From assembly GCF_032854445.1 (NCBI RefSeq), contig NC_088301.1, forward strand, positions 868,001 to 932,000: DNA of 64,000 nt, written 5' to 3'. Below the pieces are notes generated by a model that saw only the letters and a program-made list of their open reading frames with translations, did not search any database and had not been told where the DNA came from. Within the stretch, counting starts at the first letter, position 1, and each line of letters starts with the position of its first letter. Source of the stretch: Liolophura sinensis. Taxonomy: Eukaryota; Mollusca; Polyplacophora; Chitonida; Chitonidae. The position numbers and the translations under genes are program-made. Below are positions 1-64,000 of this stretch, piece after piece.

Positions 1-280
1 GAACTTGAATGAACTATACTGCAGAAGGCCACTTGGCCCATGAGCATACAATATAATATAATTTCCATATGCCGATGCATACATGTACATTTGACACACA
101 AACATTGAATTATTGGGAGAAAAATACCCGTCATAATTAACACTGTTGTGCAAATTGAAGGTTTTTGCATAAAACGATATACGTTGTCAGTTTTCAACAA
201 TTCAGCACATTTTTGCCTCAGAATAATAACTTGTGACGTTATTCTGGTGAAGACACAGACAACATGCCGATCAGACGATA
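1..280. other. Non-coding start of window
   Basis: AT-rich sequence with no recognisable exon, repeat or RNA gene. It leads directly into the 14-bp array. Confidence 0.5.
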
Positions 281-674
281 GTCCCCACGCTCCTGTTCCC
301 CACACGATGGTCCCCACACGATGGTCCCCGCACGATGGTCCTCAAACGATGGTGCCCACACGATGGTCCCCGCACGATGATCCCCACACGATTGTCCCCA
401 CACGATGATCCCACACGATTGTTCCCACGCGATGTTCCCCAAAAGATGGTCCTCACACGATGGTCCCCACACGATGGTCCCACACGATGGTCCCATCACA
501 ATGGTCCCCCACACGACTGTCCCCACACGATGGTCCCCACACGGTTGTCCCAACACGCTGGTCCCCAAACGCTGGTCCCTACACGTTGTCCCCACACGAT
601 GACCCCACACGATTGTCCTCACACGATCGTCCTCACACGATCGTCCCCAAACGATGCTCCCAAAAAGATGGCCC
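281..674. repeat. Minisatellite, 14-bp unit
   Basis: Imperfect head-to-tail copies of a 14-bp unit of the form GGTCCCCACACGAT, about 28 copies, with point changes (CGC for CAC, ATT for ATG) and 1-2 base indels. The open frames over it on both strands are repeat translations (PHDGP-, WGPSCGD-like periods) and are not genes. Confidence 0.93.
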
Positions 675-729
675 TCCACAAGCGACTTCAAACTTCGAAG
701 TCTAAGGCCGGGCTAACGTTGGGACTGAA

Positions 730-763
730 CACGCCCCCTCCCCCGTCCCCCCCCCCCCCCCCA
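730..763. repeat. C-rich tract
   Basis: Near-pure cytosine run interrupted by a few T and G, between the 14-bp array and the Tc1-like element. Similar C or G runs recur near 2941, 32502, 40417, 48509 and 51028. They are likely slippage-prone and poorly resolved. Confidence 0.8.
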
Positions 764-884
764 AAGACCAAACAAAAGCTCCCTAGATCTGCAAAACTAG
801 GTTCCGTCCATCATCTTAAATGTAGGCATTTTGTGCAGATTAAAATGGAAGGCGGTTTCATGACATAATCAGGGTAGCTTACTA

Positions 885-2349
885 CACTGAATTCCAAAAG
901 AAACGCGAATTTTTCCAACGTCAAATCGGAAGTACTGAGTAATCAAAAGTGCGTAGATATGTAATGGATATCCCTGAGAGTATTTTTTAATTTTAAAGAT
1001 GAGTATCTTCCGCAAAAGTACCAACCGTGGTGTCAGGCGGCACAAAATTGTACTGATTTTCATTTTCACATCCCTTGTGAAGTGTTTGCTGGTTGAGTTG
1101 AATGCGCTTTCTTTTCACGAGATTCTTGTTCTGAGAATGCTTCTTGAGGAACATAAATCGCACAGCTGTTGCATTCGTATTTTGATGCAACATTGACCAT
1201 GCCACGATTGAGTGCTGATGAACGTCAAAGAGCCATCGGCAACATTGTGGTAAGTTGGAACGTCTCACGTGTCGCCAGGCATTATGGTGCTCATCAGTCC
1301 ACCATATACAAACTGCTTGAGCCTTGCAGCAGACAAACACAGTTAATGACAGTGCTCGAAGCGGACGACCTCGTGTGACATCAAACCGTCAAGACCGTTT
1401 CATTGTCAATTCCCATCGTCGGAATCGGTTCCTGCAAGCAGCCACTACACCTCGAAACACAGTTGGAACAACGAACCGACCCATCAGCACCAAAACTGTA
1501 CGTCGCCAACTCAACGACGCGGGTTTACGCTGCCGTCGACCTTATGTTGGTTCACCTTTGACTCCACGTCACAGACTTAACTGAGCCGCAGGTCATCGGA
1601 ACAGGCGCAATGGCAGAATATCGTCTTTTCCGATTTCGATTTTGCATCGACGCAGTGGACGGCCGAGTGAGGGTATGGCGACGTAGAGGTGAAAGGTTTA
1701 GTGATCTATGTGTACTCTATGTGATATTCCCAAACAACGGACAGGGACGTGGTAGAGGCGTTACGGCGCAGCGCTACCTCGATGAAGTGTTGAGGCCTGT
1801 GGTCGTTTTGCTCGAAGACGCAATCCTGTTCTACTGCAAGACAATGCAAGAGCACATACCGCAAGATTGACACAGATATTTCTACTGAACAACGACACCC
1901 AGACGATAGATTGACCATCTTTAAGTCCGAATATATAAATCCTATCGAGCACATCTGGGATGAAATTGAACGCCGCATTCGCCATCAACTCATGCAGCCA
2001 TTTTCCTTGCACAAAGCGTCGCTGACACTTACAATAACATTCCTCAAAGGTTCGTCCGAAGTCAACAAAATGGGTAGAAGATGTGCTGCTGTTGTTGACG
2101 CTAATGGGGGTCACACTCGTTATTGACGTTAATTTTTATTCCATCAGAAAAACAATTCCCAAAATCTGTTGAGCCAGATTAGATGAGTTCTCCCATTACC
2201 ATTCATGCAGAAGAATCAGCATGATATGAGCTATTAATTGAGCTATTGTCGTGATGTATAAGAGACATGTGTTTTAATAAAGTCAACCGGCTCTTACTCA
2301 TTTACAGTTTATACTATTTCTCCCATTCGCGTTTTTTTAGAATTCAGTA
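885..2349 (+). mobile_element. Decayed Tc1/mariner-type transposon
   Basis: The element is bounded by terminal inverted repeats. The left end starts CACTGAATTCCAAAAGAAAC at 885; the reverse complement of the right end, from 2349 inward, starts TACTGAATTCTAAAAAAACG. The arms match at 23 of 26 positions. Both ends are flanked by TA (883-884 and 2350-2351), the target duplication of the Tc1/mariner superfamily. The ~1.47-kb length and the internal transposase remnant agree. About 300 bp separate the left TIR from the transposase start. Confidence 0.9.
1199..2126 (+). pseudogene. Tc1-like transposase pseudogene (DDE family)
   Basis: Starts at an ATG with MPRLSADERQRAIG and an N-terminal helix-turn-helix (VSRVARHYGAHQSTIYKL). 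It then shifts to a second frame carrying SGRPRVTSNRQDRFI and LRCRRPYVGSPLTPRHRLN, and a third with DGRVRVWRRRGERFSD. The catalytic blocks survive in separate frames: FSD near 1628, QDNARAHTAR near 1838-1867, and NPIEHIWDEIERR near 1940, supplying D, D and E. At least two frameshifts, in-frame stops and loss of the segment between the first and second catalytic Asp make it inactive. The remnant spans 309 codons against about 340 for the family. Confidence 0.9.
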
Positions 2350-2351
2350 TA

Positions 2352-4478
2352 GGACTGGCAAATACTGCAATACTGACGACAAGTGTTGTAATCAGAGTGT
2401 TCAAGAATGGCGTCATCTGCTTGAATGACGATTATTCTTCGAGTTGTTGGGTTTACACGCTGTTCGCCGCGACACTAGGCCTTAAGGCTTTGTGGAAGAC
2501 AACTTTTTTTCATCATATTTTATTATACGCCATTTTAAAGATTGGCTGTTCGGCATTATATATACGGCAAAACGTTCCTCTCACATTAGCGACATGTTGT
2601 AAGATTATGTAATAGGCCCACAATGAGAACGAGTAAGTATGTCGGAGTGATGGAGACAGAACAACTTGGATAACAAAGGTCATTAGCCCTGCGGTATGGT
2701 CTGGTCGGCGCTTCGCTGACGAAATCCATGGGAAGTGATCAAGAAATAATGAAGGAACTATTAACCTGGGGATATATCAGAAATGACTTTAAGCTTTTTG
2801 AATTGTGTGACCTCCTTATCGTGGAGGATCATGGGAGGAGCTGTAGCAGGCCCAGTTGTACAGTGTAGCAAGTGAACTGAGCTGAAGGCCTATTTATATC
2901 TTATTTGTGGATATTATTGTATCTACTTGGCTTAAGAATGCCCCCCCCCCCCTCACCCCCACCCCACCCCCCACCCCACCTCACGACCCCTTTGGTTAAT
3001 AACTGGCTTGTGCTTGCCAGAAATACATGTAATCTGCTACATGTCTCATTATTCCATAAAAATGTAAAACAAAAAATGCTTTCTAATTAAATGAACCTTT
3101 AGCAAAATCTGAAATCAATAGTTTGTATCACGGCAGCTTTTTTGTTCACATAAGCCTACTAAGATGGAAATCGAATATTACCGTGAAATACTTCCTTGGT
3201 TACTGGACATGAAGACCTTTAGATCGATACAGTAAATCTGAATCTACCGAGGACAGGTAATTTAATTTTTTTTTACGGAAAGGATTGTTGTACGTATCGC
3301 ACTTCAAAAAGCACTAGGTCTTTCCTGTGGCACGAGGATGGCTTGTGGTAGCGGGCGACACCAGTCGGAAATTATTGATAAAAGGCTTAGCACCGTATTT
3401 TTGCAAAGTAATCACGTCGGTAATTCAAAGCTTAAAAAGAAAATCATGACAGGGATCGGGAGCCAATTAATCAGAAGTGGCTTCAGACCTGATATCAGGC
3501 TTTAAGCCACATCTGTGGTGAGCTTTACACTTCATGAAACTGGTAGAAAGCGGGTCAAAAATAAATATATAAATAGTCATATAGAAGGAATTACAACTTA
3601 CCGAAACTTTATCTGTGAAACTCAGCGATGAGTACGCGACTCTGAGAGTAGTGTCCCTTCGTTAATGATCTTTTGTGATGGGAGGTATTAAACACATCTG
3701 CAACTCACTTCCGCATCTCGTCAATATTCAATATTCAGCTTAATACGATATCTTGAGAAACTTTGTGCACCGGACCTGACATCACGTAGTCACTGCGGCG
3801 CATGCTCAAACAAACGAATGCTCCCAAACATAAGCACGTGTACAGGATGTTGACGTTAATGGGACAGTTACATGCACCCAAGTTCAGTTGAGTTTATGTT
3901 GATCTTTGTTTAATGTATGTCTTTTTCAAATTCGCTTTGAAAAACTGGATAAAGTACGCGATCATTTCTTGAAGAATATTGTCTTATTTTCTGGATATCG
4001 ACATAATCAAAGTTTAGGCCCAAGAGTGCGTACATTTGTAGCATAACAAATGAAATGTAGTGCATGGCATGCAGGTCAGCCTACACGGTGACAATCTGTT
4101 TTAGGTATGCCCCCAGAAGTCCTTACATAGTCCTATTGTAACAATGTGACTGTCAAATCAGACGGATCCCTAAGAACACAGTAACGCCTTGACTCGGAGC
4201 CATACGTGTATGCACTTTTAATTGAGTTGTTAGGCTTGTCAGATGTCAGATGGATTAAGCTAGCTAAAGAAACAAAAGGAATTTACTGGTAACTGTAAAA
4301 GAACTTCATTAGGTATATGAAAGATATCGGTAATTACGCATTTCTATTCATTTTAGCATATTTACTGCCTTGAATATTAATACACCATATTTATATATTA
4401 TAGCCTGAATTCACATATCATATAAGTAGTAAATGCATCTTATTTAGTGTAAGACTTTTGCCAATATTTGTTATGTCA
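2352..4478. other. Intergenic, no gene seen
   Basis: Mostly AT-rich single-copy sequence. A C-rich tract lies at 2941-2991. Short open frames such as 2397-2612 have no recognisable domain, and I see no exon or RNA gene. Confidence 0.5.
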
Positions 4479-4678
4479 NNNNNNNNNNNNNNNNNNNNNN
4501 NNNNNNNNNNNNNNNNNNNNNNNNNNNNNNNNNNNNNNNNNNNNNNNNNNNNNNNNNNNNNNNNNNNNNNNNNNNNNNNNNNNNNNNNNNNNNNNNNNNN
4601 NNNNNNNNNNNNNNNNNNNNNNNNNNNNNNNNNNNNNNNNNNNNNNNNNNNNNNNNNNNNNNNNNNNNNNNNNNNNNN
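4479..4678. other. Assembly gap (200 N)
   Basis: Exactly 200 undetermined bases. The 18 bases before the gap (4461-4478, CCAATATTTGTTATGTCA) are repeated exactly after it (4679-4696). The gap is therefore probably a fixed-size placeholder between overlapping contig ends. Any open frame across it is meaningless. Confidence 0.97.
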
Positions 4679-4696
4679 CCAATATTTGTTATGTCA

Positions 4697-5326
4697 GTTA
4701 AAAGTGTTGCGGAGAAAATTAAAAGAGACTGCATGCTTACCAAAATTAAGGGATAAATAATTTGATGTTGTTACATGCTCAACCTCTGTGTATACAATGA
4801 TCAACGCAGGGTTATCTCCATAGTTGCCACATGAAAATTGCAAAAAATAATTCAGTAAAAAGGCCAAAAAGTTTGAAGAGAGAGGAAAAACTTAATAATT
4901 TTACAATGAACACAACATAATGATAAATGTAACATTACACTGTATTCATGGTAGTTGCCTGTGAAATGTGTTAAGACCTGACACTTTCAAAATGTAGAAA
5001 GCATAAGGTTTGAAATGCTTGGGCCCTGTGCATTTACATGGCATTTTAGACATATTAAGGGCAATGAATGACACATGTACAGCAAAGTCAGCTAACTGCA
5101 ACGGATATGTGTATGTAGATAGTGGGGTACACCATGCAGAGAAATCTTAGGAATTGAGCATTTTTGCCCAAAATATAACTCAAATTAGCGGAGACACTCT
5201 GTACATAAGGAGCACCAGAGGTCGCCTGAGATACCCAAACCATGGGAATTGAAACGTTTCCTAGTGAGGAATGGTGCAAAAAAAGCATTTCGCATATTTA
5301 CTTTAGTAAGACTAGCAGTTGAGAAT
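4697..5326. other. Intergenic, no gene seen
   Basis: AT-rich sequence without a recognisable coding segment, RNA gene or repeat. Confidence 0.5.
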
Positions 5327-5546
5327 GAGTGAGTGAGTGAGTGCTTGGGGTTTAACAATTTTTCAGTCATATGACGACGAAGGAATCCTTAGGGTGTATG
5401 TAATGTGCCTCCTTACCGCAGGACGGATTTTCACCCCTCTTTTATCTAGTGCTGCTTCACTGAGACGACTTACCGAAGGCAAGTAAGCCGCACCGCCCGA
5501 GCCATTATACTGATACAGGTCAACCAGTCGGTGCACCAGAAAGTTA
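5327..5546 (-). mobile_element. SINE copy, 5'-truncated
   Basis: Minus-strand relative of the complete SINE at 12807-13167. Read on the plus strand it begins with a (GAGT)n tail, then CTTGGGGTTTAAC, the CATATGACGACGAAGGAATCC block and the body complementary to GGCTCGGGCGG, ending near the GACTGGTTGACC equivalent. The tRNA-like head is missing. The tail is shortened by loss of the AACGTCGT segment. Confidence 0.85.
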
Positions 5547-5839
5547 CACAGTTGAGAATGCAAATAAACAAGTATGAGTGAATATAATGTCTGAATGTTT
5601 AAAGACCATCTTTAAGTATGAAAAATGTAAATGTATAATCAATCAGTCCTGCACACATATCTGTCATGGTGGATATAGAGGCTGCGGATATTAACCAGGG
5701 ATCCAAGTTATATCCACATCCAGTGTGTATATCTACAATGAAAACATTTCATTATTAAACACATGTGGAGGTTAACATGAGAGTACTATGTGTACTTGCT
5801 CTTATTTAGCATATAACTTGGCTCAAATACGCAGTGGGT
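5547..5839. other. Intergenic, no gene seen
   Basis: No recognisable feature between two interspersed repeats. Confidence 0.45.
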
Positions 5840-5937
5840 CATGGGTTTCACCCACCATAATGCTGGCCGCCGTTGTTTAAGTGAAATATTCTTGAGTACA
5901 GCGTAAAATACCAATCAATTAAATAAATAAATCAAAT
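5840..5937 (+). repeat. Interspersed 3'-tail repeat, copy 1
   Basis: Matches the family CACCATAATGCTGGCCGCC, GTGAAATATTCTTGAGTAC, GGCGTAAAACACCAATCAAA followed by (AAAT)n. Five more copies occur at 11303, 15872, 16268, 39118 and 42288. The A/T-rich simple tail on a conserved 3' block suggests a SINE-like retroposon with variable 5' length; that is inference. Confidence 0.75.
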
Positions 5938-6288
5938 ACCCAGTGCCACATTATGTATAAGGAACAACTGCTCCCTACAGTTAGCATCCATGTAACCATG
6001 CAATGACTGCTCCCTCATTTGCTGGACAACCTCATGCAGTAAAGTCCTCCTCATCTTGATCTTCTCTCTGCTCTCCTTTCTTATAAATGTTTTCATTTGG
6101 GGATCTTCAGTGGTGTTTTTTTAAACATGAAGTATTGGTATAAAATTAACACACATGTACAAATGCACATAATTCTAAGTAATCACTCCAATAGATGCAA
6201 ACTGATTGCATTATAGATGAAATCCTTTTAAAGGAGTAGAAACATAAAAAATGATGCCAAAATCATATCAGACTATACCAGCTAGTTG

Positions 6289-6845
6289 TGATGAGGTCAG
6301 ACTGTTCAGGTGTACAGCCAAACCTCATCACACCTTGTACAGTCTGACCTCCTCACACCTGGAACAGTCTGACCTCATCACACCTGGAACAGTCTGACCT
6401 CATCACAGCTGGTACAGTCTGACCTCATCAAACCTGGTACAGCCAGACCTCATCACACCTGATAAAGCCAGACCTAATCACACCTGGTACAGTCAGACCT
6501 CATCACAGCTGTTACAGTCTGACCTCATCAAACCTGGTACAGCCAGACCTCATCACACCTGATAAAGCCAGACCTAATCACAGCTGGTACAGTCAGACCT
6601 CATCACACATGGTACAGTCTGGCATGACACCTGGTACAGTCAAACCTCATCACACCTGGTACAGTCTGACATGACACCTGGTACAGTCAGACCTCATCAC
6701 ACATGGCACAGTCTGACATGACACCTGGTACAGTCAGACCTCATCACACATGGTACAGTCTGACATGGCACCTGGTACAGTCAGACCTCATCACACCTGA
6801 TACAGTCAGGCCTCACCACACCTAGTACAGCCAGACATCACACCT
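6289..6845. repeat. Minisatellite, ~25-bp unit
   Basis: About 22 imperfect copies built from CAGACCTCATCACACCTGG plus TACAGT, with a shorter variant unit (CTGACATGACACCTGG) recurring at 6620-6780. No coding potential. Confidence 0.9.
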
Positions 6846-8627
6846 CAAATATATTAATGAATAGAATAATTTTTATCTCTGCCATCCTTGTGCATGTACC
6901 TGTACTACATTTACCATTAATTGCCGCATATATGTTAATTATACTGAAGTACTCAACTGTACACCAGAAGCGAATGAATAAATTTGTTACACAAAAATGC
7001 AGTGTGACCAGTTGTTATGATAGTGACCAAGGGACATCAGCAATACTGACTTCACAAATTAGACACCCAGATTATTTGTGTATTTATTGATTTGATTGTC
7101 CAGGTGTTTGATGCTGTGAAGACTGTTTCTTTTAAATGTTTATGACGAAAGTCTTAAGATTTATAGATGGATGGATGGAGTGAAGAAACTGGGCTAAGCA
7201 TAAGTAGCATGTTGCCTTATCTCTGACGAAGACAAGTATTGATACAAGCTACAGTGGAGCTGAGTCGGAGGCGATAAAACATGTGACCTCACTGGACAAG
7301 GACCCACATATACCAGAGAGGTGATTCACAGATCAACGAAAATGTTTTCAAATCCAACAGTACATGGCTATTTGAAGTATACGACTATAAGCACATAATA
7401 TGCGTTAATACATGTAATGTAATGTTTTTTTTTTTTCCTGAATTCCACTGTAAAGCTGGTTACTACTTTGTCACTACTGCCCATTTTTTCAATTTTGCAT
7501 GTGACTGAAGCACCAATAACATAAATAAATTTAATGATATGGGTTGCATCATGGTAAATATTTCCATGTCAATTAAAATGCATATCATTGGAGTATTTAT
7601 AAGCCTATGAGTACATTTTGTATACTGGTAAACAACTTGGATTGGTATGAGAAGCTGGTAGTTATAAGGATCTTAATTCTCGGATCGTTTGAACTATATA
7701 CATGTGGGAACGTAGTACGGCCCTAAAAATTTGCTCCAAAAGCTCACCTACAGAGGCAACCAAAGGTCATAGAATAATATTATACCATTGCGTTGAAACA
7801 TATTTTTCTAGCCCCTCGAGAAGGACATCATCTTAATTACCTTTTAACAAACCTGTAAACAACTTTATAAGATCAACATAGTTTTCAGAATTAGGCCAAA
7901 AGCATGAATAACTTAATCATGGTCGAAATTTTAGCTCATTTACAGAATCGGTAATCATGGAGGTACATGCATGTTGGCCTAGAATAGTCCAGCTCCATCT
8001 GTTCATGATATGCATGTAAGCCCATACTGACACCTATAATAATAGCCATGTTGAGCTTAAATGTAACTTTACAAAGCAGCCACTGAATACCCTTTTACAT
8101 CTTCACTCTAACAATCCACAGGGTGAATATTGCTAGTCGCGTAACCTTAGAGAGAGCAAATTTCTGACTAGATGAGCACACATGTAACAATACGTAGGCA
8201 TCCGTCGAATGTTTTACTAGACGAGTTAAAAACACTAACTTCGGGATAACCTCCGAAATGACCAATATATATTGTTTAAGTTTTTATTTTTGAAGACACA
8301 GTGTATACTTGTTCTTGTGTATTAGTTATTTAATATTATTATTTGTCTCTCCTATCGCTCTTTTAAATCTTTGTGGGATGATGCTATAAGCTGTCTTCTT
8401 TTTCCGTGAGGATGAGCACATACGACTGTGTTCGGCTCGAAAAGACGTTGTGGGCATGCGCGTCATGTCAGTGCGTTTTATGTGATGTCAGATCCGGTGT
8501 ACAAATTTTCCCAAGATTACCGATAATCAGCCACGCTGAGTTTCCACATTTCAGATGAGCGAATGTCTTGTTTGAATACCAGGACGAAGTTGGGCCTTAG
8601 TCCGTGCGGAGTTATTCACAGGACGCA
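6846..8627. other. ALG2 upstream region
   Basis: No exon recognised. The last ~230 bp are more GC/CpG-rich and contain GCATGCGC near 8455 (NRF1-like half site) and TGATGTCA near 8481 (CRE/ATF-like), compatible with a housekeeping promoter for ALG2. No TATA box is evident. The assignment of these motifs is inference. Confidence 0.4.
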
Positions 8628-9123
8628 ATGGTTAAAGTGGTCTTTCTTCACCCAGATTTGGGAATCGGAGGCGCTGAACGAGCGGTCATCGACGCGGCAC
8701 TCGCCTTGAAAAGTCGGCAACACAGGGTTGAGTTTGTGACATGTCATCATGATCCCAACCACTGTTTTCAGGAAACAAAAGACGGTAGTTTAAAAGTGAC
8801 AGTAGTCGGGGACTGGCTACCCCGCAGTGTGTTCGGCCGCTGCATGGCTCTGTGCGCTTACATTCGCATGATTGTGGCCGCTTGCTACCTCGTCATGTTC
8901 AGCAGCATTCAGTACGACGTAATATTCTGCGATCAGATATCCGCCTGTATACCAGCCCTCACATTCAGTGGCAAGAAGGTGCTGTTTTACTGTCACTTTC
9001 CGGACATGCTGCTTACCAAACGACAAACATTCCTGAAGAGACTGTACCGAGGACCTATTGATTGGCTTGAAGAGAAGACTACTGGAATGGCAGACTGTGT
9101 GCTAGTCAACAGTAAATTTACAG
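8628..9123 (+). CDS. ALG2: ALG2 coding exon 1
   Basis: Residues 1-165 plus one base. Ends in VLVNSKFT before the donor GTGCTT at 9124, and the split codon is completed by CC of exon 2. Translation continuing past 9123 loses similarity at once, which fixes the donor. Confidence 0.95.
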
Positions 9124-10953
9124 GTGCTTACTCATTTTATGTAGAACCTATGCAGTGTGACGCATTAAACACAATGTCAATATGTGCAACACTCGCTAAC
9201 GCTACGAAAATGAAGCTAATGAACTATGGGGGTGGCAGACACTGTATAACAGTGGTCGTAACGTGCTTAATTACATGCTGACATTGGGTCGAAGTAGTGA
9301 TTCAGTAGACATTATATCAAGTGTAACTTTGATATGTAGCCTAAAAGTGTTGAAATATAAAAAATAAGTGGCGTCGGGGTGTGCACTTGTCGTCTTGAGT
9401 CAAGCAGACCTGTGCATTAGATGTGACAAATGAAAAGTTTATTGGATCTTATTCAATCAAATTTTGTGGTCAATTTGTGTTTAAACCCATGTATTTATCT
9501 CAAAATTTGTGTTTATATGATCATTTAAATGATGCTGTACAACTGCTTTATGTTTAAGTTCACCTGAATTTCTTCATTGTTCTTAAGAATTCCCTGTTAT
9601 TTCCGATGTTTCAGCCACTGTCTTCAAGTCATCCTTTAAGTCCCTGTCTCATATCCAGCCTAAGGTGGTCTACCCAATTCCTGATTTTTCCGCCTTCCAA
9701 AAGCCAATAGATCCCCCAGGAGATCTCCTCCCTAAACAGGCAAGAGTGATTTTCCTGTCCATCAACCGATACGAGAGAAAGAAAAACTTAGGGCTGGCCA
9801 TCCAGGCACTAGGTAAGTCTGAAAAGCTAGTCTGGCATCAGCCAGATTAAATTTTGGAGATTTGTTAAAATTATTGTATTCCTGATGTTTGCTAATTCAT
9901 GAGATGTCCCATAGTTTGTTTATTGTAATAGTACAAATAAAATCAATGTGTAACGACAGCTTGGTAGTGGATAGTTCAAATAAAGTGACTTAAAAAAAAT
10001 CTTCAAAAACACACTAACATCAAGTACAGGTATCCACATCCAGATGTTATAGAAAGTGTAGTATTAGTCACCAGGAAACAAATTTATCCTGCAAATACCC
10101 AACAGTTCTGTGCAGAAAACCGATGTATAGGTGAATGACTTCAGTGATGTGACCATCGTTGGACCCCATCAGTGAGAGATAACCTACTCAGCAGACACAT
10201 TTGATGTCTGCAGGATTTGAGAATATATCTGTACCCCACATCACTGTTGTTGTCCATTGCAAAATCGGAGTATTTTGTCTGATGTGGGATAAAGTGCTTG
10301 TCATGGGGGATATAGACCATGATGGTCTTTTCGTTGGCTTAAAACCCCAAGATAATTGGAAGTACATGTGCATGCCCACCCAGTCAAGGTGTGTCAGAGG
10401 ATCCATTGTAACATTTTTAATGCTATTATTTTTGTCAGCTAAACTTGAGGAAAAGCTAGGAAGTCTGGACAAAATCCACCTAGTAATGGCAGGAGGTTAT
10501 GATGACCGAGTTGTGGAGAATGTGGAGCATTACACAGAACTGAGGAAACTGACCACAGATCTGAAGCTGGACGACCACGTGACGTTCCTAAGATCGTTTA
10601 GTGATACGGAGAAGCGAACTTTGCTGCATAACAGCTCCTGTCTCCTCTACACCCCAGACAAAGAGCACTTTGGGATTGTTCCTGTAGAGGCTATGTTCAT
10701 GAAGTGTCCTGTGATAGCAGTGGCCAGTGGTGGGCCTCTGGAAACAGTAGCTGATGGTCAGACAGGCTACCTCTGTGAACAAAGCCCAGAGAGTTTTGCT
10801 GAAGCCATGGTGAAAATTACAACAGATGAAAAGCTCAAAGCCAAATTAGGGCAGGCAGGACATGACAGAGTCATAAAGATGTTTTCTTTTGATGCTTTCA
10901 CCAAACAGCTGGACAGTATAATTAATGATCTTGTACCCAGTGTTAAGAGTTAA
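8628..10953 (+). CDS. ALG2: ALG2 alpha-1,3/1,6-mannosyltransferase, three exons
   Basis: GT4-family glycosyltransferase acting on the cytosolic face of the ER. It adds the second and third mannose to the dolichol-linked N-glycan precursor (established for ALG2). Coding exons join(8628-9123, 9615-9812, 10439-10953) give 1209 nt, 402 aa, close to the usual ~415. Seen in the protein: [13 protein letters not shown] at residues 6-18 (donor-binding Gly-rich loop), a hydrophobic stretch at 72-91 fitting membrane association, [39 protein letters not shown], and the GT4 EX7E motif with Glu307 and Glu315 (EHFGIVPVE). All three exons keep frame through GT-AG introns in phase 1. The ATG at 8628 is the only in-frame one before the conserved start. 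The gene converges with WDR70. Confidence 0.97.
9615..9812 (+). CDS. ALG2: ALG2 coding exon 2
   Basis: Acceptor TTTCAG at 9609-9614; donor GTAAGT at 9813. Encodes the linker [11 protein letters not shown] and the start of the C-terminal Rossmann domain ([19 protein letters not shown]). Both ends are phase 1. Confidence 0.95.
10439..10953 (+). CDS. ALG2: ALG2 coding exon 3 (terminal)
   Basis: Acceptor TTTGTCAG ends at 10438. The open frame extends further upstream into the intron to 10201, but that part lacks similarity. Encodes the C-terminal catalytic domain with [12 protein letters not shown] and a [15 protein letters not shown] loop. Stop TAA at 10951-10953. Confidence 0.95.
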
Positions 10954-11008
10954 ACCAACAATCGGTTGTGTGTGAAAACGGACATACAAGCCACAGAAAA
11001 GCAAGAAT

Positions 11009-11014
11009 AATAAA
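11009..11014 (+). promoter_or_regulatory. ALG2 polyadenylation signal
   Basis: AATAAA 56 bases after the ALG2 stop. Further AATAAA copies at 11166-11171 and 11183-11188 could serve longer 3' UTRs. Confidence 0.6.
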
Positions 11015-11208
11015 GAGAGATGCAAATGTTATCAAATGTTATAAACAGTTATTTATTTTACTGGTAAGGTACCAACAAAAAGATGTCTTTCATGCAATGA
11101 TATAACATTGATAGTAAAACCTGGTGTTCTTCATAAACATCTCCAGTTGTTTTGGAGAAGGATGAAATAAATTTATACTTTCAATAAATATCCTTTATCG
11201 ATTGTAAT

Positions 11209-11214
11209 TTTATT
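11209..11214 (-). promoter_or_regulatory. Candidate WDR70 polyadenylation signal
   Basis: TTTATT on the plus strand (AATAAA on the minus strand) 630 bases beyond the WDR70 stop. Another lies at 11052-11057 and would make the WDR70 3' UTR reach close to the ALG2 signals. Confidence 0.4.
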
Positions 11215-11302
11215 AGATTCTAATCTGGGTCCTGTTTCACAAGGAAATCATGGACTGATAAATTCACTGAGATGAACTTCTCCTTATGCCCGCTGTGGAT
11301 GT

Positions 11303-11411
11303 GCATGGGCCCTGGGCTTTGCTCAGTTTCCTCTCGCCATCATACTGGCCGCAGTCATATAGGTGAAATATTCCTTAATATTGCATAAAACACCAATCAA
11401 ATACATAAATC
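11303..11411 (+). repeat. Interspersed 3'-tail repeat, copy 2
   Basis: Degenerate copy between the ALG2 and WDR70 3' ends: GGGCTTTGCTCAGTTTCC, CATACTGGCCGCAGTC, GTGAAATATTCC, GCATAAAACACCAATCAAA, then an ATACATAAAT tail. Confidence 0.75.
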
Positions 11412-11843
11412 TAATAGATCCTTGTGCCAGTTTCAGTCTTTCAAACACGCACCATATCAGAGTTCATGCCAACAATGTACTTTAGTCTCTTTAATCGACT
11501 CTACGTACAAGGTTAGGTAGTAATATTTTAACCTATTTGTTTGGCACTGTTCATCCAGTAATTTGCTGACCAATAGTGTCTGTAGTACTCCAAACTCATA
11601 TCTTCATCTGCTTTTTGAATTGCCTGTCTGAACATGTTAGATTCCTTAAAATGTAAGGAAAAATGCTTGCAACATGTTTTGAGACATATATCCCAGAAGT
11701 TGTTCCTAGGAATAGGGTATGCTGGCACAGCAGTGCATAGGCATGGGCCAGTGGCCAAATACAGAAGAACCTTTCTCAGTTACACATGATCCTAGCAACT
11801 GGTCCCTACATAAAAGTATCTGATTCATTCCATCACTAATCAA

Positions 11844-11940
11844 TCACTGAGTGAGCTTTGCTTTTTTCCACAAAGGTTCTGTGTCTGTTTCTTCTTCCTC
11901 CTCCTCCTCCTCTTCCTGGAAAATCGCTTTTGGCTGAGTT
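11844..11940 (-). CDS. WDR70: WDR70 coding exon 16 (terminal)
   Basis: Acceptor TTGTTACAG. Encodes TQPKAIFQ, a nine-Glu run, then TDTEPLWKKAKLTQ and TGA (11846-11844). The TQPK...WKK end is the expected WDR70 C-terminus. The Glu run is a GAG/GAA stretch of low complexity. Confidence 0.92.
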
Positions 11941-14900
11941 CTGTAACAAGCCAAGGGAGACCACTCTGCGTCAGGCTAAGCTTGTTCGCTCATATGAATT
12001 ACTTCCCTTCTTTAAAGCGTTATGGTTTCATTTTAGATTAGGCATACCCCCCAACTAATTTCAAATCGATAAAATTTCCTAATAAATTTTATGAAATGAG
12101 GGCAATATATCCTTGATCCAAGCACTTCCAACATGAAAGAATGTATGTGAAAAAATTTACTCGTGAAATATTAGCCCTCGAGATGTTAATATGGGTCTGC
12201 ATTACACGCAATACATTTTAACACACAAGTGCAGTCACCCCTCAAAAATTACGCAGATCTATCTCTTACCAACATTATTACTATTATTTTAGAACAGTCA
12301 AAATAAATCACCATTCACAAAATATCGACCTCTGTGCACATGTTGCCTTTCAAATTCACTGATATTTACTGTTTTTATCCTGGTAAGTACAGAAAATTTG
12401 ACTTGATTAGCAAATATTTTTTTTAAGATTTTTTTGTCAAAAATAGATAACCTCTTAAAGCATATAGAAATGATAATTTAGCAAATTGGCCAAACCTTGC
12501 GTAGGCAGGAGCTATCCAGTAGGGGTTCTCGGAGGCCTCCTTGGCATGCCGCAGAATGGCATTCCTGGGGTCCTTATCGGCAGCATCTGGCTTCCTCAGC
12601 ACCAATTGCTGGACAACGTACTGTGACAAAGTGGCTCCCTTAGCTCCCACTCGGCCTCCCTCCCCTGGGGGAAACATACAAAATACCATTCACAACTACT
12701 CCCATAACATGAACAGCACAGGTAGAATAGCCTGAAGGACTATCTGAAAACCAACATAATTTCCATGTACCATACAAAAAGGTTGTATACTGATTTCATA
12801 CATGCCACCGGCCCGGATAGCACAGTTGGTAGAGCGTCCGCTTCGGGACCGGTAGATCCAGGATCAATCCTTGGTCGAGTCACACCTAAGACTTTAAAAG
12901 AGGAAGTTGTAACTTCCTCGCTTGGCGTTCAGCATGAAGGGGATAGTGCAACGACTGGATGACCCGTATCAGTATAATGGCTCGGGCGGGGCGGCTTACT
13001 TGCCTTCGGTAAGTCGTCTCAGTGATGCAGCACTAAATAAAAGAGCGGTGGAAATCCGTCCTGCAACAAGGAGGCACATTACACGTGCATGCACCCTAAT
13101 GATTCCTTCGTCGTCATATGACTGAAAAATTGTTGAGAACGACGTTAAACCCCAAGCACTCACTCACTCATACATGCCCTTATGCAGCATTTCATATTTT
13201 ATAAGCAACATACATGCATACTATGTTTTTTTTTCAGACAAGAGTCCTTGAGAATGAGTGTTAACAACCCAAACACGTGCTGATGTGCATGTTCAAGTCA
13301 GATAATTAATTCTGAACAGACCTGGACCGGTGACTGGCAATTCTGGTCTTCGACTCTTGACTGGATCTTTCCGTAACTTCTCCTCTGTCTTCCTTGTACT
13401 GGTAGGCCGGCCTTCTCGGTACATTGGCAAGGCATAAGCTGTGAATAGAAATAAGGAATTTTCTTAAGAAAACATTATACTTGTTGATATTCAGAATGAA
13501 ATACACAGTTACTACTCACTGGTCAAACCTGTGAACTCCATACTTTCTGTCAATCTCAACACAAACTAAATGTAACTTTGCCAAGACAGCAGCAAGTGCT
13601 GATCTACATACATGTAGTTCATTTTTATACTGGAAGGTCAGCATCGCCATGACATGGCTGAAATATTCTGCCAAACCAAAGAGCCTGGAAGTCTTACTTT
13701 CACAATACAAGATCTCTAACAGCTCAAATAATAATCAGGTCAAAGTCAGAACAAAACGGCCATGATTTTACCAAAAATGGACAAAATGGGCCAAAACTCA
13801 AACTTGGTGAACTCATTTGACAAGTTCCGACTCAGTTCAGGATGATAAAACGTTATGAAAAAAAAATCTGGAAAACTGTTTCGTGGTTCACAAATGCATA
13901 GACAGATGAGAGGTAAACCATACCAGCATTAATAAGATGCCAGATGAAATTTGTTAAGTTTTATCACAGGAAAAACATCGACCATAGCACCAGTAAAGTA
14001 TGCCTGCATACAGCTAGAAACTACAAAATTAAAAAAAAGAAAGAAAAAATTCCCTACATGAGTCAGAAACTGGAGATTTGGGCTTTATAAATACATGTAC
14101 TGTATCAGTCTGAATGGCTTGAGTAGTTGTCAGTGCAGCACTCACGTGTTATGATGTGTTTGTCTGCCATGACCTCCACATGCTTGGTCTTCCTCTTTGT
14201 CTTCACCACACACAGCATGGCACCTCTGCACATGGACAATCACAGGTAGATTTAAATAATACTAGGGCACCAGTAACCTATAATAGTACTGAACTAATAG
14301 GAGAGAACCAGTACAACCTCCTCTACCGAGAGCATGTATGTATACTGTATCTAGTACACTGTGCGTCCACATGGTCTTGTACACCTTCAATCAGACAGCA
14401 AATTGTCTTAGCATGTGTTGTGAATAGTGCACCACCATTATCAGAGGCTAAAAGAGACTACAAAAGAACATCCTTCCAACATGAATATGAGTATATGTCC
14501 CACTTTCCCACTCCCACAGCCCACCATATAAACCCTGTAGGAAAATGTCCACCACAGACTCCTCCCAGGATCATACCATATGGTAGTGCTTCACTCTCAC
14601 AGCCCACCACATAAACCATACAGGACAATGCTCACCTCTGACTGTTCTTAGGATCATAGTACAGCTTCATCTTCCCACTCCCACAGCCCACCACATAAAC
14701 CATACAGGACAATGCTCACCTCTGACTGTTCTTAGGATCATAGTACAGCTTCATCTTCCCACTCCCACAGCCCACCACATAAACCATACAGGACAATGCT
14801 CACCTCTGACTCTTCTTAGGATCATAGTACAACTTCACCTTCCCACTCCCACAGCCCACCACATAAACCATACAGGACAATGCTCACCTCTGACTGTTCT

Positions 14901-17900
14901 TAGGATCATAGTACAGTTTCATCTTCCCACTCCCACAGCCCATCACATAAACAGCACAGGACAATGCTCACCTCTGACTGTTCTTAGGATCATAGTACAG
15001 CTTCATCTTCCCACTCCCACAGCCCATCACATAAACAGCACAGGACAATGCTCACCTCTGACTGTTCTTACAATCATAGTACAACTTCACCTTCCCATTC
15101 CCACAGCCCACCACACAAACCCTATAGGGCAATGCTCACCTCTGACTCTTCTTAGGATCATAGTACAGTTTCACCTTCCCATTCCCACAGCCCACCACAC
15201 AAACCCTATAGGGCAATGCTCACCTCTGACTCTTCTTAGGATCATAGTACAGCTTCACCTTCCCATTCCCACAGCCCACCACACAAACCCTATAGGGCAA
15301 TGCTCACCTCTGACTCTTCTTAGGATCATAGTACAACTTCACCTTCCCACTCCCACAGCCCATCACATAAACAGCACAGGACAATGCTCACCTCTGACTG
15401 TTCTTAGGATCATAGTACAGTTTCATCTTCCCATTCCCACAGCCCACCACACAAACCCTATAGGGCAATGCTCACCTCTGACTCTTCTTAGGATCATAGT
15501 ACAGCTTCACCTTCCCACTCCCACAGCCCACCACATAAACTCTACAGGACAATGCTCACCTCTGACTCTTCTTAGGATCATAGTACAACTTCACCTTCCC
15601 ATTCCCACAGCCCACCACAATCTGGTTCAGTTTGGGGTGCCAGACACAGCGCACAACACTCTGCAAATTATCAACAGCGCATATAATTTATAAGTACAGT
15701 GTAGTGGCTGGGACATAACTATGACATCATATTTCAGCACTTTATTAGTTTTATTCTATGTTTTTCAACCTACTTGTATATTTCGTAACACTTATTGGCA
15801 GAATGTACATGTACAAAACATTAGTATGTAGTTAGCCAAAGATGACAGCCATAACAACCTGGGAACAGTTGTGGGTTTCCCCAGGACTCTGCCCGGTTTC
15901 CTCCCACCACAATGCTGGCCATTGTCGTGTGGGTTTCCCCCGGGCTCTTCCCAGTTTCCTCCCATCATAATGCTGGTCGCTGTCCTGTGGGTTTCCCCCG
16001 GGCTCTGCCCAGTTTCCTCCCACCATAATGCTGGCCACTGTCATATAACTGAAATATTCTTGAAAACTGCGTAAAACACCAATCAAATAAATAAACAGAC
16101 AAACATTACTGTAACATTTACCAGGGTATAATCAAGTACATGTATTACATGTAATAAGTGATAATCTTTATAGTAAGATTAATGAAAAGAACTGTAAAAC
16201 CAGGCCTTGCAATCATCATTCACCTATAAACAACTTAATTAACTCCACTAACTCTCTAGGTCACCTTCATATAAACAAAATATCCCTGAGTACGGCCTAT
16301 CCACACCAATCAAATAAATAAATAAATAGACTCACTGAAGTGGTGACATCCATAGAATGAGCAATATCTAGAGTCTCTCTATCCAGAAACACAAGTTTTC
16401 CTGCTGCTTCGTTCTTCTTCACAGATAAGCCAGTAACAACCAGCCTGTCATCAGGGCTGAACAAACAGTCTGTCCTGTAATCAAGGCAGATACAATATGA
16501 ACACCAGGTCCACACCCATGTACTATCAGTAAAACTACATGTAGTATGTACGAACACCAGGTACACACCCGTGTGTTATCAGTACAACTACATGTAGTAT
16601 GTATGAACACCCGGTGCACACCCGTGTGTTATCAGTACAACTACATGTAGTATGTATGAACACCCGGTGCACACCCGTGTGTTATCAGTACAACTACATG
16701 TAGTATGTATGAACACCAGGTGCACACCCGTGTGTTATCAGTACAACTACATGTAGTATGTATGAACACCCGGTGCACACCCGTGTGTTATCAGTACAAC
16801 TACATGTAGTATGTATGAACACCAGGTGCACACCCGTGTGTTATCAGTAAAACTACATGTAGTATGTATGAACACCAGGTGCACACCCGTGTGTTATCAG
16901 TACAACTACATGTAGTATGTATGAACACCCGGTGCACACCCGTGTGTTATCAGTACAACTACATGTAGTATGTATGAACACCAGGTGCACACCCGTGTGT
17001 TATCAGTACAACTACATGTAGTATGTATGAACACCCGGTGCACACCCGTGTGTTATCAGTACAACTACATGTAGTATGTATGAACACCCGGTGCACACCC
17101 GTGTGTTATCAGTACAACTACATGTAGTATGTATGAACACCCGGTGCACACCCGTGTGTTATCAGTACAACTACATGTAGTATGTATGAACACCAGGTGC
17201 ACACCCGTGTGTTATCAGTACAACTACATGTAGTATGTATGAACACCCGGTGCACACCCGTGTGTTATCAGTACAACTACATGTAGTATGTATGAACACC
17301 AGGTGCACAACCGTGTGTTATCAGTACAACTACATGTAGTATGTACGAACACCAGGTACACACCCGTGTGTTATCAGTACAACTACATGTAGTATGTATG
17401 AACACCAGGTGCACACCCGTGTGTTATCAGTACAACTACATGTAGTATGTATGAACACCAGGTGCACAACCGTGTGTTATCAGTACAACTACATGTAGTA
17501 TGTATGAACACCAGGTACACACCCGTGTGTTATCAGTACAACTACATGTAGTATGTATGAACACCAGGTGCACACCCGTGTGTTATCAGTACAACTACAT
17601 GTAGTATGTATGAACACCAGGTGCACAACCGTGTGTTATCAGTACAACTACATGTAGTATGTATGAACACCAGGTACACACCCGTGTGTTATCAGTACAA
17701 CTACATGTAGTATGTATGAACACCAGGTACACACCCGTGTGTTATCAGTACAACTACATGTAGTATGTATGAACACCTGGTGCACACCCCTGTGTTATCA
17801 GTACAACTACATGTAGTATGTATGAACACCAGGTGCACACCCGTGTGTTATCAGTACAACTACATGTAGTATGTATGAACACCAGGTGCACAACCGTGTG

Positions 17901-20900
17901 TTATCAGTACAACTACATGTAGTATGTATGAACACCAGGTACACACCCGTGTGTTATCAGTACAACTACATGTAGTATGTATGAACACCAGGTGCACACC
18001 CGTGTGTTATCAGTACAACTACATGTAGTATGTATGAACACCAGGTCCACACCCGTGTGTTATCAGTACAACTACAGGTAGTATGTATGAACACCAGGTC
18101 CACACCCGTGTGTTATCAGTACAACTACATGTAGTATGTATGAACACCCGGTGCACACCCGTGTGTTATCAGTACAACTACATGTAGTATGTATGAACAC
18201 CTGGTGCACACCCGTGTGTTATCAGTACAACTACATGTAGTATGTATGAACACCCGGTACACACCCGTGTGTTATCAGTACAACTACATGTAGTATGTAC
18301 GAACACCAGGTCCACACCCGTGTGTTATCAGTACAACTACATGTAGTATGTATGAACACCAGGTCCACACCCGTGCGTTATCAGTACAACTACATGTAGT
18401 ATGTATGAACACCCGGTACACACCCGTGCGTTATCAGTACAACTACATGTAGTATGTATGAACACCAGGTACACACCCGTGCATTATCAGTACAACTACA
18501 TGTAGTATGTATGAACACCAGGTGCACACCCGTGCATTATCAGTACAACTACATGTAGTATGTATGAACACCAGGTACACACCCGTGTATTATCAGTACA
18601 ACTACATGTAGTATGTATGAACACCCGGCACACATCCACGTGTTATCAGTACAACTACATGTAGTATGAGGTGGTATGTACATGTAATGTAGCTGTAAAT
18701 TTTGTTAACTCCTGATAATGCATGCTCACAGATTGTGCTCTCAAAAAAAATCAGTAATCATAGACAATAACTTGAGAAGCAATATTAAGCATATTATACT
18801 ATATCTCCCATTTAGTCACAAACAGATACAGCTTCAGTTGTAAAAGCTTTTTTCTACATTGAACAACAAGGCTAACCATGCGTTCAAATTTATGACTGAC
18901 TCTTAGAGAACACCAATGAAATAAATCTACATTAGAATATAGAACTGTGCACAATTTTAAGTTGATCACAAAGCTCATTTACAAACACTGCCAGCTTTTC
19001 TCAAATAAACGAAATGCCAGAAGTACTGGCTGAAAACTTACATGGGGAAATAATTACACAAATTTTGTTTCACTCGGAGTGGCTGCTTAAAATTTCTGAT
19101 GTCCCATAATTTCAGGGTGTCATCACCTAAAAAGCAGACAAAGGCAACATCTGAACAAATGAAAAATTAAATCTGTAAATTTAGAGCACAGAATGTAATG
19201 TAGGTAATTTTATATATTTATAGAATTGCCAATTGTGCCTCAGACATGTCCACACCCATGTCAGGTGATAGACAGTGAGAGGGTACTTTTACATGCATTA
19301 GTACTACACCAATAATCATGGTTAGGTACTGAAAGTTTACAATCACCTCAAAATTAAAGAATCACAAGGGACCCTCCACATAAATAGTTTGCTTCAGGTT
19401 CGGTTAAAACAAATTAAATGAATGAACACTCAAACAATGGGTGTCAAGTTCATTCGATTTTTTTCCTTGCAACAGGATACGACCCAGCTGTGTTTATCTT
19501 TCCTACATCACACTTTCACAACGCAGTAAATTATATACCAAATTAAGTAACACATCACTTTTTATTTTAGCTTTCTCACCTTTTAGTTACTTTGTTAAAA
19601 AAATGTAATGTATCCAATCAGTCGATTGTTAATAATAACAACTCTCCCTTAAACATGAATAAAGCTTGCAAAAAAAAGAAAATGCCCTTGAGGGTAAAAC
19701 AATTGTGCCTGACTACAAAACAGGCTTCCCTGTAGTGGTCACGTGTCTACTTTGGCTGAAGAATGACATGAAACAACTCATTCTCAAGAATGGGGAGGTT
19801 GGGGAGTCTCATGGGGAGGGCATGAATTGGCCGAAAATTATTTAACTTTTTTAATTATTTAACTTATCAAATGGCACACACAGACCACATACATTTCATA
19901 TGACACCTGCAACCTGGGACAGGTGAGGTTCTGAAAGGTATCCCTCAATCGCTGAGACAACGTGATGTCTGTCCTTACAATGTCTGCAGTAAATTTAGCG
20001 CAGAATTGCCAATATGTAACACAGATGCGTATGAACTAATTATTTTAAAATTATGCTCGAAGATATGAATAATGTAGTTATGTATAACAAATTCCAGCGA
20101 ATACTTCACCTACGCTCCCACCCCTTGGAAGCCTCACTCAATTACTTCAGACTTGGATTGAACTGAAGATACTTTTCACAAGGATGAGAGTGACACAAAC
20201 TATACAATGTGTATGGATTACAAAATCTGCTAAATATTTCAGAAATTATTAGCAGATAACAAATACACAACAAAGAGCATGATTAAAATATTATTAATAA
20301 GACTTAAGACATAAGCTGGAAGTTGACAGCTAGTATGTACATGTATCCTGCAGAAATTTGTAAGTAGCTTTTGGTAATCATCTCTACTGGTACACTGGTA
20401 CGCCTACCTCTAAATATTTGGTTTCACCAAGACTTGGTGTGAGTACATGCTGACACCTGTTTAGAATCTTACATATGACAATGAAAACTTTTAATCAGCG
20501 GGAAGCAGAGCTCATCAGCAGGAGTCATCAACACCTGCACGACAGCCTTGGCCACATCCAAAGTCGCAAAGATGTATAAAATATTTTACATTAAATGCCT
20601 TAAATATTCTTGATTAGATCTTAAGCTAAGATTTGCCCAAATCTGGACAAAAGCCCATTGCACCATATAGCAGTCAGCACTCGACATCGGCTTTTACAAA
20701 ACCTCCAGTGCTACTGCAGGATGTAGCATAACTGGACAGTGGACACAAAAGTAGGCCTGTTTTAGATATAGGCAGGACTACATACTGTACGTCCGACCAC
20801 ATAATTAGGTCTATATACTTAACACCGTCAAAATATGTAAGTGCGAAACTTGTGCCTTGTGGGAAAAGGTTTCACAAGTGGAGCCACTGTTGCTGTTCAG

Positions 20901-23900
20901 ATTTGTTATATAAAGTAGACTGGCACTGATAGCCACTTTACCAATTGCCGGTTTACACAACGATGTTTAAATGTGGCCGACCGATGTGGGGAATCCTTTG
21001 ATTCCTTTAAATCGTTTAAACCGAATGGAAGGGCGTAGCTTGGATTTGTTTTTTTGGGAGAGAAAACATAAACGAATGCAAATGATTTATGGGGAAGGTC
21101 CCTAACATAACTCATTCCACATCGTTTCTAAGATGTGATAAGAACAGATAATTTATTCCCAATGCCTCTGACACTATTCACTGAGATATGAACACCATTT
21201 TCCTACAGGTCAAACTATGCTTATGCCCTAACAATTTACTAAAACTTCAGAATCTCCACAGCACAAATGTTGTCATCATGCTTACCTCCCCTTGAGGCTA
21301 AGACTTTTCCATCATAAGAGAATTTCAATGATGACGTGTCACTGCCGTTCATGTGAGCATTTCTATTCTTCAAAGCCACATTTACCTAGAGAAAGAGAAA
21401 CAGAAACAGAAAATATTACAACCCTGTACAAACACAGAAGGTTCTGGTCATTACAGCAACAACATGGATATTATCATCCTTTTCCAGACATTCCAAAGCT
21501 CACAGAAATTGTTGCGCTTAAAAATGAGATCTTGCTGGCCAAGTATAATCAATGGTGTCACACAATAGAATACAGTCTCCACTGGAAGATGACTGACCCA
21601 TAAATTTGACAGCTGCCAATTTTGGTAAAAGTACAATGTACAGCACCAATCAAGCAAGTGGTGCCAGTTAATGGAGATGTGAGAACACCCAGAGACAAGT
21701 CCTCATGGAATTAAAAAATATTCCTTCTCCCCATTACTATGGTAAATAAAACAATTCTTGTTTTCTTGTCCTAGTGACGATGTTGTGACTTAAATTAAAT
21801 GCCATTAAAGACTTGTAAAATGTTTAAGGTATAACATGTATGTTTTAGCCCTAAACTCACAAAAAACCTGCTATGTTCCCAGATCTGTATGGATCCATCC
21901 TGGCACGCTGCAGCCACATATCGCCCATCGTTACTGTACGTGCACGTTGTGGGAATTGTCTTCCTGCCCTGCTGGGACTTTGTCTTGATTATATTCTTAT
22001 GTTTACGCTCCTGATTCACATCCCATAACCTCACTGTTCTTCAAGACAGAACACGGAAACAGAACACACTTACATGTAAGCTTTACTCTGAAAAAGTGAG
22101 GCGATCGTAAGTGAGGGGATCGTAAGTGAGGTGATCGTAAGTGAGGTGATCATAAGTGAGAGGATCGTAAGTGAGGGGATCGTTCTAAACAGAAGTCTTC
22201 AAACTACATTTGAATCTGTATAATTTTTGCAACTTCTCTGAACAATACCTGGCATGATAAACATCCTGCGTTAGGGAATAGAAAAATTAAATTGTACAAG
22301 TTTACTTCAACTTGTATAAATGTTTATGGGACTGAATCGCACATCATTTGAAAAGTCACGTAAAGCACAGCGTTAACCTGAAAGACACTCACACAGAGTT
22401 AACCTTAAGGACACTCACACAGAGTTAACCTTAAGGACACTCACACAGCGTTAACCTGAAAGACACTCACATAGGGTTAACCTGAAAGACACCCACACAG
22501 CGTTAACCTTAAGGACACTCACACAGCGTTAACCTGAAAGACATTCACACAGAGTTTGCCTGAAAGTACATTTCTCTCCCATTTTATAAGATTTTTCACA
22601 AAACTTCACTTTCACTACAGAACAGTCATATTTTAAATGACTCTTCAATAGTGACAACAAGCAATTCTCATTCAGAGATTCAGTACTGTTATCAACTTAT
22701 ATTTCTCACCCATCATTTGCACATGTGAGAAATTCCTCCTTGATTTTCGGATTCCAGCAGCCGGAGTTCAACATGGCTGTGTGGCCCTGAAAACAAAACA
22801 GCAGTCCTGTGTAAAAACTACTCGCTATATTACATAGAGTTGAGAATTACAGGTGTTTCTATATATAGCACAATCTCCATCTGAGAAATACACTTGAGTC
22901 AGTGAGAGCCCCCTCACCTTGGTACTGGCCATATCCACCAGGTACTGGTCTCCTTTCACACACTCCATCTTCTCAAAGCCGTCTCGGTCTATGACCTTAG
23001 CCTGTGAGTTGCCAGCCACAACAAGAATGACCTCTCCAGTAGGGCTGTACTCAAGGGTTTTGATCTGGTGACTGAATTACACAAGACGTATCAGACACAA
23101 GACGTATCAGGTACAAGCCATATCACACACAAGACGTATCAGGTACAAGACATATCACACACAAGATGTATCAGACACAAGACATATCAAACACAAGATG
23201 TATCACACACAAGACATATCACACACAAGACGTATCAGGTACAAGACGAATCACACACAAGACGTATCACACACAAGATGTATCAGACACAAGACATATC
23301 ACACACAAGATGTATCAGACACAAGACATATCAAACACAAGATGTATCACACACATGACGTATCACACACAAGACATATCACACACAAGACATATCAGAC
23401 ACAAGACATATCACACACAAGATGTATCACACAGAAGACGTATCACACACAAGACGTATCAGACACAAGATGTATCACACACAAGATGTATCACACACAA
23501 GACGTATCAGGTACAAGACGAATCACACACAAGACGTATCACACACAAGACGTATCACACACAAGATGTATCAGACACAAGACATATCACACACAAGATG
23601 TATCAGACACAAGACGTATCAGATACAAGACGTATCACACACAAGACATATCACACACAAGACGTATCACACACAAGACATATCAGGTACAAGACGAATC
23701 ACACACAAGACGTATCACACACAAGACATATCACACACAAGACATATCACACACAAGATGTATCAGACACAAGACATCACACACAAGATGTATCAGACAC
23801 AAGACGTATCAGACACAAGACATATCACACACAAGGCATATCACACACAAGACGTATCACACACAAGATGTATCACACACAAGACGTATCAGACACAAGA

Positions 23901-26900
23901 TGTAACAGACACAAGACGTATCAGGTACAAGACGTATCACACACATGACGTATCAGACACAAGACGTATCAGACACAAGACGTATCACGTACAAGACGTA
24001 TCAGGTACAAGACGTATCAGACACAAGACGTATCAGACACAAGATGTATCAGGTACAAGATATATCAGACACAAGATGTATCAGACACAAGACATATCAA
24101 ACACAAGATGTATCACACACAAGACGTGTCACACATAAGTGATATCAAATGCAACAAAGGAATCTTTCAATACACAATAAAGTGGAAGCTCTAAAAATTT
24201 GGCTTTTTGTAAACATTTACTACTGTGTCGGTTACTTAAAAAACACTACAAATGTTTCCATGAAAATCACAAAATACAAGCAATCCTACGTACGTGTACG
24301 CAAAGATATCAAACAGACAAAAAACTACGACCTGGTTTAGGCATTTAATGTAACAGTAGTTATGGTTGACCACCTACCATTCACAAGGACGCAGCTGTCT
24401 GAAGGACTTAAAAGAGCTATCCATGCCAGCAAAGTCCCAAAATTTGACATTGTAGTCAAACCCTCCTGTGACAAGACGAGCTCCAGACGGGTCCAGGGCA
24501 AGAGCAGATACCTAAAAAGATAACAATAGTGTTTAGGTCTAGCTGGGAGAAACATCCATTGTCTTTCATAAATGGGCAGTTATCTCCCCTGAAGTACTGT
24601 CAAAATGTAATACTGGAACTGAAAGTACACCACATTCATCAGATGCCATGTGGAGAGCAGGGTCTCACCCTAAAACGTAACTGAAACATTTACGATCTAA
24701 GCTTCTTCTCTTCTTTATAGGGCATCAAAAGAGTTTTTAATGGCATAAGGAAAAAAGTCTAAACACTTGAACATCATAATTTAGACAACTGATCTATCAT
24801 CTATGTCCTTTACTTTATTTTGAAACTATCATGGCCGATTTATTGGGGATGTCGGAGCTATTGCAATTTTGTCCTTGTTTTCCATTTATTTCATTGATTC
24901 ATTCTGTACTCAATACTATTTCAGAACATCTGACCACTTACTGTTTTGTCCCCATGATCCAGCTCTGTCTCGTGACTTTCTGGAATACGACTTGTTAGGC
25001 CCTGGACAGACAAGGAAAATAACAAGTAACTACATTCTGTAGTACACTGCTACAAACCATCTTCCTGTCAGCAACATTAATACTTACTTTAGGCTTCGTA
25101 ATCACCTTTGCTTTACTGTACATATCAAAGTCTTAGGAAACCTACTCTTTTGACAACCGATGACATTAAGGCATGCATACTTCCACCAGGGCATTTTCAA
25201 CCAATCATTGATCGTCCCTTTCAAGTGTGTATTTCCTTGGTTCAAAGGACGTGCGCATTTGGATCCAATTTATTCCTTGAGGCAACATTATACAGTAATA
25301 AGCAGAGCTATGAACAGTGATCGATGGGCTTTCACTGAAACGAACAGGCAGCAGAAAATCAAAGCCGATCAATGTAGACTATGTTGTTGTCATTTTGCCA
25401 TTAATTTCTACCAAGCCTACTTGGCCTCAAAATGACCGTCCCCCTACAACCCTTAACACGTCGATGTGCAGGGACATATTATGCGCAAGCACATTAACAC
25501 CTAGCTGTGAAAAAAATTTATTTCATACACCGCATACTTCTCACGACAGCTACATCCCATGTTGTTTTGAACTTCTGTCAGTGTCAATAACAAAGGTTAT
25601 TAGACCATGAATCATGCGTACTTCTAAAGGAAAGTTCAGAGTTTTGAAGAGTTAATATAGCTCAGTAAATGTCAGACATCGCTCGCTTGATTACATGAAG
25701 ATGCTATAAACGAACCTGAGAGGAACCATAAAACAAGAATTCATAACCTTTTTTTTTTCTCATTAAACACAGTGGCCTTCAATTACAGCTGGCCTGCCTT
25801 ACATTAAGTCAGCAGCAAATGCCATAAGAAGCTAGGATATTTAACAAAGAAGACCAATGGTGTTGAAATGGTTCCTAAGTCAATTCCATGACTGTCATTA
25901 AATGGCTGGAAGTTTGCCATCTTAAGAGTTTTTGTCTTACCTCCTCCTCCTCCTCTTCACTATCCCCATCTTCATCCTCATCCTCACCCCTCTCTCTCTG
26001 TATGGACACTGCCCCTGACTGCCCTCTGCCTCCCTCCACACTCTTTCCATGGGACCTCTTCAGAGTGTGACCGCTCGAGTCAGGGGCCTTAAAGCCTGGG
26101 GGTAGTGGAGGACCCACCATGTCATCTTCAGGTGCCTCTGTCCGGCCAGTGGCTTTCTGTGCAGGTTTGGTACCTGGTGGAAGGGGAGGACCAATCATTT
26201 CATCCTCAGAGACACTGGAGTCTGAACCAGAGTCACTCTCAGAGTCAGATCCGCTACTGCTCGATGAGCTGGGCCCTTTGCCAGTTTTTACTGTGTCTTC
26301 TTTGTCTTCATCTGAAAAATGTGTTTGATTGATGTTTAACGCCATTATATACCCAAAACTTTTCACTTACAAGACAGTAATCAGGTTTTTGGTCAGAACA
26401 ACCCAGAGTGCGCAGAATAAACCATTATCATTTCCTAAGCACCTGTCACACTGCCTTAGACTTGCACGCAAAACTACGGCAACAGTAGTGAGAGATTTGT
26501 GACCTCAATGATCTTGGGCCTATTAGCTGAGAAAAACAGAACCGAAAGTATCCAATGAGCCAGCAAGAAATTAATGTCTTTAGGAAAAGTATAAATCTTT
26601 ATAAAACTATTTCATACAATCACAGAATGAAAAATAAACCAAGGAATGCTAACCCACTGCTTTTCATTTCATGTAGTCAAAGCCCTTTACAAAAGTGTAT
26701 TATTAAAATTATGTTTAGAAACCTTCCATAAGAATGAGCATATATGCACTATGAGTGCTGGGGTTTAATGTTATACTTTGCAACTTTTCAGTAATATGAC
26801 AACGAAGGAGTCTTTAGAGTAGGACTCTGCTGAAGGTGATGGGTTATCACTGCAAAGTGACAAATAAAACTATTCAAGTAGATCAGTCCTATAATCTATA

Positions 26901-27415
26901 AAATAGTATGTTGTAAGCATAATTCTTTTACCTAGTGATGGCTGTGATCTCTCCATGGCTGTTTTCTTGGCCTCCTCAAACATAGCCATGAAATCAAACG
27001 TCCGTGCTTTCTTTTTACTGCCTGACAATGTAAACAATAAGTCCAAATAACTCAAACACAAGTACTATGATAAGACTAATATTCACAGAGACAGTGATAA
27101 CGTTGCTCTACATGCTTGGTGAGCATGATGTTTTCATAAACTTCACCCACCTCAGAAAATCTTTTTGTGACTAGAAATGTCCATGCGTTGGCCTGTTTTT
27201 ATATTTACAGTGCACCTATTGTCTAATCTTAAACTATCTATATACTGTGATACATGTGTGTAATTGGAATAGCGATACTGTGATATTTCATTCCTCAATG
27301 CTACAAATATTTTTATCCAGTAATACCTTATTGAAGACATCTTTGTATGTAAATAACTCCAAAAAGCAAACAAGGTAACTTTCTTACCATCTTGTGTTGG
27401 GTCTTTATCAGCCAT
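11844..27415 (-). CDS. WDR70: WDR70 WD-repeat protein, sixteen coding exons
   Basis: Nuclear WD40 protein of the WDR70/GAD-1 family, linked in other animals to the DNA-damage response and histone H2B ubiquitination, and in worms to gastrulation. Coding exons on the minus strand: 27415-27388, 27021-26932, 26311-25941, 25001-24942, 24511-24378, 23071-22918, 22786-22710, 22038-21861, 21385-21286, 19126-19042, 16474-16336, 15660-15560, 14225-14146, 13438-13322, 12664-12496, 11940-11844. They sum to 1980 nt and 659 aa with no frame break; the family is ~650 aa. Order: basic N-terminus with KARTFDFMAMFEEAKK, Ser/Asp/Glu-rich region (54-77) with two GPPLPPG motifs (80-86, 106-112), acidic run near 155-163, WD blades from ~184 to ~500 (VKFWDF, KVIDRDG, TVRLWDV, SIQIWEH, TLKLWDI, KLVFLD, KVKLYYD), then a charged C-tail ending WKKAKLTQ. 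Several introns carry minisatellites touching splice sites. Confidence 0.96.
12496..12664 (-). CDS. WDR70: WDR70 coding exon 15
   Basis: Residues ~572-628: GEGGRVGAKGATLSQYVV and PRNAILRHAKEASENPYW, both conserved family blocks. Acceptor TTTCCCCCAG. The donor GTTTGG is weak, but the phase (2) fits exon 16 exactly. Confidence 0.92.
12807..13167 (+). mobile_element. Complete tRNA-derived SINE
   Basis: A 361-bp element in WDR70 intron 14, antisense to the gene. It is flanked by an 11-bp target duplication TCATACATGCC (12796-12806 and 13168-13178). The head resembles a tRNA with A box TAGCACAGTTGGTAGAGCG (12828-12846) and a degraded B box near 12863 (GATCAATCC). The body contains GGCTCGGGCGGGGCGGC and CTTCGGTAAGTCGTCTCAG. 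The 3' part has CCTTCGTCGTCATATGACTG and ends GACGTTAAACCCCAAGCACTCAC. It is the reference for the headless copies at 5327, 35377 and 36515. Confidence 0.93.
13322..13438 (-). CDS. WDR70: WDR70 coding exon 14
   Basis: Residues ~533-572: YALPMYREGRPTSTRK and a Lys/Arg-rich linker ending PVTGPG. Acceptor TATTCACAG; donor GTCTGT. Enters in phase 1 after exon 13 (HIITP split codon) and leaves in phase 1. Confidence 0.93.
13439..14145 (-). other. WDR70 intron 13
   Basis: AT-rich intron with no repeat array. Open frames on both strands have no similarity I recognise. Confidence 0.5.
14146..14225 (-). CDS. WDR70: WDR70 coding exon 13
   Basis: Residues ~506-533: GAMLCVVKTKRKTKHVEVM then ADKHIIT. 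Acceptor CATGTGCAG; donor GTGAGT. The first base A completes the AG left by exon 12 (Arg506), so the exon 12 donor next to the real WD-blade sequence is the one that keeps frame. Confidence 0.93.
14499..15625 (-). repeat. 84-bp array derived from WDR70 exon 12 and its donor
   Basis: Eleven successive units of exactly 84 bp separate the CTCACC (minus GGTGAG) at 14631 from that at 15555, with one or two more divergent copies down to ~14499. On the minus strand a unit is 25 nt of intron sequence (GTGAGCATTGTCCTGTA... ending TTTAT) followed by 59 nt matching the 3' end of exon 12 (GTGGTGGGCTGTGGG ... AAGAGTCAGAG). Every complete unit keeps a GTGAGC donor. Units vary by substitutions only (AAC for AAG in KKS, ATG for GTG), and some carry a TATAG or TGTAG that could act as a weak acceptor. 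The array fills most of intron 12. Confidence 0.96.
15560..15660 (-). CDS. WDR70: WDR70 coding exon 12
   Basis: Residues 473-506: SVVRCVWHPKLNQIVVG and GNGKVKLYYDPKKSQR, the last WD blade. Acceptor AATTTGCAG; donor GTGAGC at 15559-15554. Its last 59 nt are the source or a member of the neighbouring 84-bp array. Reading past this donor gives AGG TGA, an immediate stop. Confidence 0.94.
15872..16100 (+). repeat. Interspersed 3'-tail repeat, copy 3, with triplicated head
   Basis: In WDR70 intron 11. A 58-bp block (TGGGTTTCCCCCGGGCTC, CAGTTTCCTCCCACC, ATAATGCTGGCC) occurs three times in tandem at 15872, 15930 and 15988. It is followed once by the tail GAAATATTCTTG, GCGTAAAACACCAATCAAA, (AAAT)n. 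Other copies have one head block or a partial one. Confidence 0.85.
16268..16330 (+). repeat. Interspersed 3'-tail repeat, copy 4 (fragment)
   Basis: Only the tail remains: ATATCCCTGAGTACGGCC, CACCAATCAAATAAATAAAT. It ends 5 bp from the donor of WDR70 exon 11. Confidence 0.7.
16336..16474 (-). CDS. WDR70: WDR70 coding exon 11
   Basis: Residues ~426-472: TDCLFSPDDRLVVTGLSV, GKLVFLDRETLDIAHSMD. Acceptor TTGATTACAG; donor GTGAGT. The 53-bp array of intron 10 begins about 20 bp upstream of its acceptor. Confidence 0.94.
16497..18667. repeat. Minisatellite, 53-bp unit, WDR70 intron 10
   Basis: About 40 copies of a 53-bp unit, e.g. TGTATGAACACCAGGTGCAC, ACCCGTGTGTTATCAGTAC, AACTACATGTAGTA. Copies are very similar and differ at a few sites (CAGGT/CCGGT/CTGGT, TGCAC/TACAC/TCCAC, CCCGT/ACCGT). 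Each carries the 12-bp palindrome ACTACATGTAGT and a TTATCA (minus TGATAA) GATA-type core. The last copies near 18480-18660 are more diverged. Confidence 0.97.
19042..19126 (-). CDS. WDR70: WDR70 coding exon 10
   Basis: Residues ~398-426: DDTLKLWDIRNFKQPLRV and the start of the FPMTDC block. Acceptor GCTTTTTAG; donor GTAAGT. Phases 1 and 2 fit the neighbours. Confidence 0.94.
19127..21285 (-). other. WDR70 intron 9
   Basis: A 2.16-kb intron, AT-rich and unique in appearance. I see no repeat array, RNA gene or further exon. Confidence 0.6.
21286..21385 (-). CDS. WDR70: WDR70 coding exon 9
   Basis: Residues 365-398: VNVALKNRNAHMNGSDTS then SLKFSYDGKVLASRG. Acceptor CTTTCTCTAG; donor GTAAGC. 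Begins in phase 0, which requires exon 8 to end at TTTTTT before GTGAGT. Confidence 0.93.
21861..22038 (-). CDS. WDR70: WDR70 coding exon 8
   Basis: Residues 305-364: TVRLWDVNQERKHKNIIK, GRKTIPTTCTYSNDGRYV, QDGSIQIWEHSRFF. I chose the GTGAGT donor (after 21861) over an upstream GTTTTT: the alternative would create an in-frame TAA at the start of exon 9. Confidence 0.92.
22093..22190. repeat. Short 15-bp tandem repeat, WDR70 intron 7
   Basis: Six to seven copies of GTGAGGTGATCGTAA, some with GGGGATCG. Its edge lies about 55 bp upstream of the exon 8 acceptor. Confidence 0.88.
22372..22562. repeat. 26-bp tandem repeat, WDR70 intron 7
   Basis: About seven copies of GTTAACCTGAAAGACACTC plus ACACAGC, alternating CTGAAAGAC and CTTAAGGAC versions. 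Confidence 0.9.
22710..22786 (-). CDS. WDR70: WDR70 coding exon 7
   Basis: Residues 280-305: GHTAMLNSGCWNPKIKEEFL then TCANDG, a WD blade with its GH...W start. Acceptor TTTTCAG; donor GTGAGA. Confidence 0.93.
22918..23071 (-). CDS. WDR70: WDR70 coding exon 6
   Basis: Residues 228-279: HQIKTLEYSPTGEVILVV, NSQAKVIDRDGFEKMECV, GDQYLVDMASTK. Acceptor GTAATTCAG, only a few bases from the edge of the 16-bp array; donor GTGAGG. Confidence 0.94.
23080..24137. repeat. Minisatellite, 16-bp unit, WDR70 intron 5
   Basis: About 66 copies of a 16-bp unit such as GACGTATCACACACAA, with CAG/CAC, GACG/GATG/GACA and GGT/CAC variants. The array begins about 8 bp from the exon 6 acceptor, so the branch point and pyrimidine tract of that intron must lie in repeat units. 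Three overlapping plus-strand open frames of 235-260 codons (HTQDVSDTR-type periods) arise because short repeats lack stops. Confidence 0.96.
24378..24511 (-). CDS. WDR70: WDR70 coding exon 5
   Basis: Residues 184-228: VSALALDPSGARLVTGGFDY then NVKFWDFAGMDSSFKSFR, first WD blade. Acceptor ATCTTTTTAG; donor GTAGGT. Confidence 0.94.
24942..25001 (-). CDS. WDR70: WDR70 coding exon 4
   Basis: Twenty codons (residues 164-183), GLTSRIPESHETELDHGDKT, in phase 0 at both ends; the IP.SHE...HG.KT pattern precedes the first WD blade in this family. Acceptor TGTCTGTCCAG; donor GTAAGT. Confidence 0.92.
25002..25940 (-). other. WDR70 intron 3
   Basis: No repeat array or extra exon recognised. Plus-strand open frames at 25108-25610 have no identifiable domain. 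Confidence 0.5.
25941..26311 (-). CDS. WDR70: WDR70 coding exon 3
   Basis: Residues 40-163, the disordered segment: DEDKEDTVKTGKGP, a Ser run then SDSESDSGSD, DEMIGPPLPPG, DDMVGPPLPPG, SIQRERGEDEDEDGD and six Glu. The duplicated GPPLPPG motif recalls the GPALPP-type motif. Acceptor CATTTTTCAG; donor GTAAGA. Confidence 0.93.
26932..27021 (-). CDS. WDR70: WDR70 coding exon 2
   Basis: Residues 10-39: GSKKKARTFDFMAMFEEAKK then TAMERSQPSLG, the conserved N-terminal block. Acceptor CATTGTCAG; donor GTAAAA. Confidence 0.94.
   Translation of the reverse strand, partial: AVKRKHGRLISWLCLRRPRKQPWRDHSHH
27388..27415 (-). CDS. WDR70: WDR70 coding exon 1 (start)
   Basis: ATG GCT GAT AAA GAC..., MADKDPTQD plus one base; donor GTAAGA. 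The 5' UTR continues to about 27466, where CTCTTTTGCAG on the minus strand looks like an acceptor, so a non-coding upstream exon is likely. Confidence 0.9.
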
Positions 27416-27612
27416 ACTTTACTGTTCAATACTGGCTCAAAGGTGGTTGAAAAGGGGCAATTCCTTCTGCAAAAGAGATACTGATATAATGATGGTATTA
27501 AAAATAAGTTTTATTACCACTGAAAAAGTCTTCAAAATGACATTGTCAGGTTACACAGACATTTGTCCACAGCATTTCTATACCTTTCAATTAAAGCTTT
27601 GAATTCCTGGAC

Positions 27613-27801
27613 GTGTTTAATTCATTGTTTGATGGTGGCCTAATGCTATACTCCTGGATGAATCACTCTTGACATGTGTTTAATTCATTGTTTGATGGTG
27701 GCCTAATGCCATACTCCTGGATGAATCACTCTTGACATGTGTTTAATTCATTGTTTGATGGTGGCCTAATGCTATGCTCCTGGAAGAATCACTCATAATG
27801 A
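27613..27801. repeat. 63-bp tandem repeat, three copies
   Basis: GTGTTTAATTCATTGTTTG, ATGGTGGCCTAATGC, TACTCCTGG, AATCACTC units start at 27613, 27676 and 27739 with only a few differences. It lies just upstream of the WDR70 translation start, probably in a 5' UTR intron. Confidence 0.9.
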
Positions 27802-28165
27802 TGACATTCAGGTTTATGCCTTTTTCCAGGCACCTCCTGACTTGAAGTCGGGAACAAGCCAACAGGGCCTGGGTTTATTGGTCATGGAATAATCTACAGC
27901 ACACGGGAGACAAAGCCGGTGACAGTTACGCTTGCACAAATTTGAACAGTCACCTTTGTTGAATAGGCCACAAGCTATGTCAAGAACAAACAAAAACCAA
28001 GACACAAAATGTCTGACGACTTCAGCAAATGTACACTGTTCATCAAAAATTATACTTCAGTTAATCTACACACTGTGTTAGTTGTTTCTTTTTAGCTGAC
28101 CTCTCTGAAATGCGCTCTATCATTCCAGTCTTAGCAAGAACCAAGCGTCAGATTTAATTTCCAAA

Positions 28166-28505
28166 TAAACTGGGTTGATCTAAAGACCGGAAAATCAGAT
28201 CGGACTAGTGTAAAGACTGGACTAGAGTGGAATCAGCTGTATGTAACATGGAAAATACTGAGAGGACATCCATAAATAAGCCCAGTTCAGAGAGAACACA
28301 TTTCAGGCTATTTCAGGGAATAATGACATGTTGCACATTTCTGGATAGCCTGAAATGTGCTCTCTCTGAATCAGGCTCATTCCTGAGGTCCACTCAGTAG
28401 TTTCCATGTTAAGGTCACCTATATGAAGCTGACCCCACCCTAGTCCAGTCTTTACACTGGTCTGGTCCTTTATTTCGGTCTTTAAGCCAACCCACAAAAA
28501 TTCCA
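28166..28505. mobile_element. Fold-back (snapback) element
   Basis: Two arms of roughly 150 bp in inverted orientation around a ~25-bp centre. Left arm landmarks: GGTTGATCTAAAGACCGG, GTGTAAAGACTGGACTAG, CAGAGAGAACACATTTCAGG. The reverse complement of the right arm gives GGTTGGCTTAAAGACCG, GTGTAAAGACTGGACTAG, CAGAGAGAGCACATTTCAGG in the same order. This is the form of a snapback MITE. It encodes nothing I recognise. A target duplication is not obvious. Confidence 0.8.
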
Positions 28506-29925
28506 TTCATCACATGCCTGACTGAGCCAAAAGGAATTTAAAAAGTGTTAAAGATTAAATGTTGCTCTGAGCCCATAGAACTCTATTTCTACTAATAATA
28601 CTATTAATTCTGATTTAATTTTCAGTGAAGTGAATTCTGTGAAACTAGGCAGAATCTAGCCTAATGAAGTAGATGTAGGCCTACCGTTAGCATACAACGT
28701 CAAATTCATTAGGCTGGACAGAATCATTTGACGGTGTTTGATTTGTATCCCTTTAGATCCGAGGTTTAGACTTACGCGTTTATTTCAGCCTGTAATCTTC
28801 CCATCACTTACCAACACCATGGTTAGCGGCAACACAAGGCTGGCAATCCAATTTCTCCCCGAAATATGATGCTGATTTCCACAGTTGTTATTGTTGTTGT
28901 TGTTTCAAAACGTCCACCAAGCTTTAATGATGACTATAATATAATTCATTTACAGTCTTTTCTGTAACAATGTATCACATCGCCACATATACAACTAGTG
29001 GCTTCAACAGCAACGAAGAATCTAAATTACGTTGAATTCATTCAAGAGAACAATACGCTCTCGTTCAGACGACGTTCTCGTTTGCCGCACGAGTCATTTA
29101 TTACCTTCAACGAAGAAGATCTATCCTGGGTCAGTATCCTGACGACAGATTAGACATTCTACAGTAGGTCACTGGTACTACAGCGGTTACTGTAAACTTC
29201 CTACGAATAGTAAGTTACGGGTACCCACTTATATATAAACATGTTTTTCACACTGTCGTAGTGAATTCTAATGGGAGTTAAATATTCATACTGTACTGAT
29301 GTTGTTGTTCTTATTTCTAAACGAACAGGTCACGCTTAATGTAAATAAATATCGACTCATGGTTTGGGATTATTGTCCTAATTAACCTTCATTCTGGTTC
29401 TGGTTCCCATGCTTGTGGGTCAGGTACTACCAGACTAATATTCAGGCTGTATATTTTCTCAAAAATAATACCGTTTTTTATGAGTAAAAATATTTTCTTC
29501 CTTACTTTTTATATTATTTTCTTCAGATTTTATTGAGAAAATAAAGAACCCCATACGAGAAATGGTTACATTATTGCAAAGTACGGAAGCAGAATCAGAA
29601 AGAAGGCGGCCAGTGATCGAGGTGAACGGTTCGAATCCATTTCTCGCGGTTTTAAGTCAAGAGGTTTGGCGAACATGTCCAGCAGAGTGCGTTAGTTTTC
29701 CCTGACCTATCCTCGATTTTCAAATACATATAAATTATAAAATGTAATTTATAATATACATTTCGCGTGGAATACAAGCCGATCTTCGAAACGTTTAACT
29801 GTGTGTTACGAAATGATATAGCAATGTCCGTCATGCCTAGTCCGTCATGCCTAGATTTGTACATATATATGTGGAATTATAGGCTTAAGTGGTGTCCAAA
29901 ATGGTAACGGGTAACGTGTGAAAAG
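28506..29925. other. Region upstream of WDR70
   Basis: No confirmed exon. A minus-strand ATGGTGTTG followed by the strong donor GTAAGT (28812/28811) could be the end of a non-coding first exon. Near 29617-29634 a GGTTCGAATCC matches a pol III B box inside a partly pairable arm, without a full tRNA. It is probably a relic SINE head. Confidence 0.35.
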
Positions 29926-30153
29926 AACAGGAACAGAAAACACAGAAGGCCTATTGTGTAGGTCTACACACGTTTGTCTGTGAACAGGAAAAGAAATCGC
30001 AGAAGGCCTGTTGTATAGATCTACACACGTTTGTCTGTGAACAGGAAAAGAAAACACAGAAGGCCTAGCGTATAGATCTACACACGTTTGTCTGTGAACA
30101 GGAAAAGAAAACACAGAAGGCCTAGCGTATAGATCTACACACGTTTGTCTGTG
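29926..30153. repeat. 57-bp tandem repeat, four copies
   Basis: Units read AACAGGAAAAGAAAACACAG, AAGGCCTAGCGTATAG, ATCTACACACGTTTGTCTGTG. The period is a multiple of three, which explains a minus-strand open frame with a 19-residue period (RQTCVDLYNRPS-). Confidence 0.93.
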
Positions 30154-31407
30154 ACGTGTTGGGGATGTGGGTCACTACATACAGGCTAACTGGTCCGGAT
30201 CGGGCGTGAGGCCGGCTCCCAATTAGCTACCATACCGTATGGTGTGAGGCATGTACAATTCACGTCACGCCCCGATATTATCGTGCTGGGTAACAGTTAA
30301 CAATAGCTTGGTACGCAATGTTACCACCGGAAATGCTCCAGTAATGTCCACAACATGCAGCCTGAGCTTGTCCTCTTGACAATTCGACTGAATGTTTTCC
30401 GGGTTTCCAACTTGGTACCCCGTCTGTATAACCTAACATATACTCAACGTAAACATTGTATAAGAATAAAATACGGTAGCCCATTAGTGCATTTTGTATT
30501 GCTTTGAAACCTATCATTATAAACAAAGGATCTGAAGTACATGCCAAAGAACTTGAAGTACATGCTACAAGATCTGAAGTACAGGCCAAAGGACTTGAAG
30601 CCAAAGCACATTAACGCAGAAAACAAAAGCATTTTACATAAAATTGATAAATTCTTCGAAAAACAGCGAAAAACGTTTTCCCCGCGGTGGAAAGCCTTTT
30701 ACCCCTGTGGAAAGCTTTTATCCGCGGAAAAAAGGTTTACGCCGCGGAGAAAACGTTTTTAGCTGTTAAAATGTTAAAAAGTCTTCACAAGTTAATATTT
30801 GCATGACCAGTATTTGACGCTCAGTTGCCATACTTACACCATTGTACTGGTGAGTGTATCCGCACGCGCTGCCTTTGATAAGGGAATGTTTGTTTTGCTA
30901 CTAGATTATGAATGTAGGATGAAATATCGTGCTGGCCAAATGCATCCAACTCAACGCGCATTAATTGAGCTCACTAAGTCATGGCTGTTAGCTAATGGAA
31001 GTAAAGAAATATTTTATGATGGAAAGTATATCTTAACAAGTTGGGATTTTATGAAAACACATTCATAATTTTGGCAAGTACAAATAGATTAAAGGCATGA
31101 AAATCCAAACTGACATGTTGCAGCTGAAAGCATGATCTGACAATGTTAAAACATTTTCAAACTCTTTACTAAAACATAGCGAGATCAGCCAAAGGGATTC
31201 GCTGAAGAATAAGTCCATCAAAAACTAGAGGAAAATGGTAAAGCATGAGTTAGAGATGTTCTGGTCAGACAACACCTGAAAAAGTTCATTCGTGTAGACG
31301 ATCATAAAGTTTTCAATGCCAGAAAATATCAAATACTGAGGATTTAAACAAATAAATACACTTTCCAGCTTCACCGAACTCAGGCAACAGCGGTAGATAA
31401 AAGGGGG
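30154..31407. other. Intergenic, no confirmed gene
   Basis: Short internal repetitions of GATCTGAAGTACATGCCAAA (30527-30600) and CCGCGG-containing A-rich motifs (30675-30755). The plus-strand open frame 30799-31068 (89 codons, with FDKGMFVLLLDYE and SWLLANGSKE) has no family I recognise and no clear splice signals. Confidence 0.4.
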
Positions 31408-32060
31408 ATGGGAAAACCACTGTATGGTGTTTGGATGGAAGAGACGTTGAAGATGACAGGCGGGAGGGGAAACCACTGTATTGTGTTTGGATGGAAGAGA
31501 CGTTGAAGATGACAGGTGGGAGGGGAAACCACTGTATGGTGTTTGGCTGGAAGAGACGTTGAAGATGACAGGCGGGAGGGTAACCACTGTATGGTGTTTG
31601 GCTGGAAGAGACGTTGAAGGTGACAGGCGGAAGGGAAACCACTGTATGGTGTTTGGCTGGAAGAGAGGTTGAAGATGACAGGCGGGAGGGTAACCACTGT
31701 ATGGTGTTTGGCTGGAAGAGACGTTGAAGGTGACAGGCGGGAGGGGAAACCACTGTATGGTGTTTGGCTGGAAGAGGCGTTGAAGATGACAGGCGGGAGG
31801 GGAAACCACTGTATGGTGTTTGGCTGGAAGAAACGTTGAAGATGACAGGCGGGAGCGGAAACCACTGTATGGGTTTACCTGGGAGAGACGTGGAAGATGA
31901 CAGCTGGGAGGGGAACCACTGTGTGGTGTTTTGGCTGGAAGAGACGTTGAACCTGACAGGCGGGAGGGAAACCACTGTATGGTGTATGACTGGAAGAGAC
32001 GTTGTAGGTGACAGGCGGGAGGGGAAACAACTGTATGGTGTTTGGCTGGAAGAGACGATG
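31408..32060. repeat. Minisatellite, 56-bp unit
   Basis: About 12 copies with landmarks GGAAACCACTGTATGGTG, TTTGGCTGGAAGAGACG, TTGAAGATGACAGGCGGGAG; the period alternates 55-56 because of single-base indels. Minus-strand open frames up to 316 codons (SSSTSLPAKHHTVVS-type) are repeat translations. Confidence 0.95.
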
Positions 32061-32777
32061 TAGGTGGGACAGAAATTGCCGAAAGAGTACAATTACTGGG
32101 AAACAAAGGCCTAAAAATATCAACTCTGTTTAAGAAACTTACATTTTCCCAATGGGAATTCATTTTATCTTCCAACTAACCTGAAAATAGTGGAACTCTA
32201 AGATTCATGTAAAATCAGTATCACTCAAACACAGAAATTTCTTGTGCATGAGAATATTTCCCCTTCAATAAATAGTTGAATGCGGTTGAATTGTTTAGCC
32301 ACTGCATTTGCCCGTGGTCTACCGGAATTAGGGGCCTGTGTGGAATGTTGTCTGCACTCTAAATCCTGGAACAGCCACGTGAGACGAGTTGTTCAGATCC
32401 GACCAATAAGACGGTAAAACTGGCCAGTCTAGCAGGGATAACCGAGGAAACTAATGAACTCTGGAAGTGTACGCCTAATGTCCCAGACATGAAAGGCTGG
32501 TGGGGGGGGGGGGGTGCAGGGTGTGCAGGCGACGCCAACGTTCTGCATGGCGTCACTTCAGCATGGCGTTCCTGCGAGACTGCGAGACGTCGATCTTCAT
32601 ACATTAAAAACACAGTGCCGATTTTGGCCCCAAAATAGGCGTTTTTGATCGAGAAGTACATCGAGTTATTACTAAGCAACCATCTATTCTATGGCTGTAT
32701 CCCTTAATGGGCGCTTCGACAATGTTTTAAACTTCTGATTCGGAAAATTTACAGAATGATGCTGGGATGATGAAATT
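32061..32777. other. Intergenic, no gene seen
   Basis: Contains a 13-bp G run near 32502. No exon or RNA gene recognised. Confidence 0.5.
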
Positions 32778-33046
32778 TGCACTTTCCTGTCTCTGGGACC
32801 GATTCTCTGTCTTGCCATTACACTTTCTTATCGTATCTACCTGGGGCCAATTCTCCACCTTGCCTTTACACTTTTTTATGGTTTCTCTCCGGGACCGATT
32901 CTCCACATTGCCAGGTCCTTTCCACTGTCTTATCGTATCTCTCTGAGGCCGATTCTTTACCTTACCGTACCAGGTCCTTTACACTTTCTTATCGTATCTC
33001 TCTGGGACCGATTCTTCACCTTACCGTGCATGCCAGGTCCTTTGTC
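32778..33046. repeat. Imperfect ~50-60-bp tandem repeat
   Basis: Five degenerate units around CTGGGACCGATTCTCCAC, followed by TACACTTTCTTATCGTATC and a variable CCAGGTCCTTT block. Confidence 0.8.
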
Positions 33047-34652
33047 AAAATATGTCAAAGTTAAGCATACACATCTCTTTAATTTGATGCACATTTTTAA
33101 TTTCTTAGCCCCAACTGTTTCATAAAATTAAAGTCTTAAATTTTTTGCCATATAATCCTGACTGTACAAAACTCTTAAAATATTTCGCGTGTATGTTTAA
33201 TTAATTGTGAAATGCAGCCTTAAGACGAATGTATGTCCACAATTAAACTCGCCGGATCACATTTTGGATCAAACTGAAAACGGTAATAGTAATGAAAGTG
33301 AAATAATTGATATTGATGACAGCTGATATTGTCTTGTATTTATATTATCAAGCCAGGATGTATACTGTTTTTAAACAATTATGAATGAAGTTTTTGTGTA
33401 TTGTTTAACATACATTCATTCAGAAAACAGCCGCGTGAAACCAGCGTATGAAAGATCTTACCACTGATTAGTTGCCGGATTAGCCTTGCAATACCAGGAC
33501 CCGCGGCAAAAGTGTATTTCATCGTCCGATTTCTAAGGAGCGTATATATATACAATAGGAAATTCTTGGATCTCGTTTTCATCGGTGTGGTTCTTTTGTT
33601 GTGTATTGAAATGTACAGAAAAATCAATGCTGAGGATTAAGAAATGCCAGTAGGGCATGTTATCTGCATATGTCCACTAGATATAATGAGTTTTTATCTC
33701 CTGTTTGTGTGTTTGCATGAGCAAGGGGGTGTCTAACGATTGGCCGTGTAGCCATATTTACACTGGAGTAGAAATTTGAATATCCGCGCTGTATGCTTAA
33801 TCAATGTCAAATTAATCCACGTGCAAAGTTTGGTGAAAAAAAAAAACAATTATGCAGACGTTGAAAAAAAAAACGCCTGGTCTGTACAAATATCAAACGA
33901 GACTAATGCTTGCAAAGAACTAATGAACCGGGCAACATATGTAAATTAAGCTAAGGGATTTTTATTGAATCAATCAGTGGCCACCCAACGTTTGTGGTTA
34001 GCGAGAAGCCGGCCATGAGCCGAGAACGAGGGATTAATGCGATGGCCCAGGAAGATAGATGCTGAGCCGGGGGAGAGGTGATGGCGAGAAGCCGCTATCA
34101 CCCTCCAGCACATGGTTCTAATCCTTCAGGCCCACTTACACTTCTCGATAAAATCGTATCCGTCCGGAGAATGAATAAGGCCTTGTTTCTAAAGGTTACC
34201 CTGCAAAGGAAGTTTGATCGACAAGGAGGAATAAAACATCTTACGGATTAAAGAGCGATGAAGCAGCGATTTACTCTCAAAGACCAGGGGCAGATGAATC
34301 TAGCTGCATCCGGACGAGCTTGTTATCAAGGCCAACAGGCAGCAATACGCCATTGTGCTGCAATTAAAACGGTTTGCCCCTTTTACTCCGTTTCCAAAGG
34401 AATTAATACAAATAATTGTTGGAGAATCTAAAGTGATAGGTTGAGACGAGTGTAACATTCAACGAACATCTCTAGTCGGAAAATCAACAGCAATAAACAT
34501 TCCCCCGAAACCGTTGTATGTTCCTCAAAAGAACTTCACAGCACGGTTTTCTTTTAACTCATAGAGAACAAGAAAAGTATCGTGTATACACCTATTGGGC
34601 TACTATAACGTACTCTTTACCATAAACATAACTCTTTTTTTAATAAGTACCA
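33047..34652. other. Non-repetitive intergenic stretch
   Basis: Unique-looking sequence with two A runs near 33840-33870. The part at 33960-34150 is GC-richer, repeats GCGAGAAGCCG at 33999 and 34084, and contains TTTGTGGTTAG (RUNX-type core). No coding frame is supported. Confidence 0.4.
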
Positions 34653-35376
34653 TTAAGGAGCGACTGTATGAACTAGAGTGCCAAGGAGCGACTGTATGAA
34701 CTAGAGTGCCAAGGAGCGACTGAACGAACAACAGTGTCAGGGGGCGACTGAATGAAGTAGAGTGTCAAGGAGCGACTGAATGAATTAGAGTGTCAAGGAG
34801 CGACTGAATGAATTAGAGTGTTAAGGAGCGACTGAATGAACTAGAGTGCCAAGGAACGACTGTATGAACTAGAGTGTCAGGGGGCGACTGAATGAACTAG
34901 AGTGTTAAGGAGCGACTGAATGAACTAGAGTGCCAAGGAGCGACTGTATGAACTAGAGTGCCAAGGAGCGACTGAATGAACTAGAGTGTCAAGGAGCGAC
35001 TGAATGAGCTAGAGTGCCAAGGAGCGACTGAACGAACTACAGTGTCAGGGGGCGACTGAATGAAGTAGAGTGTCAAGGAGCGACTGAATGAATTAGAGTG
35101 TCAAGGAGCGACTGAATGAATTAGAGTGTTAAGGAGCGACTGAATGAACTAGAGTGCCAAGGAACGACTGTATGAACTAGAGTGTCAGGGGGCGACTGAA
35201 TGAACTAGAGTGTTAAGGAGCGACTGAATGAACTAGAGTGCCAAGGAGCGACTATATGAATTAGAGTGCCAAGGAGCGACTGAACGAACTAGAGTGTCAA
35301 GGAGCGACTGAATGAACTAGAGTGTCAAGGAGCGACTGAACGAACTAGAGTGTCAAGGAGCGACTCTATGGATGAG

Positions 35377-35665
35377 TGAGTGAATGAGTGAGTGAGTGAG
35401 TGAGTGAGTGAGTGAGTGAGTGAGTGAGTGAGTGTGTTCTTGGGGTTTAACGTCGTCATATTTTTCAGTCATATGACAACGAAGGAATCCTTAGGGTGTA
35501 TGTAATGTGCCTCATTGTTGCAGGACAGATTTCCACCGCTCTTTTATTTAGTGCTGCTTTACTGAGACGACTTAACGAAGGCAAGTAAGCCGCCCCGCCC
35601 GAGCCATTATACTGATACGGGTCAACCAGTCGTTGCACTATTCCCTTAATACTGAATGCCAACTT
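35377..35665 (-). mobile_element. Headless SINE copy within the 28-bp array (1)
   Basis: Same family as 12807-13167 but without the tRNA-like head; it ends at the equivalent of the CTTGGCGTTCAG region. Flanked by the 10-bp duplication TATGGATGAG (35367-35376, 35666-35675). The tail carries a long (GAGT)n run. Confidence 0.88.
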
Positions 35666-36514
35666 TATGGATGAGAGTGTCAAGGAGAGACTGAACGAAC
35701 TAGAGTGTCAAGGAGCGACTTTATGAACGAGAGTGTCAAGGAGAGACTGAACGAACTAGAGTGTCAAGTAGCGACTGTATGAACTAGAGTGTCAAGGGGC
35801 GACTGAATGAACTAGAGTGTCAAGGAGCGTCTGTATGAACCAGAGTGCCAGGGGCGACTGAATGAACTATAGTGTCAAGGAGCGATTGTATGAACTAGAG
35901 TGTCAGGGGGCGACTGAATGAACTATAGTGTCAAGGGGCGACTGAATGAACTAGAGTGTCAGAGGGCGACTGAATGAACTAGAGTGTAAAGGAGCGACTG
36001 AATGAACTAGAGTGTCAAGGAGCGACTGAATGAACTAGAGTGTCAAGGAGCGACTGAACGAACTACAGTGTCAAGGAGCGTCTGTATGAACTAGAGTGCC
36101 AGGGGGCGACTGAATGAACTAGAGTGTCAAGGAGCGACTGTGTGAACTAGAGTGTCAGGGGGCGACTGAATGAAGTAGAGTGTCAGGGGGCGACTGAATG
36201 AAGCAGAGTGTAAAGGAGCGACTGAATAAAGTAGGGTGTCAAGGAGCGACTGAATGAATTAGAGTGTCAAGGAGCGACTGAACGAACTAGAGTGTCAAGG
36301 AGCGTCTGTATAAACTAGAGTACCAGGGGGCGACTGAAGGAATTAGAGTGTCAAGTAGCGACTGTATGAACTAGAGTGTCAAGGGGCGACTGAATGAACT
36401 AGAGTGTCAAGGAGCGACTGAATGAAGTAGAGTGTCAGGGGGCGACTGAATGATCTAGAGTGTCAAGGAGCGACTGAATGAAGTAGAGTGTTAAGGAGCG
36501 ACTCTATGGATGAG

Positions 36515-36760
36515 TGAGTGAGTGAGTGTGTTCTTGGGGTTTAACGTCGTCATATTTTTCAGTCATATGACGACGAAGGAATCCTTACGGCGTATGTAAC
36601 GTACCTCCTTGTCGCAGGGCGAATTTCCACCGCTCTTTTTATTTAGTGCTGCTTCACTGAGACGACTTACCGAAGGCAAGTAAGTCGGCCCGCCCGAGCC
36701 ATTATACTGATACGGGTCAACCAGTCGTTGCACTATTCCCTTAATACTGAATGCCAACTT
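36515..36760 (-). mobile_element. Headless SINE copy within the 28-bp array (2)
   Basis: Same 5' end point and the same TATGGATGAG flanks (36505-36514, 36761-36770) as the copy 1095 bp to the left, with a shorter (GAGT)n tail. This is best explained by duplication of one insertion. Confidence 0.88.
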
Positions 36761-36840
36761 TATGGATGAGAGTGTCAAGGAGAGACTGAACGAACTAGAG
36801 TGTCAAGGAGAGACTTTATGAACGAGAGTGTCAAGGACTG

Positions 36841-39117
36841 AGTTTATAGAGATAGTCAAGGGGCATCTGTAAGGATGTGGAAGTTACGGAACAACTCTAT
36901 GGAGGAATCACGCAGGATCACCTTTTTTCTGGAAGACGTAACTGTCCAGGCCATTTCTGCCATTTTAATTTCTAAGTTACTCATTCTGCACATTACTGCG
37001 TGTTAGCCAGGCGTGCATTGTTACTAATATCCTCGACGGACTCAAATTCGAATTCACGCAAACCTTTAGGTCTTGTATCAGTTAAAGTTTGCCCGATTTT
37101 CCGCCCAGTTAGTTCCAGTTTTCCGCGATTTATATGTGCAGTCAGCGTGAGAGAGAGCCAGGGTATGAGTGGGTGAGAAAGGGCAGTGGAGGTGAGGCGA
37201 AGTTCCCCGGGGCACACGGCGACACCTCAAGAACTGCTCCCTGCCTTCGTGATCCAGGATGTCATAAAAGTGAACAGTCTCTCGACACGCGAGTGGTAAT
37301 GATAAGCCAAAGCTATCAAACAGTGTTATGAAAATACAAGTTAACCTCAGTGATTATTTAATGCCAAGTGAATTGAATTGTGATGAATTCCAACGTCGTT
37401 CCCAAATTAAGAGGTTAGTGCTTGCCGACGGGGTTTGTACTACTTGGCCTGATCGCCATCCCGCGATCGCTGCCCAACGCGTCGTCCCGATACACGGGCG
37501 GAGAAGTTACAATAGCATCAATGTCATCCACACCCTAATAACTCACATTGTGCAACATGATTTATGTCGCCTGCACGTTTCGGCATTGTCATCGTTAAAA
37601 AAGCCGTACCTTTGTTCGTTTTTCAATTTATGTTAACTAGATGTGTGTTAAAACGCTATTCGAATGTATTATTTATGTCTTCCATCTTTTCAAAAAGCGA
37701 CCGGCAGAACTTTTTTGTATCTTGACGAATACATACAGGGACAGCACTAAGAGACACAACGTCCATACGTAAATTTCTTCAGTCTGTCTTCATATTTCGT
37801 GAATTTCTTTATCATTTCAACCGTGTTTTACCCCGCACTCTATTACCCTGGTGTATTTCAAATATTAACGCCTTTCTTTCATATTCAAGCATGTTCGACT
37901 TAGCGGAAATGTATACGCACGTAGGGCTATATATGTATTTCTTTGTTAAAATATTAACATTTTAATCACTATCTCGTTTGGTCGATATTTAAGTTAAACA
38001 CTTCTTGTTTATGAGGATGCACATTGTATGTAATCCGACGTTGATATCAGGTTGGGCTAGAAACTCCCTTCTAGCTGGCCCACCCCTCACACTTAACTAA
38101 CCCGTCACATACGTCCTGAGTTGTCAACGCATCACAAGATTTAATGAAATTTGCCGACGGTTTAGTGTTATAGCCTAATAATGAGCCGAATGATAGCCAT
38201 TTAGCGTTGTGATTTAGTTCAAGGTCTGCACCATTAATGCATCTTAACTTTTACTACACATTTGTCCCGTGACGAGCTCAATTGACTGCTGTAGACAAAG
38301 CCCACTCGACTCGGGTCTCGTGTCACATTGTGGCCTGCACAAACGCAAATCGTCCGAAGAGGGCCTGATTGTTCCCCTCAATGGCCTTGTCGCGGGGGGT
38401 GGGGCTCGGACCGAGCAGTTCGGGATATACCGGGCGCGCTACCCCGCTCGTAAACACTCGCCGGCTGGCTGGGTTTCCTTTGACGAGAGCTCGGCCACTC
38501 CCGCCGAGCTGTCCTTGTCTGTCCGTTTGATGGGGCGGAGCTGCTAAAGGAGATCGCTAATCCCCGGTGGTCATTCCTTGGATGACTCCCTGAAACCACT
38601 GACCATTGGCTCCACTCATAAAATAGCATAAAACTACACTTTATAGCACAGATGAATGAGATTGGATACATACATGAATACATTTTCCCTGTTATTTATC
38701 CCGGTGTCAGTGTCAACAGGAGAACAGGGTAGAGTTATTTACTGCGAGTAGGGCTTACATTGCCGAAATAAAACTTCTGGCGAAACATGCCGATTCAAAC
38801 ATGCGACCGCATAAGTCAACGTTACCGTTGATCGGCTGTGGCGAATGATGCAAATTTATAGCGAAATTCAGTATTAAAATCTGTCAGAATGAAACTGCCT
38901 TGTGCCCATAACAGAAAAAAATCATGACACATACATTTTATATAGCTCCGGAGGTTTTGTTTTACAGTTATACATAATGTTTTATATCTGGACTATAGGA
39001 CTGTACAGCAAACAGTCGGCTATTACAACTTCATAGGAGTTCACACAGGAACATAAACTAACCAACACAGGGTGGACATTATCCAGATTGAACATCTTAC
39101 TTTGAAATATCAGGTGT
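36841..39117. other. Non-repetitive intergenic stretch
   Basis: Unique-looking sequence. 38270-38580 is CpG- and GC-rich, with a 92-codon plus-strand open frame (HKRKSSEEGLIVPLNGL) and an overlapping minus-strand frame. Neither matches a family I know. It could be a CpG-island-like regulatory or first-exon region. Confidence 0.35.
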
Positions 39118-39204
39118 CTTTCCACAATAATGCTAGTCGTCGTCGTAAAAGTGAAATATTTTTGAGTACGGCGTAAAACAACAATGAAATAAAAATAAAT
39201 AAAA
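39118..39204 (+). repeat. Interspersed 3'-tail repeat, copy 5
   Basis: CCACAATAATGCTAGTCG, GTGAAATATTTTTGAGTACG, GCGTAAAACAACAATG, AAATAAAAATAAAT. Confidence 0.8.
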
Positions 39205-40529
39205 TTTTGAAATCATATATCAGTTATATTGCAGGTTATATTGTATGTTTCCAAATGCTCACAAGATCAATGTAGTTTCAACGATACCATTGCTTCCCAT
39301 GCGGGTAATAGCCGAATGTTTGTACTCTGTGATATAATAACTACGCTCTGTAATATAATTTGTACACCTGTATTTACGTCTGACATGAACACCTATAAAA
39401 GTCATGTACAACAATAGCTGTTAAGGGCTATATACGTGAAACTTGCGTTTCATTAGATCTCATGTGGTTGTATATGTCTTGCAGACTTTGACACGTTTTG
39501 GCCGGGTAAACCAGTCTGAGGATGTGCGTTAAGCATGCGTGTATGGCCATTATTTGCCCCCTTTTAACAAAGAACTTATATAGGTCTATATTTGTAAGCC
39601 TTGTTCTTCAAAATACAAAGTATTGACAACCCAAGCCTAACACGCCCTTCAAATTCATTTTTTTTCTTTTTGCATGTTTATAGCGTGAGTGAACGACTTT
39701 CTGTTCGTGAGACTCGTATGGGAAAAGTGGCGGGGTCGCCAGCTCATTATGTCATGGCTGACTTGGCTAATAATGATTTCTGGTAATGGAGCGGGTTCTG
39801 TCAGTCATTACACCGAGAAAGTGGGTGCGCACCGCTTTAAACGACACTTTCTCTGTTTACCTCGGCAGTTTTCTCCTCTGCTCAATCAGCGACGAACTGC
39901 CACGAATCCAGTCACACAATCTCATAAATACTATTTATTTGTCAGTGTTAAGTTAGACTGATAAGCGATGCTCATAAAGCATGCTGAATTTCCCTGCGCG
40001 GTACATTACACCCATGAGCAATCTGCTGGGGAAAAGCAGGCAGTGCGAGCGGCTCATATAAGTGGCGGAACACCGCGATCCCCAAGCAAGTTCAACCAAC
40101 CTTCCAGTCTTATGAAAATGCCTGGCACTTTAATTTCGGTCTTAGTTAGCTCTAATGACTTATTTTGTTAAGAATGCATAGAGGGGCTCAAAAGTGCAAC
40201 ACAAATTACTGAGATTATATTTTACCTTATATATCACAAACGCCAAAACTCAAATACAAGAAACAACTGTTTTAAACACTTTAGTACATGTATTTCAAGA
40301 ATCAGTGATGTATTAGTACTGCTATAAGCTTTGTTATCGCTACTTTTTCTATACCAAACAAATTCTTTTTAAATTATCTGCACAAAAATTTCCCTATTAA
40401 GTTTCCGACTGACGCCCCCCCCCCCCTCAAGTATGTTATACCGTTCTCATCTGTATGCGATACATGATTGAGAAACGACAGGCACTTTGTATTTTTGTGT
40501 CGTTATAGTGCCGTATACATGTAATGTCA
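39205..40529. other. Intergenic, no gene seen
   Basis: A C run lies at ~40417. Short open frames (39601-40171) have no recognisable domain. Confidence 0.45.
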
Positions 40530-41118
40530 TACCATTTCCCTCACGTTATGGTCATACCATTTCCCTCACGTTATGACCATTTCCCTCACGTTATGGTCAT
40601 ACCATTTCCCTCACGTTATGGTCATACCATTTCCCTCACCTTATGGTCATACCATTTCTCTCACGTTATGGTCATACCATTTCCCTCACCTTATGGTCAT
40701 ACCATTTCCCTCACCTTATGGTCATACCATTTCCCTCACCTTATGGTCATGCCATTTTCCTCACGTTATGGTCATACCATTTCCCTCACGTTATGGTCAT
40801 ATCATTTCCCTCACGTTACGGTCATACCATTTCCCTCACGTTATGGTCATACCATTTCCCTCACCTTATGGTCACACCATTTCCCTCACCTTATGGTCAT
40901 ACCATTTCCCTCACCTTATGGTCATACCATTTCCCTCACCTTATGGTCACACCATTTCCCTCACGTTATGGTCATATCATTTCCCTCACGTTACGGTCAC
41001 ACCATTTCCCTCACGTTATGGTCATACCATTTCCCTCACCTTATGGTCATACCATTTCCCTCACCTTATGGTCATGCCATTTCCCTCACGTTATGGTCAT
41101 ACCATTTCCCTCACGTCA
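40530..41118. repeat. Minisatellite, 25-bp unit
   Basis: About 23 near-identical copies of ACCATTTCCCTCACGTTATG plus GTCAT, alternating CACGTTATG and CACCTTATG. Three overlapping open frames of 183-201 codons (YHFPHVMVIPFPSRYGHTI period) are repeat artefacts. Confidence 0.96.
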
Positions 41119-42287
41119 TTATAGGCTAATCTCGGCTACAATTTTGCTATCAATATGCTTAAGTCTAGGAGAAAAGATCACGTGGCCTTTTGACAGAGGC
41201 CAATCCCCTTAAATAAAGTAAGAGTTAAGTTAAATTAAGAATTAATTATCATGACTTAATGCCTATTCGTCAATATTGAAGCTATATCGTGGCGATCGTT
41301 AAATTAGTTCAATTCTTTTTGCATAAATTTGTTTAACGGAAAGATTATACTGAAATTTCCCGGTCCAATAAGCGATTTGACAACAAAGGTCAAAAGGCCA
41401 TGGCATTGTATAAACCCAATTGGCTAATTGTTTAGCCCACGTGGTTTCCGAAGCTGTGATGTTGAGACAACAGGTCCCCGTATAACATACATTCGCCAAC
41501 CAAATCTACACTGCCCAAATAATCATTCGCCATGCAATGGTTGAAAACTGTGAAAAATGAAATTCATGAAATGAAAATACAAGCTAATGCGCATCCCGCT
41601 ATATATAGGCCTGTGTATAGGACACTTCCGTATATACGAACAGTATAGGGCACTTCCGTATATACGAACAGTGTAGGCTTAAATGTATGTGTACTGCCAA
41701 GACCACGCCTTTTTCTGTGATGTAAAGCTTTCACTTTTATCACATAAATCACATTGGAACATAAATATCCCATAAATATCGTAAATGAAGCTGTGGATAT
41801 AATACGGTTAGTTATTTGTCATTCTGTCTTAGAACGTCTGTTCCAATAGCCCACTCACACTTGTCACTCCGAACACGTCACAGTCGTCTTGCCGCACCAC
41901 ATTCTCATACCCCACACGATCAAGGCTCATCTGACAACAAGAACGCCACTTTATTTCCAACTTTCAAGCCATATCAATTAATTCTTGTTACGGGCAAACG
42001 TTTCCAGTTACAAATATGGGTTTACTTCTCATCTCACCATTAATTCTTGTTACAAGCAAACGTTTCCAGTTACAAATCTGGATTTACTTCTCATCTCACA
42101 GGGAGGCGAGAGAGAGGGTCAGTCGTTCAACCATTCCCTCTTACGGTGCATGAGATTACAGTCTGATTACACTAAAATAAACACGAAACTTTGTCTTCTG
42201 ACTTCAAAAAAAATCTGAAAAGAAAACTATAAACAGCATTTTTTTATTACTATTACTTATTTACTTATTTATTTTTCCAGCAACCTG
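41119..42287. other. Intergenic with small duplications
   Basis: Contains a tandem duplication of CACTTCCGTATATACGAACA (41623 and 41651) and a 62-bp tandem duplication of a TAATTCTTGTTAC...CTCATCTCAC block (41979, 42041). No exon recognised. Confidence 0.55.
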
Positions 42288-42384
42288 CGGATGGTCGGGG
42301 GTTTCCCTCGAGTTCTGACCGGTTTATTAGTGAAATATTCTTCAGCACGGTGTAAAACACCAATGGAATAAATAACAAATAAAC
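42288..42384 (+). repeat. Interspersed 3'-tail repeat, copy 6
   Basis: GGGGGTTTCCCTCGAGTTC, GTGAAATATTCTTCAGCAC, GTGTAAAACACCAATGG, AATAAATAAC tail; the TGCTGGCCGCC block is deleted. Confidence 0.75.
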
Positions 42385-42446
42385 GTTATTTATTTGCTTT
42401 TGATCGTTCTGTAACGACATTACTCATACGATGTGACCTCGATATA

Positions 42447-42448
<2 letters not shown>

Positions 42449-42542
<94 letters not shown>
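42449..42542. repeat. (AT)n microsatellite
   Basis: About 47 uninterrupted AT dinucleotides. A shorter AT run occurs at 61810-61831. Confidence 0.98.
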
Positions 42543-42544
<2 letters not shown>

Positions 42545-44874
42545 CAAGGATTAAGCCAGTCATTATCAAGGTCATACAATCTGCATCAACATAGCCGGCA
42601 GTTGGTGTGTCCCGAATGTGAAAGTAGCTCAGAAACACGTGCTGGTGATGGTACGGAAACGCCTGTCGACACCACTTTGTCACGAAAGGTCACAGTTGGT
42701 GGTTTATTCTACAACAAAGGTCGTGATTCGCTACTTTCTCCGGATCACTTCGCGCGAAATCGGAGAAGTTGGTTGGGCGAAGGTCAGTGTTCACCCACGT
42801 TGACAGTTTCCAAATGCTCCGTGCAGAGAGATTTGTACTTGTAAGTGTAGTACTTTGCTATTATCTTTATCACGACCCTCTTACTCTGTAAACATCTGAT
42901 TTATGTTTTTGAAGATCATGTTGAGTTTTGTGAAGTTATACATGAAACATAAGGCCTACGTGAAAAATCTTAGGACTAGAATGTAAAATCGAGATGGTAT
43001 GACGCTGGCATGTTTTATAACTTCGCATACATCTATAGCGCTCAGTTTACCTTTTTTATATACTGGTATTATTGTACCTATAATCATTTTTCATAATCAT
43101 GCTTAATTGTAATGTTCTCAAAATAAAATATAAAAGCATTAATGTGTTGCATTTTTCCCTTTTATATCGGTCGTCAGAATTCTGTGCGCGAAGGTTTTAA
43201 ACTAAATGATGCAAACGATATTTTGATGTTCGTAAAACTGTCCTAGTTTAGTATACCGATCACAAAATATCTGCTTACAAAATCATATTTTTATATTACA
43301 TCAAAATGTACCACGTGACACTTCCAAAAGGGTCAAGAAAATAGGATAAACCTACGAACATCTTCGGGTATCAGCACATTTGTCAACGAGATAAATTTCA
43401 AAAGCCGCATTTCTAAGAAAGTATTTCTCTGATACCGAAAAACGTAAGGCGAGCTGAGGTAAACCATAGTGGTGACAACAGTGCGATATCAGGCATCACG
43501 TCAAACCAGTTCAATTTTGTTTTAATCCATCACGATCATACTTAACCTACGGAAATGAACGTACTCATCAACACCATGGTTGAAGTGAAACTTAGTGATT
43601 TCAAAGAAAATAGCAGAATAAACACACTTTTTCTTTCATATCGTCATACATGAAAGACATATCTGCATGAGTATAACGGCCGTATTGTTACAGTTATAAG
43701 TCAGGAGATTGTCGTAAGCACCGTGACCGCTTCGATGGGTTGTCGTGACCTTCCTATTTCTCAGTCTTGATGTAGACCCGCAAATATACCTACTCAGGCG
43801 CATGGCAGTTCTAATTTCCTTCTCATGCCATTCCTGTAATTCAAGTTAATTTCAATCCAGCTGACCTGTTCCTCTGTACCAGGATTCTACATACTGATAC
43901 ACTAACATGCAGATCTTGAGGAAAACACTTCGATTCGTCCAAATGCAGCTATAACCCGATTACCGGGAATCCAATCCAGCTGACCTGTTTGACTTTTTGG
44001 GGGTAAAATTACAAGCGATTTACTCGGAATTTATTAAATTTCTGGTTAAAACAATTTTAAAACGTTTATACACCAATAGTTTCCCTCACACATTGTTACA
44101 GGGCGTTAATGGAAGTCCTATATTTTTGGGAAAAAATTTATTTTTTTACAGTTACTTGTCTGAAGAACATGTCGGTTGTGATCAATGGTGCAGTCTACAG
44201 GAACGGACTGACGTATTTTTTGTAGGAACTGGTACATGTTGATTCGGAGACATCGTGGGCTACATGGAAGGCGCAAAACATACTATGTAGGGAGGCTGTT
44301 CATATTAATTATGGTTCAAAATTGTGTGTATCTGTAGAAGAAATTAACCAAAAATGCCAGGAAGCTGGGGTCGATTCCACAAAACCCTTTCTGACTTAAG
44401 CCAAAATAAAAAAGAAATCTGTACGATGTTTAATTTTCGGTACGGGATGTTGTAATTTGGACACATTTGTCTTAAGATAACATTGATGAGGTTACAAAAT
44501 TTTCATTTCTAAAACACAAAAATAGGCTTTTACACCCCATTTTAAAGTTTACCTTAAGTGTTTATTTTCAAAGTGTTTATGCTATAAATTTATTTGGCTG
44601 AAACTGAAGATTCTTATCATAAGGACTGCTTCCAATTTAACATATTTAGAGCAGGTTTCGTCATCTTAAAAGAATCAAAAGAAAAATTGTTGTCTAATAT
44701 TATATTGTACGATATAAAAGACTACAGCATAAGACGAGTACAAGCCGAGCAGTGACGACAGTGCGCTAGTTGACAAATGGTCAAATGGTGAAATAAGTGA
44801 AATCTTCCATCTTGTCATTTTACCTTAGTTAGGCTTTATTTCAACTCTTCATGTAAATGTTTAAATAGTAGAAA
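42543..44874. other. Intergenic, no confirmed gene
   Basis: A plus-strand frame of 80 codons at 42602-42844 (PECESSSETRAGDGTETP) precedes a GTAAGT at 42841. It has no recognisable family. AATCCAGCTGACCTGTT occurs twice (43855, 43974). Otherwise featureless AT-rich sequence. Confidence 0.4.
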
Positions 44875-45125
44875 CACTGAAAAAATAATCTGTTAAATTT
44901 AACATAAAGTCTGTTGTCCGAGTGATGCTAGAATGTATTCTGCTATTGCAGTAGATTGTTCTGTTAAATATAACACACGTAGTCAATAAGTGTAACATAA
45001 AGAATCTATCAAACTAACAGATTATACAGTTGAATATTACAGAATATTGTGTTGTAGCAACAGAATACGTTCAACCATCACTGACAACATATTTTTATTA
45101 GAATTAACAGATTGATTTTTGAGTG
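44875..45125. mobile_element. MITE-like element, copy 1
   Basis: 251 bp with terminal inverted repeats. Left CACTGAAAAAATAATCTG, TTAAATTTAACATAAAG, TCTGTTGTCCGAGTGATG; the right end reversed starts CACTCAAAAATCAATCTG, TTAATTCTAAT and later TGTTGTCAGTGATGG. No coding capacity. Relatives at 49449 and 50074. Confidence 0.8.
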
Positions 45126-45979
45126 AACTTATACAACCTATAGCACCATGACTTAAGCAGTATTAAATAAACAAAAAATGCACTGAATTAATAACAATTC
45201 ATTAGAAGTCACTGATCTAGAATTACTCAAAGTGTGACAAACGATAACATGAAAACAATGGAAGTGGACAAAGCCTAGGGGATGCTTTGTCCACCAGCAT
45301 AATCCTAGGTTATGTAGGTATACAAAATACAACAATATAAAGATATGTCTCAAACAAAGTAGGTTATATTATGATAACACAGCACACGGTGGCTTTAACA
45401 CGACATAGCGCCTGCTCCATCCATATTGTAAATGATGGCAGCAGATAACTTAACTTGTTCTTTTTAAGGTTTCTAAGACTGTATACATTTTGCTGTAAAC
45501 TATACAGAGCTAAGAGGATGCCTTGTGTGTACAGTGTGAAGTTGTGACATGTGTTACATGTAAGTATATAGGCTGGGAGAATTAAGCCTTATTGCACCAG
45601 GCTGGCCCGACGGTTCTGGCCACAGTGGCTGTCCCGGCGGTGCTGTATGAGAGGCTGGCCAAGTCCAGAGTACCTCAACCAGTCAACGCGAAGAAATCGG
45701 TGGTCACATGACAGAGGGAGTCGACCAGTGCGGGGCCGGGTGGTCCCAAGCCGGCGGTTCATTGCTCCTAATCAGAACGGAGACGTTAATGACGTTTGAG
45801 ATGTTTCGTCAGCTGAACATGCAGTGAACAGCCCTTCTGCGCATGCGGAGGTTCTGAGAAAATATCGTACGAAAATTAAAATACGATGTAAACGAGAGTT
45901 GCTGTGTTGAAAGGATTTGGATGCGAGTCTTCGTGGACGACGGACAGATTTGGAGTATAGGAGCACTGTTACCTATGAA
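45126..45979. other. Intergenic with a GC-rich island
   Basis: 45590-45785 is much more GC-rich than its surroundings and is open for about 58 codons on both strands (plus: LARRFWPQWLSRRCC; minus: MNRRLGTTRPRTGRL). I recognise neither frame. The rest is AT-rich. Confidence 0.35.
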
Positions 45980-46255
45980 AGTAGACCACTGTCTAGCGCT
46001 ATATATACACGAAAAATAGACTACAGCCTAGTGCTGGATATGCACCAAAAGTAGACCAATACCTATAGTGCTGAATATCCACGAAAGGTAGACCACTTCC
46101 TAGTGCTGGATATCCACCAAAAGTAGACCACAACCTTGTGCTGGATATCCACCAAAAGTAGACCGCTACCTAGTGCTGGATATCCACCAAAAGTAGACTA
46201 ATACCTAGTGCTGAATATCCTAGAAAAGTAGACCACTATCTAGTGCTGGATATCT
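45980..46255. repeat. ~35-bp tandem repeat
   Basis: Seven to eight units of GTAGACCACTACCTAGTG plus CTGGATATCCACCAAAA with indels. Confidence 0.88.
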
Positions 46256-47004
46256 ACTGTTAAAGATCGAGGTAAGTGAATTTATTACATTTTTTCTGTG
46301 CATAACTAGGCAAAAGTGACATTCTTATTTTGGATTCCATTCATTATCTTTTTTCTAATTTTTATCTTTATATAACCTTTATAGACGGAAGTTTTTTTAA
46401 GAATTAAAGTGGAAGGGTCAGGAATGGATTATGGCGTTTTTACAATTCTGTTTTCATTAATGATCAGAGGGCATGAAGCATGAACAATGAAAAAACAGCC
46501 TTTTATGGTTTACTACAGCTATGTGAATGTCGGATTTGACGAACTAGATTACAAAGAAAGATATATAATAGACTAAGTTAAAGCTTTGTAGCTAATGCTT
46601 TTCCTTTATTTAAAACTCTGTACACCTTTACTGTCTAGCTGTATCTGTTATCTGTATATTCATTTATAAGTATTTAGGTTGTTTATTTCTCTTCGGCAAT
46701 GATTATTTCAACATTCCCGTGGAGCGGGATGCTTATTTGGTGTAAAACGTAAAATTATTTGTGGACGAAGGTTAAATCCATTAGAAGGAATTGTATTTAA
46801 GGAATACAATTCCTTTAGGTATTAACAGTTTAAAGATCATAAATTTATGACTAAACCAACGTATATACTGAAGATTTGGCTTTTTTAGACCCTGTCAGAT
46901 GCTCTTGACGAGTTTGCATTTTATATGATTATGCAGGTTATCGTGCACCAATGGTCGTAGGTCTGTGTCTAAAACCTGTGTCTAAAACTAGAGTGAGAGG
47001 TTAA
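46256..47004. other. Intergenic with a perfect hairpin
   Basis: AT-rich. A 13-bp perfect inverted repeat, AAGGAATTGTATT at 46785-46797 and its complement at 46803-46815, encloses a 5-base loop. No gene seen. Confidence 0.5.
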
Positions 47005-47512
47005 TACGAGTCTTAATACGAGAACACTGTGTGGTTGAGACGTTTAGTGCTAATAAGAGAACTCTGTGTAGCTGAGGCGTCAGTACTAATACGAGAACAC
47101 CGTGTAGCTGAGACGTTAGTGCTCATACGAGAACACCGTGTAGCTGAGGCGTCAGTACTAATACGAGAACACCGTGTAGCTGAGACGTTAGTGCTCATAC
47201 GAAAACACCGTGGAGCTGAGACGTTAGTGCTCATACGAGAACACCGTGTAGCTGAGACGAGAACACCGTGTAGCTGAGACGTTAGTGCTCATACGAGAAC
47301 ACCGTGTAGCTGAGACGTTAGTGCTCATACGAGAACACCGTGTAGCTGAGACGTTAGTGCTCATACGAGAACACTGTGTAGCTGAGACGTCATTGCTAAT
47401 ACGAGAACACTGTGTAGTTGAGACGTTTAGTGCTAATACGAAAACACTGTGCAGCTGAGACGTCATTGCTAATACGAGAACACTGTGTAGTTGAGACGTT
47501 TAGTGCTGAAAA
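47005..47512. repeat. Minisatellite, 36-bp unit
   Basis: About 14 copies of TGTAGCTGAGACGTTAGTG plus CTCATACGAGAACACCG. The period is a multiple of three, giving open frames on both strands (VLIREHRVAET; MSTNVSATRCSR) that I attribute to the repeat. Confidence 0.95.
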
Positions 47513-49448
47513 GAGAGTATAACCGTAACGGGTCTTTCTAACATTAGGGCGTTTTTCTCTCATTAGCTCCCATCAATGGCTGCTGTTAGATCACGACAGA
47601 GTTGTAAACTATCGCCTAGCAATATTATGAGACGGAGTTACAGGGAAGATCGTTATCAGTGTGGAGATCTAGATGCTGGCAGCGGAGGGAGAGATGTACA
47701 TGTACAGTGGGAGCCCAGCTTTCGGGTCTTGTCACCCCAGCCGTGTCACGCCGCCAGTTAATAACACACGATCTAACGTGGCAATGATGGAGCTGTTTTC
47801 ACCATGTGAACAAGAACATTTTCGCATTTCTTAGTCAACTCTGTATTGGGCGTGGAAGTTTGTTTTAATGATAGAGGTGGTAATCGCAGGGGTAGGGGTC
47901 ACTATTACCAGTCAGGTTGTCACTTTGCCCATGGATGACGGGGTGACGCACGAAACTCAGTTTTAAAATTTCTTTTCGCCTTAAAAGTTTGCCATTAAAT
48001 TATTTAGATCTTGTCTTCTGCACTCGGGGCACCTGCTTCCAAACTGATACTTCGAGATAAAAATGTAACGCTTCGGGCTATACATACAGCGCTGGCCATA
48101 CGCGCCATCGAGTATAGGATGACTTGTCCAACTTCCAAGAAAGTATTTTCAGTTCTGATGGACAAAGCAGGTACGTGAGATTCGGTGTGATATATTGTGC
48201 AATTTTGTGAAAAGACAGCCTCATTGTTTAGAGGAGAACACCGGAAAATTGTCTACTTCAGAATAAAACCTTTTTATATAGATCTGATTCAAGAGACACT
48301 CGTAACCACACAGGCACGTAACTACCATCCATGGCAACCATGCAGCTCTGGCGACATTACGTCACTGTGGAAGTTGTACGTGCTCGTAATGTTAAAACGA
48401 CTGTCCATCATTAATTATAGTGCGCGTCATCTGAAAGACAATTTCATACAGATTCCAGATATGGTTTTGTATTTTTTTCATTATTATTACCGTACTATTT
48501 TTTTTTTTGGGGGGGGGGGCACATTTTGGACCATTTTTATATTAAATAGTACAGCATCTCTATCTGCGTTTAATGTGCAGATATGACAGGGTATGTTTGA
48601 AGACTGGAACGAATCTGTCAGGTCACTTTGATTCAGCCTGTTCAATATATGGTCCAAAAAGTGCACAGTACAAGCGCATGGACCGGGGCTGATTTTGGTC
48701 CTAATGATGCACTGTATGCACGATCCGTGTGGGTAGTCTGTGTATTCTCTGAACAGACTGGCCTGTATCTTTTGGTAGTTTCCCAGTTATCTATAAAACG
48801 GTTTAATCTGACCGTTAACGCACGTAATGCTGACGCCAGGCGATTGACGACGGGTCGTTTAAATTGCACTGTGTAATGTATCGTCATGAGATTGTAACTG
48901 TTGATGAAAGTTTACACCAAATAACATTTACTAATTGCCGTCACCACACCCCGGCGCGGTCAATCTAGGTAGACACTAAACACATGCTGGTGCCAACGCC
49001 GAGGCCAAAAGACGTACCCAATGTTTGCCAAAGAAGAAACAAACCCAACGCTAAAATATAAAGAAAGATGAACTATAAAGTTATCTCCTGTTTAAGGACT
49101 ATTTACTTATCAGCGCTACAGCGGTGATCAGCCGGATATCATCGGCTTGTTGATAGCATCCAGGCGGTCTGATATGCCCAGTTTCGGCCAATCACAAGTT
49201 ATCTTCGTCTAAATATCATCTGGTAATGCGTATAAACAATTACATGCCAGATAACCGAAATAATCCAGTAGGGTGATAACCCATCGCTGGAGAAGAGCAC
49301 AGGAACCTGTAACGTAAGTAATATTCCTAACGTGTGTATAAGTAAGAATTCTAACCAATTTCTGCTTTTACGTTCAAGGAATTTCTGTTCATTACAGGTC
49401 GTCAGGTTTAACTCAATATGACAAAGGATACTTTTGGATATTTTTTTT
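47513..49448. other. Intergenic, one weak exon candidate
   Basis: 48008-48170 (+) is open for 54 codons between an acceptor-like TTATTTAG and a donor GTACGT and contains ATG at 48119 (MTCPTSKKVFSVLMDKA). No family recognised. A G run lies at ~48509. 48628-48887 is open on both strands without similarity. Confidence 0.3.
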
Positions 49449-49697
49449 CTTCGAAACAATAATCCGTTAATTTTAACAGAAAGTCTGTTGTCTGGGTGAT
49501 GTTAGAATATATTCTGTTGTTGTAACATAAACTGTGTTATATTCAACGGAATATCCTGTTAGTCTAATAGAATCTTTATGTTGATTTAACAGAATATTTG
49601 TGGATTTAACAGAATAATTTGCTCAAATAACACAATACTTTCTGGCATCATTCAGACAACAGACTTTCTGTTAAATTTAGCAGATTTTTTTTGAGAT
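49449..49697. mobile_element. MITE-like element, copy 2
   Basis: Same family as 44875-45125: left TTAATTTTAACAGAAAG, TCTGTTGTCTGGGTGATG; right end reversed TTAAATTTAACAGAAAG, TCTGTTGTCTGAATGATG. The outer ends are more degraded than in copy 1. Confidence 0.8.
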
Positions 49698-50073
49698 ACG
49701 CTTTCCATCGAGTATCATATTTATCCCATATAGAATGTGATACCAGGGATATATATGTATTATGTGATGTTTCTAAATAAATATCTTCAAAATAAAGGTG
49801 TAGATGGTGTGAGCTTGGTTATATAGATATTTATTTATTTATGTGATTGATTTTTAAACTATTCTCATTGCATGACATGCAGGCAATAATGAACAACAGT
49901 TTCACCTCATATCAACAAGAAACGAACATCGATTTTCACCACCTGCCAGTCACATGTTCCAAGTTAATGGACACACGTATGCAGACTCAGGAGAGTTGTT
50001 CACTTCCATTATATACACATAAACAACACTTATAAGGACAAATAGTCCCTTATTAAATTTGAAAATAAAACAT

Positions 50074-50110
50074 GGACAGACTTTCTTTTAACAGATTAAT
50101 TTTTTGAGTG
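50074..50110. mobile_element. MITE-like element, terminal fragment
   Basis: Only one terminal inverted repeat remains. Reversed it reads CACTCAAAAAATTAATCTG, TTAAAAGAAAGTCTG, the least decayed version of the outer end. Confidence 0.7.
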
Positions 50111-51639
50111 TACTTGCACTCATGTGTCTACGTATAGCCTGTTTTAGACAGTCCCTTTCTCAGCTTAATGACATATATAATAGTTATGATTAAATTTTGA
50201 GTAAAAGAGCACTTAGGCAGAGCTGTCTTAGTAATGAACTGATTTCTGTATAGGAAAGGACGTTCGCGGCTATTTACCCTAGTCCTCAGCCACCTTACTC
50301 CCCACACGTCACTTAGCGACCGTGTCACTAACCTATGATGTGTTACACCACAGGTGCCCTTTGGCCTCTTAGAGATATTACTACTCACTTTCCCGCAGCC
50401 CCTTTCACTCATCTGTCCCTCCGCAGACACTTTAGCCGACGACTGAGTTTTATGTTTACGTCTTGCTGTCGTTACAACAGGTCAGGGCTATATTTTGGGA
50501 CGATAGTTAAAACTCTACCGCTTGGTAAAGATAGACGCCTTCTTCTTCCGCCTTTCATCTTCTCATATGTGATATCGCTCATCTTTTCCCTTAAACAAAC
50601 GTGTCAAATCCGCCATAACACACAGTACCCACACATCTCACCTCTCTCCCATGTTGTCTTACTTTTATACAGAGTTACCGTGCACTGGCGCTTGAAATTC
50701 TGATAAACTCATTGATGTTGTATCATTTTAAGGAAAGTCAATGAAAATGTTTCATTTAATTTTTCTGTCTAAAATCAAACAAAGCAATTAGTCCTCATTA
50801 AAGGTAAAGTCAATGGAAGAAATATGCATGATTGAAGCTAATTATCTCTGAGCAAGGCGATACACACGAAGGAAAAGAAAAACGGTAATTTCAACTATAC
50901 TCGAGTCTCAAATTTTTGTGAATGTAGCATAAGGATGATATCTGAATTCCAATCAAATGCTTAATCAAAGCGGAATAAGTGCCCTCACATTTCAAGTGGC
51001 GGAAAGCTTTTCGGGTGTGTGTGTGTGGGGGGGGGGGGGGGGGAGGGGGCATTGCGTGATTACGAATGAGCTAAGGGGCGGAACTCTTCAGTGATCAAGG
51101 ATAATCCACTCGCTTCGGACCACACACGGGAAACAGCCGCCCTGAGCCGTAATTTGGGAAATCGGTGGTCTGTGGTAAGCATCAAACAAGGCTTTACCCT
51201 AGACATGAACATGTCTCCTCAGCTCCTTCAGTCAGTTTTTATGTTTAAACATTAGTTAGACTTAATCACGACATTAAGCACTGATTAAGTCGTGAACAAA
51301 AATGTTATTTTAGAATCACTGCATAGAAAATGTAGTTTCTAGCTCTTGTTTCTATGTTATAACTAAATGTATTGTCCGTGGAAGGGCTGGAAAACAAAGA
51401 TATTTTAGTTCGTGAATGTTTTCCAATACTAAAGGAACGATGGTAACGGTTTATACTGAGTCTGTGATGTTTCTATCTTGAAAGTAGCGTTATTGTATTA
51501 TACATTCATCAATACAGGTAACAAAGTAAAAAATGTCAAATACTTAAAACAAAGCTTTCATATGAAAAGTTGTCTGGTCTGCAAGTCTGTTCAGATATGC
51601 TTTATCTTTCCTTACACATATCAAGATTGACCAACACTG
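50111..51639. other. Intergenic, no gene seen
   Basis: Contains a (GT)n then 15-base G tract at 51015-51042. Open frames at 50128-50703 on both strands have no recognisable domain. Confidence 0.45.
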
Positions 51640-51935
51640 AGTCATGCAGGTCTATGAAGGATTCATGCATGTTATAAAGCATTCATCCTTGTCTATGGAG
51701 GATTCATACATGTCTATAAAAGATTTATCCATGTCTGTAAATTATTTATCCATGTTTTTGAAGTATTCATCCATGTTAATAAATGATTTAACCATGTCTA
51801 TAAGGGATTCATCTATCTCTATAAAGGATTTATCTATGTCTATAAAGGACTTATCCATGGCTATAAAGGACTTATCCATGACTATAAAGCATCTATCTGT
51901 GTCTGTAAAGGATTCATCTATATCTACAAATTATA
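51640..51935. repeat. 21-bp tandem repeat
   Basis: About 14 degenerate units of ATGTCTATAAAGGATTTATCC. The period equals seven codons, so a 132-codon open frame (MSIKDLS repeated) results. Confidence 0.9.
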
Positions 51936-52044
51936 TACTCTGTACCAGTAGCATCCGCCCACTAGTGTTAAGACCATGCTTGCATATATGGCGATACAGG
52001 TATAGAAGTTTTTGTGTGATCTCTACTGTATGTGCTAAGTGAAC

Positions 52045-52378
52045 GCATCATAATGCCACAGTGCTGTGCTAATTGAACGCATTTTAATGTCACAGTACTG
52101 TGCTAAGCAAACGCATGATAATGTCACAGTACTGTGCTAGGTGGACGCATTTTAATGTCACAGTACTGTGCTAAGCAAACGCATGATAATGACACAGTAC
52201 TGTGCTGAGTGGACGCATGATAATGTCACAGAACTGTGCCGAGTGAACGCATGATAATGACAAGGTACTGTACTGAGTGACAGTATGATAATGTCACATT
52301 GCTGTGCTAAGTGCACGTATGATAATGTCGCAGTACTGTGCTAAATGAACGCATGCTGATTTCACAGTACTATGCTAA
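52045..52378. repeat. 34-bp tandem repeat
   Basis: About ten copies of TGTGCTAAGTGAACGCATG plus ATAATGTCACAGTAC, with CAAAC/GGAC variants. Confidence 0.92.
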
Positions 52379-54184
52379 GGGAATCCATCGCAAATAAACA
52401 TCCATGGCTTTCCAGTCTACATGAGCATAGAATTATCGGCTGTAATGTATTTAGCACCTCTCAGAACTCGATCCTCACAAACCGATTTTTGAAAGTCTTG
52501 AGTATAGATTACAAGCGATGTGCGTTTAGTTTGCTTCCTAAACTCCAGATCCAGTGAATGTTTGATCGTTTAAAAAACATGCTGACGCAACACTTTGGAG
52601 AGTTAAACTCGCGCTTTAAACAGAGACGCGTATTGTTCCTTAAAGTCGATGTAATTAGTCTTTCGGTGAATGAATTCTGCAGGGAGTAATTTGTTTTGAG
52701 TTGTCGTCGAGACAGTTGTCTCTTTGTGGCGAGAGCCTCTCTTTGATAAGTGACATGCGCAACAAGATGGTTAATTAGTCAATCACGGCGTGTCAGGAGG
52801 ACGAAATGGAGAACCAGTTGACGTGAATGCACGCTTTTCATAAGCCCTTTAAAAATGGCCCAAAAAATCCCCATTTACGAGGAAGCAAAGTGTATATTTG
52901 TAATTGGGTTACGCAGTGTTCAGCGCTGTGATCCTTGGCTTGAAATGCTGTTTTTACACTCATAATTAAAGTCTTCTGAGACAGCTGTATGGTGAGTGTA
53001 CATGTTGGTATGTGTAATAATTTATAGCAGTTCACCACGAGACTACTCCGTGTATCTGTGAGATTTAACCCACCATAGTATACTAGTTATTGTAAAAGAC
53101 ATTTTGTAATGAATTCCTCAAAATACTATGTTGTTTTGTATGACAGTTTGGGACAAAAGAAGTCATCCTTGTATTATTTTATATGTGTCTTTATACACAT
53201 TTTTTTTTTCTCAAAAATTCAATATAGAATTGTGTAAAACCACAAAAGGCAGTCTCACTCAGCATAAGGTTCAGCGGCCAATCGAATGAGGTTCAACCAG
53301 TCTTGCTTCAGCTGAATCCACTTTATTCCAACAATAAAATAGCACCCTGCCTGATCGGAATAAAACGCCATGTACTACCCTAGGCCGTGTGTATTACATC
53401 ACACTGGGCCGTGAATCACAGCACGTCTCCGAAAAACTTACAACATCATTTTTTATTTCCCCAAAACACTTGCCAATTTTTGAGCTATCTTTCATCGAGC
53501 TGAGGGTCATAAGGTATCGTTTAATTTGAGTAAACACGTAAGCGGAGCCCGTCAACATGGATGAGGAACGGACGGGCTGGGCTGGTGTTACAAACCAGCT
53601 CACTGTTTGAGGAGACTCATACTTTGATAGGGTCACCTTCTACCGTCATCTGTCACATCCTTCATCTTATCACGTCACTGCTCACGTGCTCGCTTAGAAA
53701 CAAGTTTATGATTACCAGGGGACAGATTAACGAGTGGTGGGGTCCGTAAAACAGCTAATACATATAATAAAGTAGATAAACTATTTTAAAAACTATTTAT
53801 GGGAGATGTATATGAACATGTATGGTTTTAATATGAGTCGGAGGAGACCGGTTACAGCCAGAAGAACATCCGAACACACCCGAGAACAACGATTTGAATA
53901 AACCGTCAGACCAAAACTGATCTTGAAAAGAGGATAAAACCTGCCACTAATATCACACAGCTTAAGAAAGACAAAAGTGAAGTGTGAAATTCTGTGTTTG
54001 ATTAGATATATGACAATATTTGTAACATTTAGCTCATGACAGATTGGACATTTTTATTGGATGGCTGTCATGTAAATTAAAATTTTTGTGTTAGATTTTC
54101 TTACTTTAAGATGTTGACAGGCAGATTTAGGAATGTGGGATAGCTTATTATTGTGACTATAAATGTTGTCTGGTGGACTTTCAT
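52379..54184. other. Non-repetitive intergenic stretch
   Basis: No exon recognised. 52690-52760 combines GACAGTTGTC (MYB/E-box-like), TTTGTGGC and TTTGATAAGTG (GATA core) and could be a regulatory element; this is motif reading only. Confidence 0.35.
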
Positions 54185-54894
54185 AGTTTGGTGAGAAGAG
54201 AGGTAGTTCAGTGAGTGGTGTGGTGGTTCAGTAAGAAGACAGGTAGTTCAGTGAGTGGTGTGGTGGTTCAGTAAGAAGAGAGGTAGGTCAGTGACGTGAG
54301 TGTCAGCTCAGTATGCAGAGTGGTGGTTCAGTGAGGGGAGTGGTAGTTCAGTAAGAAGACATGTAGTTCAGTGAGTGGTGTTGTGGTTCAGTAAGAACAG
54401 AGGTAGGTCAGTGACGTGAGTGTCAGCTCAGTATGCAGAGTGGTGGTTCAGTGAGGGGAGTGGTAGTTCAGTAAGAAGACATGTAGTTCAGTGAGTGGTG
54501 TTGTGGTTCAGTAAGAACAGAGGTAGTTTAGTGACGTGAGTGTCAGCTCAGTATGCAGAGTGGTGGTTCAATGAGGGGAGGCAGCTCAGTTTGAAGAGTG
54601 GTAGTTCAATGACGGGAGTGGCAGCTCATTGATGGGGGCGGTAGTTCAGTGAGAGGAATGGCAGTTCATGGAGAGGAGTGACAGATCAGTGAGTGGAGAG
54701 GTAGTTCCGTGAAAGGAGAGGCAGCTCAGTTTGAAGTGTGGTAGTTCAGTGAGGGGAGTGGTGGTTCAGTGAGAGGAATGGCAGTTCATGGGGAGGAGTG
54801 ACAGATCAGTGAGAGGGGCCGCAGCTCAGTAAGAAAAATGGCAGCTCACTGAGGGAAGTGGTAGTTCAGTGAGAGGAATGGCAGTTTACACAGA
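54185..54894. repeat. Composite minisatellite, ~18-20-bp units in a higher-order block
   Basis: Short units of the type GTGGTAGTTCAGTGAGGGGA and GGCAGCTCAGT. A higher-order block of about 120 bp, starting GTGACGTGAGTGTCAGCTC and ending GAACAGAGGTAGGTCA, is repeated at ~54290 and ~54410 and partly at ~54530. Confidence 0.9.
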
Positions 54895-55830
54895 GAAGTC
54901 CGTGGGTAGAAACACCTATTAGGTCTGGTTACTACCAGTCCTCGTGTAGGAATACTACCCAGTGAGTTTGGTTACAAGCAGCCAATGTTTAGGAACTCTA
55001 CCCTCTGGATTTGGTTACCTTCTGTCTATGTGTAGGAATACTACCCACTGGGTTTGGTTACCGTCAGTCTGTGTGTATAAATACTACCACTGTGTTTGGT
55101 TACCATCAATCCGTGTGTAGAAATATTACCCACTGGGTTTGGTTACCATTAGTCCGTGTGTAGGAATACTGCCCACTGGATTTGGTTACCATCAGTCTGT
55201 GTGTAGGAATACTACCCACTGACTTTGTTTATCATCAGTCCGTGTGTATGAATACTACTGGGTTTGGTTACCATCACTCCGTGTGTAGGGATACTACCCA
55301 CTGTAGTGGTAGTTTGGTTACCATGAGTCCTGTGTAGAAATACTACCCACTGCCTTTGTTTACCATCAGTCCGTGTGTAGAAATACTACCCACTGGGTTT
55401 GGTTACCAGCAGCCCGTGTGTAGGAACACTGCTCACTGTATTTGGTGACCATGAGTCCGTGTGTAGAAATACTACCCACTGGGTTTGGTTACCATCAGTC
55501 CGTGTGTAGGAATACTGCCCATTGGGTTTGGTTATCATTTGTCCATATGTAGAAATACTACCCACTTAGTTTGGTTACCATAAGTCTGTGTGTAGGAATA
55601 CTGCCCATTGGGTTTGGTTATCATTTATCCATATGTAGAAATACTACCCACTTAGTTTGGTTACCATAAGTCTGTGTGTGGGAATACTACCCACTGGGTT
55701 TGGTTACCATCAGTCCGTGTGTAGGAATACTGCCCATTGGGTTTGGTTATCATTTGTCCATATGTAGAAATACTACCCACTTGGTTTGGTTACCATAAGT
55801 CTGTGTGTAGGAATAGTAACTCAATCCCGA
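54895..55830. repeat. Minisatellite, ~43-bp unit
   Basis: About 21 copies with landmarks GTCCGTGTGTAGGAATACTA, CCCACTGGGTTTGGTTACC, ATCA. The units between 55500 and 55800 form a two-unit higher-order pattern (CATTTGTCCATATGTAG alternating with CATAAGTCTGTGTG). Degenerate units trail to ~56040. Confidence 0.93.
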
Positions 55831-58032
55831 GAAAACCATTTGACTGGTTACATTTGGCTTGTTTTGAAATTTTTGTCACTGTTTTTGGTTATCAGTAGTC
55901 TACATACGGATTTGGTTTGATTACCATCAATTTGTATGTAAGACTATATCTATCATTTTGGTTATCAAAAGTCTATAGTGGGGAATTCCTCTCTTTGGTT
56001 ACTGTCATCATCAGTCTGTGTGCAAACGTTTGACCACTAGTACCACTAGTTTATACAATGTATACTGGCCTACTTTTCAGTGGGTTTTCATCATTCTGTA
56101 TACAGCCTTTCAGCCACTGTTCTGCACCACTGGTATACATACAGGGGTGCTATAAAGCCATTGCGTTTAGTTTTTATCTGCCTTCATGATTTTGTTCCTT
56201 GTCCTGCTACTGATTGGTTATCACTAATCCTTATACAGGGGGCCTTGTCATCGATTTATCAGACACAACATTCATTTATGGGCGGATTAGGACGGTACAG
56301 CCTATAGCTATAACTCTTGTTTTCTAGCATAGTGGTGTACAAAAGCCCATAGCGGGAGCTGGATTTGATCGCGCGACGTCGTCCTTTTACATCACTCGTT
56401 GTAGCCTATATCCTTCAGTTTGGCTAAGAAAGGACCGTCTCACTATATTATGTGGTACAACGAACTCTAGACTGATACACACGTAAACGTCTACGTCTCA
56501 ATCGATGTCTGTAACTTGCAGCACAAACATGTTTTTTCGTCAGTGTGTATTATGTTGCATTAGTTGCCATTTGCTAATCTCATCTTCCTCGCCGGAACAA
56601 GACCACCATTATGTGTTACATGATGAGTACTGTTTTTTCCCCTCCCTTTTCGTGGGTCACGTGACAAATCAGCGCGTGCGGCGCATCACAGTACACATGA
56701 CACCCTTGCGAGCATTAATCGCATCAGACACGGACTGATATCAAGAGCCATTAGAAACTCATACAGTCAAGACAAAAGTGTTGTGTTTCCCAGGAGAAGT
56801 AAAGTAATGGTTTAGCCGTCTGATGTAAAGTCCATAAATATTTGACATCCAGTCCGCTTTACAACATGACCTTTCTTCATAGATTAACTAGGCATCGGCC
56901 TCTGTGTACTATTTACACGCACATGCAAGTAGATCGTTCAATTTTAGAACCAATGAAAGACAGTATCCACGAAATGTAACATAATTAGCCGAGAAATATA
57001 TGAAGCATGGGCGATACGAATAGCATTAGTGAAATCACCGCCCCCAAACCGCTTCTTGGCTCACCCCGCCTCTGAGTGGGTGGGGCTTTTAGGGATGGAG
57101 AAAAAGACTTATAGCCCCATTTAAGCCACTTACGGACAAACAAGCATGGCTTTCTCCGGCACATCTCGTTTTTATAGCTGCTACTCCACATCCGATATCG
57201 GGTACACATTTTTTCTTCTTTGCTATGCAGAGTTTGTGTATACTAAAAATGCAATTTCAAACCAAGTGTTACGGTATATTACCTCAGTATAAACGGAATG
57301 GAGGATGTTTGAAGCTGAGGGTATAACCCCGTGTATTCGCGTCTATCTCCTGCTTACGTATACTGGATAAAAGAAAAAACACAAAAATGATTTATTGTGA
57401 AATGAAAATCTATGAAGTAATGTAATAACCATGCGTGCAGGACGGCCCAGATATCTCCAGGCAATCTTGGAGAACATTCAGTTCAGGCCTTATTTCGCTT
57501 TTAGGCATTGGATACACTACGATTAGAAAAATATTAGTCCAGTTTAGAAGCCTTTTCGAAATGAAGATAGCTCGGTGAAATTTCAGACTATCAAGGTATT
57601 TGTGTATACCTTTTCTTCTATTTAATTCTGAGGGCTTATTTTTCGTTTATTTACTGTTTGAAGTATATTTATCTATATCTTACGTAACTGTATATAGGCC
57701 TAGGAGAAAAGATAGAGTGGTTTGTTTAGCTGTTACGGCGAGTGTGACAAGATGAGGCATGTGGAAGTAATTTCTGATGTGTAGAAGCTATACTTGTATG
57801 TATATACGAGCTGTGAGGTCTCAAATTAATCTGCATCAAAGTCTCTATAAGGACGTAGAGATACGTATATAATATATAGACCTACAGGAGAATGAGAATT
57901 TCTTTATATTTCTATTCATTTGTGAAGGTGCCTGTGCTCTAGTTTTGCTGATGGAGTATTCGTAACATCTGGCAGCAAGTCAGTTTCCTATTCTTAACCC
58001 ACTTATCTGCGAAAAGCAATTCTAACAGACGA
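55831..58032. other. Intergenic, no confirmed gene
   Basis: Near 56341-56400 the minus strand reads GCGATCAAATCCAGCTCCCG, reminiscent of a degenerate B box of a tRNA-derived SINE. Open frames at 56080-56738 are unrecognised. Confidence 0.35.
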
Positions 58033-58540
58033 ATTCTGTTCGTCTGTCTGTCTGTCTGTCTGTCTGTTTGTAACTGTTTGTTCGTCCGTCAGTCTGTTCG
58101 TCTACCTGTCTGTCTGTCTGTTTGTGGCTGTCTATTCGTCTGTCCGTCCGTCAGTCTGTCCATCTGTCTCTGTGTAGGTCACTGTGTCTGTTCATTCGTC
58201 TTCTCATCTGTCAGTCAGTCTTGCTCTGTTTGTCCGTCCGTCAGTCTGTCGCCCTGTAGGTAGTTCTCTCTGTCCGCCCAGCAGTCTGTTCGTCTGCCCG
58301 TCAGTGTCTGTTCGTCTGTCTCTTTGTAGTTCGCTTTGTCTGTCCGTCCATCAGTCAGTTCGTCTGTCTCTCTGCAGATGGCTCTGTCTGTCCGTCCGTC
58401 AGTCTCCTCGTCTTTCCGTCTGTCAGTCTGTTCGTCTGTGCGTTCGTCGGTCTGATCGTCTGTCTCCCTGTACGTGGCTCTGTCTGTCCGTCTGTCAGTC
58501 TGTTCGTCTGTCCGTCCGTCAGTCTGTTCGACTGTCAGTC
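58033..58540. repeat. (CTGT)-based satellite with ~75-90-bp higher-order units
   Basis: Pure GTCT repeats at 58040-58066 merge into a degenerate series of GTCTGTCCGTCCGTCAGTC, TGTTCGTCTGTCTC. Open frames on both strands (LSVCQSVRLSV; DGRTDEQTDRRT) are typical of this simple sequence. Confidence 0.93.
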
Positions 58541-59169
58541 CCATATTTTAACATGTGCTGTCCACCTAAAGATTGCCCCCAGACAATTTTCTCAAAAAAT
58601 GAAAATTGTATTCTTAAGGGAATTATTTTTACCGAAATGTTATTTTCAACGGTCAGAAATTCCGCCCAGATTTATCAACCCGTGACGTCTCGCGGGATAG
58701 ATACTTTTTCTGCAGACTGTATACACCATTACATGGCTATTTCCATAAGAACGCTGTTCTTCCACATTCTCAAGAAAATTCCAGCGATCTCAACTCCTGC
58801 AATGACGAGTATCTAGATAGTGACAAGAACAATATAATTCTATCACATGAAAAATACACAGCCATACCAATTCGATCCTTATTCGTAGCTACCACGGCAG
58901 TCGTCATTAACGACAAGCAAAAAGGCAGCGGCGATCCGCGGAGAGGGTGGACATATCGTCAGGAAGAAATAAATTTCTGTTAGGGCTAATTTCAAAATTT
59001 GACCGGTTTCTCGGCATCTAGGTTCTCGTAAACTTATACACGGTCGGATCTTAAGCATGGTTGTCATAGAGCCGGTGGTTTCCCACTGGCGATCCAGGCC
59101 GGATGTATGAGAGGACGTCCACCGGTGATAATGAATCGCCTCTTTATTTTCCGGGATTCATCGATCCCC
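58541..59169. other. Intergenic, no gene seen
   Basis: No repeat or exon recognised. Confidence 0.45.
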
Positions 59170-59752
59170 ACCGCCCGGTCCAACCGGCTGTATGAGAACA
59201 TGATCCACCGCTGGAACCAACCGGCTGTATGAGAACGTGATCCACCGCCGGATCCAAACGGCTGTATGAGAACTTGGTCCACCGCCGGATCCAATCGACT
59301 GTATGAGAACGTGGTCCACCGCTGGACCTAACGGGCTGCGTGAGGACATGGTCCACTGCCACATTCAACTGAATGTATGAGAACGTGGTTCACCGCTGGA
59401 TCCAACCGGCTGTATGAGAACATGGTCCACCGCTGTACCAAACCGGTTGTATGAGAACATCGTCCACCGCTGGATCTAGCCGGCTGTATGAGAACATGTC
59501 CACCGCTGGGCCTAACGGGCTGGGTGAGGACATGGTCAATACAATCCAACTGATTGTATGAGAACTTGTTTCACCGCTGGAACCAACCGGCTGTATGAGA
59601 ACGTGGTCCACCGCCGGACCGAACCGGCTGTTTCAGAACATGATCCACTGCCGGATGCAAGCGGATGTATGAGAACGTGGTCCACCGCCGGACCTAACCG
59701 GCTGTATGAGAACGTGGTCCACTGCAAGACCTAACCGGCTGTATGCAACGTC
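59170..59752. repeat. Minisatellite, 37-bp unit
   Basis: About 15 copies of ACCGGCTGTATGAGAACGTG plus GTCCACCGCCGGATCCA (spacing 37 bp at 59191, 59228, 59265). CpG-rich for this window. Confidence 0.94.
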
Positions 59753-59991
59753 ATGTGAACGTTTGAGTCGCAAGGCCACCGGGCACTGGTGGTCATCCGC
59801 CGTATGTGTGAGAACCAGGATTTACGAACACATCAAGACAATTAAGTGATGCATTTTAATTTATATGATAAACATGAGTTTGTATTGTAGACATTTTGTG
59901 ACAACCGGTTGAGGGTGGCCATTACAACTAGATATTAAGTTCCTGAAACAATTATCATAGCGTGCTATGTGCATGTTTTGTGCACATTATG

Positions 59992-61155
59992 GTCAGGAAT
60001 ATTTTGTTTACACAAAGGTGGTCAGGAATATTTTGTTTACACAAAGGCGGTCAGGAATATTTTGTTTACATCATAGCAGTCAGGAATATTTTTTTTACAC
60101 TAAGGCGGTCAAGAAAATTTTTTTTTTACACAAAGGCGGTCAGGAATATTTTGTTTACACAAAGGCGGTCAAGAATATTTTGTTTACACTAAGGCGGTCA
60201 GAAATATTTTGTTTACACAAAGGCGGTTAGGATATTTTGTTTACACAAAGGCGGTTAGGATATTTTGTTTACACAAAGACGGTCAGGAATATTTTGTTTA
60301 CACTAAGGCGGTCAGGAATATTTTGTTTACACTAAGGCGGTCAGAAATACTTTGTTTACACTAAGGCGGTCAGGAATATTTTGTTTACACCATAGCAGTC
60401 ACGAATATTTTTTTACACTAAGGCGGTCAAGAAAATTTTTTTTTACACAAAGGCGGTCAGGAATATTTTGTTTACACTAAGGCGGTCAGGAATATTTTGT
60501 TTACACTAAGGCGGTCAGGAATATTTTGCTTACACAAAGGCGGTCAGGAATATTTTGTTTACACTAAGGCGGTCAGAAATACTTTGTTTACACTAAGGCG
60601 GTCAGGAATATTTTGTTTACACCATAGCAGTCACGAATATTTTTTTACACTAAGGCGGTCAAGAAAATTTTTTTTACACAAAGGCGGTCAGGAATATTTT
60701 GTTTACACTAAGGCGGTCAGGAATATTTTGTTTACACTAAGGCGGTCAGAAATATTTTGTTTACACTAAGGCGGTCAGGCATATTTTGTTTACACAAAGA
60801 CGGTCAGGAATATTTTGTTTACACAAAAACGGTCAGGAATATTTTGTTTACACTAAGGCGGTCAGGAATATTTTGTTTACACTAAGGCGGTCAGGAATAT
60901 TTTGTTTACACTAAGGCGGTCAGGCATATTTTGTTTACACTAAGGCGGTCAGGCATATTTTGTTTACACAAAGGCGGTCAGGAATACTTTGTTTACACAA
61001 AAACGGTCAGGAATATTTTGTTTACACAAAGGCGGTCAGGAATATTTTGTTTACACAAAGGTGGTCAGGAATATTTTGTTTACACTAAGGCGGTCAAGAA
61101 AATTTTTTTTTACACAAAAACGGTCAGGAATATTTTGTTTACACTAAGGCGGTAA
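59992..61155. repeat. Minisatellite, 29-bp unit with forkhead-type cores
   Basis: About 40 copies of GGCGGTCAGGAATATTTTG plus TTTACACAAA (or CACTAA). Most units contain TGTTTAC, the core recognised by forkhead factors, at 29-bp spacing. Some units are degraded to AAAATTTTTTTTTTACAC. A block of ~240 bp, marked by ACCATAGCAGTCACGAATA, occurs at 60388 and 60630. Confidence 0.95.
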
Positions 61156-63208
61156 GGCCTTTGGGTTCAGAAATTCTAGTCTGGAGAACAACATCGCCCT
61201 TCGCTATAGGCATAGTATATACAGGACACCTGACACATCCCATGACGCAAAGCCACATGCCGACAAATTACCGAGACATCGGTTGACACGAGAGTGACGC
61301 TTAAGTCAATGAGCCAGTGGTTTTTCCTGTTTGTTTCAATGTTGTGTGCTGATCTGAATCACTCGGAAGTCCGTAACTAACGAACAGAAAATTCAAGGCA
61401 TTGAAGCAGCTGATAAATGCATCTCTTTGTGTCCTGTTCTCGTAAAGCACATGACATCTGGACTTGTTTTTGTTGGATTGATGACGTATTTAAATATGTT
61501 GTCGGTATCAAGGTCAAGCATTGTATTTAAAGAGCCACCAATGAATACGTCGCCTATGATCGTCAACTCACCTGTATCCGGTTCTGCCGGAAAATGCCTG
61601 GATCAGGAGAGTCGGCGCGAGCGGTTCCGAATCGCTTTCGAGTGCCTCGCTCTAATATAATTTCGCCACACCCACAGTACATTCTCACAACACGCTGTGG
61701 TCGGACGAAACGGAAGTATCAGTGTTTAGGGACATAGTATAGAGGTCTTAAGTTGATTTCTCGAAGGTGGTATTTTCATTAATATAATATTTGCCACAAG
61801 TGCGTATAGAACATATATATATATATATATACTTGATTCGGAATAACCAAGTTCTTTGCCTGGATGTGCCAGTTGTTTGTAAGTACACATCTAGCTATTT
61901 CTTTGGGTTCTATATATGAGCGTGGCAGGAGACGGGAAGAAGGGGGTGGGCGACAGCTCCAACTAATACAAACAACGAACACCATACCGAGCTTATAATG
62001 ATTTACATCCTGGGATAAAATGTTTGACTTTTTTCTCAGTTGTGAAGTTCTTTTTTCGTGTTGCTCATCAGAATTATAATGTTTTCGTTCTTTCATTTGC
62101 ATGACATACCCAATTAAGTATGAACTGAGGCAAACCTTTCCTGGTTAACATAAAAAAAAACTCACCAAGAACAAGGCTGCCAACAAGACGTTCTATTTAT
62201 TAACTGCTGTGACGTTTGGCATTATTTGACAATGTTTGGCCTCCTAGCGGTTTGCCTGGCTGTGACTATAAGTTGCCCATGGTTTGAAAATATCTGGACT
62301 ATAGATAGTGTTACCGTATAAGCATCACGTTCCACATCATATGATTATTATATTGTGTTTGCTGATGTTTGAAATATTTTTATAATGTTTCAGGAGGCTT
62401 TGACTATAGTTATGATTAACATAACATCAATAGTTAAGTAATAGCTATTAATAGTTTGTGAACGTTTGCAAATACAGTTATAATTAACCGGTGCTCGACA
62501 GTTCTCATGATAGGTTCGGAAATATGTAAACTATAGTTACTCATGATTCACGTTGAAGGTTTACGTGTAGCAATACGTCAGAGAATGTCATAATTCAGTT
62601 TAGATTAAAAAGTGTTTAATTAAGTATGGAAATGCTTTAATCGCAATATGATTAATATAATGCTAAGACTGAAAGTTCTCCGCTATAGAGTTCGGAAACG
62701 TTTGACGATAAAATAATGGTTATATATGCCTTACCATATCGTTAAGTTTACATTTCTACATTATGTTCATTTTGCACGTGAGTAATTATAAATATACTAA
62801 CTAATGTATTTTAATAAATGTAGAATTCAGATGGATTACCATCTAGATCTACTCCTAAATGTTAAAGTACAGTTAAGCACAATAAAAGTTTTAAAATACT
62901 GAGCTATGTTGTTGCATGGGGATGGCAAACATACTCATGCTCACAAAACCTTTGTGAATATTATCTTGAAACAGAGTTAGTCACTAGCCGTGGATATACT
63001 TTACTTCCCTCCTGTTCTTCATAGGGAAGTTTATTTTATGAGTTTTCAAGGAAAGATACGCCTACTGAATACAAATATCGCCATATATCGTCTGTTTCAC
63101 ATCAGGAATTTATATGACTCAGTTCTTTCTTTGAAACTTCCTGAATGAAATTCCGGGATTTTCAAGTTTATTCTTTATTCCTCATTATCTCAAAATTCCT
63201 TTTCTCAG
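61156..63208. other. Region upstream of the TAL1-like exon
   Basis: AT-rich with an (AT)11 run at 61810-61831. The plus-strand frame 61427-61660 is unrecognised. It ends at the splice acceptor TTCCTTTTCTCAG (63196-63208), so this is at least partly an intron of the TAL1-like gene. Confidence 0.5.
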
Positions 63209-63234
63209 GTTTGTCTGACAAAGGTGTTTCGAGG

Positions 63235-64000
63235 ATGACCGCTGTGACGGATACACAGATGGAAAGACTGCCGCTTAAGTTGGAATCCAGATGTAGTGAG
63301 GAGAGTTATGAAGATGATGTGTTTCTGTCGAAACGCTCCATGGATGAACTTGCCGAAGGGTCGGACGACGACACACCAATTAGACCTATTGCTTTCCCCA
63401 AGCATGGAATGTTTTCAGATCTGACCGATAGGTCTTACGTCAGCGACACAGAAAGCGTAGATGGCGACGATTTATGCGATAACGTATTCATCGACACGCA
63501 CACTGATGACGTCAGCTTACGCCATCAAGGTTACATCTGTCTCCAATCGACGTCAACATCACCGTCGCCACCGTCGTCGGCGTTTACGCTAGGAAGCACG
63601 TCATCTTACAACATGAATGTTATCAGTTTAACAAGAACATCAGCCGACAGCCAGAGCTCTCCTCTGGACCTGAGGCGTAAACAACTTCATCGTTCCCATG
63701 GCGAAGAAGTGATTGTCACTCACGGAAACCCTCTAAAAAAAGTGGCGCGGAGAATGTTCACAAATTGTCGCGAAAGATGGCGTCAACAAAATGTAAATGG
63801 TGCGTTTGCTGAGCTGCGGAAACTTGTTCCAACACATCCACCGGACAAGAAACTGAGCAAGAACGAAATCCTCAGACTGGCAATAAAATATATAAATTTG
63901 CTGTCGAACGTCGTAGACTTCCAGAAAAAGACATCTGGGTGTCTGTCAGAGGAAGAAGCCATGGACATGGGAGAGAGGTATCCACGCCCTGCATCTCACC
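63235..64000 (+). CDS. TAL1: TAL1/SCL-family bHLH transcription factor, partial
   Basis: Class II bHLH factor of the TAL1/TAL2/LYL1 group; members bind E-boxes as dimers with E-proteins and control blood, endothelial and neural fates. The frame is open for 255 codons to the window end, so the C-terminus is missing. Residues 1-165 are acidic/Ser-rich ([28 protein letters not shown]). The bHLH lies at about 172-228: basic [18 protein letters not shown] with the DNA-contact ERWR, helix 1 [10 protein letters not shown], the TAL-type loop [12 protein letters not shown], helix 2 [16 protein letters not shown]. The loop and [13 protein letters not shown] are diagnostic of this group. An acceptor ends at 63208 and the frame is also open back to it (LSDKGVSR before the ATG), so an upstream coding exon is possible. 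One invertebrate gene usually represents all three vertebrate paralogues. Confidence 0.93.

Follow-up and report, generated by a model that had tools for sequence, protein, structure and literature searches.

Background

Minisatellite-like tandem duplications of exon-intron borders have been described under the name of mirages in the cephalochordate amphioxus, namely in the globin genes BflGb6 and BflGb9 and earlier in Adh3 (PMC3087553), with further instances in TnC and PGBD5 in a later report (PMC3902484); in this lineage they have been suggested to give rise to new introns. According to the globin report, BflGb6 has 6 units in one haplotype and 3 in the other, BflGb9 repeats the donor-side border, RT-PCR suggests that these mirages leave splicing undisturbed, and the edge copies escape homogenisation (PMC3087553). 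Other reports describe human paralogues in which internal tandem repeats occupy exon-intron borders and transcripts attest to altered introns (PMC2812944), and the potato RdRp gene, in which a border duplication created an intron (PMC4974935).

The array described here lies in the WDR70 gene of the mollusc Liolophura sinensis, within a window (the whole stretch of DNA that was analysed) of 64,000 nucleotides. Eight hits of the hemocyanin beta-sandwich family, located within 11.4 kb of each other in the genome, likewise point to a mollusc. As in the amphioxus mirages, a border has been copied in tandem within an ordinary gene, the copies carry many splice signals and the edge copies are less homogenised; as in BflGb9, it is the donor-side border that is copied. 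The WDR70 array is distinguished from the amphioxus versions by its occurrence in a mollusc, by its 84-bp unit (against 10-72 bp in Adh3 and about 150-160 bp in the globins), and by the presence of twelve in-register units with the donor intact in all of them. Furthermore, it is known from the sequence of one haplotype, whereas the amphioxus mirages come with RT-PCR and haplotype length differences. With the human paralogue repeats it shares the location of a minisatellite at a border, but those repeats reside in segmental duplications and have a mean unit of 30 bp repeated 4 times, whereas WDR70 is here a single-copy gene. Like the potato RdRp case and the AGGT model of intron gain, it involves a duplication that crosses the border and carries AG/GT (the slash marking the splice border), but in contrast to the latter model, the WDR70 gene model leaves the old intron with the first donor. 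Competing-donor minigenes (PMC9225289) likewise present identical 5' splice sites to one acceptor; they were hand-built with two sites, whereas WDR70 is natural with twelve. The locus amounts to a natural-gene version of the duplicated-donor experiment, in which sequence and U1 pairing are equal and position alone differs.

A search of the largely non-subscription literature recovered no mollusc case of a border-copying repeat, an abalone paper describing an intronic minisatellite only. The WDR70 array belongs to an already named kind, to which it adds a member apparently outside lancelets. A clean mollusc case suggests that the process follows minisatellite-rich genomes and not a single lineage.

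The WDR70 gene and the anatomy of the array

The modelled exons (Table 1) were located with the human WDR70 sequence as guide, with splice borders set by hand; they are numbered as in the original prediction, and the exons upstream of exon 5 lie outside the full model. The joined protein, which contains no array sequence, matches the PDB chain 6zym_p ("WD repeat-containing protein 70", human) over residues 1-474 of 476 with an E-value of 3.2e-210; human WDR70 is a chain of solved spliceosome structures. This establishes the predicted identity of the gene, and the alignment with human WDR70 crosses the exon 12-13 junction. Exon 12 is flanked by introns of 675 and 1334 nt and joins exons 11 and 13 in frame; as anticipated, splicing from the donor at 15559 to 14225 keeps the frame, and reading past exon 12 into the intron gives AGG TGA at once, so that only the authentic donor yields WDR70. 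Use of any of the other 11 donors adds an immediate TGA, and because 84 nt correspond to 28 codons, the later units repeat the frame with TGA inside each donor.

Table 1. Coordinates in the window of the WDR70 features discussed in the text
Feature	Position	Strand	Remarks
WDR70 exons 5-16 as modelled	11846..24511	minus	12 exons, one frame, 476 aa, then TGA
WDR70 exon 12	15560..15660	minus	101 nt; last 60 nt are the first repeat copy
WDR70 intron 12	14226..15559	minus	1334 nt, mostly array; gene model
WDR70 exon 13	14146..14225	minus	80 nt; intron 12 acceptor
Repeat unit 0	15536..15619	minus	first array copy, assigned from register and sequence; its donor is the authentic one, with 15559 as the first base of the intron; 60 nt of exon 12 (15560-15619) plus 24 nt of intron 12 (15536-15559)
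Units 1-11	14612..15535	minus	intronic copies in exact 84-bp register; one decoy donor each (first intron bases 15475, 15391 ... 14635)
Decayed outer copies	14501..14611	minus	substitutions and small indels; donor lost (GTGGAC for GTGAGC at about 14547-14552 in the copy next to the core)

TRF reports the array at 14501-15619, with a period of 84, 13.3 copies, 91% matches and 0% indels. Its core (14612-15619) starts inside exon 12 and is made up of 12 units, each precisely 84 bp long. The tandem unit spans the exon-intron border of a real gene and splice signals are carried by 12/12 copies: CTCACC on the plus strand, which reads GGTGAG on the minus strand, recurs at 14631 + 84n up to 15555 in every core unit. 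All of them share the identical donor CAGAG/GTGAGCATTG and an invariant run of 18 nt, AGTCAGAGGTGAGCATTG; 11 of the 12 are distinct in sequence (mean pairwise identity 92.4%, with 14 of the 84 columns variable). The original prediction was right about the strand, about this spacing and about a seed lying across the exon-intron border, but its division of the unit into 59 and 25 nt has to be corrected to 60 exonic and 24 intronic nt. Its further statements, that GTGAGC is kept in each complete unit and that the units are set apart by substitutions alone, are correct within the 12 in-register units and break down in the next copy outward, with its altered donor and small indels. On the whole, the core is homogenised and the distal edge decayed; the unit at the exon-side edge is not diverged, its mean distance of 6.1 falling within the range of 5.2-8.5. 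Similarity between neighbouring units gave no signal of an expansion path.

A G-quadruplex scan recovered 12 two-tier motifs on the sense strand and no three-tier ones. On the opposite (plus) strand the array is open in one frame across 14587-15693, giving 368 aa from stop to stop with 28-residue repeats; this frame shows no sign of being a gene.

In the 609-Mb genome, in which the window occupies C7:868001-932000, 9 of 9 array matches in a DNA search, and 15 of 15 matches in a protein search with the C-terminal half of the gene, fall at the WDR70 locus; these searches recovered no second haplotype, paralogue or retrocopy. That only one haplotype is represented would be compatible with an assembly artefact, the real locus carrying one or few copies, but the differences among the units (11 of 12 distinct), their exact register and the location of the array in a 60-Mb contig render this extremely improbable.

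Strength and conservation of the decoy donors

Pairing with the 5' end of U1 is the same (-9.7) for every decoy and for the authentic donor, which ranks third strongest among the 11 modelled WDR70 donors; 1.1% of the 1407 GTs in the region pair as well as this. In predicted RNA structures the authentic donor has an unpaired probability of 0.004 and the decoys 0.0009-0.013, and no decoy is hidden. Structure as the rule choosing the first donor was hence rejected, since the authentic value falls within the decoy range.

Candidate acceptors were scored with a model built on 12 sites, which separates real sites from background poorly, 46% of background AGs reaching the lowest real score. Under this poorly discriminating model no sense AG in the core array scores above 1.5, the value of the best one, and a decayed copy holds one at 3.1; the real acceptors, left out singly, range from -2.7 to 10.8, four of the 12 not exceeding 1.5, and those of exons 12 and 13 score 1.5 and -0.2. 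As left-out real acceptors score as low as array AGs, the model cannot tell them apart. The TATAG and TGTAG sites, through which the original prediction envisaged weak exonisation of some units, are, on the same poorly separating scale, not among the top-scoring sense AGs. A recursive splice site was also considered and rejected: the stretch before the donors, usually of the form CCTAAGAA[G/C]AGTCAGAG, is purine-rich and not a pyrimidine-rich acceptor.

Conservation of the donors as a sign of function was likewise rejected, because chance gives as much: the 18-nt invariant run around the donor is equalled or exceeded in 41% of random placements (P 0.41), and the invariant 9-mer at the donor has a chance probability of 0.18. 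Changes are nonsynonymous at 6 of the 8 variable exonic columns, against 80% expected without constraint; with only 12 units, related and not independent, these selection tests have low power. Five residues vary among the copies, and at four of them (V2, N6, P15 and K17) exon 12 has the human WDR70 residue, the fifth being V9, where human WDR70 has A. This suggests, within the reach of such weak tests, that exon 12 evolves as protein-coding sequence while the copies look free of constraint.

Tandem arrays and exon borders in the genome

Tandem arrays account for 23.9% of the window and, within the WDR70 span as modelled, for 38%, compared with 12.8% of 20 partly overlapping AAA loci and 4.8% of 40 kb taken as ten spaced samples. 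A single one of the 23 WDR70 exon edges lies inside an array, against 8.1 expected from random placement (P(<=1) 0.0011, in a test on one gene and six arrays, using TRF rows whose period is at least 10, merged by hand), which suggests that borders are normally kept clear.

Self-BLAST detected a copied border at exon 12 only among the 12 WDR70 exons, and at none of 50 sampled loci, these comprising all 20 AAA matches and 30 of the 138 Pkinase matches. The sampled loci are domain matches, whose ends do not in every case coincide with those of an exon; they include single-exon genes, and some of them overlap. Within this sample the predicted unusualness of the array is upheld, but its kind already has a name in the literature.

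Donor-bearing arrays as such appear to be common and not special, given that a genome-wide search for three AGGTAAGT in tandem returned 626 matches, where the pattern in reverse gave 468, overlapping matches being counted. Twenty clusters of this tandem motif were recognised by eye among the matches listed, extending to 93.4 Mb of contig C1. Pairs of GTGAGC 26-30 bp apart number 1226, against 343 for the backward control, a difference that is not read as enrichment because the control holds CpG.

Several other juxtapositions of arrays and exons were encountered. Within WDR70, an array of 66 16-bp copies (23079-24139) stops 8 nt short of the first exon 6 base (23071), so that the stretch before the exon 6 acceptor is largely minisatellite, and an array of 41 53-bp copies with 96% matches (16496-18668) stops 22 nt short of the exon 11 start. 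One of the sampled loci (L039) has an array at about 1660-2224, with units of about 71-82 bp, that sets in some 6 nt downstream of an AAA-protease-like exon, within the intron; its units hold AG/GTGCTG, and the array is flush with the donor without exon sequence. At two further loci (L032 and L034; G000:C1:39401644-39402075), an AAA exon occurs twice, 261 nt apart, with near-identical protein and diverged DNA, possibly representing mutually exclusive exons; the self-BLAST border test missed this diverged duplicate. Units of two arrays on contig C1 (G000:C1:26353474-26354027 and G000:C1:22730490-22730938) contain a pyrimidine-rich AG right before GTAAGT, e.g. TCTATTCCAG/GTAAGT, a shape like that of recursive splice sites.

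Origin of the array and its possible effects on splicing

We favour, with a probability of roughly 0.8, the interpretation of the WDR70 array as a mirage, that is, a minisatellite derived from a tandem duplication with ends in exon 12 and intron 12, which is tolerated by the gene. Under this scenario, a duplication with one end in the exon and the other in the intron would have seeded the array, which would then have expanded and been homogenised via exchange among units. The spliceosome tends to pair the closest sites across the unit that it recognises first, and where the flanking introns are long this unit is the exon. Exon 12 would be recognised in this manner, its acceptor pairing with the closest downstream donor, which is the authentic one, and the decoy copies would be removed along with intron 12. 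All decoys are on the intron side, downstream, so that exon 12 would stay at 101 nt at any copy number. We infer that this exon-wise recognition of exon 12 keeps the WDR70 mRNA normal despite the decoys; a transcript now and then spliced from a decoy would gain 84n nt starting with TGA and be cleared as a nonsense transcript. The array would thereby be passenger DNA, its eleven full-strength donors being incidental, and its copy number may differ between individuals.

In the minigene study, human constructs carrying one donor in duplicate, with flanking introns of 365 nt, used the upstream donor exclusively, while the footnotes of a genome-wide table give an upstream preference of 29-44% within size classes, indicating that the proximity rule is not absolute (PMC9225289). 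This cross-exon rule and the lancelet mirages lend outside support to the option of a tolerated expansion that had been offered at the outset. Certain considerations weigh against tolerance. The exon-definition rule as applied here comes from human genes; should introns be the units of recognition in this animal, the prediction is reversed, and the decoy located 410 nt from the acceptor should win. The decoys equal the authentic donor in U1 pairing, and none is concealed by predicted structure. The rarity of exon edges in arrays relative to chance suggests that border arrays usually cost something.

The same equality of eleven decoys with the authentic donor in U1 pairing, together with the TGA that follows at once from each of them, would suit a regulatory switch, another option of the original prediction, in which the decoys divert part of the pre-mRNA to nonsense transcripts or a retained intron and thus set the level of WDR70. 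Other splicing factors are reported to autoregulate through unproductive splicing. Knock-down of WDR70 increases the unspliced form of HIV-1 RNA, with a slight drop in the fully spliced one (PMC7845644). The failure to detect selection on the donors, the loss of the donor in the outer copy and the reported silence of lancelet mirages nevertheless make such a switch unlikely. Since WDR70 acts in splicing, the switch could be extended to a feedback loop, and a row of decoys in a splicing-related gene invites this reading, although nothing favours it over coincidence. A splice-fidelity counter, in which the share of decoy transcripts would read the state of the splicing machinery and feed back on the WDR70 level, with copy number as a heritable dial, is in our estimate very unlikely.

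The presence of twelve strong U1 sites inside 1 kb also raises the notion of a landing strip for U1, which is known to protect introns; the sites might assist in the definition of exon 12 or shield the intron from premature polyadenylation. The conservation tests do not make maintenance of the donors evident and the authentic donor is already among the strongest of the gene, leaving this notion with next to no weight. Alternatively, the copies might be the raw material of a new exon or intron whose birth is under way. Such a model has been proposed for the lancelet globins (PMC3087553), the potato gene gained an intron through border duplication (PMC4974935), and the human paralogues have tandem repeats at borders (PMC2812944); but the TGA in the donor of every copy, in the exon frame, and the failure of the weak 12-site model to find a clear acceptor in the array render an ongoing birth highly improbable here.

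Other features of the window

Four copies of a frame with the motif YQYNGSGG..YLPS(V/L)SRLS are present in the window (5363-5611, 12913-13125, 35465-35707 and 36563-36802), and this frame is probably a dispersed repeat. The plus strand at 8601-10953 contains a glycosyltransferase gene, which by resemblance we take to be ALG2-like.
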